In this document: positions 1 through 64,000 of the stretch, one piece after another
Position numbering within the stretch: the first letter of the stretch is position 1
Layout of the letters: each line of letters begins with the position of its first letter
From: Erysipelothrix sp.
GTDB taxonomy: Bacteria; Bacillota_I; Bacilli_A; Erysipelotrichales; Erysipelotrichaceae
Direction: 5' to 3'
NCBI GenBank assembly: GCA_012841625.1
Contig: DUUI01000053.1
Coordinates: 1-64,000 of the forward strand
Length of the DNA stretch: 64,000 nt
The notes under the pieces: generated by a model
The model's input: only the letters and a program-made list of their open reading frames with translations
What the model was told of the DNA's origin: nothing
Database searches by the model: none
Made by a program: the position numbers and the translations under genes

Positions 1-1094
1 CAGAACCTAAGTACCCAAACTTACTAATTGGTAGCGGTACTCAAGAGGATCCCTATATTTTCAAGTATAATGACAAAATGAGTATAAATACTGCATTTAT
101 GGAAGAGCTTATGAGTGATACAAATTTAGTGTTTGCTAAGTTCTATGTATTCCTTGATGATGATGAAGCACTAGAGGTTCTTCAAACATTCTCGATGCGA
201 TTTGACAAGCTAGTTGATGAAGAAAATGGTACTGTAGAAAACTTATTCACTTTCTTAGACCTTAGCCTAGGAGATCCAGATGAACAAGAACCAGGTGGAG
301 AAGATCCAGGGATTCCAATTGATCCAGGTCCACCAACAATTACTTACACTGCTAATGAGCTGTTTAGAATGAGAACAGAAAAAGAAGCTGAAATACGCGA
401 CCTAAACTTAAGTATCAAAACAGCAACCGTTGAGTATAGTGATTTAGAAAATGAAATTAATAATAACTTCATTTTAGCTCAATTAGATGGTGTTGTTAGC
501 GAAGTGATTGATGAAGAAACAGCAAAACTTGAGGGTCGACAATTATTCCAAGTATCTAGTAGTGGAAGTTTTATTGTAGAAACGACTATCACAGAACTTG
601 ATTTGCAACAAATTAAGATTGGTGATCCGATGTCAATATTCTCATATGAATCTGGGGCTTATGTTGAGGGTCAAGTGATGTCAATTTCACCCTATCCAAC
701 AACAAATTCCATGTACTTTGGGTATGGTCCTCAAAATCAATCTTCCTATCCAGTTAAAATATCTGTAGATAAAAGTGCTGATTTAAAAACTGGTATGTGG
801 GTTGAAATTCAAAGGATTGATACATCTGAGTCACCTGAACAATTCTTTGCGCTGATGAATGCATTTGTAAGAACCGATGATGGTGATCCATATGTTTGGA
901 TTGCTCAAGATGAAAAGTTAGTTAAAAAACCAGTAACAATTGGTCGTACCATTCAAGGATCATATATTCAGATTCTAAACGATGATGTAACAATGGATGA
1001 CATGGTTGCTTTCCCATATGGTAAGTCTCTTAGAGAGGGACAACCGGTTGAGGAGGGGACTTATGAAGACCTCTACAACCCATTAGGAGGTTAA
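1..1094 (+). CDS. Efflux/ABC transporter membrane-fusion adaptor subunit, MacA/YknX-like (5' end outside window)
   Basis: The reading frame is already open at base 3 and runs in phase to the stop at 1092-1094, so the N-terminus (membrane anchor, first lipoyl half) lies upstream. The visible part begins with a GSGTQEDPY motif that I associate with an inserted domain in clostridial-type adaptors. Next comes an Asp/Glu/Pro-rich linker (about window bases 260-333), a short helical hairpin (KEAEIRDLNLSIKTATVEY), the returning lipoyl strand (LDGVVSEVIDEE) and beta-barrel/membrane-proximal domains. Such adaptors link a MacB-type permease to an extracytoplasmic partner. The permease follows 4 bases later with its Shine-Dalgarno inside this gene's last codons, so the two are co-translated. 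No ATPase is visible; it may lie upstream. The family call is firm, the substrate unknown. Confidence 0.8.
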   Translation, partial: EPKYPNLLIGSGTQEDPYIFKYNDKMSINTAFMEELMSDTNLVFAKFYVFLDDDEALEVLQTFSMRFDKLVDEENGTVENLFTFLDLSLGDPDEQEPGGEDPGIPIDPGPPTITYTANELFRMRTEKEAEIRDLNLSIKTATVEYSDLENEINNNFILAQLDGVVSEVIDEETAKLEGRQLFQVSSSGSFIVETTITELDLQQIKIGDPMSIFSYESGAYVEGQVMSISPYPTTNSMYFGYGPQNQSSYPVKISVDKSADLKTGMWVEIQRIDTSESPEQFFALMNAFVRTDDGDPYVWIAQDEKLVKKPVTIGRTIQGSYIQILNDDVTMDDMVAFPYGKSLREGQPVEEGTYEDLYNPLGG

Positions 1095-1098
1095 ACAT

Positions 1099-2358
1099 AT
1101 GATAGAAAATATTCAATTAGCATTTGGAGGTATTTGGAGTCATAAGCTTCGTTCAATTCTAACGATGTTAGGTATTATTATTGGCATTGCCGCAATCATC
1201 GCTATTGTTTCAACCATCCAAGGCACTAATGATCAAATTAAACAAAACCTTATTGGGGCTGGAAACAATACTGTTAAAGTTCAATTAAATCAAGGCGATT
1301 ACCCATATGATCCACAATGGGGAGAACCTCTGGTAGGAGTTAGTCCAATATCTGAGGACATTCGCCAAGAAATAGAACAAATTGATGAAGTAAGAAAAGC
1401 TTCAGTATATAGTTCAAGACAATGGTCTGAAAATGTATATTATCAAAAGAATCAATTTAATGGTCAAATCTTAGGAATCGATAACAATTACTTCGAAGTA
1501 ACTAATTATAAGGCAAATCAAGGGACACTCTTTATGCCTAAAGAATATATCGATTTCTCAAAAGTAGCTATCATTGATTCTGTGGCAGCAAATACACTGT
1601 TTCCAACGGAAGACCCAGTAGGTAAATTTATCGATATTTCATCAGAACCATTCAAAATCGTTGGTGTCGCTGAAGTACAAACACAATTTACACCAGTCAT
1701 CAATAATTTCAATGACTACATGATGTATAATCAAGAACAAAGTGGAACTATCTTTGTCCCACTTCAAAGTTGGCCAATCATTTACAAATTTGATGAACCA
1801 AACAATCTAATTATCCAAGCTGTTGAAACAGACGCAATGCCAACAGCCGGTAAAGAGGCTGCAGACATATTAAATGGTACAATTCAATCAATTAATTCTG
1901 AAGAGTCATCTATCTCATATAAATCAGAGAACTTGCTTGAGCAAGCCCAAAGACTTCAAGAGTTATCAAATGCAACAAATCAACAATTAATTTGGATTGC
2001 CAGTATTTCGTTACTAGTCGGTGGTATTGGTGTTATGAATATCATGCTCGTCTCAGTGACAGAAAGAACTAAAGAAATTGGTCTAAAGAAAGCCATAGGA
2101 GCTCGTAAGTCTCATGTTATGAGTCAATTCTTAACCGAAGCAGCAGTTCTAACATTTATAGGTGGCTTAATTGGTGTCTTAGCCGGTATAGGTTTATCGC
2201 AATTAATCTCTCAATTTGCTGGTATGCCAACCGCTATCTCACTGCCAATCATTATTATTTCAGTATTCTTCTCAATGGTAATCGGATTAATATTCGGTTT
2301 ATTACCAGCTATCAAGGCCTCTAATTTAAGCCCAATTGATGCTCTAAGAAGAGAATAG
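1099..2358 (+). CDS. MacB-type ABC transporter permease (FtsX-like)
   Basis: The 419-residue protein has the classic MacB/FtsX layout. It has an N-terminal membrane helix after a short cytoplasmic lead (SHKLRSILTMLGIIIGIAAI), a large extracytoplasmic domain (about residues 45-290), and three C-terminal helices separated by the conserved TERTKEIGLKKAIGA segment, ending in LKASNLSPIDALRRE-type tail residues. Start ATG 1099 has an AGGAGG ribosome site at 1085-1090, inside the end of the adaptor gene. It works with the adaptor and a separate MacB-like ATPase to export peptides, drugs or lipids. The ATPase is not in the window. Substrate is unknown; the family assignment is secure. Confidence 0.88.
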   Translation: MIENIQLAFGGIWSHKLRSILTMLGIIIGIAAIIAIVSTIQGTNDQIKQNLIGAGNNTVKVQLNQGDYPYDPQWGEPLVGVSPISEDIRQEIEQIDEVRKASVYSSRQWSENVYYQKNQFNGQILGIDNNYFEVTNYKANQGTLFMPKEYIDFSKVAIIDSVAANTLFPTEDPVGKFIDISSEPFKIVGVAEVQTQFTPVINNFNDYMMYNQEQSGTIFVPLQSWPIIYKFDEPNNLIIQAVETDAMPTAGKEAADILNGTIQSINSEESSISYKSENLLEQAQRLQELSNATNQQLIWIASISLLVGGIGVMNIMLVSVTERTKEIGLKKAIGARKSHVMSQFLTEAAVLTFIGGLIGVLAGIGLSQLISQFAGMPTAISLPIIIISVFFSMVIGLIFGLLPAIKASNLSPIDALRRE

Positions 2359-2385
2359 AATAAGATAGTATAGAATAAAATAAAA

Positions 2386-2419
2386 GAATTCACACCAATT
2401 AAGGTATGAATTCTTTTTT
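2386..2419. terminator. Bidirectional intrinsic terminator
   Basis: The arms GAATTCACACC (2386-2396) and GGTATGAATTC (2403-2413) pair with one mismatch around loop AATTAA. A T-run follows on the plus strand (2414-2419) and an A-rich stretch precedes it (T-run on the minus strand). It lies between convergent genes, so it can end both. Confidence 0.85.
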
Positions 2420-2425
2420 AATATT

Positions 2426-5410
2426 TTAGTTATCGCCCTCACCTGGATCAGGGGCTTGTTCAACAGTAAATGTTATAACCGTACCAGGTCTTATTGGGAC
2501 GCTATTGACAGCTTGACCATTAACGCTCACTGTCGCAACTCTTGCGCCGACATCATCAGTTGGACCATCCAGTGTAAAGTATCCAGATAAATCATTCACT
2601 AATGTAGCAACAGGTTTACCAACATACGACTGTAGGTTTGTTATTTCGCCATCGTAATAAACGATAACAAAGTTTGTTCGATCAAATACATCTTGTGTTG
2701 TATCAGTATTAGAGTAATTTGGTGAAATCGAAATAATTCGGCCAACTTGATCTGTTGAAGAAGGCGTTTGTTGTCTTAAGGTGATACCAGCAGAAGTATT
2801 CGCTGTAATCCATTCTTGAGCTTCACTCACATTTCTACCAACAAAGTCAGGCATTGACAGCTTCTGGCTGCCAGAATTTATCGTCTGACAAATCTCATTA
2901 CTCTTACCAATCTCATTTTCTGACCAATTGTAATAAGAACAGACCTGTAGATTTTGGTTTGATTTAATGTCAGGCAAAGTAATCGTTCTAGTTGCTTCAT
3001 CACTTTCAACAGTTTCAACAACATTTCCATCAATACGAATCTCAGTTACATATTGGACTGCGCCATAAATCCATGATGGATCAAAGAGACGATTACCAGT
3101 TGCACTCCGGGTTTCACCCAATGAGTTGGTTGCTGTCATAACTTTTGTTTTTTCAGCAACTTCTAATTTTTCTTCATCAGGATATTCTGATAACTTAACT
3201 TCTAGCTCTAAGCCCTCATCAGTAAAGTTTTTAATTTCAACCTGTTGAGACGCTAAGTTTTCAAGTGTTTGGGTTTCTAATGTCGTTAAACGAGAGAATC
3301 GATCAATAATCATTCCGTTAACAATATAGGAAGAATCCATCCCCTCAATTGGTGTTGCATAAGGGTAAACACCAACAACATGACGTAAATCAACAATACC
3401 CTCAGGTCTAGCAATAGCTGTCGGTTCAGTAAATGTAGCAACATTCTGCAATAGTATATTTAATTGATACCCAAGATTATTCGCATTAATTGCGTTATTA
3501 TAAATATAATTTGAACTCTCACCATTGTTACAATAGTCAATATATCCTGACCATGCGACACTTGTTATATCACTGGTTGATGCTGCGTGCCAGTTATCTT
3601 TAGTCGCTCCATCAGGAATACCACAGCCAACAAATGCTGCATCGTGGTCACTTGTACCTGTCTTAGCATAGACAGGGAAGGGCATTCTATTAAGTCTTGC
3701 GGCTGTCGATAAGCCAGTAGTTGTTTCAACAGCATAACGCATCGTTGAAGCCGCCATATATGCAGCTTGAGGAGACATGACCTGAACTGGTTCAAAATTT
3801 GGAACAATTGGTTCTCTTCCTTCAATCTCAATTCGAGTAATAGTGTGTGGTTTTATATATTGACCACCATTCATGACTGTTGCATGCGCACCAGCAATCT
3901 GAACAGCAGATGCTTCAAATATGCCACCACCTATACCATAGGCCGAGTTAATATATTCAGAAATTTCTGGATCAAAGCCTAAATCAATCAAAGACTGAGT
4001 CATACGCTCATAGCCAACGGCATTTGGACCTACTAATAATTCATCCATTGTTTTAATGGCAGGGATATTTAATGATCCAGCAACGGCATCTCTGACAGTG
4101 ACATCACCTTGATAAAGTCCAACAGTGAAGTTTGAAACAAAGACTGGAGATCCAATATAAGCATATGGACCATCCTCAATTGTATGTGTTGTTGCATATC
4201 CTAAATGCTCATAAGAGAAAGCATAAGGAAGGATTGGTTTTAGTACCGATCCAGGTTGTCTTCTTAATTGAAGCGCATTATTAAATTGTCTTGCAGCAAC
4301 ATCTTCTTGATCTTCTTGATGAAATTTACGCCCACCACCAAGGGCAATAATCTCCCCATTGGTATGGTTTAAAGAAACATAGGCAGCATCAATAACATCA
4401 TCAAAGTAGAAGTCATGACGTCCTTCCTCAAGTGTTTCAATCGTTTCTTGTTGACTACGATTTAAAGCGGTGTAAACCTTTAAACCTTGGGTATAAGGAC
4501 TTAGTCCATAGACATTTTCAAGTTCATCAATGACAGCATCTAAATACTCTTGATGAGGCTGTATATCTCCATAATATTTTTCTGCTCCATATAATTGGTT
4601 TTCAAGTTTAACTTTTGTATGAATGGAATGTTCTTCTTCGGTAATGTATCCATGTCTTAGCATCATATCAAGAACAACATTTCTTCTCTCAGTGGCTGCT
4701 TCGATATCAGTATAAGCATTGTAATCAGCAGGAGCATTAATAACACCAGCTAAATAAGCTGCTTCACTTATATTAAGTTCTCCCACAGATTTATTGAAAT
4801 AATACAGTGACGCTTTAGCAATCCCTCTTGAATTAGGGACTCCAAAGTTAATTTTATTCAAATAATGTTCAAGAATTTTTTTCTTATCAATTATTTCTTC
4901 CAATTCCATAGACAAAGAAATCTCTTGAGCCTTACGATCAATTGATTCTTCAGCTTGCTCTTCATCTGTTGCAAAATGCGAATTCTTGATTGTCTGCATG
5001 GTAATAGTTGAGGCACCAGCACCAAAGCCACCACCTCTTATAAATCTAAGGATAGTTTGAATCCCTTCATTTGTAAATCGAGCTAAGTCAAATCCTTCAT
5101 GATCAAAGAATTTAGCATCCTCAATTGAAATGAATGCATCAACAACGGCATTAGGTAATTCTTCATATGTAATATTGTCACTCAGCTTTAATGCTAATTC
5201 AGCAAATTGAACGCCATCAGCATCGTAAACTATCGATGACTCAGTTGTTTCTAATAAAGCTAAGTTTAGTTCTGGACGCTCATTAATCATATCTCTTAAC
5301 ATATTTAATCCAAAACCGACAACTAAAAGGGCACCTACTAAAATAGTCAGTAGAACTGCCGCAATAGTTTTTCGAAATACAAAGTATCTCTTTCTTTTTG
5401 GTTGGCTCAT
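2426..5410 (-). CDS. ponA: Bifunctional class A penicillin-binding protein (PBP1) with C-terminal PASTA-like domains
   Basis: The protein has 994 residues. It has a short basic cytoplasmic N-terminus, a membrane helix (about 15-36), a GT51 glycosyltransferase domain with catalytic-type motif EDAKFFDHEG (Glu97) and GASTITMQ (132-139), then a transpeptidase domain with SVLK (Ser388/Lys391), SLN (446-448) and KTGT (583-586). Two PASTA-like segments follow (about 845-905 and 915-985). It polymerises and crosslinks peptidoglycan at the outer face of the membrane. It is directly downstream of recU (4-base gap, GGAGAATAAG ribosome site), the same recU-ponA pair as in B. subtilis. It is longer than B. 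subtilis PonA mainly through the C-terminal extension. Confidence 0.93.
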   Translation of the reverse strand: MSQPKRKRYFVFRKTIAAVLLTILVGALLVVGFGLNMLRDMINERPELNLALLETTESSIVYDADGVQFAELALKLSDNITYEELPNAVVDAFISIEDAKFFDHEGFDLARFTNEGIQTILRFIRGGGFGAGASTITMQTIKNSHFATDEEQAEESIDRKAQEISLSMELEEIIDKKKILEHYLNKINFGVPNSRGIAKASLYYFNKSVGELNISEAAYLAGVINAPADYNAYTDIEAATERRNVVLDMMLRHGYITEEEHSIHTKVKLENQLYGAEKYYGDIQPHQEYLDAVIDELENVYGLSPYTQGLKVYTALNRSQQETIETLEEGRHDFYFDDVIDAAYVSLNHTNGEIIALGGGRKFHQEDQEDVAARQFNNALQLRRQPGSVLKPILPYAFSYEHLGYATTHTIEDGPYAYIGSPVFVSNFTVGLYQGDVTVRDAVAGSLNIPAIKTMDELLVGPNAVGYERMTQSLIDLGFDPEISEYINSAYGIGGGIFEASAVQIAGAHATVMNGGQYIKPHTITRIEIEGREPIVPNFEPVQVMSPQAAYMAASTMRYAVETTTGLSTAARLNRMPFPVYAKTGTSDHDAAFVGCGIPDGATKDNWHAASTSDITSVAWSGYIDYCNNGESSNYIYNNAINANNLGYQLNILLQNVATFTEPTAIARPEGIVDLRHVVGVYPYATPIEGMDSSYIVNGMIIDRFSRLTTLETQTLENLASQQVEIKNFTDEGLELEVKLSEYPDEEKLEVAEKTKVMTATNSLGETRSATGNRLFDPSWIYGAVQYVTEIRIDGNVVETVESDEATRTITLPDIKSNQNLQVCSYYNWSENEIGKSNEICQTINSGSQKLSMPDFVGRNVSEAQEWITANTSAGITLRQQTPSSTDQVGRIISISPNYSNTDTTQDVFDRTNFVIVYYDGEITNLQSYVGKPVATLVNDLSGYFTLDGPTDDVGARVATVSVNGQAVNSVPIRPGTVITFTVEQAPDPGEGDN

Positions 5411-5414
5411 AATC

Positions 5415-5993
5415 TTATTCTCCTTTTATTAGAATCTTATCTAAAACCTGAATATAATCACATGGCTTTAAATAGGACATAGGTATTAAATGACCATTAG
5501 ATTTAATCCATTCATAAGGAATAGATTTCAAAGATGTTTCCTTTAGAAACTTCTTCAATATTGTATATTCTACCAAATATGTCTCCTCAATTACACTAAA
5601 ACGTAAAATTAAGAAACCGAAGCCTTGATGCTTTAACACATGATCCAGGTGACTTAATTGGTGTGAATGAATCATTGAAAGAGGTAACCTCGTTTTATTC
5701 TTAGTTGATTTTGCCTCAAAATCAATATAAACGCCTTTGTACACACCATTATAATCAGTTGTAGAGGGTAATTGATAGAACGCTTTAGTGATCTTAGCAG
5801 CGGATCTCTTAGGGTAATCAACCTCAACAACAGTTATTGGGGTAGGTTTTTTATGTACCAAGGCAATATTATGTACTCGATAATAATCATTGGTTGCATT
5901 TAAATCTTGTTCCAAAGACTGACCTAAATTTGCTTTCTGAGCAACTTTGTTAGATAAAGTTTGTTTTCTTTTCCCATTGGGATATCCAATCAT
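5415..5993 (-). CDS. recU: Holliday junction resolvase RecU
   Basis: RecU cleaves four-way junctions during recombination and chromosome segregation. The product aligns from its start (MIGYPNGK) with the family, and contains HKKPTPI, the YPKRSAA segment, STTDYNGVYKG and the nuclease core DFEAKSTKNKT with following HQL. I chose the ATG at 5993, giving 192 residues. An upstream ATG at 6011 is in frame, but 5993 fits the family N-terminus, has GAGGGTGGTG just before it, and the best -10 (TATAAT at 6015-6010 on the minus strand) would place the transcript start downstream of 6011. It is co-transcribed with ponA. Confidence 0.92.
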   Translation of the reverse strand: MIGYPNGKRKQTLSNKVAQKANLGQSLEQDLNATNDYYRVHNIALVHKKPTPITVVEVDYPKRSAAKITKAFYQLPSTTDYNGVYKGVYIDFEAKSTKNKTRLPLSMIHSHQLSHLDHVLKHQGFGFLILRFSVIEETYLVEYTILKKFLKETSLKSIPYEWIKSNGHLIPMSYLKPCDYIQVLDKILIKGE

Positions 5994-6009
5994 TCTAATC
6001 ACCACCCTC

Positions 6010-6015
6010 ATTATA
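6010..6015 (-). promoter_or_regulatory. Extended -10 promoter for recU-ponA
   Basis: On the minus strand TGG precedes a perfect TATAAT (extended -10). No good -35 is seen at 17 bases. The predicted start lies about 10 bases before the RecU ATG at 5993. Confidence 0.55.
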
Positions 6016-6069
6016 CCAATTTTTATATCGTTTTACATGCTTTTTAGAGATCTCAATGACTCTTAGTGC

Positions 6070-6098
6070 TTGGAAAAAGCTCGTATTTTTGATATCAT
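6070..6098 (+). promoter_or_regulatory. Promoter for gpsB (and probably rnpB)
   Basis: TTGGAA (6070-6075), a 17-base spacer and TATCAT (6093-6098). The predicted transcript start near 6105 argues for the GpsB start at 6126 and not the in-frame ATG at 6111. Confidence 0.55.
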
Positions 6099-6125
6099 AC
6101 TAATGATACAATGATGAGAGGGAAT

Positions 6126-6452
6126 ATGGAAAAGTTAAACTTAAGTCTTGATGAAATTGAAAACAAAGTTTTTTCTGTCGATTTTAAAGGTTATAGCTCC
6201 TATGATGTAGATGTTTTTTTAGATGATGTCATGGAAGATATTCAAATCTATCAATCAGAGATTAAACGACTCAAAGATTCAAACAAGCATTATGAGAATA
6301 TTATTTCGGAGTTATCTCAAGAAAATCAACACCTTAAAGCAAAGATTGCGTCAAGTGAAGCCTTGAGTCCAACTCAACCTTCAACCTTAGATTTGATTCG
6401 TAGAGTATCACGTCTTGAAGAAATTGTATTAAAAGATTCAAATGAACAATAA
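6126..6452 (+). CDS. gpsB: Cell division protein GpsB (DivIVA-like)
   Basis: A 108-residue DivIVA-family protein. The N-terminal membrane-binding/coiled-coil domain carries LSLDEIENKVFSVDFKGY and YDVDVFLDDV, matching the GpsB pattern; a coiled coil (IYQSEIKRLKDSNKHYENII) follows, and then a short C-terminal helix (TLDLIRRVSRLEEIV). GpsB coordinates septal and side-wall peptidoglycan synthesis by docking onto PBP1, whose gene is divergent next door. The ATG at 6126 follows GAGAGGG closely; an in-frame ATG at 6111 looks too near the promoter. The last codons overlap the predicted 5' end of RNase P RNA, as in the gpsB-rnpB neighbourhood of B. subtilis. Confidence 0.88.
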   Translation: MEKLNLSLDEIENKVFSVDFKGYSSYDVDVFLDDVMEDIQIYQSEIKRLKDSNKHYENIISELSQENQHLKAKIASSEALSPTQPSTLDLIRRVSRLEEIVLKDSNEQ

Positions 6453-6795
6453 CTAGGTAATCGCTGCAAACGAGATTTGTAGAGGAAAGTCCATGCTCGC
6501 ACCATCTGAGATGATGGTAGTGTTTGTGCTTAACGAAAAAATAAGTTAAGGCATCCAATGGATGACGGCGAACTCTTAACCTAAGGCTTAGCTATGGTTA
6601 AGAGCGTAAAGTGCCACAGAAACGATCTATTTAGAAATAAATAGCTGGAACGGGTAAACCCCACAAGCGAGAAACCCAAAATTGGTAGGGGAACTTTTCC
6701 AAGTGAATTCAAACAAGGAAAAGACACACTGTGTAGATAAATGGTTACCACCTTATTTTATAAGGGACAGAACATGGCTTATATGTTTTTGTTTA
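6443..6795 (+). ncRNA. rnpB: RNase P RNA component, class B (Bacillus type)
   Basis: This is the catalytic RNA of tRNA 5' maturation. Recognised by the universally conserved blocks GGTAATCGCTGC, GAGGAAAGTCCATGCTCGC, AAAGTGCCACAGAAACGA, GGTAAACCCCACAAGCGAGA, ACCCAAAATTGGTAGGGGAA and ACATGGCTTATA, in the order and spacing of B. subtilis rnpB. Ends are estimated from P1 pairing: TGAACAATAAC at about 6443-6453 against GTTTTTGTTTA at about 6785-6795. This places the 5' arm inside the last three codons of gpsB. Exact termini could be off by several bases. Confidence 0.93.
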
Positions 6796-6821
6796 TTTTA
6801 TAAGTAGTTTAGGAGCAGCGC

Positions 6822-7724
6822 ATGAAATCAATCGGCGAAAAGCTAAAACAAAGGCGGATTGAATTAGGATATAGTATTGAAGATCTGCATGAGAAAACGA
6901 AATTATCAGAAGTCCACATCAAAGCTATCGAAGATGGCGATTTGGACTATTTTCGTCATGATATCTCATATTTAAAGTTTTTTCTTCAATATTATTGTCA
7001 AGCCGTCTATTTAGATTATGAAGATTTCGAAGAAGAATTTAAAAAGACATTAGATGTGTATCATGAAACACAGTTACTAAAGAAGAAGGAAAGTCATCAA
7101 GCAAGTAATGAGAATATTCAAAGACGAATTCAAAACAATCAAAAGAAATATCATAAAGCTAAAGGTCAAACTAATATCCAATTCAGTAAGCTTGACCATC
7201 AAACACTAATCGTAATTGGGATTGTTTTGGTTATTTTAGCTGTATTAGTCTTTGGTTTCTTTAAACTTATTTTGCCAAATCTTTCATCAGAGCCTGTTGA
7301 TAATAATCAACCGCCAGCTCAAGTTCAAGAACCAGATATTAATGATGAACCAACACCCGATCCCGATATTGTTGTTGAAAGACCAAAGGTTGAAGAAGGT
7401 TTAACCATTACCGAAGAAAGCTATGATAAATACCGTATCTTTGGGATTGAAAAAAATGAAATGGTGTTTCGTATTGATTTTACAAATGATACGTGGGTCG
7501 AAACTTACATCAATGATAAAGCAGTCAATGATCCTCTGACAGGAACTTATGTCGCAGATGAATTTATAGAAATACCAATCACTGAAACAACAGATAAAAT
7601 AACGATCTTATTTGGAAATTTAGATGGCAGTAGTATTTCAGTTAATGGAGAACCAGTTGAATTAAATCAGCAAGCAATATTAGGCACATCAGTTACGCTA
7701 AACTTCTTTTTTGGAAAGGAATAA
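6822..7724 (+). CDS. rodZ: RodZ-like cytoskeletal membrane protein (HTH + TM + DUF4115)
   Basis: A 300-residue protein with an N-terminal Xre-type helix-turn-helix (about 4-70, GEKLKQRRIELGYSIEDL), a basic linker, one membrane helix (about 128-150) and an acidic Pro-rich spacer (NQPPAQVQEPDINDEPTPDP). The C-terminal extracellular beta domain is of DUF4115 type. RodZ ties MreB filaments to the wall-elongation machinery. It is immediately before pgsA (2-base gap), exactly as ymfM-pgsA in B. subtilis. Ribosome site AGGAG at 6810-6814. mreB itself is not in the window. Confidence 0.85.
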   Translation: MKSIGEKLKQRRIELGYSIEDLHEKTKLSEVHIKAIEDGDLDYFRHDISYLKFFLQYYCQAVYLDYEDFEEEFKKTLDVYHETQLLKKKESHQASNENIQRRIQNNQKKYHKAKGQTNIQFSKLDHQTLIVIGIVLVILAVLVFGFFKLILPNLSSEPVDNNQPPAQVQEPDINDEPTPDPDIVVERPKVEEGLTITEESYDKYRIFGIEKNEMVFRIDFTNDTWVETYINDKAVNDPLTGTYVADEFIEIPITETTDKITILFGNLDGSSISVNGEPVELNQQAILGTSVTLNFFFGKE

Positions 7725-7726
7725 AC

Positions 7727-8305
7727 ATGAATCTACCAAATAAACTTACAACGATTAGAATATTATTAATTCCAGTCATTTTATTCTTATTTTTTGTTCC
7801 AATATTCAATCAAAGTTTGACATTCTTAGGTCAAGCTTTTACTGTCAATGAACTTGTTATTTTATTGCTCTTTATTATTGGATCAATTACAGATTTTTTG
7901 GATGGTCAAATTGCACGCAGAAATAACTTGATTACAACTTTTGGAAAATTTATGGATCCAATCGCTGATAAGTTATTAGTAAATACAATGTTTCTATTAT
8001 TTGCGGTAGACGGTAGAATACATCCAATCTTTTTTATTTTAATGTTATTTAGGGATACCTTTGTAGATGGCATAAGAATGTTAGCAGCAAGTAAAGGCGA
8101 AGTTATTACTGCTGGTAATTTAGGTAAATTAAAAACTGTTTTACAGATGATTGCAATCATCTTAATAAGTTTAAAAAACATCCCATTTAATTCTATATCA
8201 ATTCCGATGGATCAAATACTGGTTGTAGCAGCCACAACTATATCATTGATTTCTGGATTCCAATATATTTATAACGCAAAACATTTGATCTTTGAATCAA
8301 TGTAA
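7727..8305 (+). CDS. pgsA: CDP-diacylglycerol-glycerol-3-phosphate 3-phosphatidyltransferase
   Basis: PgsA makes phosphatidylglycerol-phosphate, the committed step to phosphatidylglycerol, in the membrane. The 192-residue protein is strongly hydrophobic and carries the full CDP-alcohol phosphotransferase signature: Asp56, Asp59-Gly60-x2-Ala63-Arg64-x8-Gly73-x3-Asp77-x3-Asp81 (TDFLDGQIAR ... GKFMDPIADK). Start ATG follows GGAAAGGAATAAAC. It is in an operon with rodZ and recA; cinA, which sits between pgsA and recA in B. subtilis, is absent. Confidence 0.93.
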   Translation: MNLPNKLTTIRILLIPVILFLFFVPIFNQSLTFLGQAFTVNELVILLLFIIGSITDFLDGQIARRNNLITTFGKFMDPIADKLLVNTMFLLFAVDGRIHPIFFILMLFRDTFVDGIRMLAASKGEVITAGNLGKLKTVLQMIAIILISLKNIPFNSISIPMDQILVVAATTISLISGFQYIYNAKHLIFESM

Positions 8306-8320
8306 TAGAAAGAGGAAACT

Positions 8321-9325
8321 ATGAGCGAAAAAAAGAATGATCAATTATTAGAAGATGCTCTAAAACAAATTCAAAAACAATTTGGTAAGGGCGCTATTAT
8401 GAGACTTGGTGATCGTGCAGCAGTTGATGTTGACGCAATTTCATCAGGTTCTTTAGCCTTAGACTATGCACTGGGCGTCAGTGGATACCCTAAAGGTCGT
8501 ATTATCGAAATATTCGGACCAGAATCAAGTGGTAAAACAACATTAGCTTTGCATGCAATTGCTGAGGTGCAAAAAGCAGGTGGAAAAGCAGCCTTTATTG
8601 ATGCGGAAAACGCAATTGATCCAAATTATGCCAAAAACTTAGGGGTTAATATTGATGATTTAATCTTGTCACAACCTGATAGTGGTGAACAAGGTTTAGA
8701 AATTACTGAAGTGTTAATCCGTTCAGGGGCAATTGATTTAGTCGTCGTAGACTCAGTTGCGGCACTGGTCCCACAACAAGAACTCGATGGAGAAATGAGT
8801 GACCAACAAGTTGGTCTACAGGCTAGAATGATGTCAAAAGCAATGCGTAAGCTTTCTGGTGTTATGAATCGTAGTAATACGACTGTTATTTTCATTAATC
8901 AATTACGTGAAAAAGTTGGTATTATGTTTGGTAATCCAGAAACAACGCCAGGTGGTAGAGCTTTAAAATTCTACTCTAGTATTCGTCTTGATGTGAGACG
9001 TTCAGAATCAATTAAGAAGGGGACTGAATTAGTTGGTAATAAGATAAATGTACGGGTCGTGAAGAATAAAGTTGCTCCTCCATTTAAGTTAGCAGTTCTT
9101 GAAATAGTTTATGGTGAGGGAATTTCTCAAACTGGAGAAGTGATTGATTTAGGTGTTGAACACAACTTAATTAATAAGGCAGGTGCTTGGTATAGCTATG
9201 GGGAAGAACGCATTGGCCAAGGCCGTGAAGCCGTTCGTTCGTACTTAAAAGAGAATCCTGAGATTTACGAAACAGTGAAAGGCAAATTAAAAGAGATTTT
9301 ATTTGCTCCAATTAATAAAGAATAA
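8321..9325 (+). CDS. recA: Recombinase A
   Basis: The 334-residue RecA catalyses ATP-dependent strand exchange and is the co-protease for SOS repressors. Walker [10 protein letters not shown] is at residues 66-74, Walker B region [11 protein letters not shown]1/L2 loops ([29 protein letters not shown]), and the conserved C-terminal [11 protein letters not shown]. It lies 15 bases after pgsA with an AGAGGAAA ribosome site. I saw no B. subtilis-type LexA box immediately upstream, so any SOS control must act elsewhere. A terminator follows at once. Confidence 0.97.
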
Positions 9326-9330
9326 AAAGT

Positions 9331-9360
9331 GAACCTTTTCATAAATTGAAAGGGTTTTTC
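9331..9360 (+). terminator. Intrinsic terminator after recA
   Basis: AACCTTTTC (9332-9340) pairs with GAAAGGGTT (9348-9356, one wobble), loop ATAAATT, followed by a T-run. Confidence 0.8.
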
Positions 9361-9386
9361 TTTTATAGATTATAGAGTGTATGTTC

Positions 9387-9423
9387 TTGTACATTTGACA
9401 TAAATCCTCTATAATTAGTTAAT
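9387..9423 (+). promoter_or_regulatory. Promoter region for rny-ymdB
   Basis: Two overlapping readings are possible: a perfect TTGACA (9395-9400) with GTTAAT at 9418-9423 (17-base spacing), or a perfect TATAAT (9410-9415) with weak TTGTAC at 9387-9392 (17-base spacing). Which is used cannot be told from sequence. Confidence 0.5.
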
Positions 9424-9472
9424 AGGATGCTATATGCATTCTGTTTTATTATATTTTAAGTAGGAGGAAAGT

Positions 9473-11026
9473 ATGCCAGATCAGTTATTTTCTGTCCTAG
9501 TTGGATTTATTGGTATTATACTTGGATTTGTTATCTTTATGATATTCAGTCGTTTAAACTTGATTAAAACTAAAAGAGAAGTTGAGCAATTGATTGAAAC
9601 ATCCAACCTAAAAGCTGAAACTATTATTCGAGAAGCACAGCTTGAAGGAAAAACAGCCGTTTATGAGTTAAAATTAGCAGCAGAGAAAGAGAATAAAGAG
9701 CGAAAATCAGAATTAAGTGCTTATGAATCTCGTCTTGATCGCAGAGAGAATCAAGTTATTTCTCGCGAAAAAGTTGTTTTAACAAATGAAAAAAGTTTAG
9801 AGGATAGAACAAAACATTTAAATACAAAATATCTTCAATTAGAGAAGATGGAACATGAATTAAAAGAAAAAATTGATTCACAAATCGTAGAGCTTCAGCG
9901 AGTATCGAATTTAAGCATTGATGAAGCAAAACAACAAATTCTTCAAAAAGTAGAATACAAAATGGACGAAGAAATTGCGAACTACATCAGAGATCGTGAG
10001 GACGAAGCCAAGCGCACCGCGGAGTTAAAAGCAAAAGACATTCTTGCGACAACTATTGAGAGATTCTCACAAGATGAAATAAGCGAAAGAACGGTGTCTG
10101 TTGTTCACTTACCAAATGAGGATATGAAAGGCCGAATCATTGGCCGAGAAGGTCGAAATATTCGTGCCATTGAAGCCGCTACGGGTGTTGATTTAATTAT
10201 TGATGATACACCTGAAGTTATCCAAATTTCAAGCTTCAATCCAATTCGCCGTGAAATAGCTCGTAAAGCTTTAGAAATTCTTATTAAAGATGGTCGGATT
10301 CAACCAGGACGAATTGAAGAAGTAGTGAATAAAGTATCCAAGGAAATTGATGAAACAATTGTTAAAGCGGGTGAAGATGCTACCTTTAACTTAGGAATTC
10401 ATCGCATGGATAAAGAATTAGTAAAAAATATAGGTCGATTAAAATTCAGAACATCATATGGTCAAAACGCTCTACAACATAGTGTTGAAGTGGCTCATAT
10501 GGCAGGGATGATGGCTGCTGAATTAGGGCTAAACCAAAACTTAGCCAAAAGAGCTGGATTACTCCATGATATTGGTAAAGCTCTTGATTTTGAATTAGAA
10601 GGTACCCATGTTGAACTTGGTGTTCGTTTAGCCAAGAAGTATGGTGAAAATCAAATTGTATTAAATGCGATTGAAAGTCATCATGGTGATGTAGCTAAGA
10701 ATCATTTAATATCAAATTTAGTGGCTGCTGCAGATACACTCTCAGCCGCAAGACCGGGTGCTCGTATTGAATCGTATGAAAATTATATTCAACGTTTAGA
10801 ACAACTAGAAACAATTTCTAACCGCTTTGAAGGAGTTGAACAAACGTATGCTATTCAAGCAGGTCGTGAAGTTCGTGTGATGGTTGTTCCAGATAAAATC
10901 TCAGATGCTCAAGCAACATTATTAGCTAGAGAGATAAGAGATGCTATAGAAAATGAAATGACCTATCCAGGACAAATTAAAGTCACTGTTATTCGTGAAG
11001 TTAGAAAACAAGAGATTGCCAAGTAA
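9473..11026 (+). CDS. rny: Ribonuclease Y
   Basis: RNase Y is the membrane-anchored endoribonuclease that starts mRNA decay in Firmicutes. The 517-residue product has an N-terminal membrane helix (about 5-25), a long coiled coil rich in Glu/Lys (about 30-190), a KH RNA-binding domain ([20 protein letters not shown]) and an HD phosphohydrolase domain with [10 protein letters not shown] and LLHDIGKA. Length and order match the B. subtilis enzyme. ATG 9473 follows GTAGGAGGAAAGT. Its stop overlaps the ymdB start, showing translational coupling, as in B. subtilis rny-ymdB. Confidence 0.96.
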
Positions 11027-11796
11027 TGAAGATTTTATTTATTGGTGACATTGTTGGGCGACCTGGAAGAAATATTTTAAGAGACAATTTATCAATATTA
11101 AAAAAAGAGTATCAATTTGATACTCTTATTATTAATGGTGAGAATGCGGCCCATGGAAAAGGTATTACGCCAAAAATATATCAAGAATTTATTCGATTAG
11201 GGATAGACGTCATTACATTAGGGAACCACGCCTTTGCGAAACAAATAATTCTTGATGAGCTTGATTGCTGTGATAGTTTAGTTAGACCTCGTAATATGAA
11301 TCCAACTAATGTTGGTAAATATGTAAAAGTAATCAAAACTAAGGAGGGGACATTAGCGGTTCACAGTATATTAGGTGAGGTGTTTATGAACAATGTATCA
11401 GAATCTCCTTTTATAGCCTTTGAAAAAAGTTTACAAGAAGTTAATGCAGATATGCATTTAGTCGATTTTCATGCTGAAGCAACTGCCGAAAAACAAACCT
11501 TTTTTTACAAGTTTAAAGATTCATGCGTAGCCATCTTAGGGACTCATACCCATGTCACAACTGCTGATGAAATGGTTGTTGATGGATGTGCCTATATTTC
11601 AGATGTAGGCATGACTGGTGTGACCCAATCAATACTAGGTCGTGATATCGAAGAAGTTATTCTAAATCTAGAAGGTGAGAAAACTTTTTACAAAGTTGCC
11701 AGTGGTCAAGCTCATTTAAGTGCTGTTTTGGTCACAATTGTTGACAAAAGGGCAACAAATATAGAAAGAATTAAAATTATTCAAGAAACCTATTGA
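11026..11796 (+). CDS. ymdB: YmdB-family metallophosphoesterase (2',3'-cyclic nucleotide phosphodiesterase)
   Basis: A 256-residue calcineurin-like phosphoesterase. Metal-binding motifs are present in order: GDIVGRPGR (Asp8), NGENAAHGKGI, TLGNHAF, and DFHAEATAEK with GTHTHVTTADE. B. subtilis YmdB hydrolyses 2',3'-cAMP and affects RNA turnover and biofilm choice. The ATG overlaps the last base of the rny stop (TAATG), so the two are coupled. The ferredoxin promoter begins inside its final codons. Confidence 0.9.
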   Translation: MKILFIGDIVGRPGRNILRDNLSILKKEYQFDTLIINGENAAHGKGITPKIYQEFIRLGIDVITLGNHAFAKQIILDELDCCDSLVRPRNMNPTNVGKYVKVIKTKEGTLAVHSILGEVFMNNVSESPFIAFEKSLQEVNADMHLVDFHAEATAEKQTFFYKFKDSCVAILGTHTHVTTADEMVVDGCAYISDVGMTGVTQSILGRDIEEVILNLEGEKTFYKVASGQAHLSAVLVTIVDKRATNIERIKIIQETY

Positions 11797-11821
11797 ATTA
11801 AAAAAGTTATACTGGTATAAT
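11793..11821 (+). promoter_or_regulatory. Strong promoter for the ferredoxin gene
   Basis: TTGAAT (11793-11798), 17-base spacer, TATAAT (11816-11821) with extended TGG. The -35 lies in the last codons of ymdB. Confidence 0.75.
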
Positions 11822-11846
11822 TTTATTCGTCAAGGAGGTAGATTTT

Positions 11847-12023
11847 ATGCCAGTTAGAGTAGATCAAGATACGTGTATTGGATGTGAAGCTTGCATTAGC
11901 GTATGCCCAACAAGTGCACTTGAGATGAATGCTGATGGAAAAGCTGAGTGCGATGTAGATTTATGTATCGATTGTGGTGCATGCATCCCAACTTGTCCAG
12001 TATCATCAATAGAAGAAATCTAA
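11847..12023 (+). CDS. Short 2[4Fe-4S] ferredoxin
   Basis: A 58-residue gene with an AAGGAGGT ribosome site at 11832-11839. The protein has two complete cluster motifs, CIGCEACISVCP (Cys10, 13, 16, 20) and CIDCGACIPTCP (Cys40, 43, 46, 50), and one additional Cys35. This is a clostridial-type bacterial ferredoxin, a soluble low-potential electron carrier. Its own strong promoter and terminator make it mainly monocistronic. It lies directly before miaB, a radical-SAM enzyme needing an electron donor; a supply role is plausible but inferred only from position. Confidence 0.93.
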   Translation: MPVRVDQDTCIGCEACISVCPTSALEMNADGKAECDVDLCIDCGACIPTCPVSSIEEI

Positions 12024-12039
12024 AATGTTAAGAACCTAA

Positions 12040-12064
12040 AAAGCCAGGATAACCTGGTTTTTTT
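12040..12064 (+). terminator. Intrinsic terminator after ferredoxin
   Basis: CCAGG (12044-12048) and CCTGG (12053-12057), loop ATAA, extended by A/T pairs and followed by seven Ts. miaB starts 19 bases later with no room for a promoter, so miaB probably depends on read-through here or an unrecognised start site. Confidence 0.8.
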
Positions 12065-12082
12065 AGCGAATGGAGCTAGTTT

Positions 12083-13513
12083 ATGAAAACACAATGGAAA
12101 TTACCTGACACCACCCAAGCCAAAAAAAGACTGGGAGAGGTGGAAGTCTTATATGATCAATATGAATTAACACCACAACAAAAAGAACTTGGGATGAATA
12201 AAACATACTTTATTAAAACTTATGGTTGTCAAGCCAATGAAAGAGATTCTGAAACATTAGCTGGAATCCTTCAAACAATGAGCTATACACCTAGTGAAAC
12301 TATTGATGAAGCGGATGTTATTTTATTAAACACTTGTTCAATCAGAGAAAATGCCAATAATAAAGTCTTTGGTGAGATTGGCAATCTTAAGCATGTCAAA
12401 ACACAGAATCCTGATGTTATTATCGGCGTTTGTGGATGCATGACTCAGGAAGAAGATCTTGTTAAACGCATTCTACAAAAACATCATCAAGTTGATTTAA
12501 TTTTTGGGACACATAATATTCATCGTTTACCCGATTTGTTACATCAGGCACATTTCTCAAAAGAAAGAACGGTTGAAGTGTTCTCAAAAGAAGGGGACAT
12601 CATTGAAAATCTTCCAACAAAACGATTCAACACTATTAAAGCATGGGTCAACATTATGTATGGCTGTGATAAGTTCTGTACATACTGTATTGTTCCTTTT
12701 ACTAGAGGAAAAGAGCGTAGTCGCTTAATAGAAGATATTATTGAAGAAGTTAATGAACTTAAGAGTAATGGTTATAAAGAAGTAACATTATTAGGACAAA
12801 ATGTTAATGCCTATGGTAAAGACTTACGTCTTGATGATGGCTTTGCTAGTTTACTAGAAGAAGTTGCTAAGACAGGAATTGAGCGTATTCGATTTACGAC
12901 GTCTCATCCATGGAATTTTACGAGCAAAATGATTCAAACCATTTCAGATTATGACAATATCATGCCATATATTCATTTACCACTTCAAAGTGGCAGCAAT
13001 GATGTCTTGCGTCGGATGGGACGACGTTATACGATTGAAGAATATATGGATGTCTTTAATAAAATTAAGGCAACTATTCCTAGATGTTCCATTTCAACTG
13101 ATATTATTGTAGGATTCCCTAATGAAACAGATGAGCAGTTTCAACAAACACTAGATGTTTTTAATGAGTGTAAATATGATAATGCTTATACCTTTATTTT
13201 CAGTCCGCGTTCTGGAACACCAGCTGCTGTCTTGGAGGATCATATTGATATGGAAACTAAGAGAAGAAGACTTCAAGAATTAAATGAGCTTGTTAAGAAG
13301 TATTCGTTAGAGAATAATTTGAAATATGTTGATGAAATTGTTGAAGTTCTAGTTGAAGGTCCATCTAAGAAAGATGAAACTGTTTTTACAGGATATACGC
13401 CTCAACAAAAATTGGTTAACTTCACTGCGCATGACGCAAAAGAAGGGTGTCTTGTGAAAGTACATATCACTTCAGCCAAAACATGGTATTTAATTGGGCA
13501 GCTAGTTGATTAG
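12083..13513 (+). CDS. miaB: tRNA-2-methylthio-N6-dimethylallyladenosine synthase
   Basis: MiaB adds the 2-methylthio group to i6A37 of tRNAs reading U-starting codons. The 476-residue protein has the UPF0004 domain with Cys49, Cys85 and Cys119 for the second cluster (YGCQANERDSE, NTCSIREN, CGCM). The radical-SAM domain has Cys195-x3-Cys199-x2-Cys202 (CDKFCTYC), and there is a C-terminal TRAM domain (about 410-475). The length is typical; the N-terminal 40 residues before the domain resemble the extension of B. subtilis MiaB. Ribosome site GGAGC. The stop codon sits inside the terminator stem. Confidence 0.95.
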   Translation: MKTQWKLPDTTQAKKRLGEVEVLYDQYELTPQQKELGMNKTYFIKTYGCQANERDSETLAGILQTMSYTPSETIDEADVILLNTCSIRENANNKVFGEIGNLKHVKTQNPDVIIGVCGCMTQEEDLVKRILQKHHQVDLIFGTHNIHRLPDLLHQAHFSKERTVEVFSKEGDIIENLPTKRFNTIKAWVNIMYGCDKFCTYCIVPFTRGKERSRLIEDIIEEVNELKSNGYKEVTLLGQNVNAYGKDLRLDDGFASLLEEVAKTGIERIRFTTSHPWNFTSKMIQTISDYDNIMPYIHLPLQSGSNDVLRRMGRRYTIEEYMDVFNKIKATIPRCSISTDIIVGFPNETDEQFQQTLDVFNECKYDNAYTFIFSPRSGTPAAVLEDHIDMETKRRRLQELNELVKKYSLENNLKYVDEIVEVLVEGPSKKDETVFTGYTPQQKLVNFTAHDAKEGCLVKVHITSAKTWYLIGQLVD

Positions 13514-13525
13514 CTGCTTTTTTTT
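13498..13525 (+). terminator. Terminator overlapping the miaB stop codon
   Basis: GCAGCTA (13498-13504) and TAGCTGC (13511-13517) pair around GTTGAT, then eight Ts. The TAG stop is the first three bases of the right arm. Confidence 0.88.
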
Positions 13526-13527
13526 AA

Positions 13528-13555
13528 TTGTTAAGAGTTCTATTTAGTGTATAAT
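13528..13555 (+). promoter_or_regulatory. Promoter for the RNase J-like gene and ftsK
   Basis: TTGTTA (13528-13533), 16-base spacer, TATAAT (13550-13555). Confidence 0.55.
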
Positions 13556-13583
13556 GATAGTGTAAGTTTTGGAGGCAAATATA

Positions 13584-15242
13584 ATGGAAAAAGTAAGAAT
13601 TTTGACCTTAGGTGGTCTTGATGAAGATGGTCGTAATATGAGCATCGTAGAAATAGATGATGATATCATAGTAATTGATGCTGGATTAAAGTATCCCGAT
13701 AATTCATTACTGGGTGTCGAAAGCATTATCCCTAATTTTTCATATTTAACTGAAAGAATAGATCGAGTATTAGGAATTATTATTACACATGGACATGATG
13801 ATGTTATGGGGGCTTTACCATACTTTATTAAAGAATGTAATGTGCCAATTTATGCGGCACCTTTTACTGCACTTGTAATTGAGGATATTCTTAGAAAACA
13901 TCAAATATCTGATTACAAATTGCATCGGATTAAAAGAGCTGGAAATCATTCCATTGGCCGACATAAAATACGAACCTTCGGCTTAACCCATTCAATTTGT
14001 GACACGATGGGCATCGCTATTCAAACACAACATGGATACATTGTTCATGCCAGTGAATACCTTATCGATTTTGATTTAAATATTCCAGCCTTTGATTGTG
14101 ACATTACTGAATTTGCTGAAATAGGTAAAAAGGGTGTTTTCGCATTAATGACTGAATCAAGAAGCTCAGAAAGAGTTGGTTTTACTTCTCCAAGACATCG
14201 AATCAAATCAGCCCTTGAACCAATCATTGAAAATTCACAAAATCGTGTAGTCATAACTTTATATCAACAAAACTTGTATCGACTGATTGAAGTGTTTGAA
14301 CTAGCTGTTAAATATCGTAAAAAGATTGTCTTTGCGAGTGAGAATCATAGATCATACATTAATTATTTAAAGAAACTAAAATACTACAATGTACCAGATG
14401 ATTTAGAGATAAGACCAAATCGTTTTGATAACAATCGCGAAGATGTCATTGTAATCGTTGCAGATCAGGGCCCAACTGTTTTTAGATTGATGCATACAAT
14501 CGCAACGGGTGATCATTCATTTATCCAATTAAGACAAAGTGACACTGTCGTTATCGCTTCTCCAATTGTTCCTGGTTCTGAAAAGGATGCTTCAAGAATG
14601 GAAGATGAATTATTTAAAGATGGTGTTCAAGTTGAAACATTGTCTCGTGAAGAATTCTTAACCATGCATCCATCGTCTGAAGATTTAAAGATGATGCTTA
14701 CTCTATTTAAGCCAAAATATTATGTCCCATTAAAGGGTGAATATCGTCATCTTATAGAAAATGCGAATTTAGCCTTAAATCGTGGTTATTATGCTGGAAA
14801 CATCGTTGTTTTAGATAATGGTCAGGTTGCTTATTTTGAAGATGGAGAGCTGAAGGCACAAAGTGAATTTATAGAAACTGAAGAAGTCTTTATTGATGGC
14901 TCGGAATCACTTGACTCAACAGGCTTAGTCTTAAAAGATCGAGAGATTTTAGCGACTGATGGAACACTTATTGTTGGTATGGTGATTAATCATCAAACTA
15001 AAGAAATACTGGGTGGGCCAGATGTACAGTCTAGAGGTGTCATTTATTTAAAAGATGCTGATTATGTTGTTAAAGAATGTGGGAATATATTGGAACGTGT
15101 AATTAATGAAGCAGTTGAACAAAATCGTTATGATAATGTTTCAGCTCGAAATGAAGCACGGGAACATATGAGTAAGTATGTATTAAAGATGACAGGAAAG
15201 AGGCCAATGATTTTACCTGTTATCATAGAGATAAATGTATAG
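13584..15242 (+). CDS. rnjB: RNase J2-like metallo-beta-lactamase/beta-CASP protein with degraded active site
   Basis: The 552-residue protein has the RNase J fold: beta-lactamase halves, a beta-CASP insert and a C-terminal domain ending TGKRPMILPVIIEI. Catalytic motifs are eroded. The family HxHxDH is HGHDDV here (Val74 replaces His), the TGDF motif is ASEY (residues 156-159), the GHAS-type motif is HPSS, and the IHGEYR motif is LKGEYR. B. subtilis RNase J2 is similarly degenerate and acts as partner of RNase J1; its gene also lies just upstream of spoIIIE. I therefore call it rnjB; rnjA would be elsewhere. Start ATG 13584 has GGAGG 8 bases before it; an in-frame TTG at 13569 overlaps that site and is rejected. 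Confidence 0.82.
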   Translation: MEKVRILTLGGLDEDGRNMSIVEIDDDIIVIDAGLKYPDNSLLGVESIIPNFSYLTERIDRVLGIIITHGHDDVMGALPYFIKECNVPIYAAPFTALVIEDILRKHQISDYKLHRIKRAGNHSIGRHKIRTFGLTHSICDTMGIAIQTQHGYIVHASEYLIDFDLNIPAFDCDITEFAEIGKKGVFALMTESRSSERVGFTSPRHRIKSALEPIIENSQNRVVITLYQQNLYRLIEVFELAVKYRKKIVFASENHRSYINYLKKLKYYNVPDDLEIRPNRFDNNREDVIVIVADQGPTVFRLMHTIATGDHSFIQLRQSDTVVIASPIVPGSEKDASRMEDELFKDGVQVETLSREEFLTMHPSSEDLKMMLTLFKPKYYVPLKGEYRHLIENANLALNRGYYAGNIVVLDNGQVAYFEDGELKAQSEFIETEEVFIDGSESLDSTGLVLKDREILATDGTLIVGMVINHQTKEILGGPDVQSRGVIYLKDADYVVKECGNILERVINEAVEQNRYDNVSARNEAREHMSKYVLKMTGKRPMILPVIIEINV

Positions 15243-15245
15243 ACT

Positions 15246-17468
15246 ATGTCAAAGAAAAGAAAAACTGTTAGAAAGAAAAAACAAACAAATCAACTATCTC
15301 CTTATGTTGGATTAATCATTGTTTTAACAACTTTGGTTTTGTCCCTCATCGGGCTTTTAGACTTCGGAATAATTGGCCGTTTTTTAAATTCAACATTCCG
15401 AATCTTATTTGGCTCTCTGCCTGAGATTTTCTTTTTACTAATTATTGCTGGGTGTATTATTTGGATTTTATATCACAAAAAAATCAAGATTTCCTATAAA
15501 CAAATTATCGCAATGGTATTATTGTTTATAGTTTTAGAGATGAGTCTTGTTCTCTTTAGTGGTAATGAGCTTAAAGCTGGAGCTGTGTTTGAGCAGTATT
15601 TCAACAACATAGATAATATTTATGGACGTACTATTGATGGTGAGGGTGGCTTATTTGGTGCACTTTTCTATAGTTTATTTAGCCTGTTATTTGATCGCAC
15701 GGGAACTATTTTAGTATCTATTTTACTTGTGATTATCGCGATAATTTTATTAAACCCAACCACTGTTAATAAACTTCAAGAGAATATTTGGAATAAAGAA
15801 ATTAAACCTAAGAAACTTGCTATAAAACCTCAAAAAGTACAACTTAAAGAAAAGAAAGATGTCCAGAAGTTTGAGTCCAAAGAATTTGAAGAATTTGAAC
15901 CTATTGATATGGCCCAAGCGATTAAAAATGAAAAGTCGATTTTTATTGATGCTAATGAAAAAACTGAAGAACCTAAGAAACAAATTGAACCCATTGAAAC
16001 ATCAGAAACTGAATCAACTTTAACTGAAGAAGAAAATTTTTCTTATGTTTTACCCAGTATCACTTTACTAGATAATCCCAAGAGTGTAAGTGGTTCTCCC
16101 GCTAATACTTCTTCAGCAGCACAGAAGGGTGAGCATTTAATTAATATTTTGCATCAATTTGGAATTGAAACGACATTAATTGGTACTCATATAGGTCCAG
16201 CTGTCACTAAATTTGAACTTAAATTAGACTCAGGTGTTAAGGTTAGTCGAATTGCTTCTTTACAAGATAACTTAATGATGGAATTAGCTGTCAAGGAAAT
16301 TCGTATTGAAGCTCCAATCCCTGGCCGTAATGCGGTAGGAGTCGAGATTCCTAATATTGAAATGACACCTGTTCGTCTTATTGAATTACTTAAAGACATT
16401 CCTGAAAAGAAACAAAATGAAAAATTACTCGTTGCTTTAGGTAAAAACCTAATGGGCCGCAATATTTATGGTGAGTTAAATAGAATGCCCCATTTACTTG
16501 TGGCAGGAGCCACTGGGTCTGGTAAATCTGTTTGTATAAACTCAATGATTGCGACATTGTTATTAAGGACAAAACCTAATGAGGTTAAATTACTTTTAAT
16601 TGATCCTAAGAAAGTTGAATTTCAAGTCTTTAATGATATTCCACATTTAATTGCGCCTGTGGTAGATGATTCAGTTTCAGCTGCAAAGGCTTTAAACATT
16701 ATTGTTAAAATAATGGATAATCGTTATGAAAAATTTGCTCAAGAAGGTGCACGCAATATTGCTGGATACAATGAAATGGCTGAAACAAATCTTTTATTAA
16801 AACCAATGCCTAATATTGTTGTTGTTATTGATGAGCTGGCTGACTTAATGGCGGTGGCTGGAAAAGAAGTTGAGGCGAGTATTCAACGGATTACTCAACT
16901 AGCTAGAGCTGCTGGTATTCATTTAGTGGTGGCAACTCAAAGACCATCGGTGGATGTTATTACGGGTGTTATTAAGGCTAATATTCCATCTCGTATAAGT
17001 TTTGCTGTATCAAGTGGTACTGATTCCAGAACGATATTAGATAGTACTGGTGCTGAGCGTTTGCTTGGTTATGGTGATATGTTGTATCAACCATTTGGTG
17101 AGCCACATCCTGTGCGTATTCAAGGTGTTTTCATTTCGGATGATGAAGTTGAAAGAATTGCAAATGAAGCGAAATCACAGATGAAGCCTCGCTTTGATGA
17201 TGCATTTATGAATTTAGATGGGGTGCAAGATAATGAGGGCATTGTTGAAAGTAGCGATGATCCATTATATGAAGAGGTGAAGGAGTTTGTTATTGCTGAA
17301 CAAAAGGCGAGTACTTCTTTATTACAGCGACGTTTTGGGATTGGCTATAATCGAGCGGCAAGGATGATTGATGCATTAGAAGAAGCTGCTATCATTGGAC
17401 CTATTCAGGGCAGCAAACCACGTGATGTATATATCAAACCAGTTGACGATGAAGAAACTGAAAGTTAA
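15246..17468 (+). CDS. ftsK: DNA translocase FtsK/SpoIIIE
   Basis: The 740-residue protein has a basic N-terminus, about four membrane helices (about 18-165), an acidic linker, then the RecA-like motor with Walker A GATGSGKSVC and Walker B VVVIDELADLM. The C-terminal winged-helix gamma domain (about 675-730, TSLLQRRFGIGYNRAARMID) reads KOPS/SRS DNA motifs. It pumps chromosomal DNA through the closing septum. It starts 3 bases after the RNase J2-like gene and shares its transcript. The adjacent position of rnjB and ftsK resembles B. subtilis rnjB-tepA-spoIIIE, but tepA is missing. Confidence 0.95.
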   Translation: MSKKRKTVRKKKQTNQLSPYVGLIIVLTTLVLSLIGLLDFGIIGRFLNSTFRILFGSLPEIFFLLIIAGCIIWILYHKKIKISYKQIIAMVLLFIVLEMSLVLFSGNELKAGAVFEQYFNNIDNIYGRTIDGEGGLFGALFYSLFSLLFDRTGTILVSILLVIIAIILLNPTTVNKLQENIWNKEIKPKKLAIKPQKVQLKEKKDVQKFESKEFEEFEPIDMAQAIKNEKSIFIDANEKTEEPKKQIEPIETSETESTLTEEENFSYVLPSITLLDNPKSVSGSPANTSSAAQKGEHLINILHQFGIETTLIGTHIGPAVTKFELKLDSGVKVSRIASLQDNLMMELAVKEIRIEAPIPGRNAVGVEIPNIEMTPVRLIELLKDIPEKKQNEKLLVALGKNLMGRNIYGELNRMPHLLVAGATGSGKSVCINSMIATLLLRTKPNEVKLLLIDPKKVEFQVFNDIPHLIAPVVDDSVSAAKALNIIVKIMDNRYEKFAQEGARNIAGYNEMAETNLLLKPMPNIVVVIDELADLMAVAGKEVEASIQRITQLARAAGIHLVVATQRPSVDVITGVIKANIPSRISFAVSSGTDSRTILDSTGAERLLGYGDMLYQPFGEPHPVRIQGVFISDDEVERIANEAKSQMKPRFDDAFMNLDGVQDNEGIVESSDDPLYEEVKEFVIAEQKASTSLLQRRFGIGYNRAARMIDALEEAAIIGPIQGSKPRDVYIKPVDDEETES

Positions 17469-17480
17469 AGACCCTTTACA

Positions 17481-17509
17481 TTGACAATATAATTACTTAA
17501 AAGTAAAAT
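17481..17509 (+). promoter_or_regulatory. Strong promoter for the BMP lipoprotein
   Basis: TTGACA (17481-17486), exactly 17 bases, TAAAAT (17504-17509). The leader of about 25 bases carries AAGGAGGA. Confidence 0.8.
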
Positions 17510-17542
17510 AAAGGTATGTACATAGACATACAAGGAGGAAAT

Positions 17543-18724
17543 ATGAAAAAATTATGGACATTACTGTTGACGTTATTAGTAGCGTTCGCATTAGTTGCTT
17601 GTGCAGCTGATACACCAACAGAAACACCGGACGACGAGACACCGGTCGAAACACCGGATGAAACGCCAGACGAAACGCCGGATGAAACACCTGATGCTGA
17701 TGGTACAGTTGGAGAAAACGATCTTTACCTAATTACTGACGTTGGAACAATTGATGATAAATCATTTAACCAAGGTTCTTGGGAAGGATTAGAAATGTAT
17801 GCTGATGAAGTTGGAGTTAAAGCAAATTATATTCAACCATTAGACCAATCAGATGCTGATTACACAACTGCTATTTCTCAAGCAGTTGATGCTGGAGCGA
17901 AAATTATTGTTACTCCAGGATTCTTATTTGCTAATGTAGTGCTTGAAGCTCAAGACCAATATCCAGATGTTAAATTCGTTATAGTTGACTCAACACCTAA
18001 TAATGGTGCACCTGAGCCTGAAAACTATGTCGAAAAAACTGGAGACAACACTGTATCTATTCTTTATAAAGAAGAACAATCAGGTTTCTTAGCAGGATAT
18101 GCTGCAGTTAAAGAAGGATACACTAGTTTAGGATTTATGGGTGGAATGGCTGTTCCTGCGGTAGTTCGTTTTGGATACGGATTTGCTGCTGGTGCTGACT
18201 ATGCTGCTCAAGAATTAGATGTAGATGTTACAATGAAATACACTTATTTAAATAGCTTCAACCCAGATCCACAGTTCCAAACTCAAGCTGGTTCTTGGTA
18301 CAATGAAGGTGTTGAAGTAATCCATGCTGCTGCTGGTGGTGCTGGTAACTCTGTTATGGCTGCTGCTGAAACTGCTGACAAATGGATGATTGGTGTTGAC
18401 GTTGACCAAAAGGATGAAAGTCCTCGTGTTTTAACTTCAGCCATGAAGAACTTAAGAGGTTCTGTTTATGAAGCAGTTAAATCTGCTTATGAAGGTGAAT
18501 GGCTAGGTGGCCAAGTGCTTAACTTAGGCGTTACTGAAGAAGGTACTCAAATTTCTGATGATTTCAGTCGCTTTGAAAACTTTACACAAGAAGATTACGA
18601 TCAAGTGTATCAAGATCTAATTGATGATAAAGATGGATTAGCTTCAGGAATTCCTACTTTGGAAACTACAGATGATCCTTCAACTTTAGAATTCGAAAGA
18701 GTTACTATCGAAGTAGTTGAGTAG
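17543..18724 (+). CDS. nupN: BMP-family nucleoside-binding lipoprotein of an ABC transporter
   Basis: The 393-residue lipoprotein captures nucleosides outside the membrane. It has a signal peptide (KKLWTLLLTLLVAFALVA) with lipobox Cys, a spacer of repeated E-T-P-D units, then a Med/PnrA-type domain with LITDVGTIDDKSFNQGSWEG and VIVDSTPNN. GFMGGMAVPAVVRFGYGF and VIGVDVDQ-type segments follow. Start ATG 17543 follows AAGGAGGA; an in-frame ATG at 17516 is upstream of the ribosome site. A terminator separates it from the transporter genes, which would allow excess binding protein. The symbol follows the B. subtilis nupNOPQ system; substrate range is inferred. Confidence 0.88.
   Translation: MKKLWTLLLTLLVAFALVACAADTPTETPDDETPVETPDETPDETPDETPDADGTVGENDLYLITDVGTIDDKSFNQGSWEGLEMYADEVGVKANYIQPLDQSDADYTTAISQAVDAGAKIIVTPGFLFANVVLEAQDQYPDVKFVIVDSTPNNGAPEPENYVEKTGDNTVSILYKEEQSGFLAGYAAVKEGYTSLGFMGGMAVPAVVRFGYGFAAGADYAAQELDVDVTMKYTYLNSFNPDPQFQTQAGSWYNEGVEVIHAAAGGAGNSVMAAAETADKWMIGVDVDQKDESPRVLTSAMKNLRGSVYEAVKSAYEGEWLGGQVLNLGVTEEGTQISDDFSRFENFTQEDYDQVYQDLIDDKDGLASGIPTLETTDDPSTLEFERVTIEVVE
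17636..17695 (+). repeat. In-frame 12-bp tandem repeat in lipoprotein spacer
   Basis: Five consecutive 12-base units of the form GAAACACCGGAT (starts 17636, 17648, 17660, 17672, 17684), each with one to three changes, encode E-T-P-D/V. A sixth related unit lies at 17621-17632. Gain or loss of a unit keeps the frame. Confidence 0.85.
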
Positions 18725-18734
18725 TAGAAAATTA

Positions 18735-18760
18735 AAGGTGTGACTTCTCACACCTTTTTT
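18735..18760 (+). terminator. Intrinsic terminator after nupN
   Basis: AAGGTGTGA (18735-18743) pairs perfectly with TCACACCTT (18748-18756), loop CTTC, with Ts to 18760. Confidence 0.9.
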
Positions 18761-18769
18761 AATGTCTTT

Positions 18770-18814
18770 GATTTGTAAATATTCATTTTAAAACGCTTAC
18801 AAATCGGTTATAAT
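18770..18814 (+). promoter_or_regulatory. Promoter of nupOPQ with an inverted repeat over the -35 zone
   Basis: TATAAT at 18809-18814 with a poor -35 (TTTTAA, 18786-18791, 17-base spacing). A perfect 9-base inverted repeat, GATTTGTAA (18770-18778) and TTACAAATC (18797-18805), brackets the -35. This could be an operator; the regulator is unknown. Confidence 0.5.
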
Positions 18815-18839
18815 AATTGTACAGGTTAAGGAGATAGAG

Positions 18840-20375
18840 ATGGAATATGTTATAGAAATGTTGAACATTACCAAGGAATTTCCTGGAATCATTGCAAATG
18901 ATGATGTAACTCTTAAATTACGTAAGGGTGAGATTCATGCTTTACTAGGGGAAAATGGTGCAGGAAAATCTACGTTGATGTCTGTTTTATTTGGTCTTTA
19001 TGCTCAAGAAGCAGGCATAATTAAAGTCCATGGTAATGAAGTAAAAATTGAAGATCCTAATGACGCCAATCGTTATGGGATTGGGATGGTACACCAACAT
19101 TTTAAATTAGTACAAAACTTCACTGTTTTAGAAAATATTGTTTTAGGGGCTGAAGATACTCAAAACGGATTACTAAAACTGAGTGATGCTAGAAAAAAAG
19201 TGTTGGAATTATCTGAAAGATATAATTTCAACATTAATCCTGATGCAAAGATAGAAGAAATTAGTGTTGGGATGCAACAGCGGGTTGAAATTATTAAGAT
19301 GTTATATAGGGATAACGAAATCCTAATTTTTGACGAGCCTACTGCTGTTTTAACTCCTCAGGAAATTGATGAGTTAATGTTGATTTTCAAACAAATGGTG
19401 AGTGAAGGTAAATCCATTGTTTTTATCACGCATAAATTAGATGAAATCAAACAGGTTAGTGATAGAGTAACGGTCTTAAGAAAGGGCAAGCATGTAAGTA
19501 CCGCTGATGTCAAAGATTTAAGTGTTGAAGAAATGTCGGAAATGATGGTTGGACGTAAGATTAATCTTAACTTTACACTTGATCCTAAAGAAAAAGGCGA
19601 AAAAGTACTTTCTGTTCGAAACTTAACACTTTCCTCAAAAGGCTTTGGTCAAAAAGAACTAAAGAATATAAGTTTTGATATACATGCAGGTGAAATACTA
19701 TGTATTGCTGGAATTGAGGGTAATGGACAATCAGAACTTGTGTATACAATTACAGGTTTAAATCCAGAAGCAACGGGTGAAATCATCTTAAATGGTGAGG
19801 ATGTTGCTACTAAATCGATTCGTTATCGAAATACGCATGGGATATCACATATTCCTGAGGATAGACATAAATATGGTTTAGTACTTGACTATACTTTAGA
19901 AGAAAATCTAGCGCTTCAAACATACTTTACTAAAGAATTTAATAATGGTGGATTTTTAAATTTTGATAAGATGCGTGATTATGCCCAAGAGTTAATTGAG
20001 CAGTTTGACATTAGATCAGGACAAGGGCCTATCACTAAAGCTCGTTCTATGTCTGGAGGAAATCAACAAAAAGCAATTTTAGCTCGCGAGATGAAGCGTG
20101 AACACAATTTATTAATTGCTGTTCAACCGACTCGTGGTTTAGATGTTGGAGCTATAGAGTATATCCATTCTCAAATCATTGAGGCTCGTAATGAAGGAAA
20201 AGCAGTACTTCTGATTTCATTAGAGCTTAGTGAAGTCATGGGTATATCAGATCGAATAATTGTAATGTATGAAGGACAGGCTGTTGGAGAATTAGATCCT
20301 CATCTAACCGATGAAACAGAACTTGGCTTATACATGTCAGGTGCCAAAAGAAGTGAGGTAAGTTATGGAAACTAA
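18840..20375 (+). CDS. nupO: Nucleoside ABC transporter ATPase (two fused ATPase domains)
   Basis: The 511-residue protein has two ABC domains, as in sugar/nucleoside importers. Domain 1 has Walker A GENGAGKST (about 39-47), an ISVGMQQRVEI signature and Walker B LIFDEPTAVL. Domain 2 has a degenerate Walker A (GIEGNGQSE), signature MSGGNQQKAIL and Walker-B-like LIAVQPTRGLD. It energises uptake through the two permeases encoded next. Ribosome site AAGGAGAT. It overlaps the first permease by 11 bases, indicating coupling. Confidence 0.93.
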   Translation: MEYVIEMLNITKEFPGIIANDDVTLKLRKGEIHALLGENGAGKSTLMSVLFGLYAQEAGIIKVHGNEVKIEDPNDANRYGIGMVHQHFKLVQNFTVLENIVLGAEDTQNGLLKLSDARKKVLELSERYNFNINPDAKIEEISVGMQQRVEIIKMLYRDNEILIFDEPTAVLTPQEIDELMLIFKQMVSEGKSIVFITHKLDEIKQVSDRVTVLRKGKHVSTADVKDLSVEEMSEMMVGRKINLNFTLDPKEKGEKVLSVRNLTLSSKGFGQKELKNISFDIHAGEILCIAGIEGNGQSELVYTITGLNPEATGEIILNGEDVATKSIRYRNTHGISHIPEDRHKYGLVLDYTLEENLALQTYFTKEFNNGGFLNFDKMRDYAQELIEQFDIRSGQGPITKARSMSGGNQQKAILAREMKREHNLLIAVQPTRGLDVGAIEYIHSQIIEARNEGKAVLLISLELSEVMGISDRIIVMYEGQAVGELDPHLTDETELGLYMSGAKRSEVSYGN

Positions 20376-21480
20376 ACAAGTTAAAGTAAAGCGTAGGTTT
20401 AACATAAAACCTGTTCTTCCGTCACTTATTTCAATTGTTATCGGTATGTTTATTGGTGTAATAGTTTTATTTATTTCTAATCCATCAAATGCCACAGAAG
20501 CAATGATTCGTTTATTCAAAGGACCATTTAACTTTGGTCTAGTTAAGGGAGTAGGGGATTTACTGTATTATTCAGCTCCAATCTTATTAACTGGTTTATC
20601 TGTTGGATTCGCCTTTAAAACGGGTTTATTCAATATTGGTGCCTCTGGTCAATTTATTGTTGGGGCCTTTGTTGCGGTATACATTGCTATTAAATGGACC
20701 TTTATTCCTGCTCCATTACTTTGGATTGTTGCTTTATTAGCAGCAGCATTAGTTGGGGCCTTATGGGCGTTCTTAGTTGGTTTATTAAAAGCCTGGCGAA
20801 ATGTTAATGAAGTTATTACATCCATTATGATGAACTATATTGGAATGTATATGGTCAACTTCTTAATTCGTTTTTCAGGTATTTATGATTCATTAAGAAA
20901 CCAAACACAGCGTGTCAAAGTAACGATTCCAAGTTTTGGCTTAGATACTGTATTCCCAGGATCATTTGCCAATGGTGGAATTGTTATTGCGATAGTACTC
21001 GCGATTGTGATGTATATTATTTTAAATAAGACAACTTTTGGTTTTGAACTAAAAGCGGTAGGTCTTAATCGTTTTGCTTCAAGATATGCAGGTGTTAATG
21101 AAAATCGCAGTATTATTTACTCAATGTTAATTGCTGGTGCTTTGTCAGGTATCGCTGGAGGGATTACTTTCTTAGCCTCTACTGGTCGACACATCACTGT
21201 TGTAAATGTTTTAGCAGCAGAAGGTTTTAATGGTATCGCGGTTGCTTTATTGGGGTTAAATAACCCTATTGGAATTATATTCTCGTCCATGTTTATGTCG
21301 TATATTAAACTGGGTGGCCAAGCAATTCAAACACTTGGATTTGTTCCTGAAATTATCGAATTAATGATTGCCATAATACTTTATATTTCAGCATTATCAG
21401 TGTTATTCAATAATCTACTAAGTAGACGCAAATCAAAGAAAGAACAAATAGTGAGGGAGGGTCCGGTCGTCAATGAGTAA
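20365..21480 (+). CDS. nupP: Nucleoside ABC transporter permease 1
   Basis: A 371-residue polytopic membrane protein of the BPD_transp_2 (ribose/nucleoside) family. It has a basic N-terminus, about eight to nine hydrophobic segments, and the family segments KTGLFNIGASGQFIVGAF and EGFNGIAVALLGLNNPIG. The start lies inside the end of the ATPase gene, with the ribosome site GTGAGGTAAG before it, and the end overlaps the second permease by 8 bases. It forms the channel with NupQ-like permease 2. Confidence 0.9.
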   Translation: METKQVKVKRRFNIKPVLPSLISIVIGMFIGVIVLFISNPSNATEAMIRLFKGPFNFGLVKGVGDLLYYSAPILLTGLSVGFAFKTGLFNIGASGQFIVGAFVAVYIAIKWTFIPAPLLWIVALLAAALVGALWAFLVGLLKAWRNVNEVITSIMMNYIGMYMVNFLIRFSGIYDSLRNQTQRVKVTIPSFGLDTVFPGSFANGGIVIAIVLAIVMYIILNKTTFGFELKAVGLNRFASRYAGVNENRSIIYSMLIAGALSGIAGGITFLASTGRHITVVNVLAAEGFNGIAVALLGLNNPIGIIFSSMFMSYIKLGGQAIQTLGFVPEIIELMIAIILYISALSVLFNNLLSRRKSKKEQIVREGPVVNE

Positions 21481-22432
21481 TTTAACATTTTTAATTCAAC
21501 AAATGATGATGTTCATGATTCCATTATTAGTCGTTGCTCTTGCTGCCATGTATTCTGAGAGATCAGGTGTTGTCAACATTGCGATGGAAGGGATTATGAT
21601 TGTTGGTGCCTTTACTGGAACACTCTTTATCAACCAAATGCAGGCATCAGAAACACTGAGTGGCTATCCATTACTATTTGCTGCTTTATTGGTCGCAGCA
21701 GTTAGTGGACTAATCTTCTCAGCATTCCATGCTTATGCATCGATTAATATGTCCGCTGATCAAACTATTTCAGGGACAGCATTAAACTTATTTGCGCCAG
21801 CTTTCGCAATCTTTGTTGCGCGTTCTGTAATTGGTATTCAACAGGTACAATTCTTTAATGAATTTAGAATATCAAAAGTGCCAATTTTAGGTGACATTCC
21901 TATTATTGGGCCATTCTTCTTTCAACAAACATATTTCACCACATTCTTAGGAATTTTGATTCTGATTATTTCTCAAATAGTTATTTATAGAACGAGATTT
22001 GGCTTAAGGTTGCGCTCAGTAGGGGAGTACCCACAAGCAACTGATGCTGCTGGTGTTAGTGTTAAGAAAATGAGATATGCAGGCGTTTTAATCTCTGGTA
22101 TTTTAGCTGGTATGGGTGGTTTAATCTATATTCTACCAATTTCAACCAACTTTAATGCTGATGTTGCAGGATATGGTTTCTTAGCAATTGCTGTACTTAT
22201 CTTTGGTCAATGGAAGCCCATTTATATTTTCTTGGGCTCAGCATTCTTTGCATTGATGAAAACAATCTCAGCTGCTTATAGTGGAATACCATTCCTAGCA
22301 GGTCTTGGCTTACCACCAGTCATTTATCAAATTTTACCTTATGTAGCAACACTTGTTGTTTTAGTCTTAACGTCTAAGAAATCAGCAGCACCTGCTGCAC
22401 TAGGTGAGCCTTTCGACAAGGGCAAACGATAG
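21473..22432 (+). CDS. nupQ: Nucleoside ABC transporter permease 2
   Basis: A 319-residue polytopic permease of the same family as its neighbour, with SERSGVVNIAMEGIMIVGAF and VGEYPQATDAAGVSVKKMRYAGV (a coupling-type cytoplasmic segment), about eight helices, and a basic tail. Ribosome site GGGAGGG lies in the end of permease 1. A strong terminator follows. Confidence 0.9.
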   Translation: MSNLTFLIQQMMMFMIPLLVVALAAMYSERSGVVNIAMEGIMIVGAFTGTLFINQMQASETLSGYPLLFAALLVAAVSGLIFSAFHAYASINMSADQTISGTALNLFAPAFAIFVARSVIGIQQVQFFNEFRISKVPILGDIPIIGPFFFQQTYFTTFLGILILIISQIVIYRTRFGLRLRSVGEYPQATDAAGVSVKKMRYAGVLISGILAGMGGLIYILPISTNFNADVAGYGFLAIAVLIFGQWKPIYIFLGSAFFALMKTISAAYSGIPFLAGLGLPPVIYQILPYVATLVVLVLTSKKSAAPAALGEPFDKGKR

Positions 22433-22441
22433 TTATCTATT

Positions 22442-22473
22442 AAAAAGCGATTCAATACAATGAATCGCTTTTT
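22442..22473 (+). terminator. Intrinsic terminator after nupQ
   Basis: Thirteen perfect pairs, AAAAAGCGATTCA (22442-22454) with TGAATCGCTTTTT (22461-22473), loop ATACAA. Confidence 0.92.
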
Positions 22474-22530
22474 AGTATAAGCCTGTAAATACACTAGTTT
22501 ATGCTATTTACTCACAATTTGGTTAAGAAA

Positions 22531-22553
22531 AGAACTTTCGCATTGAAAGTTCT
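22531..22553 (-). terminator. Terminator for the minus-strand pncB unit
   Basis: AGAACTTTC (22531-22539) pairs with GAAAGTTCT (22545-22553). Read on the minus strand it is followed by TTTTCTT. Confidence 0.75.
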
Positions 22554-22564
22554 AAAATAACAAA

Positions 22565-22822
22565 TTATCTTTTACGATAAGCTTTAAATTCATCGACTGC
22601 GACATTTACAACAGGTGTCAATAATGGAGCACTGACACGAAGCACATCGACAAGCGATTTATTACGAGCAGCACTTGCTTTTCTTTTCTGTGTCTTTACT
22701 TCTTTGGCTATTTGTTTTTTTGCTTTTTTAGCCTTGTCTTTTGAATCATCATAGTTCCAAAATAACCATCCACCTAAAATAACCAGTCCAACCGCAATTA
22801 AATTCTTTTGATCTTTAGTCAT
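22565..22822 (-). CDS. Small single-pass membrane protein of unknown function
   Basis: An 85-residue protein that I do not recognise. Residues about 6-23 form a membrane helix (LIAVGLVILGGWLFWNY), followed by a Lys/Ala-rich, helix-forming stretch (DKAKKAKKQIAKEVKTQKRK) and a C-terminal segment SLVDVLRVSAPLLTPVVNVA. Start ATG 22822 follows GTGAGGATTTT. It begins 7 bases after the pncB stop and ends at a terminator, so it is the last gene of that unit. No link to NAD metabolism can be drawn from the sequence itself. Confidence 0.7.
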   Translation of the reverse strand: MTKDQKNLIAVGLVILGGWLFWNYDDSKDKAKKAKKQIAKEVKTQKRKASAARNKSLVDVLRVSAPLLTPVVNVAVDEFKAYRKR

Positions 22823-22829
22823 AAAATCC

Positions 22830-24287
22830 TCACTTTCTCTTTTTAAGTTTCTTAATGTTTGTATCAATAAGATCATGCTTCAAATCATATAAATCTTGGC
22901 TTAAGTCAACATAGTATTCATGTGGATTACGAAGTCGTAATACCTCTTCCCACATTGTACTTAGTTCTTTTTGAGTATACTCGATTGTCTCTTGTAAACT
23001 AGGCACATCATAAACTAATTCTCCTTGTTTGAAAATAGGGACATGTAATTCTCGAATTGAATAATTAGTTAGAGTTTTCTTTTTCCATGGAGCAAGAGGA
23101 TCAAAAATTGTGATTTCATCCTCAGGCACTACTTCGTAACAAAGTGCTATATAATCAGCTAATGCTTTATTAGTTTCGTTATCATAGAAACGATACGTTC
23201 GTTTAAATCCGGGATTGGTTACTTTTTCGACATTATCTGAGATTTTTATGAGCGGTCTTATTGACCCATCATCTTTTTCATCAGCAACAATTTTATACAC
23301 ACCACCAATAACAGGGGAGGTGGCCGACGTAATTAAGTTTTCACCAACTCCGAAGGTGTCAATCTTAGCTCCTTGTTGAATCAAATCATCAATTACGATT
23401 TCATTCAATGAGTTTGAAGCAGATATATCAACATCATGAAGACCCGCTTCATCCAGCATTTTGCGTGTTTCTTTAGAAAGATAGGCTAAGTCACCTGAAT
23501 CTAAACGAATTCCTTTTAAGCGATAGCCATTAGGTTCTAAAAATTCTTTCGAAACTCTAATAGCATTAGGAACACCTGATTTTAGCGTGTTATACGTATC
23601 AACTAATAAAATCGTGTTATCAGGATGGACTTTCGCATACGATAAGAATGCATCATATTCATCTTCAAAAAGTTGTACATAAGAATGAGCAAGTGTACCA
23701 ACCATTGGTACCCCATATTGATAGCCAGCTAATGTGTTAGATGTTCCAACACAGCCCCCAATTACTGCACAACGGGCACCTTCAACCGCAGCATCATAAC
23801 CTTGAGCACGTCTGGCTCCAAACTCTAGAATTGCTCGTCCTTGAGCAGCTTTTACGATGCGCGATGCTTTAGTTGTGATTAATGTTGAGTAGTTAACTGA
23901 TAACAAGAAAAGGGTCTCCACTAATTGACACTCAATAATAGGACCTCGAATCGTTAAAAGTGGTTCATTTTTAAACATAACAGTTCCATCTGGAACTCCG
24001 TAAATATCTAGTTTTAAATCAATATGTCTAAGATAATCTAAGAAACCATCATCATCAAAACCTTGGCTTCTAAGATATTCAAGCTCATCTTCAGTGAATT
24101 TGAAGTTTTTTACAGCCTCAATTATACGTGTAATTCCATTAAATATAATATATCCATTATCATCTGGATGTTTCCGTGTGAACAAGTCAAAATAGACAAT
24201 ATCATTTTGTCTGTTCTGTTTATAGTATGCATAAGCCATTGTAAATTCATAAAAATCGGCTAGCATTGTTACATGCTGTTTAATCAT
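22830..24287 (-). CDS. pncB: Nicotinate phosphoribosyltransferase
   Basis: PncB converts nicotinate and PRPP to nicotinate mononucleotide in NAD salvage. The 485-residue protein has the N-terminal TMLADFYEFTMAYAYY segment, FGARRAQGYDAAVEGAR, GTLAHSYVQLF, the TYNTLKSG loop and RLDSGDLAYLSKETR typical of the family. Start ATG 24287 has GGAGG 6 bases upstream; an earlier in-frame ATG at 24335 lacks a site and overlaps the promoter. The small membrane protein follows in the same unit. Confidence 0.94.
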   Translation of the reverse strand: MIKQHVTMLADFYEFTMAYAYYKQNRQNDIVYFDLFTRKHPDDNGYIIFNGITRIIEAVKNFKFTEDELEYLRSQGFDDDGFLDYLRHIDLKLDIYGVPDGTVMFKNEPLLTIRGPIIECQLVETLFLLSVNYSTLITTKASRIVKAAQGRAILEFGARRAQGYDAAVEGARCAVIGGCVGTSNTLAGYQYGVPMVGTLAHSYVQLFEDEYDAFLSYAKVHPDNTILLVDTYNTLKSGVPNAIRVSKEFLEPNGYRLKGIRLDSGDLAYLSKETRKMLDEAGLHDVDISASNSLNEIVIDDLIQQGAKIDTFGVGENLITSATSPVIGGVYKIVADEKDDGSIRPLIKISDNVEKVTNPGFKRTYRFYDNETNKALADYIALCYEVVPEDEITIFDPLAPWKKKTLTNYSIRELHVPIFKQGELVYDVPSLQETIEYTQKELSTMWEEVLRLRNPHEYYVDLSQDLYDLKHDLIDTNIKKLKKRK

Positions 24288-24306
24288 AGCAATCCTCCGT
24301 ACTTTT

Positions 24307-24354
24307 ATTATATAATCTTTTAAGTCTAACAACAAATTAAAAGTATGCTATTAT
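24307..24354. promoter_or_regulatory. Overlapping divergent promoters of pncB and the M16 peptidase genes
   Basis: Minus strand: TTGTTG (24335-24330), 17 bases, TATAAT (24312-24307). Plus strand: CTAACA (24326-24331), 17 bases, TATTAT (24349-24354) with extended TGC. The two -35 elements overlap, so the promoters may compete. Confidence 0.6.
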
Positions 24355-24371
24355 TATGTTTGAGGTAAAGT

Positions 24372-25622
24372 ATGAAGATTATAAACATCAACCAGACGAT
24401 ACAAGGCTATGCGATTGAATCAACACAGTATAAGAATGTGGTTATGTCAATTCGTTTTTTTATTCCATTAGCCCCAGTCAATAACACAAAAACAGCTTTA
24501 TTGGCACAACTTATTAAGGATCGAAATAAAAAATATTCAACAAAGGCTCAAATGCAGGCCTTTAAAGACCATCTTTATGGCGCAAGTGTTTCTAGTCGAA
24601 CCTTTGGATATGGTCCCACACAAGTCTTAGAAGTACGCTTAGGGGCTATTTCAGAACGTTTTGTCAATGAACCACTCCAGGCTAAACAGCTTTCAGGACT
24701 AGCCGATTTAATTTATCAACCACTCATTAATCTGGAAACATTAAACGAAGCCAAAAGAACAGTTGCTGATCGAATTAATCGAGCCAAAGAGAATCCAATG
24801 AATTATTCAGTCCTAAGAACATTGGAAGAACTTGGAAATCACTCAACACTAGGCATTGCGACACAAGGAAATATTGATGACTTAGACACTATCACAGTCG
24901 ATGATATGATGTCATTTCATCAGGATATCATTTTTAATGCTCAAGCCCAGATTGTAATAAGTGGTAATTTCAAACCAGGCTTACTAAATAGTATTGGCAT
25001 TGTCTTTAAATATCATCAACCATTAGATGACACCCAGAACTATAATTTATTTAATAGCATTGGTTATGATCCAGTCATCGAAACTCGTCCTGTAAATCAA
25101 GCAACATTAATTGAAGTTTATCAATCAGGTGTATCAATTGAATCCCCATATTATTTTTCTTATAGACTAGGAAATGCAATCTTAGGTCAATTGCCCACAT
25201 CACATCTCTTTCAAGAAGTTAGAGAAAAAAATTCACTCACTTATTCAGCCTCAAGCCGCATTATTGCCTATGAAGGTTTACTGCTTTTAACAACATCACT
25301 CGACGCAAACAACATTGAATTTGCTTCTAGATTAATGAAACATCAAGTTGAAAGAATTAAAGCTGGTGATTTTAGCGAGTCACAATTCAAGGCAGCCAAG
25401 CAGATGATGATAAACAGTTTAGATGGTGTATATGATGACGAATATGCTCTGTGTAATTTCATATTTGATAGTGCCTATCGAAACTTATCATTTGATTTAA
25501 ATGTCCATAAAGAAAACTATCAACAAATTACTAAGCAAATGATTGTTGAATCCTTTCAAAATGTCCAATCAATCTTTCAATTTCAGTTAAAGGGAGCTCA
25601 AGATGAAACAATTAGTCAATAA
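24372..25622 (+). CDS. ymfF: M16-family peptidase-like protein without the zinc motif (YmfF type)
   Basis: A 416-residue protein with M16 fold features (LAQLIKDRNKKYSTKAQMQAF region, LPTSHLFQEVREKNSLTYSA, the substrate-groove R/Y segment). It has no HxxEH zinc site, so it is presumably the non-catalytic half of a heterodimer. It overlaps by 20 bases the next gene, which has the zinc site. The same pair, ymfF-ymfH, lies close to spoIIIE in B. subtilis. GAGG ribosome site. Function in this organism is not known. Confidence 0.83.
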   Translation: MKIININQTIQGYAIESTQYKNVVMSIRFFIPLAPVNNTKTALLAQLIKDRNKKYSTKAQMQAFKDHLYGASVSSRTFGYGPTQVLEVRLGAISERFVNEPLQAKQLSGLADLIYQPLINLETLNEAKRTVADRINRAKENPMNYSVLRTLEELGNHSTLGIATQGNIDDLDTITVDDMMSFHQDIIFNAQAQIVISGNFKPGLLNSIGIVFKYHQPLDDTQNYNLFNSIGYDPVIETRPVNQATLIEVYQSGVSIESPYYFSYRLGNAILGQLPTSHLFQEVREKNSLTYSASSRIIAYEGLLLLTTSLDANNIEFASRLMKHQVERIKAGDFSESQFKAAKQMMINSLDGVYDDEYALCNFIFDSAYRNLSFDLNVHKENYQQITKQMIVESFQNVQSIFQFQLKGAQDETISQ

Positions 25623-26865
25623 ACGTTTTGATGAAACTATCTATAAAACAAAACTAGATAACGGTTTAACTGTGATACTTGTTCACAAACCTGAATTCAG
25701 AAACAGTGTCGCTTTGTTAGGGACAAATTTTGGTGCTAAACAGTTAACTCAAAGTGTAAATGGAAAGCTTCATACATACAATAGCGGCATTGCTCATTTC
25801 TTAGAACATAAATTATTTGAAAAACCAGATGAAGATATTCTCTCGGTTTTTACAAATATGGGCGCACAGGCTAATGCCTTTACTTCTTATAATGAAACTA
25901 TTTATTATTTTCAGACAACCAAAGAATTAGAAAAACCACTTAAAACTTTATTAGATTTTGTGATGAGTATTGATTTAACTCAGGTTGGAGTAGATAAAGA
26001 AAAAGGAATCATTATTGAAGAATTGCGAATGTATCAGGAAATGCCATTTTTTAGATTAAGTATGGATCTTTTAGAATCTCTATTTGTAAATTATCCATTA
26101 AGATATGATATCGCAGGCACAAGAGATAGTGTTATGGCAATAACAAAGGAAGAACTAGAACTCGCCTATAAAACTAATTATCATCCAAGTCAGTTGTTAC
26201 TCAGTATTGTAACACCGACAGATCCACAAGAAGTTCTAAATATCATCAAGGATAATCAATCACAGAAACAATTCTTACCAATTGGCAATGTGGAAACACC
26301 ATCAATTAATGAACCAAGTAAGGTTAATCGAAAGTATCATGAAATTGATATGAAAGTGAACGCAACAAAATATGCGATTGCTTTTAAACAAAGCATTCCA
26401 TTTTTAAATGAATTAGACGCCTATAAAGCAAATGTAATGACACAGATGTTATTAGATATTAATTTTTCAAAACTAAATCCTGAGTATCAAAACTGGATCA
26501 ATCAACAAATCATTAATGATTTATTTGTGTATCAATGTGATTTTGGGGTCGATTATGGATATATTCAATTTGTTTCCGAAACAGAGCAGATTGATAAGCT
26601 TAAATCCTTATTAGTAAATAAAATGAGTAATTTAGAAGTTGATGAAGATCGTTTAAATCAAATTAAGAAACGATATTTAGGTGAGAGTATTTCTGATTTA
26701 TCAGATTTTGAAACCTTTGCGATTGGAAACTTTAGGGCTCATTTTTTAGATAGTGATGCATTTGAAGTGATCGAAATTCTAGAGAATATTACCATCGATG
26801 ATTTGGAACATTTAAGAACACAAATCAGTGTTGAAAATATTTCGGAAGTACTAATTAGGAAATAA
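25603..26865 (+). CDS. ymfH: M16-family zinc peptidase (YmfH type)
   Basis: A 420-residue M16 peptidase with the inverted zinc motif HFLEH (His65, Glu68, His69) and a downstream EELRMYQEM segment supplying the third ligand glutamate. A family-typical FTSYNETIYYFQTT motif is present. Start ATG follows AAAGGGAGCTCAAG and lies inside the end of ymfF; the two very likely form the active and inactive subunits of one enzyme. Substrates are unknown, though quality control or peptide processing is usual for the family. Confidence 0.88.
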   Translation: MKQLVNKRFDETIYKTKLDNGLTVILVHKPEFRNSVALLGTNFGAKQLTQSVNGKLHTYNSGIAHFLEHKLFEKPDEDILSVFTNMGAQANAFTSYNETIYYFQTTKELEKPLKTLLDFVMSIDLTQVGVDKEKGIIIEELRMYQEMPFFRLSMDLLESLFVNYPLRYDIAGTRDSVMAITKEELELAYKTNYHPSQLLLSIVTPTDPQEVLNIIKDNQSQKQFLPIGNVETPSINEPSKVNRKYHEIDMKVNATKYAIAFKQSIPFLNELDAYKANVMTQMLLDINFSKLNPEYQNWINQQIINDLFVYQCDFGVDYGYIQFVSETEQIDKLKSLLVNKMSNLEVDEDRLNQIKKRYLGESISDLSDFETFAIGNFRAHFLDSDAFEVIEILENITIDDLEHLRTQISVENISEVLIRK

Positions 26866-26904
26866 GGGTTTTATTTCATACAAGAAATGAAAGGGGGGAT
26901 TTGT

Positions 26905-27216
26905 ATGAATGGAGTTTTTTTAGTTGGAAAACTAGTTGAACAACCAGAACTTAAAACAACTTCAACAGGACTGAAATTGGCTAATTTAATTTTAGATGTC
27001 AACCGAAATTTCAGAAGTCAAAATGGTGATTTAGAAGTTGAACGATTCTCATGTACAATCTGGCGAGCAGTTGCTGAAACGGTGATTGATACTTGCAAAG
27101 TTGGTGACACAATCATTGTGCGAGGACGTCTTCAAGCCAATAACTATATGGCTAAGGATGACACTCAAAAGTACAATACTGAGATTGTGGCAGAAAATGT
27201 ATCGATAGTTCGATAG
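26905..27216 (+). CDS. Short single-stranded DNA-binding protein (SsbB-like)
   Basis: A 103-residue OB-fold SSB (MNGVFLVGKLVEQPELK, WRAVAETVIDTCKVGDTIIVRGRL). It ends right after the OB domain and lacks the acidic tail that recruits partners, like B. subtilis competence protein SsbB. The main SSB must be elsewhere. The window also carries comG, so a role in transformation is possible. ATG 26905 follows AAAGGGGGGA; an in-frame ATG at 26887 is upstream of that site. A small hairpin (TTTCAT/ATGAAA, about 26873-26891) lies just before the ribosome site. Confidence 0.85.
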   Translation: MNGVFLVGKLVEQPELKTTSTGLKLANLILDVNRNFRSQNGDLEVERFSCTIWRAVAETVIDTCKVGDTIIVRGRLQANNYMAKDDTQKYNTEIVAENVSIVR

Positions 27217-27243
27217 AGAAGGAGTGTAGCACTCCTTCTTTTT
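27217..27243 (+). terminator. Intrinsic terminator after ssb
   Basis: AGAAGGAGTG (27217-27226) pairs perfectly with CACTCCTTCT (27230-27239), triloop TAG, T-run to 27243. Confidence 0.9.
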
Positions 27244-27244
27244 A

Positions 27245-27253
27245 TGATATAAT
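27245..27253 (+). promoter_or_regulatory. Extended -10 promoter of the thyA operon
   Basis: TGA followed by TATAAT (27248-27253). The -35 position falls inside the preceding terminator hairpin and is not consensus. Confidence 0.6.
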
Positions 27254-27270
27254 TTTAATGGTGATAAATT

Positions 27271-28140
27271 ATGAAACAATATTTAGATTTATGTCAAAGA
27301 ATCTTAGATGAAGGGCTTGAAAAAGGAGACCGAACCGGAACCGGAACGATTTCAGTTTTTGGTCATCAGATGAGATTTGATCTTCAGGAAGGTTTTCCAT
27401 TATTAACAACAAAGAAATTATATACCAGAGCCATCGTTCATGAACTTTTGTGGTTCATTTCAGGCTCAACCAATATTACTTATTTAGTTAGAAATAATGT
27501 CAGAATTTGGAATGAATGGGCATTTGAGCGCTATCAAAAACATGCAGACTATCAAAACGAAACAATGGATGAGTACGTTGAAAAAATAAAAACAGATGAT
27601 GAGTTTGCGGGTATCCATGGTGAATTAGGCCCAGTTTATGGTAAACAATGGCGTAATTTTAATGGAGTTGATCAGCTTCAAAATGTCATTGATTTAATTA
27701 AAAATAACCCAAATTCAAGACGCATCATGCTAAATGCCTGGAATCCAACTGAAATTGATCAGATGGCATTACCTCCTTGTCATGTCTTGATGCAATTTTA
27801 TGTTTCGCCTGATGGAAAACTAAGCTGTCAGCTTTATCAGCGCTCAGCAGATGTTTTTTTGGGAGTGCCATTTAATATTGCTAGTTACGCATTATTAGTA
27901 ACCATGATTGCTGACTTATGTGATTTAGAAGTAGGGGAGTTTGTTCACACTTTAGGGGATGCTCACATATATTCAAATCATATCGATCAAATTAAATTGC
28001 AGCTGACAAGAGAACCTTATCCAATTGGTCAATTGAAAATTCTAAATTCTCATGACAATATAGAAGATTATAAATTTGAAGATTTTGTATTTGAAAACTA
28101 TCAATCTCATCCAACAATTAAAGGAGCGATTGCAGTCTAA
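27271..28140 (+). CDS. thyA: Thymidylate synthase
   Basis: ThyA methylates dUMP to dTMP using methylenetetrahydrofolate. The 289-residue protein has [20 protein letters not shown], the catalytic [12 protein letters not shown] (Cys170), the [19 protein letters not shown] segment and a normal C-terminus (IKGAIAV). It begins a seven-gene run (thyA, folA, scpA, scpB, rluB, murE, deoC) with overlaps or gaps of at most 2 bases. It is coupled to folA by a TAATG overlap, pairing dihydrofolate production with its recycling. Confidence 0.96.
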
Positions 28141-28610
28141 TGTTAATCATCGTCGCCGCAATTGGTAAGCAAGGACAACTTGGGCTAAATAAAGTGATGC
28201 CATGGCATAATCCTGAAGATTTAAATCACTTTAAAAACTTGACCATGGATAAGAAAGTTGTTTTTGGTCGTGTTACCTATGAAAACCTTCCAAAAAAACT
28301 CAAGGGACGTGAGATCTTTTTAGTCACAACCAAAGACTTACAAAGTGATGAATTTACTGTTATTAAAGACTTTAAAGCATTTTGTCAGGAACATCAGCAA
28401 AGTGATGATGTTTATTATATTTGTGGCGGAGAATCTATTTATGAACAAGCTTTACCATATACTGATGAATTTTATTTATCAATGATTGATTACTCTGGGC
28501 CAGCAGATACTTTCTTTCCAGAAGTTGCACTTCATGACTTCGATGAGCAAACAATTGACTATGACACATTTACTTTATACCATTTAAAGAGAAAGCGAAA
28601 AGACAGTTAA
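28140..28610 (+). CDS. folA: Dihydrofolate reductase
   Basis: A 156-residue DHFR with VAAIGKQGQLGLNKVMPWHNPEDLNHF at the N-terminus (substrate-binding Trp and acidic residue), VVFGRVTYENLP, and YYICGGESIYEQALPY. It regenerates tetrahydrofolate after thymidylate synthesis. Its start shares a base with the thyA stop and its stop overlaps scpA by one base. Confidence 0.93.
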   Translation: MLIIVAAIGKQGQLGLNKVMPWHNPEDLNHFKNLTMDKKVVFGRVTYENLPKKLKGREIFLVTTKDLQSDEFTVIKDFKAFCQEHQQSDDVYYICGGESIYEQALPYTDEFYLSMIDYSGPADTFFPEVALHDFDEQTIDYDTFTLYHLKRKRKDS

Positions 28611-29326
28611 TGGCCTTTGTAATCACTATTGAAGACTTTGAAGGGCCACTTGACTTAATGTTGTATCTTATTCGAGATAATAAAATGGACTTATTTGATT
28701 TGGATTTAGTTAAACTGACACATCAATATGTGTCTTTTATTCATCAAGCTCAAGAGAATAATCTAGAAATTGCAAGTGAATATTTAAGTGAAATGGCAGG
28801 TCTGATTGAACTCAAAAGCAAGCGATTATTACCAAGACCAAAAATAGAAGATGAATTTGAAGACGATTTAAATGATCCAACATCATTAGTGGCACGCTTA
28901 ATTGAGTATCAGCGCTTTAAAGATGCTTCGCTTGATTTATCAAGACGATTCATTGAGCGACAATATCAATTGAATTTGTATAATACACAGTATCAATTTG
29001 AGTCTAAAGAAGAAATAGAAGTTTTTTATCAACATGATATCTACGATTTAATTAAAGCAATGAACAAAGTTATTGCTCGTCAGCGACAAATTCAGATGTC
29101 AGAAATTGTTTATACTAAAACTGAATATTCAATTGATGAGCGAATCGATCAAATACGACAATACATTTTCAAAGAAACAAACAAATTTAGTATTGATGAA
29201 TTATTTAATCAACATCATGATTTAGAATTTAAGATAGTGACATTCTTAGCTGTTTTAGACATGATATTAATGAAAGAAATTAATTATCATGTAAGTGATG
29301 ATGAGATTTACTTAAAAGGAGCATAA
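28610..29326 (+). CDS. scpA: Segregation and condensation protein A
   Basis: A 238-residue kleisin that bridges SMC heads and binds ScpB in the condensin complex. It has the N-terminal FEGPLDLMLYLIRDNKMDLFDLDL segment, an acidic middle and a C-terminal winged helix (VTFLAVLDMILMKEI). It starts on the last base of the folA stop region and is followed after 2 bases by scpB. Confidence 0.93.
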   Translation: MAFVITIEDFEGPLDLMLYLIRDNKMDLFDLDLVKLTHQYVSFIHQAQENNLEIASEYLSEMAGLIELKSKRLLPRPKIEDEFEDDLNDPTSLVARLIEYQRFKDASLDLSRRFIERQYQLNLYNTQYQFESKEEIEVFYQHDIYDLIKAMNKVIARQRQIQMSEIVYTKTEYSIDERIDQIRQYIFKETNKFSIDELFNQHHDLEFKIVTFLAVLDMILMKEINYHVSDDEIYLKGA

Positions 29327-29328
29327 GC

Positions 29329-29862
29329 ATGGAATTACTAGAAAAACAAATTGAAGGATTAATTTATATATCGGCAGACGATGGTGTCAGTTTAAAACAA
29401 ATTATATCCATTACTGAGGCGACTGATGACGCTGTTTTAGAAGGATTAGATAATATCAAAAAAAGACATGAAGATAGTAATTCTGCATTAGAATTGGTTG
29501 ATTATGGAGAAAAATATCACTTTATAACTAAACCTGAATGCTTTGAAACAATTTCAAAGTTTTTAAATTTAAACAAAGTTAAACAACTATCTCAATCACA
29601 ATTAGAAACATTAGCCATTATTGCCTACAAACAACCAGTGACACGAATTGAAATTGAAGAAATTCGAGGCATTGGATCTGAAATTACTTTGCGCAAGCTT
29701 TTGGCTGCTGAACTAATTAGTGAGGCAGGACGACTTGATACACCTGGGCGACCAATCCTGTATCAAGTAGCTGACAACTTTTTTGATACTTTTCAAATGG
29801 TTTCATTAAATGAATTACCAAAATTACAAGAACAAGAAGAACTTGGAGAATTATTTCAATGA
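29329..29862 (+). CDS. scpB: Segregation and condensation protein B
   Basis: A 177-residue ScpB with two winged-helix domains; recognised by EGLIYISADDGVSLKQI, QLETLAIIAYKQPVTRIEIEEIRG and LDTPGRPILY. It dimerises and binds ScpA to regulate SMC. Ribosome site AAAGGAGC lies in the end of scpA; the last 4 bases overlap rluB (ATGA). Confidence 0.94.
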   Translation: MELLEKQIEGLIYISADDGVSLKQIISITEATDDAVLEGLDNIKKRHEDSNSALELVDYGEKYHFITKPECFETISKFLNLNKVKQLSQSQLETLAIIAYKQPVTRIEIEEIRGIGSEITLRKLLAAELISEAGRLDTPGRPILYQVADNFFDTFQMVSLNELPKLQEQEELGELFQ

Positions 29863-30590
29863 GTCAACGTCTACAAAAAGTAATCGCTCAAGCGGGCATT
29901 GCATCTCGCAGAAAAGCAGAAGAGTTAATCGCAACGGGTAAAGTCAAAGTGAATGGAATTGTTGTTACAGAACTAGGGACGAAAGTCTCAGCAGATGATA
30001 TCGTTCAGGTTAATAACAAATCACTTCGTAAAGAATCAAAGGTAGTTTATATGATCAACAAACCCATGGCTGTTTTAAGTGCGAGCAGTGATGATCGCGA
30101 TCGAAGAGTTGTGGTTGATTTAATTAATGACACAAGAAGACTCTTTCCAGTAGGTCGATTGGATTACAATACAACTGGTTTATTACTTGTCACAAATGAT
30201 GGCGAATTTTCTCAATTAATGATTCATCCATCATCCAATATTCCTAAAGAATATCATGTGAAAATAAGAGGTCAACTAACAACTCGAAGTATTGAACTGA
30301 TGAAAAAAGGCTTAAGAACCAAAGAAGAGAACTATGCCCCAGTTGAAATTAGTAAAGTTAGAATTGACAAAGAAAAGAAAATAACTCATTTTGACATTGT
30401 TTTATTTGAAGGCAAGAATAGACAAATTAGAAAAATGATGGAACATTTAAACCATGATGTATTAGCATTAAATAGATTTAGAATTGGCCCATTACACTTG
30501 GGAACTATGGCAATAGGTAAATATCGTAAGCTCTCAACTGAAGAGATTTCTATTTTAGAAAGATATGCAGAAAGAAGGCATACCAAATGA
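29859..30590 (+). CDS. rluB: Pseudouridine synthase RluB-type (23S rRNA)
   Basis: A 243-residue RsuA/RluB-family enzyme. It has an N-terminal S4 domain (RLQKVIAQAGIASRRKAEELI), the catalytic GRLDYNTTGLLLVTNDG segment with the aspartate, and FEGKNRQIRKMMEHLNH. It probably makes pseudouridine 2633-equivalent in 23S rRNA. It follows scpB, as in B. subtilis scpA-scpB-(ypuI...)-rluB order. Confidence 0.92.
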   Translation: MSQRLQKVIAQAGIASRRKAEELIATGKVKVNGIVVTELGTKVSADDIVQVNNKSLRKESKVVYMINKPMAVLSASSDDRDRRVVVDLINDTRRLFPVGRLDYNTTGLLLVTNDGEFSQLMIHPSSNIPKEYHVKIRGQLTTRSIELMKKGLRTKEENYAPVEISKVRIDKEKKITHFDIVLFEGKNRQIRKMMEHLNHDVLALNRFRIGPLHLGTMAIGKYRKLSTEEISILERYAERRHTK

Positions 30591-32056
30591 TGACGATAAG
30601 AGAACTGTTCAATGACGATAAATATCCTGACATTGTCTTGGAAGATATTATGGATGATTCGCGTATTGAAAGTAAAAATTCAGTCTTCTTTTCATTACAA
30701 GGCTTAACCCATGATGGTCATAGTTTTATTTCTCAAGCGATTGATAATGGGGCTATTTGTATTGTTCACTCTCGAGAATTAAAGAACAAAAAAGAAGGTG
30801 TCACATATATTCACGATCCTTTGTTAACTGAGAATTATCCAGATTATGTAAACAGATTTTTTAAAAATCCTAGTAGCAAATTACATTTAATTGGCATTAC
30901 GGGAACTAATGGCAAGACAACAATTTCAACTTTAATCCAATATATGATGAATCATTTTAAAAAGTCAGCATACATGGGTACCATTGGATTTCATTTTGAT
31001 GGTTTTGATTTACCATCACAATTAACAACCTCAACACTCGTTAATAATCAAAAATATTTGGACTTGTTTGTTAATGAAGGAGTCGAGGTGGTGGCAATGG
31101 AAGCATCATCGCAGGGGATTGATTTAAATCGTATTGATGGTTTAACCTTTGAAAGTGCTGTCTTTACTAATTTAACAATTGATCACTTAGATTATCACTT
31201 AAATATGGAATCATATTATCAGGCCAAAAAGAAACTATTTTCTAAAATGGATTATTCTAAACGAGTTATTATCAATATTGATGATGACTTCGGCTTGCGT
31301 CTTTCAAAAGAACTAGTTAATCCAGTTACGACTGTTTCAATGCATAATCCTGAGGCAACTGTGTACATTCATTCTGTCGATTTAACAATTGATAGGACTT
31401 ATTTTAGCTTAAATTATAACAATGAAATTTATGAATTTGAAACTAATTTTGTCAGTGAATATAACTTAATGAATCTCGTTCAATCAATGATGGCATGTGT
31501 CAATCTAGGTGTTGAGTTAGAAGATTTAACTGAGATTATTAAAACTATTCCTGAAATCACTGGACGCTTACAACTTGTTGAGACGGATGAAGATTTCGAT
31601 ATCATTATAGATTTTGCGCATTCACCAGATAGCATGGAAAAAATATTACAATTTTGTCGCTCAATCGTCAAAGATGATGGTCGAATTATTTCACTCTTTG
31701 GTTCAGCTGGGCGTCGTGATAAATCAAAACGAGGATTGATGGGGCAAGTTGCGGATAAATATAGTGACTTAATATATTTAACACAAGATGACCCGCGAGA
31801 TGAAAGCGTTAAAGAGATTTCACAACAAATTGCTTCAGGGATTTTTTATAATCCGTATGTTATTGTTGAATCAAGACTTCAAGCCATTCATTTTGCGATT
31901 CATAGTGCGAGAAAAAATGATATAATTGTACTAATGGGGAAGGGACCTGAAAACACGATGGCTGTTGGTAATATTGTTGTCCCTTACGAAACAGATTATA
32001 ATATCGCTAAAGAAAGTTTGATGTTATTAAGAAAGGAAAAAGATGAAAAATATTAA
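30587..32056 (+). CDS. murE: UDP-N-acetylmuramyl-tripeptide synthetase MurE
   Basis: A 489-residue Mur ligase adding the third stem-peptide residue. It has an N-terminal UDP-binding domain, the ATP loop GITGTNGKTTIS, TNLTIDHLDYH with the Mur-conserved pattern, and IIDFAHSPDSMEK. The substrate-specificity loop reads DDPRDE. An arginine in the DxPR position resembles diaminopimelate-type enzymes (DNPR) more than lysine types, but the match is not exact, so the third residue is left open. The start overlaps rluB by 4 bases. Confidence 0.9.
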   Translation: MMTIRELFNDDKYPDIVLEDIMDDSRIESKNSVFFSLQGLTHDGHSFISQAIDNGAICIVHSRELKNKKEGVTYIHDPLLTENYPDYVNRFFKNPSSKLHLIGITGTNGKTTISTLIQYMMNHFKKSAYMGTIGFHFDGFDLPSQLTTSTLVNNQKYLDLFVNEGVEVVAMEASSQGIDLNRIDGLTFESAVFTNLTIDHLDYHLNMESYYQAKKKLFSKMDYSKRVIINIDDDFGLRLSKELVNPVTTVSMHNPEATVYIHSVDLTIDRTYFSLNYNNEIYEFETNFVSEYNLMNLVQSMMACVNLGVELEDLTEIIKTIPEITGRLQLVETDEDFDIIIDFAHSPDSMEKILQFCRSIVKDDGRIISLFGSAGRRDKSKRGLMGQVADKYSDLIYLTQDDPRDESVKEISQQIASGIFYNPYVIVESRLQAIHFAIHSARKNDIIVLMGKGPENTMAVGNIVVPYETDYNIAKESLMLLRKEKDEKY

Positions 32057-32690
32057 TAAATTAATCGATCACACTCTGCTTAAACCAGAAGCCACAAGTG
32101 ATCAAGTTCTAAAACTATGTGAGGAGGCTAGGCTTCATGATTTCGCAAGTGTCATGGTGAATTCATCATATGTCTCACTTTGTAAAAAAGAATTACTCCA
32201 TACCGATGTTAAAGTCGCAACTGTTATCGGATTTCCATTAGGTGCCTGTAGTACCCATACGAAACTTGAAGAGGTTAGACAAGCACTTCGTGATGGAGCC
32301 AATGAATTTGATATGGTTTTAAATATTGGGAAACTTAAAGAAGGTAAACTTGACGAAGTGACCCAAGAGATAATTGCGATTAAAGAAATAGTTCCTGAAT
32401 ACGTACTAAAAGTAATTATAGAAACAAGTTTATTATCAGAACAAGATAAGATTAATGCTTGTAAATGTGTGACGGATGCTAAAGCTGAATTTATCAAAAC
32501 ATCAACCGGTTTCTCAACTCATGGAGCAACTGTTGAGGATGTCGCATTATTAAGAAAGCATGTTGGCAAAGATGTTCAGGTTAAGGCATCTGGCGGTGTT
32601 AGAAGCTATGATGATTTAGTTAAGATGCATGAAGCAGGTGCTACTCGTATAGGAACTAGTAGTGGTGTTTCATTAATGAGTACCCAATAA
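32043..32690 (+). CDS. deoC: Deoxyribose-phosphate aldolase
   Basis: A 215-residue class I aldolase that splits deoxyribose-5-phosphate into glyceraldehyde-3-phosphate and acetaldehyde. It has IDHTLLKPEAT, VIGFPLGACST, KVIIETSLL and the Schiff-base lysine in FIKTSTGF, then VKASGGVRSYDD. It overlaps murE by 14 bases and ends the thyA operon. It links to nucleoside uptake by the nup system, an inference only. Confidence 0.95.
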   Translation: MKNINKLIDHTLLKPEATSDQVLKLCEEARLHDFASVMVNSSYVSLCKKELLHTDVKVATVIGFPLGACSTHTKLEEVRQALRDGANEFDMVLNIGKLKEGKLDEVTQEIIAIKEIVPEYVLKVIIETSLLSEQDKINACKCVTDAKAEFIKTSTGFSTHGATVEDVALLRKHVGKDVQVKASGGVRSYDDLVKMHEAGATRIGTSSGVSLMSTQ

Positions 32691-32700
32691 CGTATAAAAT

Positions 32701-32729
32701 TTGACTTATCTTTAAAAAATCTGTACAAT
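32701..32729 (+). promoter_or_regulatory. Strong promoter for rpsU
   Basis: TTGACT (32701-32706), 17 bases, TACAAT (32724-32729). Confidence 0.78.
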
Positions 32730-32760
32730 AACCATGCTTGCCAGTGAAGGGAGGGTTGAA

Positions 32761-32952
32761 ATGCCTAGAGTAGTTGTAAAAGAAAACGAAGCGTTAGATG
32801 ATGCTTTACGTCGTTTTAAGCGCCAAGTTTCAAGAAATGGTACCCTTGCTGAAGCACGCAAACGAGAGTATTATGTTAAGCCAGGCGTGAAGCGTAAATT
32901 AAAATCAGAAGCAGCACGTAAAGCTCAACGAAAAAATAAACGTAGACGTTAA
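32761..32952 (+). CDS. rpsU: 30S ribosomal protein S21
   Basis: A 63-residue, very basic protein beginning [20 protein letters not shown], with the S21 hallmark [20 protein letters not shown] and a Lys/Arg tail. It sits near the mRNA entry of the 30S subunit. Start ATG 32761 follows GGGAGGGTTGAA; the in-frame ATG at 32734 lies upstream of this site. It has its own promoter and terminator; phoH follows as in B. subtilis-like clusters, but yqeY is absent. Confidence 0.96.
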
Positions 32953-32978
32953 AGATCACATCATTGTGGTCTTTTTTT
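32953..32978 (+). terminator. Intrinsic terminator after rpsU
   Basis: AGATCACA (32953-32960) pairs with TGTGGTCT (32965-32972, one wobble), loop TCAT, seven Ts. Confidence 0.88.
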
Positions 32979-33016
32979 CTTTTTCGTGATAATCTATCAA
33001 TTAAGAGGTGAAGCAT

Positions 33017-33952
33017 TTGAAAATAACAAGAGAACTCCAAATTGAATTAAGTACAAATCAAATGGTCCAATTACTGGGGACTAATAACGAATACATAAAT
33101 TATCTTGAGAAAAAGTTAAATGTTGAAATTTTTAGTAGAGGTCAATCAATAGAAATAACTGGCTCTACAAGGTCTGTTGAAAAGTTCATTGATGTTATAA
33201 ATAAAATGATTGAATACATCAATAACAACCAAAGTTTATCACTGGGTCAAATCAAACAGTTTAGTAATGGAAATGCGCTAATGGGTACAACCAAGGCTAA
33301 ACCCATTACTTATACTATTCAGGGAAAACAGATTTATCCTAAAACTTTAGGACAAGCTAATTTAATTGAAGCGATGAAAGAACATGATATGGTCTTTAAT
33401 TTGGGCCCAGCCGGAACTGGTAAAACCTTTTTATCAGTTGCTTATGGAGTTCACTTATTAAGAGATAACAAAATAAAACGAATCATTTTAGTTCGTCCAG
33501 CTGTTGAAGCAGGGGAGAATCTAGGGTTCTTACCTGGTGATTTAAAAGAGAAAGTTGATCCATATCTACAACCTCTGTATGATGCACTTAATCTTTTATT
33601 AGGCCAAGAATCGGTTGAGAAATATCTTGAAAAAGGAATTATAGAAATTGCTCCATTGGCCTATATGCGAGGCCGAACTTTAGATGATGCAATGGTTATT
33701 TTGGATGAAGCTCAAAATACAACCAAAGCTCAAATGAAAATGTTCTTAACAAGAATGGGATTTAACTCAAGAATGATTATCAATGGAGATATAACACAAA
33801 TAGATTTGAAAACTCCCTCAGATTCTGGTTTACTTGAAGCCATCAAAATATTAAAAGGAATACCTGAGATTAGCATTTTTGAATTAGGCTTAGAAGATAT
33901 TGTTCGTCATGCTCTAGTTAATAAGATCCTACAAAGATACCAAGGAGAGTAA
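33017..33952 (+). CDS. phoH: PhoH-family ATPase
   Basis: A 311-residue protein with an N-terminal KH-like region (about 1-90) and a PhoH ATPase domain: Walker A NLGPAGTGKTF, RPAVEAGENLGFLPGDLKEK, and Walker B VILDEAQNTT followed by RMIINGDITQIDL. The family acts on RNA, often beside YbeY. I favour TTG 33017 as start because AGAGGTG lies 6 bases before it; GTG 33008 is in frame but inside that ribosome site. The phosphate cluster starts one base downstream, so phoPR probably shares this transcript. Confidence 0.9.
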   Translation: MKITRELQIELSTNQMVQLLGTNNEYINYLEKKLNVEIFSRGQSIEITGSTRSVEKFIDVINKMIEYINNNQSLSLGQIKQFSNGNALMGTTKAKPITYTIQGKQIYPKTLGQANLIEAMKEHDMVFNLGPAGTGKTFLSVAYGVHLLRDNKIKRIILVRPAVEAGENLGFLPGDLKEKVDPYLQPLYDALNLLLGQESVEKYLEKGIIEIAPLAYMRGRTLDDAMVILDEAQNTTKAQMKMFLTRMGFNSRMIINGDITQIDLKTPSDSGLLEAIKILKGIPEISIFELGLEDIVRHALVNKILQRYQGE

Positions 33953-33953
33953 C

Positions 33954-34619
33954 ATGGTAAAGATTTTAGTTATAGAAGATGAAGAAAGTATCAGAAGACT
34001 CATAAGATATGATTTAAGAGTTTCTGGTTATGAAGTCGACAGTGAAGAAGACGGTCTAAAGGGATTAGACAAAGCCTTAAATATTAAATATGATGTAATA
34101 GTTATTGATTGGATGCTTCCTGGGCTAGATGGTCTCTCCATTGTAAAAGAACTTCGAAACAATCGGGTTGACAGTATTATTATTATGCTTACCGCAAAGG
34201 ATCAAGAAACAGATATACTTGAAAGTTTCGAAGCAGGTGTTGATGATTACATTACTAAACCATTTTCACCACGGCAGTTACAGGCTCGGATTAAAGCCCA
34301 TTTAAAACGTGTGATAGTAACAACAACAGTCGAGGAAACGATTGGAAATTTAAGTCTGAATCGAAATCTACATGAAGTAAAAGTCAAAGACGAAGTTGTA
34401 AATCTTACCAAGAAAGAATATGATTTATTATTATACTTAGTGGATAACAAAAACCATGTCTTATCAAGAGAACAAATTTTATCTGAAATTTGGAACTTTG
34501 ATTATGATGGTGATACACGAATTGTTGATGTTCATATATTTAAGCTTAGAAGTAAACTAGAACAAGCGACACTGATCATTGAAGCAATGCGTGGGGTCGG
34601 GTATGTTCTCAAAGTTTAA
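33954..34619 (+). CDS. phoP: OmpR-family response regulator, PhoP/PhoB type
   Basis: A 221-residue regulator. The receiver domain has acidic pocket Glu8-Asp9-Glu10, phosphoacceptor Asp52 (VIDWMLPG), conserved Thr/Lys (MLTAKD, YITKPF). The C-terminal OmpR winged helix has LTKKEYDLLLYLV and TRIVDVHIFKLRSKLE. It starts one base after the phoH stop and overlaps phoR. Its position directly before pstSCAB-phoU and the TTAACA repeats upstream of pstS support the PhoP role in phosphate starvation. Confidence 0.88.
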   Translation: MVKILVIEDEESIRRLIRYDLRVSGYEVDSEEDGLKGLDKALNIKYDVIVIDWMLPGLDGLSIVKELRNNRVDSIIIMLTAKDQETDILESFEAGVDDYITKPFSPRQLQARIKAHLKRVIVTTTVEETIGNLSLNRNLHEVKVKDEVVNLTKKEYDLLLYLVDNKNHVLSREQILSEIWNFDYDGDTRIVDVHIFKLRSKLEQATLIIEAMRGVGYVLKV

Positions 34620-35796
34620 TCATATCAAAGTAGTATTATGGTTAATACTACTTTTACTATGCATAAGTCCATTTCAGTTTGAATTAAAAATAGAATTAAC
34701 AATAGGCTTATTAGTAATCATTGCGATAATCCTTTTACATTTCATCTTATTACCTAAAACTCAAGTTGATTTAAAAAACCAGTTAATTCATGCTGAAATG
34801 AAAAATATTAATTTAGCCCGTCAATTGGATGAGTTTTTAATGACAATACCAATCCCTTTGGTTGTAATTGATAATAATCTTAATGTATTGGTCAGTAATT
34901 TAGCCTATAAACAGACATTTTTAAATCATCGACAAGATCTAAAAAGACTTGAATATCAACTAAAAGCAACAATCAATCAAGCTGTCCGAAGCACTGGCTC
35001 AACACGTGTCACTATTTTCTTTGATAGTCGTGAATATTTAATGGTCACCAGTCATTTAAATTACAATAATCAATTATCAACATTATTAGTGTTTAGTGAT
35101 ATTACATCATTTATGGATGCTCAAAAAGCACAGAAACGATTTATTGCTGATGCATCACACGAGCTTAAAACTCCTATTACTTCAATAAAGGGAATCAGCG
35201 AATTATTAGTGACTCATGATATGGATCATGTAACACAAAATGAATTTTTGTCCCAAATTAGTAAGGAATCAAATCGACTTCAACTAATTGTTCATGATTT
35301 ATTGGAATTATCTAGATTATCATCTAATCGTCTTATTTTAAATCACACTTCATTTAACTTTTCTGATTTAGTTAAAGAGGTTTATCATGGTTTAAGAACT
35401 TTATTATTGTCAAAAAATTTAAATTTTATTTATGATTTTTCAAATCAACCCGTATTTTTGGATTATGAAAGAATGCATCAAGTTTTAAATAATCTATTGA
35501 ATAATGCCATTAATTATTCTGATGAAGGTAAAATCGAACTCATCGCTTATCACACCGATTCTGAATTTGTAATAACAATAAGTGACCAAGGCATTGGTAT
35601 CGATGAAAAGCATCATCCATATTTATTTGATCGCTTTTATCGCATTGATGAAGCACGTAATCGACAAGTTGGAGGCAGTGGCTTAGGCCTTAGTATTGTC
35701 AAAGAAATTATTGAAGCACATGGGGGAGAAATTAGAGTGCAAAATAATGATGGAGGTGGAACGCAATTTGTTATTTCACTTCCATTAAAGAATTAA
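34603..35796 (+). CDS. phoR: Sensor histidine kinase PhoR
   Basis: A 397-residue kinase. It has two membrane helices (about 8-50) joined by only a few residues, a PAS domain (IPIPLVVIDNNLNVLVSN, about 85-180), the H-box FIADASHELKTPITSIKG, N-box NNLLNNAINYSDEG, G1 DQGIGID and G2 GGSGLGLSIVKEI. The lack of an extracellular sensor suggests phosphate status is read through PstSCAB-PhoU. I chose ATG 34603; an in-frame TTG at 34579 has no better site. It overlaps phoP by 17 bases. Confidence 0.88.
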   Translation: MFSKFNHIKVVLWLILLLLCISPFQFELKIELTIGLLVIIAIILLHFILLPKTQVDLKNQLIHAEMKNINLARQLDEFLMTIPIPLVVIDNNLNVLVSNLAYKQTFLNHRQDLKRLEYQLKATINQAVRSTGSTRVTIFFDSREYLMVTSHLNYNNQLSTLLVFSDITSFMDAQKAQKRFIADASHELKTPITSIKGISELLVTHDMDHVTQNEFLSQISKESNRLQLIVHDLLELSRLSSNRLILNHTSFNFSDLVKEVYHGLRTLLLSKNLNFIYDFSNQPVFLDYERMHQVLNNLLNNAINYSDEGKIELIAYHTDSEFVITISDQGIGIDEKHHPYLFDRFYRIDEARNRQVGGSGLGLSIVKEIIEAHGGEIRVQNNDGGGTQFVISLPLKN

Positions 35797-35846
35797 CCAA
35801 ATCTTAACAATTCTATAACACGATATTTATACTCACTTCCTATACT
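35793..35846 (+). promoter_or_regulatory. PHO-box repeat array and promoter of pstS
   Basis: Four hexamers at exact 11-base spacing: TTAACC (35793), TTAACA (35804), ATAACA (35815), TTTATA (35826). They match the B. subtilis PhoP consensus TT(A/T/C)ACA repeated every 11 bases. A -10 TATACT lies at 35841-35846 with no consensus -35, as expected for an activated promoter. The first hexamer overlaps the phoR stop. Confidence 0.8.
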
Positions 35847-35889
35847 AATTTTGTAGCAAGATTTTATGACGCTATAGGAAGGAAACAAT

Positions 35890-36843
35890 ATGAAAAAATT
35901 ATTTGGATTATTATTAATTCTTGTATTATTAGTCGGTTGTTCAACAATAACTGAATCTGACACACCAGAAGGGGAAACCCCTGAGCAACAACCAACAACT
36001 GAATCTGTGGTTATTGATGTTTATACACGCGACTCATCATCTGGAACTCGTGAAGCATTTGAAGATGGCGTCGGGCTTGATGAAGGTGCACTAACAGTTG
36101 AAGCTGTTGAAACATCAGGAAATGGTGATATGGCTCAAAAAGTTGGAGCTGATGATAAAGCAATCGGTTATGTTTCATTAACAACAGACTTTGCAGCAAA
36201 TAACATAAGATCAGTTCACTTCAACGGTGTTGAAGCAACAATCGAAAATGTACTAGACCAATCTTATACATTATCTCGTCCATTCTCATATACAACAAGA
36301 GCACAGGACGACTATGCTGATGAAGCAACAAGAACGGCTGTGGCTGCATTCTTAGATTTTGTAAATAATTCTGAAGAAGGATTATTAGCTGTTGAGGCAC
36401 AAGGCGGAATTGTTGACACAAGTAATGCTAAACCTTGGGCAGAACTAGCTGAAGCACATGGTGAAATTGATACATCAGTAACAATTAGAACTGCTGGATC
36501 AACTTCTGTTGAAAAAACTCTCCAAGCTGCTTTAGAAGCATTCCAAGCTGAAACAGGTGTACAATTTTCAATGAACCATACAGGTTCTGGTGATGGTTGG
36601 AAACGTGTTCTTGGCGATGAAAAAGACACTGCCAATGCTGCTGATCTAGGCTTTGCATCTAGACCATTCAAAGATGATGGAACAGAAGATGTAAGTACAG
36701 CAATGGAATCTGGCTATTATTCATTAGACGCAGTTGTTGTCGTGGTGTCATTAGACAATGATGTTGCTCCTGAATCCTTAACAGATGCACAAGTTTTATC
36801 AATCTTTGATGGAACAGTTAAAAACTGGGAAGATATTCAGTAA
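35890..36843 (+). CDS. pstS: Phosphate-binding lipoprotein PstS, circularly permuted
   Basis: A 317-residue lipoprotein: signal peptide with lipobox (LLVGC, Cys17), acidic Pro-rich spacer (about 20-40), then two halves in swapped order. Residues about 42-175 carry features normally found in the C-terminal half of PstS (YTRDSSSGTREAF, AIGYVSL, YTLSRPFSY, AAFLDFVNNSEEG). Residues about 197-317 carry those of the N-terminal half (IRTAGSTSVEKTL, NHTGSGDGWKRV, DLGFASRPFKDD, VVVVSLDND, then KNWEDIQ at the very end). All phosphate-loop motifs remain. It follows a PHO-box promoter and AGGAAGGA. Function as the phosphate receptor for PstCAB is supported by context. Confidence 0.9.
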   Translation: MKKLFGLLLILVLLVGCSTITESDTPEGETPEQQPTTESVVIDVYTRDSSSGTREAFEDGVGLDEGALTVEAVETSGNGDMAQKVGADDKAIGYVSLTTDFAANNIRSVHFNGVEATIENVLDQSYTLSRPFSYTTRAQDDYADEATRTAVAAFLDFVNNSEEGLLAVEAQGGIVDTSNAKPWAELAEAHGEIDTSVTIRTAGSTSVEKTLQAALEAFQAETGVQFSMNHTGSGDGWKRVLGDEKDTANAADLGFASRPFKDDGTEDVSTAMESGYYSLDAVVVVVSLDNDVAPESLTDAQVLSIFDGTVKNWEDIQ

Positions 36844-36866
36844 GCAATCATTTCAATCACTAAACT

Positions 36867-36897
36867 ACCTAAGTCACAATTAAGTGGCTTAGGTTTT
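36867..36897 (+). terminator. Hairpin between pstS and pstC (attenuator or stability element)
   Basis: ACCTAAGTCAC (36867-36877) pairs with GTGGCTTAGGT (36884-36894) with one wobble, loop AATTAA, followed by only four Ts. A weak terminator or 3'-protecting hairpin here would raise pstS over pstCAB. Confidence 0.6.
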
Positions 36898-36918
36898 CAC
36901 GACTATAAGGGAGAAACT

Positions 36919-37860
36919 ATGAATCAAATCGAATTAGTTAAATCTGAAAGCTATAAAAAAAGAAAATACTTCATAGATGCTCTGTTCAAGCTAATTTTCC
37001 GTTTAGCAGGACTGATCTCTGCGATATTTATTATACTTATCTTTTTGTTTATACTTGAAAAAGGTATTCGGGTCTTCTTACCTGGATATGAATACGGTCA
37101 ACAGAACTTTTTTGAGTTCTTAACAGGACTACAATGGAGACAAGATATCGGTTTATATGGTGTTGGATTTATTATAGTAAATACCTTAGTCACATCATTG
37201 GGGGCAATCTTAATCTCTTTTCCATTATCGGTCTTATCCGCATTATTTATTGTTAAAATAGCACCCAAGAAAATATCTGAAGTAATGGCAACTGTTGTTG
37301 AATTACTAGCTTCCATTCCTTCTGTTGTTTATGGTGTCTTTGCCAGTGGTATAATTGTTCAAATGGTACAAACTTTGGCTGATACACTGGGCGTTCGGTC
37401 ATGGGGCGGCAATAGTATGTTAGCAGTTATTTTACTATTAGCAATTATGATTTACCCAACAATAACAATGCTATCTATAGCTGCAATTAGAGCTGTTCCA
37501 AAAGAACTTGAACATGGTTCATTAGCTTTAGGTGCCTCGCCAACTCAAACAAACTTTAAAGTTGTTTTAACTTCAGCAAAATCTGGTATTTTTGCTGGAT
37601 TAATTTTAGGACTGGGTCGTGCATTTGGTGAAGCCACAGCTGTTTCAATGGTGGCTGGTAATAAAATGTTTGGGCCTACAACAAATTTATTTGACATCAC
37701 TAGAACATTAACATCTACCATGCTGGCTGGTTTAAAGGAAACAACTGGCTTAGACTATGACATTCGTTTTAGTGTCGGGATTGTGTTAATGGTGATTATT
37801 TTAGTGACTAACTATGTGATTAATCGTGTTAAGGCTAGAATAGGACAGTCTGTATCATGA
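36919..37860 (+). CDS. pstC: Phosphate ABC transporter permease PstC
   Basis: A 313-residue permease with about six helices. Family features include VELLASIPSVVYGVFASG, RAVPKELEHGSLALGASPTQTN (the EAA coupling loop) and GLGRAFGEATAVSMVAGN. It forms the phosphate channel with PstA. Ribosome site AAGGGAGAAA. It overlaps pstA by 4 bases (ATGA). Confidence 0.94.
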   Translation: MNQIELVKSESYKKRKYFIDALFKLIFRLAGLISAIFIILIFLFILEKGIRVFLPGYEYGQQNFFEFLTGLQWRQDIGLYGVGFIIVNTLVTSLGAILISFPLSVLSALFIVKIAPKKISEVMATVVELLASIPSVVYGVFASGIIVQMVQTLADTLGVRSWGGNSMLAVILLLAIMIYPTITMLSIAAIRAVPKELEHGSLALGASPTQTNFKVVLTSAKSGIFAGLILGLGRAFGEATAVSMVAGNKMFGPTTNLFDITRTLTSTMLAGLKETTGLDYDIRFSVGIVLMVIILVTNYVINRVKARIGQSVS

Positions 37861-39119
37861 CAAATAAGAAATTAATCGATTTTAGTAAAAATCGTCAAAA
37901 ACGAAAAAGAAAAGACTTCATCTCTAATCTACTCACATACTTAGCTGCAGGCCTAGCAACTGCAGTCTTAGTTTCAATCTTTATATTCGTCTTACAAAGA
38001 GGATCAAAAGTACTCTCTTGGCAAATGATTCGAGATGATTATTGGTCACAAAACTTTCTAGCAGCGATTGATGAAACAGACGCTCAAGCTGGAAATTTTG
38101 AAAGGCCAGCTGATTTAGATAGTTCAATTTACTATTCTGAAAGATTCGGAATAGGGGTCACAGATAGAGTCAATCAACAAAAACAAAGTTTAGTTGAGAT
38201 TCACTATGTTCATCCTGACTCACCAATCAATCAAGCGATTATAACAACCCCGGGAGAATATTTTGAGCAGTCAATTGGAGACATGCTTGAAAAGAATATC
38301 ACTCGAATGTCGATTGTTGATCAACAAGGCGCGACCATGAATATAGGGACTCAAGTACAAGATGATGCCAGTTCATTCATCATTAAACTTGATTCAGCAA
38401 CACAGATCAATACAATCTTCTACCAAACAGCTGGTGGGGGTATCTGGGGCTCTCTAAGAGCGACATTAATTTTGATAGGTATTTCCTTACTAATTGCTTT
38501 ACCTATCGGTATCGCGGCTGCTGTGTACTTACACGAGTATGCCAAGCCAAATAAGGCCACTGCCTTTATGCGCTCATCCATTGAAATGCTCTCAGGTGTC
38601 CCTAGTATTATCTTTGGTTTAATGGGGGTTGCCGTTCTATTCCCAATTACAACTGTTTTTGGCGCTAATTCATTGAGTATTTTATTGGGGGGAATTACCA
38701 TGGCAGTTATGTTATTACCAATTATTATTCGACAAACCGAAGAATCATTAATTGTTGTTCCAAATGGACTAAGAAATGCATCATTATCATTAGGAGCAAC
38801 TGAAACTCAGACAATCTTTAAAGTTGTTCTTCCAACAGCCTTACCCGGGATCATCTCAGCAGTCTTATTGGCTGTGTCTCGAGTTATTGGAGAATCTGCT
38901 GCACTTATTTATACAATGGGTACCGCAATCTCGGATAATCCTAAGTTGTTGCAAGGCGCTACGTCATTAGCCGTCCAGATTTGGTCAATAATGAGTGGTG
39001 AACAACCTAACTTTGAACTAGCTAGTGCTATTTCCATTATTATCTTAGTAGTGGTCTTAGGCTTAAATCTAACTGTTAAAGTTATAACTGGACGATTAAA
39101 TAGAAAGTGGAAAGTATAA
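37857..39119 (+). CDS. pstA: Phosphate ABC transporter permease PstA with long extracytoplasmic insert
   Basis: A 420-residue permease, clearly longer than the usual 280-300. After the first helix (about 27-47) there is an extra hydrophilic region of about 140 residues (52-192), including [15 protein letters not shown] and [15 protein letters not shown]. The remaining helices and the EAA loop ([17 protein letters not shown]) are normal, as are [19 protein letters not shown] and [12 protein letters not shown]. The insert lies outside the membrane, where PstS docks. Translation is coupled to pstC. Confidence 0.92.
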
Positions 39120-39120
39120 A

Positions 39121-39873
39121 ATGAATGTATTTGAAATCAAAGACTTGAATCTTTATTATGGAGATAATCATGCACTTAAAGACATTAATCTAAGCATTAT
39201 GCGAAACAAGGTTACGGCACTCATTGGTCCTTCAGGCTGTGGTAAATCGACCTTTTTAAGATGCTTAAATCGAATGAATGATTTAATAGATAATGTTACA
39301 ATAGATGGAGAAGTTAATTTTAACAATCAGAATATCTATGCTCATGACATGGATGTTGTAGAATTAAGAACTCAAGTTGGAATGGTGTTTCAAAATCCTA
39401 ACCCATTTCCAATGTCGATCTATGATAATGTTGCTTATGGATTACGCTGTCAAGGAATCAAAGATAAGAAAACTCTAGATGAAGTTGTTGAAACATCACT
39501 TAAAAAAGCAGCTATCTGGGATGAAGTTCATGATCGTTTAAATTCAAACGCCTTAAAATTATCTGGTGGGCAACAACAACGTTTATGTATCGCACGAGCT
39601 ATTGCGCTTCAGCCTGATGTCATTTTAATGGATGAACCAACTTCAGCGCTTGACCCCATCGCAACCGCCAAAATTGAGGAGTTAATTAGTGAACTAAAAG
39701 AAGACTACTCAATCGTTATTGTAACTCACTCAATGCAACAAGCTGCACGTATTTCTGATTTCACTTCCTTCTTCTTACTTGGAGATTTAATTGAAACTGG
39801 CGATACAAGCGAATTATTCCATACACCTAAGGACAAACGTACCGAAGACTATATCACAGGTCGATTCGGTTAG
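39121..39873 (+). CDS. pstB: Phosphate ABC transporter ATPase PstB
   Basis: A 250-residue ATPase: Walker [10 protein letters not shown] (about 36-44), NRMNDLI and the PstB-typical [19 protein letters not shown], signature [16 protein letters not shown], Walker [13 protein letters not shown], and the H-loop TH in [11 protein letters not shown]. It energises phosphate import and, with PhoU, signals to PhoR. It starts one base after the pstA stop. Confidence 0.97.
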
Positions 39874-39884
39874 AAGGAGAGATT

Positions 39885-40529
39885 ATGCGATTAGAAGATG
39901 AACTGATTCAATTTGAATCACAAATTTTATTTATGTTAAAGAAAGTGCGCCAAATGTTTCAACTAGCTCAAGAAGCTTTAAGAACACATGACAAGGAAAA
40001 AGCACTCTCTGTTATTGAAATGGATGATTATATTAACCATTTAGACGAAGACATTAACCATCAAGCAACAGAAATGCTTAGTTTATTACAACCGGTTGCT
40101 AAAGATTTAAGAAGCATTATTGCTGGAATAAAAATCTCTACAGATATTGAGCGAATTGGGGATTATGCCAAAAATGTAGGACGTTATGTTATTAAGAATC
40201 AATCACAAAATAGCCAGGAATTAATCGACTTAACTTTAAATGTTGTTGATCATGTAATGCACCAATTAGATGATATGTATGATGCACTAGAAAATAATGA
40301 TGCTGATGCAGCATACAGAATCCCTGATGGAGATGATAAAATCGATGATGCCTTTCTTAAAACATTGGTTTTTATTGAAGAAAAGATCCATAATAATGCT
40401 CAAGAATTTAATTATCCAGTACGCTTAGTTACAATGTTAAGATCACTTGAAAGAGCTGGTGATCATGTTAAAAATATTTGTGAATCACTAATTTATAAAG
40501 TTAAAGGTCAGCACATTGACTTTGGATGA
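39885..40529 (+). CDS. phoU: Phosphate signalling protein PhoU
   Basis: A 214-residue, all-helical protein with two three-helix PhoU repeats, containing the metal-binding E/D motifs (DDYINHLDEDI; DGDDKIDDAFLKTL) and ISTDIERIGDYAKNVGR and LRSLERAGDHVKNICE. It restrains PhoR when phosphate is plentiful. Ribosome site AGAAGGAGAG. It closes the pst operon at a bidirectional terminator. Confidence 0.95.
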   Translation: MRLEDELIQFESQILFMLKKVRQMFQLAQEALRTHDKEKALSVIEMDDYINHLDEDINHQATEMLSLLQPVAKDLRSIIAGIKISTDIERIGDYAKNVGRYVIKNQSQNSQELIDLTLNVVDHVMHQLDDMYDALENNDADAAYRIPDGDDKIDDAFLKTLVFIEEKIHNNAQEFNYPVRLVTMLRSLERAGDHVKNICESLIYKVKGQHIDFG

Positions 40530-40533
40530 GTTT

Positions 40534-40566
40534 AAAAAAGGAGAGCCTACAAGCTCTCCTTTATTA
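40534..40566. terminator. Bidirectional terminator between phoU and the Na/Pi transporter gene
   Basis: AGGAGAGC (40539-40546) pairs with GCTCTCCT (40553-40560), loop CTACAA, with A-rich left and T-rich right flanks. The minus-strand stop codon (40547-40549) lies in the loop. Confidence 0.9.
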
Positions 40567-42238
40567 TTGAATCAGCACTACGATTATGTACTTTTATTGG
40601 GTTGACAGTATTTGTCGCAATATTGTAAGAATGATCAGCCATTCTCTCTAAAGTACCAAGGATATCTACATACATTGAGGATGCCACATCAGCGACACTC
40701 TTATTAAGTGTAATTCTGTAGAAAAAGTTTTCTCTAAACTGATGTTCTAATAAGTCCATATAATTCTCATCTTCTGTTAGTGTTTGATAAGTAGAGAAGT
40801 TGTTTGTATGATAAATTTCTAAAGCAGTGTTTAAGTTATGTGTTAATAAATCATAAACTTGTCTAAGTTCATCCATTGCTTCATCGGAAAGTTCTTCTTT
40901 ATTTTCATAAATTAATTCATAATACTCGACCAAGTTAATTGATAAATCACTTATTCTTTCTAAGTTTTTAATAACTTGAAGATTAATTGCATATTCCAAT
41001 GAAAGTTGCTCAGATAGATTTGTTTTAGCGATTTTTAATAGATAAGATGTAATTTTTGTGTCAAGTGAGTTTATAATTTCTTCCAGTTGAATGACGGTAT
41101 CGGCATAACGTTTATCTTTTGTTAAAAGATATTGTTGCGACGCTTCAATAGAGCTAACAACTAGTTCACCAACCTTAGTCGTTGACCGCTTACTTACTTC
41201 TAAAGCACCTGCTGTAAAATTAATAATCATAGCTTCATCAAGTTCCTCTAATCCTACGTCATCAATTGAGACACTGTCTTTTCCTGGAACAATTGTTTCC
41301 ATTAATTTTACAAACTGTTTAACGAATGGAAAGAACATTAAAGTAGACACAAAGTTAAAGAAGAAGTGAGCCGCGGCGATAGCCATTAAGTTGTTAAGAT
41401 TAAACATTGAAACAACAAGTTCTATAAAACGAGTGTAAGGAACTAAGAATATCATAAAGACAATAGATCCAATAACATTAAACATTAAGTGAAATAATGA
41501 GGCTCGTTTAGCTGCTAAAGAACCACCAACACTAGCAATTAAAGTCGTAACTGTTGTTCCAATATTGGCACCAAAAACTAAAGCGATACCAGCAATTAAT
41601 GACATCGCGTTTGAATCATATAATTTTTGAACAATCCCAACAACAGCAGAGGAAGATTGAATAACCCCAGTGATAATGGCTCCTCCAACCAATCCAATGA
41701 CTGGTTGTCTTGAAATACTTAAAATTAAATCATTAAATCCATTTAAATATTGAAGTTGTTTTAAAGCATCACCCATCATTGACAATCCAACAAAGATTAA
41801 CGCAAAGCCAATCATAATAGAAGCTATGTATGAACTCTTCTTGCTTTTTGTAAACATGATAAAAAGAACACCAATAAATAAAATAAAGTAAGATAAATAC
41901 TCCATTTCAAAACTAATTAATACAGCAGTCACAGTGGTACCAATATTAGCTCCCATTGAAATACCAATGGCTTGATCGAGTCTCATCAGTCCTGAACGAA
42001 CTAATGAAATCGCAATTACTGTTGTTGCTGATGAGGATTGGAGTACGGCTGTTAAAATTAATCCAACCAATATTGCTAGAAGGGGATTAGAGGTATACTT
42101 ATCAATATAATCTCTAATTTTGCTACCTGCAAAATTTGTTAATCCATCTCCCATTAGATTGATACCTAATAGGAATATTGCTAGTCCACCAAATATAAAT
42201 TCCCAGTGAATCTGAGATAAGGTTAAGCTTTCAGTCAT
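40547..42238 (-). CDS. Na+/phosphate cotransporter with C-terminal PhoU-like domain
   Basis: A 563-residue PNaS-family transporter. Two inverted repeats of membrane segments each carry the QSSSA motif (AVLQSSSATTVIAISLV and GVIQSSSAVVGIV), with SMGANIGTTVTAVL and VFGANIGTTVTTLIAS. A cytoplasmic PhoU-like helical domain follows (about 345-550). It gives low-energy phosphate uptake beside the ATP-driven Pst system. Start ATG 42238 follows TAGGAGAAAACAAG. A TTAACA repeat array lies upstream in the divergent gap. Confidence 0.9.
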   Translation of the reverse strand: MTESLTLSQIHWEFIFGGLAIFLLGINLMGDGLTNFAGSKIRDYIDKYTSNPLLAILVGLILTAVLQSSSATTVIAISLVRSGLMRLDQAIGISMGANIGTTVTAVLISFEMEYLSYFILFIGVLFIMFTKSKKSSYIASIMIGFALIFVGLSMMGDALKQLQYLNGFNDLILSISRQPVIGLVGGAIITGVIQSSSAVVGIVQKLYDSNAMSLIAGIALVFGANIGTTVTTLIASVGGSLAAKRASLFHLMFNVIGSIVFMIFLVPYTRFIELVVSMFNLNNLMAIAAAHFFFNFVSTLMFFPFVKQFVKLMETIVPGKDSVSIDDVGLEELDEAMIINFTAGALEVSKRSTTKVGELVVSSIEASQQYLLTKDKRYADTVIQLEEIINSLDTKITSYLLKIAKTNLSEQLSLEYAINLQVIKNLERISDLSINLVEYYELIYENKEELSDEAMDELRQVYDLLTHNLNTALEIYHTNNFSTYQTLTEDENYMDLLEHQFRENFFYRITLNKSVADVASSMYVDILGTLERMADHSYNIATNTVNPIKVHNRSADSIIKESL

Positions 42239-42267
42239 CTTGTTTTCTCCTAAACATCACTCATATA

Positions 42268-42306
42268 TTAACAAAATTTTAACATTTTGTTAACAATTGT
42301 TTTTTA
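42268..42306. promoter_or_regulatory. PHO-box-like TTAACA repeat array between Na/Pi transporter and ybeY
   Basis: Three perfect TTAACA hexamers at 42268, 42279 and 42290 (11-base spacing), with a possible fourth TTTTTA at 42301. The same stretch also reads as an inverted repeat, TTAACAAAAT/ATTTTGTTAA (42268-42277 and 42284-42293). Which divergent gene is controlled is not decided by sequence; the transporter is the logical target. Confidence 0.65.
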
Positions 42307-42325
42307 ATTTTTGTCCATTCAACTA

Positions 42326-42334
42326 TGGTATAAT
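42326..42334 (+). promoter_or_regulatory. Extended -10 promoter for the ybeY operon
   Basis: TGG followed by perfect TATAAT (42329-42334); no clear -35 at 17 bases. Confidence 0.6.
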
Positions 42335-42350
42335 TAAATTGGAGTAAAAG

Positions 42351-42788
42351 ATGAACATAAATATTCAATATCAGAATGTCAGTCCTAAATGGAAAAACTA
42401 TCGAATGTACATTAAACCCATTATTAATCATGCTCATAAAGTACTCAATGATAAACGGCTTAAACAATCATTTAGTATCATTTTGATTGATGATTTAACA
42501 ATGAAAGAGCTGAATACACAATACCGTGATATTCATCGAAGCACTGATGTTTTAACATTTATTGATGAGTTTGAAGAAGATTATCTTGGAGACATCTTTA
42601 TTAATGTTAAAGCAGTTGAAGATCAGGCTAAAGAATATGGCCATACCAAGAAAAGAGAATTTAGTTTTTTGGTGACTCACGGAATACTTCATTTACTAGG
42701 CTATGATCATCAAACAAAAGACCAAGAATTAGAGATGTTTACATTACAAGAAAGGATCTTGGATGAAATTGCGCCGCGTAGTCAATAA
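42351..42788 (+). CDS. ybeY: Endoribonuclease YbeY (rRNA maturation)
   Basis: A 145-residue metalloprotein with the invariant zinc motif HGILHLLGYDH and the RDIHRSTDVLTF segment. It matures 16S rRNA and monitors ribosome quality. ATG follows TTGGAGTAAAAG. In B. subtilis it follows phoH and pgpH; here the whole phosphate cluster intervenes. It overlaps dgkA by 26 bases. Confidence 0.95.
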   Translation: MNINIQYQNVSPKWKNYRMYIKPIINHAHKVLNDKRLKQSFSIILIDDLTMKELNTQYRDIHRSTDVLTFIDEFEEDYLGDIFINVKAVEDQAKEYGHTKKREFSFLVTHGILHLLGYDHQTKDQELEMFTLQERILDEIAPRSQ

Positions 42789-43122
42789 ATTCATTTGTGC
42801 CTTTAAAGGGATCGTTACCGCATTTAAAATTGATTTTGGAGTAAAGACTCAATTTACTCTCGCTTTAATTACCATTGTGTTTGGCTTGTTAATTGGCTTA
42901 ACAGAAACACAGTGGCTCATTGTGGTTGTCTGTATTGGAGCTGTCTTAACTGCGGAACTTCTTAATACAGCAATTGAAGAGGTTGTTAATTCGTTGTCTC
43001 ATTTAATGCATGATGGACAGCGTAAGAGAATTAAAGATATAAGCGCTGGTGCAGTTTTAACAATATCACTGACCAGTTTAATTATTATGATGTTAATATT
43101 ATGGTCGAAAGGGGTCAGCTAA
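42763..43122 (+). CDS. dgkA: Diacylglycerol kinase / undecaprenol kinase, DgkA family
   Basis: A 119-residue small membrane kinase with three helices and the family core AELLNTAIEEVVN. In Gram-positives this enzyme phosphorylates undecaprenol, recycling the lipid carrier for wall precursors. The start lies inside ybeY, after AAAGGAT, and the stop abuts cdd. Confidence 0.92.
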   Translation: MKLRRVVNKFICAFKGIVTAFKIDFGVKTQFTLALITIVFGLLIGLTETQWLIVVVCIGAVLTAELLNTAIEEVVNSLSHLMHDGQRKRIKDISAGAVLTISLTSLIIMMLILWSKGVS

Positions 43123-43524
43123 ATGACAGATTATACATTTTTAGTCGAAGAAGCATTTAAAGCACTTGAGAATGCGTATGCACCTTATTCAAATTATCAA
43201 GTAGGAGCTTGTGTCTTACTTAAAGATAAGTCTCTTATCTATGGAGCAAATATCGAGAATGCTTCCTTTGGAGGAACTTCTTGTGCAGAAAGAAATGCGG
43301 TATTTTCATTATATTCTCAAGGGTATCGGAAAGACGATATTGAAGCCATCGCAATTGTCAGTAATGGTGATTATATAGCAGGTCCTTGTGGAATATGCCG
43401 ACAAGTTCTTAGTGAGCTTTTAAATCAAGACACACCAATTATTTTAGACAATCGAAAAGAACGAATGATTACAAATATTGAGAAGCTTTTACCACTACAA
43501 TTTGGTCCTAAGGATGTGCTATGA
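43123..43524 (+). CDS. cdd: Cytidine deaminase
   Basis: A 133-residue zinc enzyme with YAPYSNYQVGACVLL, the catalytic CAERNAVF (Cys-Ala-Glu) and PCGICRQVLSEL zinc ligands. It converts (deoxy)cytidine to (deoxy)uridine in nucleoside salvage, fitting with the nup importer and deoC in the window. It overlaps era by 4 bases (ATGA). Confidence 0.95.
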   Translation: MTDYTFLVEEAFKALENAYAPYSNYQVGACVLLKDKSLIYGANIENASFGGTSCAERNAVFSLYSQGYRKDDIEAIAIVSNGDYIAGPCGICRQVLSELLNQDTPIILDNRKERMITNIEKLLPLQFGPKDVL

Positions 43525-44414
43525 GTTTTAAATCTGCCTTCATTGCCCTAATCGGCTTACCTAATACCGGAAAATCAACCTTAATTAATAAGATATTTAA
43601 CAAGAAAATCGCAATTGTTTCTAATAAACCTCAAACAACTCGTAATTCAATTAGAGGGATTCTTAATCATGATGATTATCAGCTAGTCTTTATAGATACA
43701 CCTGGGATTCATGATCCTCAAGACGAATTTGGTCGTTTTCTAAATCGGGAATCTTACTCAAATATCGAAGGTGCTGATATTCTTTACTTTTTTATTGATG
43801 CCTCTAAACCAATGCGCAAACGACAAATTGAGTTATTAGAACGGATTGAAAAGGAATATCCTGAGATTCCACTTTTTGGGATTGTTAATAAAATAGACTT
43901 AATCAAAAAACCAGAACTAGTTCCAATTTTATTGCATTTAAGTCAATTAGCAGAATTTGATGAGTTGATACCTATTTCTGCTTTGGAAAATGAAAACATT
44001 GATACTTTATTAGACTTAACTTTAAATTATGCACCAGAAGGCCCTGCATTCTTTAGCGACTTAGATGAAGTGGATTATACACTTAGTTTTCAAATCTCTG
44101 AGATTATTCGTGAGAAAATCCTATTCTTAACTAAAGAAGAACTTCCACACCATACTGGTGTTGTCATTGAATCCATTGAGAAAAACGACAAGGAATGGGT
44201 TGTTTATGCTAAGATTATCGTTTCAAAGGAGTCTCATAAACCTATTCTAGTGGGCAAACAAGGTTCAATGATTAAAAAAATACGATTACTCGCTCAGAAA
44301 GAATTACGCTCTACTTTAAATAAAAAAATAGATTTAGAATTGTTTGTTTCAGTCGAAAAGGATTGGCGCAATAACCCTCGTGATTTAAAGGAATTAGGTT
44401 ATATTGATGACTAA
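43521..44414 (+). CDS. era: GTPase Era
   Basis: A 297-residue GTPase that assists 16S rRNA/30S assembly. G1 GLPNTGKST, G2 KPQTTRNSIRGI, G3 DTPGIHDP, G4 NKID, G5 ISAL, then a C-terminal KH domain (SKESHKPILVGKQGSMIKKI). One feature differs from most homologues: the P-loop reads GLPNTGKS, where GRPNVGKS is usual. It overlaps recO by 8 bases. Confidence 0.95.
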   Translation: MSFKSAFIALIGLPNTGKSTLINKIFNKKIAIVSNKPQTTRNSIRGILNHDDYQLVFIDTPGIHDPQDEFGRFLNRESYSNIEGADILYFFIDASKPMRKRQIELLERIEKEYPEIPLFGIVNKIDLIKKPELVPILLHLSQLAEFDELIPISALENENIDTLLDLTLNYAPEGPAFFSDLDEVDYTLSFQISEIIREKILFLTKEELPHHTGVVIESIEKNDKEWVVYAKIIVSKESHKPILVGKQGSMIKKIRLLAQKELRSTLNKKIDLELFVSVEKDWRNNPRDLKELGYIDD

Positions 44415-45102
44415 AGTATCCAAGGGGTACATACTTAATTCAAGACTTTATAAAGAAGCCGATGGAATGATGAGTATTTATTTAGAAGACAATTCTTATA
44501 GACAATTTATTTATCGATCATTATACAAACCTGGTGCTAAGCGACTAGGAAGTTCTCAACCATTTGTTTTGTATGAATTTACATATCGTGACAAAGAAGG
44601 GCTGATTACACCACGAGAAATCACTCAAATAAAATCATATACATCAATCCAGGATGATGTAAAAAAGACCGTCTTAGGACAGAGTATTAATTCTCTTTTT
44701 CTTAATTTTTATGCACATTTGAATTTTAAACTCTATGACTGGGCAGTTCAGACAATGGATCAGTCAGATAATGTTGAATTAGTTTTTATTTTAGTATTGG
44801 TTGAAAGTTTAAATCAAATGGGCTTACAACCCTATGTTGATGGAGATATTTTAACAGGCGATTCAAAGGTGAATCATTTTGATATTTCAAAGGGTGGTTT
44901 TGTGTATCGAAACTTAGAAAATATGTATACTTTAAGCCAATTACAAATGATTCGGAAACTCTTTAAGGCAAAGCCGCAGAATTATAGTATAATAAAGGAT
45001 GATTCGATTGAAGATAAGGTAATCAGCACAATTGTTGATTACTTCGAATATCACACATCTTTTAAGTTAAAAGGATACCAGTTATATAAATCAATACAGT
45101 AG
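44407..45102 (+). CDS. recO: DNA repair protein RecO
   Basis: A 231-residue RecO: N-terminal OB fold ([22 protein letters not shown]) and helical C-terminal part. It loads RecA on SSB-coated DNA. It is slightly short and has no CxxC zinc finger, which many RecO proteins carry. I took ATG 44407; the in-frame TTG directly before it (44404) is less likely. Identification rests on the N-terminal pattern and the era-recO-glyS order. Confidence 0.85.
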
Positions 45103-45110
45103 GAGGAAGT

Positions 45111-46478
45111 ATGTCAAAAGTATCATTCGAAACAATTTCAACCCATTTAAGACAAACTGGGTTTATTTATCAAGGATCACAGATTTATGGGGGTCTTTCA
45201 AATACATGGGACTTTGGTCCATTGGGAGTTGAGTTAAAACAAAATGTCAAAAATATGTGGTGGAAACGTTTCATTCAACAAATGCCACAGAATGTGGGGA
45301 TTCAATCAGCCATTTTAATGAACCCTAAGGTCTGGCAAGCATCTGGTCACTTAGATACCTTTGCTGATCCATTAATGGATTGTAAGTCATGTAAGGCACG
45401 CCACAGAGCCGATAATTTAATTGAAGACACGATTGAAAATATCGATGCCTCAAGCTTAACTTTAAGTGAGATGGAGAAAATTATTGAAGAACATAATATT
45501 AAATGCCCAAATTGTGGCAAACAAGATTTTACTAATATCAGACAATTTAATCTTATGTTTAAGACATTTCAAGGCGTTACTGAAGAATCAACAAACACAA
45601 TTTATTTAAGACCTGAAACGGCTCAGGGTATGTTTGTTAACTTTAAAAATGTTCAAAGAACCAGTCGCATGAAGATTCCATTTGGCATTGGTCAAATAGG
45701 GAAGGCTTTTAGAAATGAAATTACGCCTGGTCAATTAATCTTTAGAACTCGTGAATTTGAACAAATGGAACTTGAGTTTTTCTGCAAACCAGGAACTGAT
45801 TTAGAATGGTATGACTTCTATGTTGATAAATGCATGAACTTTTTAGTTGAGCTTGGACTTAAGCGTGAAAATCTACGCCTAAGACATCATAGTGAGGAAG
45901 AATTATCGCACTATTCAGTTGCGACTGTCGATATTGAGTATCTTTTCCCATGGGGTTGGGGTGAATTATGGGGTATTGCTGATAGAACTGACTTTGATTT
46001 AAAACAGCATCAGGAACACTCAAAAGAAAACATGGAATATCTTGATCCAGAAACAAATGAACGCTATATTCCTTACTGTGTTGAGCCATCTGTTGGTGTT
46101 GAACGTTTAATGCTGGCGCTGATGTGTGATTCTTATGAAGATGAACAATTGGAAAATGACTCTCGAACAGTCATGCGTTTAGATCCAAAAGTTGCTCCTG
46201 TTAAAGCATGTGTGATGCCATTATCTAAGAAATTAAGAGACAATGCGATGGAAGTCTATGCTTTATTAGCTGAACACTTTAATATCGAATATGATGAATC
46301 AGGTTCCATTGGGCGTCGTTATCGTCGCCAAGACCAAGTAGGTACACCGTTCTGTATCACGGTTGACTTTGATACTTTGGATGATAATGCGGTCACCCTT
46401 AGAGATAGAGATACAATGCAACAAGAAAGAATTTCTATTGACCAATTAGTAGAGAAACTAAATAACTTAATTAAATGA
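45111..46478 (+). CDS. glyQS: Glycyl-tRNA synthetase (homodimeric, class II)
   Basis: A 455-residue alpha2-type enzyme that charges tRNA-Gly. It has the N-terminal [23 protein letters not shown], zinc ligands CKSCKARH and CPNCGKQ, motif 2 ([25 protein letters not shown]), motif 3 ([13 protein letters not shown]) and a C-terminal anticodon domain. It replaces the two-gene glyQ/glyS form of B. subtilis at the same locus. The gap to recO is 8 bases with AGGAGG; there is no T-box. Confidence 0.97.
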
Positions 46479-48250
46479 GACGTTTAAATGATGAAGATAT
46501 AGCACAAATCAGGCAACAGGCCAATATTGTTGATGTTATTTCTAGTTATATTCCATTACAACAAGCTGGAAGTAATTATAAAGCAATTTGTCCTTTTCAT
46601 GATGACACAAACCCATCATTATCAGTTAATGCACAGAAACAGATTTTTAAATGTTTCGCCTGTGGGGTGGGGGGCAATGTCTTTACATTTGTAAAAGATT
46701 ATGAGGAAATTTCATTTATTGAAGCTGTCATAAAGGTTGGACAAATGGTTGGCTTTGATTTATCACAGTTCTCTGTTGATAACTACAAGCCAAAAATAGA
46801 CAATCAAACAAGTCGTTACTTTAGACTTATGGATGAAGCACAACAATATATCGAGTTTACATTAACCAATACGAAAGATGATCAAGTAAGAGACTTCTTA
46901 AAAGATAGGGGTCTCACTCAGTCTCTAATAAAAACTTTCCAAATAGGGTACATTGATCCTAATTTCCCATTAGCGAAGTACTTAAATAAAAAAGGATATA
47001 GTTATCAAGAGATTGAGGCAGTTCATCTAGCAACTCTAAGTGATGGAGATTATTATGATGTCTTTAATTCACGGATACTGTTTCCAATAAAAACTCATGA
47101 TAATCAAGTCGTTGCCTATACAGCACGCTCATTAACTGATAATCAAACAAAATACATTAACAGTGCTACGTCACCGATTTATCAAAAAGCGAATATCTTG
47201 TACAATTATCACAATGCGATGGAGCGGGCTTACAAAGATGATTCAGTCGTTGTTTGTGAGGGCGTTATGGATGTGATTGCTTTTCATAAGAGTGGGCACC
47301 CTAAAAGTGTCGCAACTCTTGGGACAGCCTTAAGTAATCAACAAGTTCAATTACTTAAGAAAATGAATTCAGATATTGTTTTAGGTTTTGATGGGGACAC
47401 TGCGGGTCAACAGGCGATGCTAAATATTGGGACTGTTTTGAGAGAGAATCGATTGAATGTATTTGTTTATAACAACAATTCAACAGATGACCCAGATGAT
47501 ATTAGTCAAAAAAGATCCAAAGAGGCATTAAAGGAAATGGTCGACAAACCTAAACATTGGATGGAGTTCATACTTGAGTATGGAAGCAAGCTTTACTCCT
47601 TAACTTCATATAATGCTAAAAAACAAGTGGTTGAATTTGTTTTAAACCATTTAAAATTATTTGATAAAATTGACCAAACTTATTTTATCAGTCAACTGTC
47701 CAACCTTACTGGCTTTGATGAGCAAACACTTGGCACATCTCTAAGTGAGATGCCTTCTAAAGCTGTAAAAAGAAGAGTTGAACCTATTAAAAAGAGTGTT
47801 ACAACAAACCAGCTTCTTCAAAGTGAGAAGCAAATCTTATCTTATTTAGTGGATGGTAAGAAGTATGGACAGATGTTTAAACTACAATTAGGGTACTTAA
47901 TTGATCCTAATGCCAATGATCTGGCATTGTTAATTCTAAATTTATATAATGTCCATGATACAATAAGTGTAGCTGATTGTTTAAATCTTAATTTAAATCC
48001 AATTCAAGAATCAGTATTATTAGAGATAAGCGAGGATTCCTTATACCAGGTTCCTAAAACAGAGAAACATCTCAAAGAATTAATGATTCAAGTTCAATTA
48101 GCAGATATAGACAATATGTTAAAAATAAACCAATCTCACATTCTTAAAGCCGAAAGTTCGACTGAGAAAATTAAGTTAATGAATGAGAAGATTGAATTAC
48201 ACCAACGAAAAGACAAACTAAAGATGGAGGCTAGTGATGAAGAAATATAA
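46475..48250 (+). CDS. dnaG: DNA primase
   Basis: A 591-residue primase. The CHC2 zinc finger has Cys39, His42, Cys60 and Cys63 ([23 protein letters not shown]). The Toprim core has [17 protein letters not shown] and [13 protein letters not shown]. The C-terminal helicase-binding domain is more divergent. It starts 4 bases before the glyQS stop and overlaps rpoD by 14 bases, the conserved dnaG-rpoD macromolecular synthesis operon. Confidence 0.96.
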
Positions 48251-49604
48251 AACATTAGATGATGTAAAAAAAGAATTTAAAAAGATCTATGATAAGACGA
48301 AAAAATTGACTCAAGATCAAATTGATGAGGCCATTGAACACTTAGAAATGAGTGATGATGACACAAACGATTTGTTTGAATGGTTTAATAAAAATAAAAT
48401 TAAGATCTATGATGATATAAATGAAGACGAAGAAGAAATCACTGAAGAAGTGGATGCTTCAGATGATGGAGATTATAGTGATGATTATTTTACTGGTGAA
48501 GAAGGGGATGAACCTTTTGATGATTCAATCAATGTGGTTGATCTATCTTCCTATGAAAATAAATCAATTAATGTTTCAAATATAAGAATTAATGATCCAG
48601 TTAAGATCTACTTAAAAGAGATTGGTCGTGTGAATCTTTTAGATGCAGAAGACGAACCTGAAATAGCTCGTCGTATTCAAGATGGTTTAAGAGGTGAAGA
48701 GCTTTTAAGAATAATGTTAGCTGATAAAGAAGGTGTTGAATATGACCCTGAAACTCCAGAGGATGAACGTAAACCGATCGAACAAGTGCTTGGTGAACTG
48801 TATTACCACTTCCAAGATGATACAGCAGCAGAAAGCTATATCGATAACTGTAACACAACTCGTCTTGATGGTTTAGAAGCACGTCGTATTCTTATTTCAG
48901 CAAACTTACGTTTAGTTGTTTCTATTGCCAAGAAGTATGTAGGACGTGGTATGTCATTCTTAGATTTAATTCAAGAAGGAAATATGGGTCTTGTCCGTGC
49001 TGTTGAAAAATTCGACTATACGAAAGGTTTTAAATTCTCAACTTATGCGACATGGTGGATTCGCCAAGCCATAACACGAGCCATTGCGGATCAAGCTAGA
49101 ACAATCCGAATTCCAGTCCATATGGTTGAAACAATTAACAAATTGACTCGTATTCAGCGTAATCTTGTTCAAACACTTGGAAGAGATCCTAGTGCTCAAG
49201 AAATAGCTGAAGAGATGGGTAATATTACAGCAGAAAAAGTTAGAGAAATCCAAAAGATTGCGATGGAGCCTGTTTCTCTTGAAACACCAATTGGTGAAGA
49301 AGATGATTCTCATCTAGGCGACTTTATTGAGGATAAAGAAATTACATCTCCGTCAGCTTACGCAAATAACGAATTACTGAAAAATGAGATTAATATGGTC
49401 TTAGAAGGGCTGACTGAGCGTGAAGAAAAAGTACTAAGACTTCGCTTTGGGCTCTACGATGGCCGTACACGCACCTTAGAAGAGGTTGGTAAGGAATTCA
49501 ACGTCACTCGTGAAAGAATCCGTCAGATCGAAGCCAAGGCCTTAAGAAAACTCAAACATCCATCTCGTTCAAAGAGATTGAAAGATTTCCTAGAGAGAAA
49601 CTAA
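48237..49604 (+). CDS. rpoD: RNA polymerase primary sigma factor (SigA)
   Basis: A 455-residue sigma-70. N-terminal region 1.1 is followed by a strongly acidic stretch (about 60-95), region 1.2 ([15 protein letters not shown]), region 2 ([36 protein letters not shown]), region 3, and region 4 with [29 protein letters not shown]. It recognises TTGACA/TATAAT promoters, which match those found here. ATG 48237 follows GGAGG. It overlaps trmK by one base. Confidence 0.97.
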
Positions 49605-50263
49605 TGAATCTTTCTAAAAGATTAGAAGCAATTTTAAGCATGATTGAACCATGTCAGCGATTATTAGACATTGGGAGCGATCATGCTTTCCTTTGTATTG
49701 AAGCAGTCAAGCGGGGAATTTCAAAAACAGCCATTGCGGCTGATAATAAACAAGGACCTTTAGATATTTCTAAAAATAACATAAAGAACGAAAATATGAG
49801 TGACTTGGTAATTCCTGTTCTTTCGGATGGAGCTACAAATATATCAAAACCCTGTGATTGTTGGGTTATAGCAGGACTGGGTGCTTCAACAATCACTCAG
49901 ATACTTAATGATTCCTTAGACAAAGCCAAATTAGTCGATCAAATCATTATTAGCACTCATTCAAAAGTTGAAGAAGTTAGAGCATTTTTATATACTAATG
50001 GCTTTAATATAACCAATCAAAGAATGATAAAAGATGGTAAGTATTATCCAATCATTAAAACTAATTACGCGGGAAATAAATATGATTACACTGCATATGA
50101 CCTTATCATCGGTAATATAGAAAAAGATAGCACTTACTATCAATGGATTGACCATCAACGCAAGCACTATCTTGAATTATCAAAATTAAACAGTGAATTC
50201 GATTTATATTATCAACTCTTTAATCAAGAATCCTTTCAAAATCAATCTCAGGATATAGACTAG
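49604..50263 (+). CDS. trmK: tRNA (adenine22-N1)-methyltransferase TrmK
   Basis: A 219-residue Rossmann methyltransferase with the SAM site CQRLLDIGSDHAFL and DCWVIAGLGA. It methylates A22 of tRNAs, a Gram-positive modification. It follows rpoD as in B. subtilis. Its 3' end overlaps the 3' end of the convergent ispH by 44 bases. Confidence 0.9.
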   Translation: MNLSKRLEAILSMIEPCQRLLDIGSDHAFLCIEAVKRGISKTAIAADNKQGPLDISKNNIKNENMSDLVIPVLSDGATNISKPCDCWVIAGLGASTITQILNDSLDKAKLVDQIIISTHSKVEEVRAFLYTNGFNITNQRMIKDGKYYPIIKTNYAGNKYDYTAYDLIIGNIEKDSTYYQWIDHQRKHYLELSKLNSEFDLYYQLFNQESFQNQSQDID

Positions 50264-51137
50264 GATTATCAATATTTAAATCTTTCATATAATCAACAAC
50301 CATATTTGTTAAATAGTTAGGTGTTGATGCTCCAGAAGTAATGCCTACTGTCCAGTGTCTCTTGAACAACCTTAAATCTAAATCATGAAGAGTCTCGATT
50401 CTAAAGATATTTTGGATGTTTTGATCCTTACCAATTCGCGCTAACATAGCTGTGTTATTACTGGTTGGGTCTCCAACAACTATTAAGGCATCCAAATCTT
50501 GTTGTTTAATAATTGCTTCTTGTCTCACGCGAGTGGCCAGACAAATTTCATTGTTTATATCAGCATGTGGATACTTCTCTGATATTTTATTTAATATGTT
50601 TGCGATTTCCAAAGTGGAAAGGGTTGTTTGGTTTGTGACAATGAGCGGTTTATCTAAATCAATTTGAAGCTGATTAATTTCATCAATGCTTGTCACAAAG
50701 TGAATATTATCAAATGATTCTACAACTGCTAATGATTCTGGATGATTCTTTTTCCCAATATAAATAACTTCAGACTCTTTTTCTTTGGCTTCTTTAATTA
50801 AATCATGGGTTGATTGAACATCCTCACAAGTTGCATCTAAGTACATTAATCCTTTCTCTTGTGCCGCTTGTTTAACTTCGGTTGAAACACCATGAGCTGA
50901 GAATATAACTATTCCTGCTTCTACTTCATCGAGTAATTCAAGTCTACTCTTAAAGGGTGTATTAATTGTTTTAATTCCTTTCTTTTCTAATGCAGCAACA
51001 ATATATTTATTATGCACTAATGAACCTAAGATACTAATTGGTTCATTAGGGTATTCTTGTCTTGTCTTTTTAGCAAGAATAATGGCTCTTACTACGCCTT
51101 TACAATAGCCTCGGGGCTTTATATCTATAATTTTCAT
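50220..51137 (-). CDS. ispH: 4-hydroxy-3-methylbut-2-enyl diphosphate reductase
   Basis: IspH is the last enzyme of the MEP isoprenoid pathway, making IPP and DMAPP with a [4Fe-4S] cluster. The 305-residue protein has the three cluster cysteines in GYCKGVVRA (Cys12), DATCEDVQSTHD and NEICLATRVRQEA, with VHNKYIV, SAHGVS and TSGASTPN motifs. The start matches the family N-terminus, yet no ribosome site precedes it and a -10 lies only 8 bases upstream, suggesting a leaderless message. ispG is also in the window. Confidence 0.95.
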   Translation of the reverse strand: MKIIDIKPRGYCKGVVRAIILAKKTRQEYPNEPISILGSLVHNKYIVAALEKKGIKTINTPFKSRLELLDEVEAGIVIFSAHGVSTEVKQAAQEKGLMYLDATCEDVQSTHDLIKEAKEKESEVIYIGKKNHPESLAVVESFDNIHFVTSIDEINQLQIDLDKPLIVTNQTTLSTLEIANILNKISEKYPHADINNEICLATRVRQEAIIKQQDLDALIVVGDPTSNNTAMLARIGKDQNIQNIFRIETLHDLDLRLFKRHWTVGITSGASTPNYLTNMVVDYMKDLNIDNPSLYPEIDFERILD

Positions 51138-51145
51138 ACAAAACT

Positions 51146-51175
51146 AATATACCATAATTTTGACTATGGTATAAT
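51146..51175. promoter_or_regulatory. Face-to-face divergent extended -10 promoters (ispH / DEAD-box helicase)
   Basis: Plus strand: TGG-TATAAT (51170-51175). Minus strand: TGG-TATATT (51151-51146). The two form an imperfect palindrome (TAATATACCATA / TATGGTATAATA) about 12 bases apart, so polymerases would face away and could exclude each other. Confidence 0.6.
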
Positions 51176-51198
51176 AATGACGCAAAGGACTGATACAA

Positions 51199-52524
51199 AT
51201 GAAGAACACTTTACAACAAAAAGCTCAACTGTTTTTTAAACATTTGAACTTTAAGAAATTAACCGCAATACAAGATTTAACTTATTCAAGAATTATGAAT
51301 AATGAGGATTTGATTGTTCAATCAGCTACCGGATCTGGTAAGACACATGCTTTTTTATTTCCACTAATGGATAAAATAGAAACATCTAAAAAATATACAC
51401 AAGCCATGATTATTGCTCCAACTAGAGAATTGTCAATGCAATTGTATAATTTTGCCTCAGAAATGAAAGAGATTGATTCAGATCTTAGTATCTCATTATT
51501 AATTGGGGGCCAAGAGCGTGCTAAAACACTCATTGATTCTCATATTGTAATTGGGACACCTGGTCGTCTAAATGACGAGTTTAAATCAGGCATGTTACTA
51601 GCTCAATCAACTGAGACAGTTATTATTGATGAAGCAGATATGATTTGGGAATACGGCTTTCTGGATGATTTAGCTGAAGTTCTTTCAAGAATTTCAAACA
51701 AACATCAAACTTTAGTTTTCTCAGCGACAATCCCTGAGGCATTACATGCATACTTACGAAAAGTTATGACACAGCCACAAAATATTGAAAATAAAGAAAA
51801 ATCTCAGTTTAACCCGCAAATTTCTCATTATTTAATACAGGACATAAAAGATGAACCTGCTCAAGTTATCTTAGATATTATGAGAACAATTCAAATGTCT
51901 GGTGCTATTATCTTTGCTAATACCCGTGAAGAAGCCTCAACACTTGCTGAAGAATTATTAAAATATGGGTTAGATGTCTTAGAATTACATGGTGATTTAA
52001 CACCACGAAAAAGAAAACAAACATTAAATCGATTAATAAGTGATCAACATTTTATCTTAGTTGCTACTGACATTGCTGCTAGAGGCTTAGATTTGCCTTA
52101 TGTGAGTCATGTTTTTTCTGTGGGTTTACCTTCCCATTTAAATTTTTACTTCCACCGCGCTGGTCGAACAGGACGAGCTGGTAGAGAAGGGACTACTTTT
52201 GTCTTAGTTGATAAAACACATCGCGAACCTGTTTTAAAACTAATCGCTATGGGTGTTGATTTTAAGTATAAACGAATCTTAAATAATTCTATTCAAGATG
52301 CACAAAACTTTTACCAAAAGAAAGTTTATCATAAGAAAGTTGATCCGCAGATTCAGGCTGTTGCAAATCGAAAACTTGGAAAAGTTAAGCCTAATTATCG
52401 AAAAAAGCGAAAATTAGAAATCGAAAAATTGCAACGCAAGAAACATCGTCAAATGATACAAGATGACATTGCGAAGCAAAAGAAAGAACGAGCCAAAGCC
52501 CGTTCTAAGTCAAATCATTCTTAA
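51199..52524 (+). CDS. cshB: DEAD-box RNA helicase (CshB/YqfR type)
   Basis: A 441-residue helicase. Motifs: Q-motif TAIQDLTYSRIM, I SATGSGKT, Ia PTRELSMQ, II IDEADM, III SAT, V ATDIAARGLDLP, VI HRAGRTGRAG, then a very basic tail (about 385-441, KKRKLEIEKLQRKKHRQ). It unwinds RNA in ribosome biogenesis or decay. The location next to ispH fits yqfR (cshB) in B. subtilis. Its 3' end overlaps ispG by 15 bases. Confidence 0.9.
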   Translation: MKNTLQQKAQLFFKHLNFKKLTAIQDLTYSRIMNNEDLIVQSATGSGKTHAFLFPLMDKIETSKKYTQAMIIAPTRELSMQLYNFASEMKEIDSDLSISLLIGGQERAKTLIDSHIVIGTPGRLNDEFKSGMLLAQSTETVIIDEADMIWEYGFLDDLAEVLSRISNKHQTLVFSATIPEALHAYLRKVMTQPQNIENKEKSQFNPQISHYLIQDIKDEPAQVILDIMRTIQMSGAIIFANTREEASTLAEELLKYGLDVLELHGDLTPRKRKQTLNRLISDQHFILVATDIAARGLDLPYVSHVFSVGLPSHLNFYFHRAGRTGRAGREGTTFVLVDKTHREPVLKLIAMGVDFKYKRILNNSIQDAQNFYQKKVYHKKVDPQIQAVANRKLGKVKPNYRKKRKLEIEKLQRKKHRQMIQDDIAKQKKERAKARSKSNHS

Positions 52525-53565
52525 TATTTCTTCTTTTAAAGTCTCAACAATTTGATCTTGTGGGACTTTTTTTATGAGCTTACCTTTCTTAAACAACAAG
52601 CCTTCATTCTTACCACCAGCAATCCCTATGTCTGCTCGTGAAGCTTCTTGAGGACCATTGACAGCACAGCCCATAACCGCAACGGTTAAGTTTGAATTAA
52701 TGCTACTGAGGAATTCTTCAATTTCTTTTACATAAGGCAACATATCGTATTGTAAGCGTCCACAGGTTGGGCATGAGATTAAATCCGGAACATCGTCCAT
52801 TAAGTCAAAGGCTTTTAATAGTTGTTTGACTATTTTCATTTCCTCAACCGGATCATCTGAGACCGATACTCGAATCGTATCACCAATGCCTTGATGAATT
52901 AAGACACCCAGAGCAGCTGATGATTTTATCGCAGAATACAATAATGTGCCTGCTTCAGTCACTCCGATATGTAATGGATATTTAAATGTTTTAGCAGCTA
53001 ATTGATATGCTTCAATTGTCATTTGAACATCACTTGATTTAAAGCTTAATATTATTTCTTCAAAATCTAAAGATTCTAGTAAATCAACTTGGTGTTGCGC
53101 TGATTCAATCATTGCTTCAGGGCAGGGTCCGTTATACTTTTCTAGCAGGCTCTTCTCAAGTGATCCAGAGTTAATTCCAATTCTTATTGGAACATTGTAT
53201 TCTTTACATTTATTAACTACCGCAATAACATTTTCTTTGCCACCAATATTACCTGGATTGATTCTAACTTTATCAACACCCGCTTCAATCGCCGCAATGG
53301 CGAGTCTGTAGTTGAAGTGAATATCAGCCACTAAAGGGCATTTTACTTCTTTTTTTATCTCTTTTATCGCTTCTGCATCTTCCATGTCTAAGACAGCAAG
53401 TCGAACGATCTCACAACCATTTGTTAATAAAGACTTTATTTGATGAACGGTTGCTTCTACATCTTTCGTCTTAGTATTAGTCATTGATTGGATAATAATT
53501 TTATTTTGATGTCCAATTGTATATGGACCAACTTTGATAGGTTTAGTTTGAGTTCTTTTAAACAT
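52510..53565 (-). CDS. ispG: 4-hydroxy-3-methylbut-2-enyl diphosphate synthase
   Basis: IspG (GcpE) makes HMBPP, the substrate of IspH, with a [4Fe-4S] cluster. The 351-residue protein has VGPYTIGHQNKIIIQSMTNT, VRINPGNIGGKENV, the cluster motif CPTCGRLQ and MGCAVNGPQEASRADIGIAGG. ATG 53565 follows AAAGGAGGACAT, a full ribosome site. Confidence 0.96.
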   Translation of the reverse strand: MFKRTQTKPIKVGPYTIGHQNKIIIQSMTNTKTKDVEATVHQIKSLLTNGCEIVRLAVLDMEDAEAIKEIKKEVKCPLVADIHFNYRLAIAAIEAGVDKVRINPGNIGGKENVIAVVNKCKEYNVPIRIGINSGSLEKSLLEKYNGPCPEAMIESAQHQVDLLESLDFEEIILSFKSSDVQMTIEAYQLAAKTFKYPLHIGVTEAGTLLYSAIKSSAALGVLIHQGIGDTIRVSVSDDPVEEMKIVKQLLKAFDLMDDVPDLISCPTCGRLQYDMLPYVKEIEEFLSSINSNLTVAVMGCAVNGPQEASRADIGIAGGKNEGLLFKKGKLIKKVPQDQIVETLKEEILRMI

Positions 53566-53608
53566 ATGTCCTCCTTTAGTAAGAATACCATTCTAACATA
53601 AAATACGC

Positions 53609-53614
53609 TATAAT
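53609..53614 (+). promoter_or_regulatory. Possible -10 element just before the class B PBP gene
   Basis: A perfect TATAAT ends one base before ATG 53616 and 10 bases before ATG 53625; no good -35. If used, translation would start leaderless or almost so at 53625. Confidence 0.4.
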
Positions 53615-53624
53615 TATGATGACT

Positions 53625-55712
53625 ATGAAAAAGAAGAAACTATTAAGAACTCCTACTCAAGATGATTTATTCATGAATGAGCATCAAGAGAAACAGAAAC
53701 AACAACGCATTCAAAGAACTGTAAATAATCGGTTTTTTGTTCTTTTTATCGTCTTTTTTGCGCTTATCTTAATAATAGTTTCAAGGCTTTATTCTATTCA
53801 AATTGTTCAACATTCTCATTACACACAAATGGCATTGACTCAGTTTGATGAAACGCGCTATGAACTTCCTACTAGAGGAGAAATTATTGATCGCAATGGA
53901 AAAGTATTAGTGTCTAATGAGGAAAGACTATCCTTTATATATCTAGAACCCAAAAATGAAACACCTGACACAAAATGGGAAAAGGCAGTTAGATTTGCGG
54001 ATGCCTTCTCAGTTGATATCACTACGATGACAATTCGTGATAAACAAGATGCTTTAATCTTTATTGAGCCTGACTTAACAAATACGTTAATAACTGATGC
54101 TGAGATGGAAGATTATCAGAACAATCTCTTAAATGATAATGATCTTTATCGTTTAAAATTATCAAGAATTGATGATGATTTAATTGGTGCTAATCTCTCT
54201 CAAAAAGAATTACAACAGTTTTACACATATTCTAAAATGCAAGGTGCTATTGGATTGGATATTGTTTTAAAAGAAGATGTTACACCTAAGGAAGTTAATG
54301 TCTTACTGGAACATCAAAATGATTTTTTAGGCATTGAGGTTCGTTTGAATTGGGATCGCGTAAAGAGTGAAGATTATGATTTACAACCCATTCTTGGTGA
54401 AATTACGACGAATCGTCAAGGCTTACTAAGAGATAATTATTTATCGATGCAAGCCGCTGATTATAAATTAAATGATAGAGTTGGTCGAAGTGGCTTAGAA
54501 CTAACATATGAACCTATTTTATCGGGAATTCGTACAAAGTATTCTTTAACTTATTCAAGCGATGGTTTAGCTCAATTAACTCAACAGTCGTCTGGACGCA
54601 AGGGTGATACCATTCATATGACCATAGATACTGACTATCAATCTAATATTCAACAAATTGTGGAAGATTATTTAATTGAAAATGCTTATGGTCATGCTCA
54701 AGAGTATTTCAATCAAACCTATGTCGTTGTTTCAAACCCTAACAATGGTGAAGTTTTAGCAACAGTCGGGGTTCATATTGATGATGAGGGCGAAATTCAT
54801 TACTCGCCTGATGGAACTTATTTAAATGCCTTTTTAGTTGGTTCTAGTATTAAGGGTGCTGTTGTGTATTTAGCACTAAATGAAGAGATCTTTGATCCAG
54901 GAGAAATTGTGATTGATGAACCTTTAAAAATTAAAGATACACCAATTAAAGGCTCAGTTAATGTTTTAGGAGCAATTAATGATCTTACAGCTTTATCGAT
55001 GTCAAGTAATGTCTATATGTTTAAAACAGCAATTGCTTTGGGGAATGCTGTTTATGAGTATGATGAACCACTTGATATTGATACCAGTGCTTTTGGTAAA
55101 ATAAGATCAAATTTCTCACAATTTGGGCTAGGGGTTGAGACTGGACTTGATGTGCCTAAGGAAGAAACGGGCTATAAGTCTCAATCATTATTACCTGGTT
55201 TATTACTTGACTATGTTATTGGTCAATATGATTCTTATACAGCGATGCAGTTAAATCAATATGTTTCAACAATTGCGAATGGGGAGTATCGATATAAATT
55301 AAGACTGGTTGATCATTCATTTGATTCTGAAACTGGATTGATTAATTATCAAAATCCTACAACGATATTAAATGCCATTGATAATGATATGGCGATGTCT
55401 AGGGTTCAACAAGGCTTTAGATTATGTGTAACCGAAGGTATTTGTAGTACATTTAGAAATTCTCAGATACCTATCGCAGCCAAGACAGGGTCTGCTGAAG
55501 ATTATTATTGGGATGACAATCAACAAAAACAAGTTAAAACAACAACCAATACACTCGTTGCTTATGCACCATATGATAATCCTGAGATTGCTGTTTCATG
55601 TATTATGCCAAATTTCTTTAATGATGAAAGTAATGCGGGATTTATTCCAAATGGCTGTTTACGTGTTGTTGATGACATTTTCAACTATCACTTTGAAGTA
55701 AGTGAACCGTAA
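53625..55712 (+). CDS. pbpA: Class B penicillin-binding protein (transpeptidase, PBP2 type)
   Basis: A 695-residue membrane-anchored transpeptidase. It has a basic cytoplasmic part, a helix (about 36-53), the dimerisation domain opening with [15 protein letters not shown], and a penicillin-binding domain with SSIK (Ser407/Lys410), SSN (460-462) and AAKTGSAED. Such proteins crosslink wall during elongation or division. The location before rpmG/yqgX suggests PbpA (PBP2A) rather than FtsI, but this is not certain. ATGs at 53616 and 53619 are in frame; 53625 is favoured because the nearest -10 abuts the earlier ones. No ribosome site is visible. Confidence 0.85.
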
Positions 55713-55735
55713 GCCTTTTTAATTTGCAATCTTTG

Positions 55736-55744
55736 TGTTATAAT
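55736..55744 (+). promoter_or_regulatory. Extended -10 promoter for rpmG and the downstream hydrolase
   Basis: TGT followed by TATAAT (55739-55744). TTGCAAT occurs at 55724 and again at 55751; spacing from the first is too short for a -35. Confidence 0.5.
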
Positions 55745-55771
55745 TTTTTTTGCAATCGAAGGAGGGATATT

Positions 55772-55921
55772 GTGCGCGAACAGTTTACATTAAAATGTAC
55801 TGAATGTGGTGAAGAAAACTACATCTATACAAAAAACAAGAAAAATCAACCAAGCCGTGTTGAATATAAGAAATATTGTCCTCGTGAACGTAAAATGACT
55901 CTACACCGTGAGAAGAAGTAA
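55772..55921 (+). CDS. rpmG: 50S ribosomal protein L33
   Basis: A 49-residue L33 starting at GTG with AAGGAGGGA 6 bases upstream. It has [37 protein letters not shown]. The zinc ribbon is partial: the first CxxC is present, but the second pair is C-P-R-E. Three-cysteine L33 forms are known in Firmicutes, so this is probably a functional variant. The following gene overlaps or abuts its 3' end depending on start choice. Confidence 0.93.
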
Positions 55922-55931
55922 TCCATACACG

Positions 55932-56549
55932 GTGAAGACAGCAGTAATGAATCCATTACAAACGAATTGTTTTATTCTTATTGCTGATTCAAAAGGAATT
56001 ATCTTTGATCCAAGTGCAGACAATGGAAACAATGTTGATCGCATCTTAAAGAAGTGCGAAGGAATTGATATTGAGGCCATTGTTTTAACGCATGGTCACA
56101 TTGATCATATTAGTGGTGTTGAGCCATTACTTGAACATTTTGAAGTTCCAGTTTACATTCATCAAACTGATCAAGAATATCTTTTGAATAATAACTTAAA
56201 TTTAGCGTCACAGGTTCAACCTGACTTTACTTGGAATACTAAAACAGAGCCTTTAGATGAAGGGCAAGTTAAAATTGGGTCTTTTGAATTTAATGTTGTT
56301 TTAACTCCAGGACATACGCCAGGGTCTGTATCGCTCTTTTATCAAGATGCTGTCTTCTCAGGAGATGTCTTATTTAAAATGAGCATGGGACGTACAGATT
56401 TACCTGGAGGCAGTAATCAACAGATGAGACAAACATTAGATTACTTCCTTAATCTAGAAGAAGATTATACTGTCTACTGCGGGCATGGCGAAATCACTCA
56501 ACTTTCATTTGAACAGAAATACAATCCATATTTACGAGGAATTTATTAA
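55932..56549 (+). CDS. Metallo-beta-lactamase-fold hydrolase (YqgX, glyoxalase II-like)
   Basis: About 205 residues with the intact zinc motif LTHGHIDHISG, TPGHTPGSVSLFY, FSGDVLF and YCGHGEITQ. YqgX-family proteins resemble glyoxalase II. I prefer GTG 55932 because the product then begins KTAVMNPLQTNCF, like homologues. An in-frame GTG at 55908, inside rpmG, is also possible; neither has a strong ribosome site. The place just before comG is the same as in B. subtilis. Confidence 0.88.
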   Translation: MKTAVMNPLQTNCFILIADSKGIIFDPSADNGNNVDRILKKCEGIDIEAIVLTHGHIDHISGVEPLLEHFEVPVYIHQTDQEYLLNNNLNLASQVQPDFTWNTKTEPLDEGQVKIGSFEFNVVLTPGHTPGSVSLFYQDAVFSGDVLFKMSMGRTDLPGGSNQQMRQTLDYFLNLEEDYTVYCGHGEITQLSFEQKYNPYLRGIY

Positions 56550-56569
56550 GAGCGAAAGCTCTTTTTTTT
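56549..56569 (+). terminator. Intrinsic terminator before comG
   Basis: AGAGC (56549-56553), tetraloop GAAA, GCTCT (56558-56562), then eight Ts. Confidence 0.85.
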
Positions 56570-56616
56570 AGGAGTATAACAATTTATCTCATATCTAAGC
56601 ATAGGGAGGTGAGATT

Positions 56617-57501
56617 ATTGTTGAACAACGTTTAGAATTATTAATGTCTCAAGCCATACAAGGCAATGCATCAGATATTCATTTTAACTTTTCGTCACAG
56701 GGCTCAAGCATTCAATTTAGAACAATCCAAGGACTTGTCAAAGAAACAGTTCGTAAGGCTGATATATCTTTATATCATTATTTGAAATTTCTATCAAAGC
56801 TTGATTTATCCAGTAGTATGAAACCTCAATCTGGAACATTTAGTATTATTCTTAATGAACAAGAATGGTATTGTCGCTTCTCTGCTTTGGAAACATTTAG
56901 TGCTAAGAGTGGTGTTTTACGTATCTTAAATCTGGCTAAGATTGAAACGTTAGATGATATTTCTTTTCAAGATCAAGCAATCAGTGATATTAGAGAATTA
57001 CTGACTAATTCAAATGGACTAATTTTGTTTTCAGGATCAACTGGATCTGGAAAAAGCACGACTTTATTTACGGCTCTGTCTGAGGTCAGTGACAAGAGCA
57101 TATACACTTTAGAGGACCCAATTGAATGTCTTTATCACAATATGATGCAAATTCAAATTAATGAGGCTAATCAATTGGATTTTGAGGCAGGGATTAAACA
57201 ATTGTTGCGTCATGATCCAGATATCATTGTTTTAGGCGAAATTAGAAGCCCTGTAGAGGCTGTTTCATTAATCAGGACAAGTTTATCTGGTCATATGATT
57301 TGTTCGACTATACACAGCGCAAGTCCATATCAAACAATTGTACGTTTATTAGATTTTGGTTGTAACAAGGATGATTTACGAATGATTAATTTTAACATTG
57401 TGTTTCAGGAACTTGTTGTTGTTCAGCATCAAAGAAGTGCGAAATTACAAATTCTTAAGCATCATGAAATCGTCGAATTTCTCAAAAACAGCACAATCTG
57501 A
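56617..57501 (+). CDS. comGA: Competence pilus assembly ATPase ComGA
   Basis: A 294-residue PilB/GspE-type ATPase that drives the transformation pseudopilus. It has GNASDIHFNF, Walker A GSTGSGKST (about 140-148), the Asp box LEDPIE, and Walker B IIVLGEIRSPVEA. The natural N-terminus (VEQRLELLMSQAIQGNASDIHF) lies upstream of the first ATG (56644). The in-frame codon correctly spaced from AGGGAGGTG (56603-56611) is ATT at 56617, so I annotate an ATT start. No ATG, GTG or TTG is in frame there and ATG 56644 has no ribosome site. The length is a little shorter than B. subtilis ComGA. Confidence 0.85.
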   Translation: MVEQRLELLMSQAIQGNASDIHFNFSSQGSSIQFRTIQGLVKETVRKADISLYHYLKFLSKLDLSSSMKPQSGTFSIILNEQEWYCRFSALETFSAKSGVLRILNLAKIETLDDISFQDQAISDIRELLTNSNGLILFSGSTGSGKSTTLFTALSEVSDKSIYTLEDPIECLYHNMMQIQINEANQLDFEAGIKQLLRHDPDIIVLGEIRSPVEAVSLIRTSLSGHMICSTIHSASPYQTIVRLLDFGCNKDDLRMINFNIVFQELVVVQHQRSAKLQILKHHEIVEFLKNSTI

Positions 57502-58405
57502 AATAAAACTACTTTTACTGTATCTAAATGCAGGCTTAGATTTTCAGCAAGTGCGAGATATTATCAACATAGAACAGGCATCTTTAAAAGAATACGCTTT
57601 ACACTATTACAATGAATCAATGTTTGAAGTTTTGTCTAACTATTTTTCTTATAAAGATTTGTTAAATTTTATCTATGAAACTAAATCATTTGAAAAGAAG
57701 CTAAAACAAGAAACAATAAAGGTATTTATGTATCCGTTAATTCTATATCTTTTGATGTATTCTTTAATGTTGTTCTTCATCATTGTTTTAGTACCATCAT
57801 TAATGAATATCATCACGCTATTTGATATAAGCCTAACAACACTCTTTTTAACTAGAAACATCTTGATTACTTTGTTTGTTTTACTGACTTTACTGAATGG
57901 TGCAATCATTTCTTTTACGGTATTACATTTAAATGAAGAGCGATGTAAGGTTACGATCAATAAATTAACTAAAAATCAAAAGTTTTCAATTTTAAATGAA
58001 ATCATTACCTATCAATTTGCACATATGTTTAATTTACTTCTGTCACATGGTTTTTCTACAAAACAAGCACTTGATCTAATGAGAAGGGGAAGTGAAAACA
58101 AACGTGTATCTTGGTTAGCGACTTTAGTTACATATAATCTTGAGCAAGGGATACCTTTTGAAAAAAGTATTGAGCTTCATCAATTTGATATTAGTTTCTT
58201 GTCTTTACTTAAATTAGGAATTATGAATAATCAAGTAACACAATTATTAATCACTTACTTAGAAACAACAGAAACAAAAGTATTTATCAAATTAAAAAGA
58301 ATTGGATCAATCATCAAATTACTAACATATACATTAATTGCTATTTTAATTATCTTTATGTATCAAATCCTACTAACTCCAATGAGTATGATGGGAAGTC
58401 TTTAA
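57464..58405 (+). CDS. comGB: Competence pilus inner-membrane protein ComGB
   Basis: A 313-residue PilC/GspF-family platform protein with two weakly repeated halves and three long hydrophobic helices (about 95-120, 145-175, 285-310). It contains QFAHMFNLLLSHGFSTKQALDLM, typical of the second F domain. ATG 57464 lies inside the end of comGA (38-base overlap) without a clear ribosome site, suggesting coupling. A longer in-frame ATG start exists at 57398 but would extend far into comGA. Confidence 0.82.
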   Translation: MKSSNFSKTAQSEIKLLLLYLNAGLDFQQVRDIINIEQASLKEYALHYYNESMFEVLSNYFSYKDLLNFIYETKSFEKKLKQETIKVFMYPLILYLLMYSLMLFFIIVLVPSLMNIITLFDISLTTLFLTRNILITLFVLLTLLNGAIISFTVLHLNEERCKVTINKLTKNQKFSILNEIITYQFAHMFNLLLSHGFSTKQALDLMRRGSENKRVSWLATLVTYNLEQGIPFEKSIELHQFDISFLSLLKLGIMNNQVTQLLITYLETTETKVFIKLKRIGSIIKLLTYTLIAILIIFMYQILLTPMSMMGSL

Positions 58406-58421
58406 TGAAAGGGGAAAGCGA

Positions 58422-58721
58422 GTGAAAAACAAAAAAGGATTTACTTTATTAGAAATGGTCTTGGTTATGACGGTCATTGCTGTATTATTTCTACTAACGG
58501 TTCCAAGTATCCAAAACGTCATTGGAAGTGTGACATCAAAAGGCTGTGAAGCTCAAACTAAGGTTGTTGATGCAGCTATTGTTCAATACATGATGGATCA
58601 TGACACCCAATCAGTCTCAATTGGTGAGTTGGTGTCTGGGGGCTACTTAAGTGAGAAACAAACAATGTGTCAAAATGGCCAAACAATTAGTATTGCTGGC
58701 AATGAAGCCTTTGTTCCATGA
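58422..58721 (+). CDS. comGC: Major competence pseudopilin ComGC
   Basis: A 99-residue type IV pilin-like protein starting at GTG after AAAGGGGAAAGCGA. The prepilin peptidase site KKGFTLLEM (cut after Gly6, with conserved Glu at +5) leads into the hydrophobic helix VLVMTVIAVLFLLTVPS. Cys42 and Cys82 could form the disulfide described for ComGC. It builds the DNA-uptake pseudopilus. The processing peptidase ComC is not in the window. Confidence 0.92.
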   Translation: MKNKKGFTLLEMVLVMTVIAVLFLLTVPSIQNVIGSVTSKGCEAQTKVVDAAIVQYMMDHDTQSVSIGELVSGGYLSEKQTMCQNGQTISIAGNEAFVP

Positions 58722-59019
58722 GAATAAGGGCTTTACGCTTGTTGAAATGATGCTTGTCTTGTTTATTCTAAGCATCTTAATTGGGTTATCTAGATTAAGT
58801 ATTAGAATTGTTGAATTTGAATCATTTGAAAATGAAGTACTGACAACCCAATTAAAATCTATGGCTACATCATCAAAGAACATTGTTGAACATACTAATC
58901 AATCAAATGTCTCAATTCTGTCATTTAATGAGTGGGGCAATATTAATATGGCACAAACAATTAAAGGCAAAGAGACTTACGTGTTTCAATTAGGAGCGGG
59001 TCGATATGTTAAGAAATAA
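58702..59019 (+). CDS. comGD: Minor pseudopilin ComGD
   Basis: A 105-residue pilin-like protein beginning MKPLFHENKGFTLVEMMLVLF, with a prepilin cleavage site and one hydrophobic helix. The start overlaps comGC by 20 bases. An in-frame start at 58651 would add 17 residues lacking pilin character. Identity as ComGD follows from order in the operon. Confidence 0.82.
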   Translation: MKPLFHENKGFTLVEMMLVLFILSILIGLSRLSIRIVEFESFENEVLTTQLKSMATSSKNIVEHTNQSNVSILSFNEWGNINMAQTIKGKETYVFQLGAGRYVKK

Positions 59020-59101
59020 AGGTTTTATCATACTTGAAATCTTATTAAGTTTTTTTATAATTTCAATCATGGTTACAATTATCGTCATCTATTTTTCATG
59101 A
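59006..59101 (+). CDS. comGE: Miniature pseudopilin, ComGE position (31 residues)
   Basis: A 31-codon frame starting ATG 59006 after AGGAGCGGG. The product begins MLRNKGFIILEILLSFFI and stops after the membrane helix (VIYFS). It has the prepilin site (KG|FIILE with Glu at +5) but no globular domain; B. subtilis ComGE is about 115 residues. It overlaps comGD by 14 bases and comGF by 4 bases (ATGA), so the reading frame is kept in the translational chain. It may be a real mini-pilin, or a truncated remnant retained for coupling. Confidence 0.75.
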   Translation: MLRNKGFIILEILLSFFIISIMVTIIVIYFS

Positions 59102-59493
59102 CTAACAAAAGAGGTTTTACTTTAGTTGAAATGATGCTTGGCTTATTTTTTTCATCAATGGCATTAGTTTTAGTGCTCAACATTTACCTATTATTAATGA
59201 ATCATTCAAAAAACATACCAATGATTGATCAAAACAAGATTGGTTTAATTCAAATACAAAATGAACTTTCTGTTTCAAGTGATTTTATTTTTACCAACAA
59301 TGAGCTTTGTTATAGTAAGTTTGATGAAGAGTTTTGTTTAATAGTAGATAACGATAGACTTGTTAAAAGACCAGGTTATGAAATATATCTCATTGATATT
59401 AGCGAGATAAACTTAACAGTTACTGATAATATCTTACATATTAGTTTTAAGTCGAAAGGAGTATCAATTTCTGAAAACATCAAATTACCATAA
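59098..59493 (+). CDS. comGF: Minor pseudopilin ComGF
   Basis: A 131-residue pilin-like protein, start MTNKRGFTLVEMMLGLFFSS with a prepilin site. One hydrophobic helix and a small beta-rich domain (ELCYSKFDEEFCLIVDNDRLVKR) typical of ComGF follow. The start overlaps the comGE stop and the end overlaps comGG. Confidence 0.85.
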   Translation: MTNKRGFTLVEMMLGLFFSSMALVLVLNIYLLLMNHSKNIPMIDQNKIGLIQIQNELSVSSDFIFTNNELCYSKFDEEFCLIVDNDRLVKRPGYEIYLIDISEINLTVTDNILHISFKSKGVSISENIKLP

Positions 59494-59818
59494 AAAGGGC
59501 TTTGTTTTAGCACACACTTTAATCTTATTCATATTCTTTTCAAGTTTCTTTACTGAAATTAGTGTGCATAATATGCATCAGAAACAACAACTCACTTATT
59601 TGAGACAGGCAAAAGAAATATCACAGCTACATTATGAAATAATTACCAACATTCACCAAACAACAGAAGTTCTTACAAACAATCATATAATTACATTTTC
59701 TAACCTCCAGGATGATATAATTGAAGCAACCGTTAGCGGCGAGCACAACTTTACCGTTTGGCTGACCCTTAATCTTGATAATATGCGCATAAAAGCGTAT
59801 AATTACACTGGTTTTTGA
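59471..59818 (+). CDS. comGG: Competence protein ComGG-like, apparent CTG start
   Basis: The frame is open well before the first ATG-class codon (GTG 59564). Translated from CTG 59471 it gives 115 residues with an N-terminal KTSNYHKKGFVLAHTLILF: a pilin-like KKGF plus hydrophobic helix without the usual Glu, as is typical for ComGG. AAAGGAG (59455-59461) lies 9 bases before CTG. No ATG, GTG or TTG is in frame between that site and the helix. The GTG start would delete the membrane segment. Confidence 0.65.
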   Translation: MKTSNYHKKGFVLAHTLILFIFFSSFFTEISVHNMHQKQQLTYLRQAKEISQLHYEIITNIHQTTEVLTNNHIITFSNLQDDIIEATVSGEHNFTVWLTLNLDNMRIKAYNYTGF

Positions 59819-59832
59819 ATAGGAGGAATTTT

Positions 59833-60390
59833 ATGATTTTAGTAAATGATTTACGCCCAGGGATGAGCTTTGAAGAAAATAATGATTTGTTTCGTGTCCT
59901 AGATATTTCTAGAAATAAAACGGCACGTTCCCAAATGAATATTAAAGTTAAAGTTAAGAACTTAAGAACAGGTACAATGACAGAAATTGGTTATACTGCT
60001 GGTGATAAGGTTGAGCAAGCCATTTTAGATAAAAAGACGATGCAATATCTTTATGACAGTGGTGATGGTTTAGTCTTTATGGATACAGATTCTTATGAAC
60101 AAATTGAGATTCAAAAAGCTCGTTTAGAATGGGAGTTAAATTTCTTAAAGGAAAATGATAGTGTTACTATTACATTCTATGGGGTAGAAATTATTGGGAT
60201 TGAATTACCTGATAAAGTAGCATTAAAAGTTGTTCAAGCAGATCCTGCTGTTAAGGGTGATACCGCAACTAATGCTTTAAAAAATGCTACTCTTGAAACA
60301 GGTTTAGAGATTCGTGTGCCACTCTTTATTACTGAAGGGGAGATGGTTCTTGTCTCAACTGAAGATGGTAAATACTCATCTAGGGCTTAA
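59833..60390 (+). CDS. efp: Translation elongation factor P
   Basis: EF-P rescues ribosomes stalled at proline runs. The 185-residue protein has three beta-barrel domains (VNDLRPGMSFEENNDLFRVL, KVKNLRTGTMTEIGY, VKGDTATNALKNATLETG). It aligns without gaps with B. subtilis EF-P, and the loop-tip residue 32 is Arg (KTARSQM) where B. subtilis has Lys. ATG 59833 follows ATAGGAGGAATTTT. It is 14 bases after comGG and probably read from the comG transcript. Confidence 0.95.
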   Translation: MILVNDLRPGMSFEENNDLFRVLDISRNKTARSQMNIKVKVKNLRTGTMTEIGYTAGDKVEQAILDKKTMQYLYDSGDGLVFMDTDSYEQIEIQKARLEWELNFLKENDSVTITFYGVEIIGIELPDKVALKVVQADPAVKGDTATNALKNATLETGLEIRVPLFITEGEMVLVSTEDGKYSSRA

Positions 60391-60414
60391 TTAATCAACT
60401 ATTTTAAAATATAC

Positions 60415-60444
60415 TTGATTTTTAGCAAACATTTTTTGTATAAT
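60415..60444 (+). promoter_or_regulatory. Promoter of an orphan small transcription unit
   Basis: TTGATT (60415-60420), 18 bases, TATAAT (60439-60444). The -35 overlaps the right arm of a weak A/T-rich hairpin (AATCAA 60393-60398 / TTGATT) that may end efp. Confidence 0.65.
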
Positions 60445-60450
60445 AAAGTC

Positions 60451-60563
60451 GTCTAGACGAATCTAATGCAGAATAGATGAGTTGGAAATCTCGGATATGG
60501 GGGATTCAAATTGGAGAAAATATACGATAGTATCATGGGGTATCGCTATATTTTCTCCTTTTT
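60451..60563 (+). ncRNA. Candidate small RNA or orphan leader of unknown function
   Basis: About 113 bases bounded by a promoter and a very strong terminator, in the gap between efp and ribU. GAATCT (60459-60464) can pair with GGATTC (60502-60507), enclosing a small stem (AGAT/ATCT) and a purine-rich ATATGGGG. No known riboswitch, 6S, SRP or tmRNA consensus was recognised. A 22-codon frame (60497-60565) exists but lacks a ribosome site and mostly covers the terminator stem. Confidence 0.5.
60513..60563 (+). terminator. Strong terminator of the orphan unit
   Basis: GGAGAAAATATA (60513-60524) pairs with TATATTTTCTCC (60547-60558), then CGATA (60525-60529) with TATCG (60541-60545) across a one-base bulge: 17 pairs, 11-base loop, T-run 60559-60563. 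Confidence 0.88.
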
Positions 60564-60582
60564 GATGCTTGAATTATAGGTC

Positions 60583-60611
60583 TTGACAATAATTTAACTT
60601 AAGGATATAAT
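60583..60611 (+). promoter_or_regulatory. Consensus promoter of ribU
   Basis: Perfect TTGACA (60583-60588), 17 bases, perfect TATAAT (60606-60611). Confidence 0.88.
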
Positions 60612-60616
60612 CTATT

Positions 60617-60727
60617 CATCTTCAGGGCAGGGTGAAATTCCCGACCGGCTGTAAACCCAGCGAACCACCTTAGTGGTTGAACTTGTGTAATTCAAGTGGC
60701 GACAGTAAAGTCTGGATGAAAGAAGAG
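60617..60727 (+). promoter_or_regulatory. FMN riboswitch (RFN element)
   Basis: It contains the conserved RFN blocks in order: ATCTTCAGGGCAGGGTGAAA, TTCCCGACCGGCTGTAAA, CCAGCGA, a variable hairpin (ACCACCTTAGTGGT), then GGCGACAGTAAAGTCTGGAT and GAAAGAAGA. FMN binding would favour the terminator that follows and switch off riboflavin uptake. Confidence 0.95.
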
Positions 60728-60745
60728 TAATCTTTTTTTCTTAGG

Positions 60746-60771
60746 AGTCTCTGAAGGTTGGGACTTTTTTT
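60746..60771 (+). terminator. Riboswitch-controlled terminator
   Basis: AGTCTC (60746-60751) pairs with GGGACT (60760-60765), followed by seven Ts. An alternative pairing GGTTGGGAC/GTCTAACC (60756-60780) overlaps it. Confidence 0.7.
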
Positions 60772-60798
60772 AGTCTAACCACACAGAAGGAGAAGAAA

Positions 60799-61395
60799 AT
60801 GAATTCAAATTTATTATCACCAAAGAATATAGCTAAAATTGCTATATTAGCAGCCTTATCGGCTATTCTAATGCAATTTAGAACACCACTACCATTTGCC
60901 CCAAACTTTATCGATTTCGATGTAGCTGAAGTACCAGCCTTAATTGGTGGCTTCGCAATGGGGCCAATTCCAGGTTTGATTATTGTGGCCTTAAAGATCT
61001 TTATTAAGTTCTTAATAAGTGGAACATCAACCGCCTTTATAGGTGAATTGTCGAACCTTGTTGTGAATGGTTCATTAGTTGTTGTTGCTGCAGTTTATTA
61101 TAAGCGAAATAGAACCTTTAAAGGAGCCATCATATCAATGATCCTCGCCGTATTAACAATGGCGACTGTTGCTACTTTAAGTAATTACTTTATTATGTTT
61201 CCACTCTATGCCAATGTATATGGAATCGAACTTGAAGGTCTAGTTCAAATGGGGGCTCAAGTGAATCCACTTGTGAGTGATTATAAAACATTGATGTTAT
61301 TTACAATCGTTCCATTTAACTTATTAAAAGGGATTGTAACATCCCTAATTACGACACTTTTATATCCAAGAATCTCTCCAATACTTAAGAAATAA
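60799..61395 (+). CDS. ribU: Riboflavin ECF transporter S component RibU
   Basis: A 198-residue membrane protein with about six helices. It has the ECF module-binding IAKIAILAALSAILMQF (AxxxA helix) and FDVAEVPALIGGFAMGPIPG, typical of RibU. It binds riboflavin and works with a shared energising module (EcfA/A'/T) encoded elsewhere. The FMN riboswitch directly upstream confirms the vitamin specificity. Ribosome site AGAAGGAGAAG. Confidence 0.95.
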   Translation: MNSNLLSPKNIAKIAILAALSAILMQFRTPLPFAPNFIDFDVAEVPALIGGFAMGPIPGLIIVALKIFIKFLISGTSTAFIGELSNLVVNGSLVVVAAVYYKRNRTFKGAIISMILAVLTMATVATLSNYFIMFPLYANVYGIELEGLVQMGAQVNPLVSDYKTLMLFTIVPFNLLKGIVTSLITTLLYPRISPILKK

Positions 61396-61406
61396 CTATT
61401 TATCAC

Positions 61407-61444
61407 AAAAGAGGTCTCTTTGACTACTGAAGACCTCTTTTTTA
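61407..61444 (+). terminator. Intrinsic terminator after ribU
   Basis: AAAAGAGGTCT (61407-61417) pairs with AGACCTCTTTT (61431-61441), 13-base loop, further Ts. Confidence 0.85.
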
Positions 61445-61455
61445 TTGGCTCAATA

Positions 61456-61464
61456 TGATATAAT
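61456..61464 (+). promoter_or_regulatory. Extended -10 promoter for the tail-anchored protein, cmk and der
   Basis: TGA followed by TATAAT (61459-61464); the -35 zone falls in the ribU terminator. Confidence 0.55.
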
Positions 61465-61484
61465 TAGCCTGTTGAGGTGAGTTT

Positions 61485-62315
61485 ATGAGCCAGAAAAGAT
61501 CAAGAGTACAGAAACATGCTGATTTAAGAGATTCTATTATGCGTGATAATGAAGAAAAGATTGAAACAAAAGAACTTTCTTCTTTTGCATCAAAACTGCA
61601 TCAAATCGATGATAATCATTTTGAAAGTATGAGCGTTGCTTCTTCAGTTGAAAGTCATTCGCCTTTACATTTAAGAGATTCATTTTATGAGTCAGAGGAT
61701 GTTAATACTGAAAAGATAGATTCATTAATCGAACAATCAAGTGTCGAATTAATTGAGGATACTGATTCATTTAGAGGTAATTATCTTCAAGAATTTATTG
61801 ATGAAGCAAAACAATATAATGTCGAAAAAGGATTTAGAGTTGACCATGATACACGCTCTAATTTATTGCGCGAATTAAGAGCCCAGCATATTGTAAGCGA
61901 AGAAGAAATTGAACAATTTGAAGAAGAAATTGAACAACTTGAAAATGATGATGAACACGAATATTTAGAAACTTTATCGGATGATGATTTATTTCAAGAA
62001 CCAGAAATAGTTGATGAACCTGAATTTACTGATCCACTTGAAGACTCTATTATGATGAAAGTTGCAGAATATTCAGAAGAAGAACTTGATGATAATGATT
62101 ACTTTGAAACAACAGGAAATACTGGATTGTTAGAAGCAACGACTCGATTACAAGTTCAAATCGAAGAACAAGATCAATATGTCAAAGATATGGGGTCCAA
62201 ATTAGATAAGACAAATAAAGCTATGAATGTATTATTAACAATGTTAATTATTTTTATTATTGCCATTATAATAGTTGTAGGCTATTTATTATTGAGTTTG
62301 TATGAGATAATCTAA
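61485..62315 (+). CDS. Acidic, tail-anchored membrane protein of unknown function
   Basis: A 276-residue protein I do not recognise. Residues 1-20 are basic (SQKRSRVQKHADLRDS); 25-215 are strongly acidic, with a Glu-rich segment (SEEEIEQFEEEIEQLEND) likely to be helical. A predicted coiled coil (about 220-248, TRLQVQIEEQDQYVKDMGSK) leads to one C-terminal membrane helix (about 250-272) and a four-residue tail. This is the topology of a tail-anchored cytoplasmic protein. Ribosome site TTGAGGTGAG. It is coupled to cmk by TAATG, so it is a real gene of this operon. Confidence 0.75.
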   Translation: MSQKRSRVQKHADLRDSIMRDNEEKIETKELSSFASKLHQIDDNHFESMSVASSVESHSPLHLRDSFYESEDVNTEKIDSLIEQSSVELIEDTDSFRGNYLQEFIDEAKQYNVEKGFRVDHDTRSNLLRELRAQHIVSEEEIEQFEEEIEQLENDDEHEYLETLSDDDLFQEPEIVDEPEFTDPLEDSIMMKVAEYSEEELDDNDYFETTGNTGLLEATTRLQVQIEEQDQYVKDMGSKLDKTNKAMNVLLTMLIIFIIAIIIVVGYLLLSLYEII

Positions 62316-62992
62316 TGAAGTATAATGTTGCAATTGATGGTCCAAGTGGTGCCGGCAAATCAGTTATTGCATTAAAAATAGCCCAAAGATTCAATTTAAC
62401 TCATATTGATTCTGGAGCTATGTATCGAGTAATAGCATTAAAGGCTGTATTAAATAATATTGCCTTTAATGATGAAGATAAGCTAGTTGATTTGATTCAT
62501 AATACTAAAATTCGTTTCTCGAGAGATAAACGAGTTTTTATGGACGAAGATGATGTAACATTAAAGATTCGTCAAGAACAAATATCTTTAGGTGCTTCAG
62601 ATATCTCAAAGTTAAAGGAAGTCAGAAGGCTACTAGTCTTGGCCCAACAAGAAATGGCACAAGCTAAAAACTGCATCATGGAAGGTCGAGATATTGGGAC
62701 AGTTGTCTTACCGGATGCTGAAGTAAAAATATTTTTAACAGCAAGTGTTGATGTTCGTAGTAAACGTCGATACTTTGATTTATTGGCCAAAGGGCTGAAT
62801 GCTGATTTAGAACAAATAAAGAAAGATTTAATTCTTAGAGATCATCAAGACTCAACTAGAATTGAATCACCTCTAAAAAAAGCACATGATGCAATTGAGT
62901 TAGATACAAGTCATTTATCAATTGAAGAAGTTATAGAGGCTATTAGCCTGATAATTAATGAAAAAGTAAGAAAGGATGAGTGCCATGATTGA
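62315..62992 (+). CDS. cmk: Cytidylate kinase
   Basis: A 225-residue kinase that phosphorylates CMP and dCMP. P-loop [11 protein letters not shown] (about residues 5-15), [30 protein letters not shown] and [16 protein letters not shown] (CMP and lid residues). It starts on the last base of the upstream stop and overlaps der by 8 bases. The cmk-der association is widespread, though the usual rpsA/ypfD gene between them is missing. Confidence 0.95.
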
Positions 62993-64000
62993 TGGAATTA
63001 TAGCAATAGTAGGTCGACCAAATGTTGGTAAATCGTCTCTTTTTAATCGAATTATTGGTGATCGAGTCTCTATTGTTGAAGATACACCTGGAGTCACAAG
63101 AGATCGAGTTTATGGTAAAACAGAATGGTTAACGAAGAATTTTAGATTTATAGATACAGGTGGAATTCAAATTGAAGACCAACCATTTCAACAAGAAATA
63201 AAGATGCAAGTAGACCTTGCTATTCAAGAGGCTGATTGTATTATTTTTGTTGTTGATGGGCGAGAAGGGATTACAAGTGATGATGAATACATCGCTAGAA
63301 TGCTTCAAAAAGGAAATAAACCAGTTATTTTAGCAGTTAATAAGATTGATGATCAATCACTTTTATATCACACCTATGACTTCTATGGACTCGGAGTAGG
63401 GGACCCAATCGCTACATCGAGTGCTCATGGAATTGGAATTGGTGATGTTCTTGATAAAGTCGTGTCTATGATGGATCAGTTTGAGAAGAAAGAAAACTAT
63501 GAAGGCATGATTAAATTTGCCATTATCGGTCAGCCTAATGTAGGTAAATCTTCCTTAATAAATGCTATTTTAAATGAAGAAAGAACGATTGTTTCAGATA
63601 TTGAAGGAACAACTCGAGATGCTATTGATACACCATTTATCTATGAAAACCGAGATTATGTCGCCATCGATACAGCTGGTATTAGACGACGTGGTAAAAT
63701 ATATGAAAATGTTGAGAAATACGCTGTTTTAAGAGCTTTAACTGCAATTGAAAGAGCTGATGTTATCTTATTTGTGATTGATGGAGAGCGTGGTATCCGC
63801 GAACAAGATAAACATGTTGCTGGCTATGCGCACAACGAAGGCAAACCTATTATTATTGTCTTTAACAAGTGGGATACGGTTGAAAAAGATGAATCAACGA
63901 TGAATCAAATGATTGAACGAGTTCGTAGTGAGTTTCTCTATTTATCTTACGCACCAATTGTGTTTGTTTCTGCTAAAACGAAACAACGAATTCATACCAT
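62985..64000 (+). CDS. der: GTPase Der (EngA), 3' end outside window
   Basis: The first 338 residues of a double-GTPase needed for 50S assembly. G domain 1: [30 protein letters not shown] domain 2: [38 protein letters not shown]. The frame is open to the window end; the KH-like domain lies beyond. ATG 62985 follows AAGGATGAG and overlaps the end of cmk. Confidence 0.96.

Follow-up and report, generated by a model that had tools for sequence, protein, structure and literature searches.

A circularly permuted PstS-type receptor gene in the pst operon of an Erysipelothrix genome

The window analysed here, a stretch of 64,000 nucleotides from the genome of an Erysipelothrix sp., contains a complete pst operon in which a pstS gene lies directly before pstC, pstA, pstB and phoU (Table 1), the setting expected of a gene for a PstS-type receptor. 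PstS is a textbook receptor, and the protein encoded here departs from the standard order of segments in being circularly permuted. A gene for a Na/Pi symporter follows phoU on the opposite strand, and the stable hairpin predicted between pstS and pstC may set the ratio of receptor to permease. The PstA protein matches TIGR00974 only from residue 190, and its extra segment of ~120-140 residues (about residues 50-190), situated before the conserved membrane domain, found no match in searches of Pfam or of the PDB sequences.

Table 1. Features of the permuted pstS gene and its neighbours, in window coordinates
Feature	Coordinates	Strand	Evidence
PhoB/PnpR-like response regulator	33954..34619	+	Below equivalog cut-offs
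PnpS/PhoR-like histidine kinase	34579..35796 (start approximate)	+	Below equivalog cut-offs
Permuted PstS lipoprotein gene, 317 aa	35890..36843 (stop included)	+	Profile, structure-model and fold-match evidence
Lipoprotein signal peptide, residues 1-17, the last being the lipobox Cys	35890..35940	+	Sequence
Residues 42-175, usual second half of PstS	36013..36414	+	TIGR02136 positions 164-291, E 6e-19
Lobe II phosphate-contact loop RDSSSGT, R47 to T53	36028..36048	+	Conserved in permuted and standard rows; role of the Arg, PMC12421899
Linker, residues 176-196, old C-terminus to old N-terminus	36415..36477	+	Alignment
Residues 197-317, usual first half of PstS	36478..36840	+	TIGR02136 positions 40-155, E 1.5e-13; secondary structure
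11-bp RNA hairpin between pstS and pstC	36867..36894	+	Fold energy z = -3.9
pstC, permease	36919..37860	+	TIGR02138 above cut-off
pstA, permease; additional extracytoplasmic segment ahead of residue 190	37857..39119	+	TIGR00974 above cut-off; comparison with relatives
pstB, ATPase	39121..39873	+	TIGR00972 above cut-off
phoU	39885..40529	+	TIGR02135 above cut-off

The pstS product begins with a lipoprotein leader whose lipobox, LVGC, places the cysteine at position 17, and this residue is invariant in 15 relatives. The leader is followed by the segments usually found in the second half of PstS, comprising the remaining part of lobe II (with R47 and the SGT loop), the hinge return and the closing helices of lobe I, and only then by those of the first half, with the lobe I loops AGSTSV (202-207), TGSG (231-234) and FASR (255-258), a hinge strand (274-287) and an NWEDIQ end that belongs to lobe II. 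The native protein aligns to TIGR02136 in two stretches, with residues 39-172 matching profile positions 161-291 and positions 40-155 matched by the later half; when the two halves delimited in the preliminary description of this locus are aligned separately, they fall on the profile as listed in Table 1. Restoration of the standard order in silico turns the two stretches (116.2 bits) into a single one spanning positions 1-291 (132.2 bits). The PF12849 profile likewise matches both halves in swapped order, in two stretches totalling 81 bits, which is above its gathering cut-off of 27 bits and places the protein in the PBP_like_2 superfamily; it is the only PF12849 protein in the genome. The TIGR02136 score stays below the cut-off for the curated name (206.6 bits) in the native and the rearranged form alike, so the strict family name is not claimed here, and judged by this score the protein appears to be divergent as well as permuted. 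The preliminary description, which was made from the sequence alone, had reported the swapped halves, and the motifs and residue ranges that it quoted are correct; the profile matches, the rearrangement control, the relatives and PDB entry 4H1X all agree with its reading of the order. The protein is predicted to work like PstS but differs from it in the order of its segments.

The order recurs in more than 100 independent assemblies. Full-length matches that are collinear, and hence permuted, occur in about 30 of 58 genomes of the same family, and all 80 named loci that were retained after scanning species genomes, some of these complete chromosomes, are permuted; they come from Dielma, Longicatena, Amedibacillus, Merdibacter, Erysipelothrix, Helcococcus massiliensis, Izimaplasma, Anaeroplasma, Acholeplasmataceae and others. 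Within the class to which Helcococcus belongs, roughly a fifth of 245 sampled genomes have a permuted match. The earlier implication that the gene is unique must consequently be given up, the permuted form being common and the 4H1X structure having been public since 2012. We also note a permuted PstS match on a plasmid record of Monoglobus pectinilyticus (NZ_OY725727.1:4513-5277), annotated only as 'substrate-binding domain-containing protein', and others on unannotated gut contigs filed as phages (H10-H14), the plasmid-record and phage-filed matches having 28-31 % identity. The form is easily overlooked, since it scores below the threshold for the curated PstS name and the plasmid copy carries a generic annotation. 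A literature search, with most subscription journals outside its reach, found no paper describing the permutation, and this widespread form of PstS seems to have gone undescribed despite the availability of a structure.

AlphaFold, applied to 15 natural permuted relatives, predicts a PstS-like two-lobe fold with a mean pLDDT of 90. When the model was compared with the PDB using Foldseek, the top match was 4H1X (SP_2084, the pneumococcal PstS2; a structural-genomics entry released in 2012), with an E-value (6.6e-22) sixteen orders of magnitude ahead of the rest and a TMt of 0.85 over 289 columns; in the sequence alignment, too, 4H1X is collinear, over residues 39-316 of the window protein. The phosphate-contact residues of both lobes are kept: R47, S51, G52, S204, S206, S233 and S257 are identical in all 93 permuted rows of the alignment and T53 in 92 of them. 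By sequence alignment R47 is the counterpart of Arg125 of 4Q8R, and the Arg at this position has a phosphate-binding role (PMC12421899). The model is a confident one that matches 4H1X over its length, and the protein is likely to bind phosphate.

The breakpoint itself lies elsewhere than had been proposed. In one published PstS the N-terminal domain (lobe I) comprises residues 24-111 and 279-324, the C-terminal domain (lobe II) residues 112-278, and the hinge residues 102-117 (PMC12421899). The hinge strands of the window protein, taken from the AlphaFold model and assigned by homology, are a long one at 274-287 and a returning one at 129-136, and in the sequence the two ends of the fold are well separated from them, residue 42 by about 87 residues and residue 317 by about 30. 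The chain has been opened within lobe II, in a loop that leads from the NWxxI helix to the strand bearing R47, a position at which standard PstS proteins have a GGxDxxI loop. Since the termini fall inside this loop, their placement at the domain hinge in the preliminary description is unsupported; both the published borders and the hinge strands of the model put the break within lobe II. Lobe I would become contiguous and lobe II the split lobe, and the lipid anchor has probably shifted from lobe I to lobe II, although this relocation is read from the domain borders of other PstS structures and not from transporter-bound coordinates of the protein itself.

The circular permutation of the window gene is genuine, and the gene itself is intact, conserved and set within an operon. 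Neither chance nor an assembly rearrangement can account for the order, and a decaying gene is scarcely credible; the window genome is admittedly a draft of 85 contigs, but the same order recurs in independent assemblies, in complete chromosomes and in the crystal structure 4H1X. The open frame, the lipobox, the ligand loops and the operon are likewise all intact, in agreement with the earlier judgement that this is not a pseudogene. We think it very unlikely, if somewhat less so, that the permuted protein has ceased to supply phosphate transport, having taken another ligand or become the sensor input of the adjacent two-component system. The proximity of that system, the extra outer segment of PstA and the TIGR02136 score below the name cut-off could all be read in this way. 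Against them stand the retention of every phosphate-contact position checked, the location of the gene directly before pstC-pstA-pstB-phoU with no other PF12849 protein in the genome, and the uptake of phosphate by pneumococcal Pst2, the receptor of which has the same topology (PMC4913102).

The gene thus very probably encodes a working PstS-type phosphate receptor with a circularly permuted chain. The lipid-anchored N-terminus leads into the usual second half of PstS, a linker of about 20 residues bridges the old C-terminus to the old N-terminus, and the chain ends at the opened lobe II loop, between the NWxxI helix and the strand of the phosphate-binding Arg. The two-lobe clamp would be kept, with AGSTS, TGSG and ASR of lobe I and R47/SGT of lobe II closing on phosphate, which would then be passed on to PstC-PstA-PstB. 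The consequence would be a lobe I made of one continuous segment and a membrane tether moved from lobe I to lobe II. Such a gene plausibly arose by tandem duplication of pstS followed by trimming at both ends, and this probably happened independently in the window lineage and in that of pneumococcal PstS2, where PstA is without the extra outer segment.

The permuted PstS genes form two clades, A, which includes the window gene and represents a lineage of Erysipelotrichaceae and Mycoplasmatota-type bacteria with the extra outer segment in PstA, and B, which is of the 4H1X type. Both are broken in the same loop, and the linkers between the old ends differ: in clade A they have ~25 residues and contain W..L and DNS, in clade B ~15 residues and GYI and Y. 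The PstA segment divides the operons cleanly. Every clade A operon sampled has it, as do five standard-order operons from Clostridia-type genomes, and it is absent from clade B and most standard operons; in numbers, it occurs in 80 permuted operons, many of them close relatives, and in 5 standard ones, and is missing from 23 permuted and 22 standard operons. The gene order was checked in 20 loci. The segment was considered as an obligatory partner of the permutation and rejected, given the five standard-order operons that have it and the 23 permuted clade B operons that do not. One genome (G279; L334, L335) has two pst operons, one with a permuted PstS and a long PstA and the other with a standard PstS and a short PstA.

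In a tree of PstC, PstA and PstB from 60 operons (741 columns), clade A (support 100) and clade B (support 98) are set apart with standard operons between them, and the tree calls for one change in the PstA segment and three in the permutation. A tree in which all permuted operons are forced into one clade is worse by 104 log-likelihood units (AU p = 5.5e-5). The PstS tree built for these 60 operons repeats the split of long and short operons, at a support of 99.8, and also rejects a single permuted clade (p = 0.028), whereas in a set of 133 PstS rows a single clade costs 40 units and is not rejected at the 5 % level (p-AU = 0.083). The operons of genomes G146 and G149 are compatible with membership of clade A (p = 0.206; support 95 in the PstS tree). 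We regard two independent permutations at the same loop as probable, and no more than that because PstS alone is not decisive; the window PstS and 4H1X would then probably be the products of separate events. A single permutation, followed either by a swap of pstS into the second operon type or by reversion in some lineages, is in our opinion possible but rather unlikely. It would explain the opening of both clades at one and the same loop, it is tolerated by the larger PstS set, and the gene of G276 described below demonstrates that a return toward standard order can occur. It is at odds, however, with the strong rejection by the permease and ATPase sequences, with the weaker one by the 60-operon PstS tree and with the dissimilar old-end linkers, and since the PstS tree repeats the split between long and short operons, no exchange of pstS between the operon types is visible.

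Further rearrangements have occurred within clade A, several lineages of which contain fused tandem receptors, with two modules in G128, G226, G196, G331 and G238 and three in G348. The fused loci (L146, L147, L148, L149, L150, L151 and L107) are single frames of 593 to 910 aa with two or three permuted PstS modules each. Modules are 79-95 % identical within one protein and 36-67 % between proteins, so they represent later duplications of a module that was already permuted, apparently made separately in several lineages. Tandem fusions were also considered as ancestral intermediates of the first permutation and were rejected, since the modules are closest within each protein and the tree clusters them likewise. 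Two side observations may be recorded here. At L110 (strain zrk7; also G642:C1:8422-10228), on a complete chromosome, a tandem-fused PstS is split into frames of 123 and 497 aa, either in reality or through a sequencing error, and at L152/L328 (G149:C134) two adjacent but separate permuted pstS genes precede one pstC-pstA-pstB set.

The pstS gene of G276 (L159:1846-2772, G276:C3), a genome that shares its genus with the fused G226, is re-permuted at a second, different breakpoint. Its frame of 315 residues begins with a lipoprotein leader and continues with the last third of the C half, then the N half and then the first part of the C half, an order that is near to standard. The gene is intact and is followed directly by pstC and pstA, no fragments being left over, and its product aligns to an inner stretch of the fused proteins with the ligand positions kept. 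The model of this protein (pLDDT 82) has standard-order PstS structures as its best matches (TMt 0.71-0.76), and 4H1X is outside the first 50. Such a gene is the expected remainder of a duplication that was then trimmed at new points, and it lends support by analogy to the duplicate-then-trim scheme, as distinct from support for the window gene's own first permutation. The origin suggested in the preliminary description, a tandem duplication with loss of the outer halves, is accordingly made plausible by the fused tandem copies and by G276, but an intermediate of the window lineage's own first permutation was not found among the sampled loci, and a search of the window for remnant repeats of a recent duplication gave none of note. 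The fuller account, in which PstS underwent at least two independent permutations in Bacillota and Mycoplasmatota-type bacteria, each opening the same lobe II loop, and repeated tandem fusion of the permuted module then allowed re-permutation to near-standard order, seems to us fairly probable.

Since the permuted receptor is common and has a solved representative, the window gene taken by itself is only moderately interesting; the probable repeated origin, the fused copies and the re-permutation in G276 add to this. The permuted topology was already to be seen in 4H1X, and what is new is the presence of two permuted clades split by standard operons in the operon trees. If the fuller account is true, the multiple permutations, the tandem fusions and the G276 gene would show, in nature, stages of permutation by duplication and trimming in a transport receptor whose membrane tether was moved between lobes. 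Standard, permuted, fused double or triple and re-permuted loci make the duplicate-then-trim model traceable in one gene family, and since permuted and standard receptors are paired with homologous permeases, the effect of tethering the other lobe is directly testable.

Among known systems the closest is 4H1X, with which the window PstS shares the order of halves and the breakpoint in the same lobe II loop, even though the two are only about 25 % identical in the fold alignment and 4H1X falls in clade B, where the sampled operons encode a PstA lacking the extra segment and the old-end linker is shorter. Deletions in Streptococcus pneumoniae showed that either Pst1 or Pst2 alone suffices for phosphate uptake at 1 mM (PMC4913102), which indicates that the clade B system is functional; that paper makes no mention of a permutation in PstS2. 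Standard receptors such as Clostridium perfringens PBP-1 (4Q8R/4GD5) and Escherichia coli PstS have the same segments, phosphate-contact residues and operon role but the halves in the other order, and 4GD5 and 4Q8R align to the window model only piecewise. The MglB-2 protein of Treponema pallidum (Tp0684; PMC4990184) is also a naturally permuted, tethered substrate-binding protein that still binds its ligand, although it is a Type I sugar receptor of another fold class, with another breakpoint and an added fourth hinge crossing, and the resemblance to the window PstS is one of analogy only.
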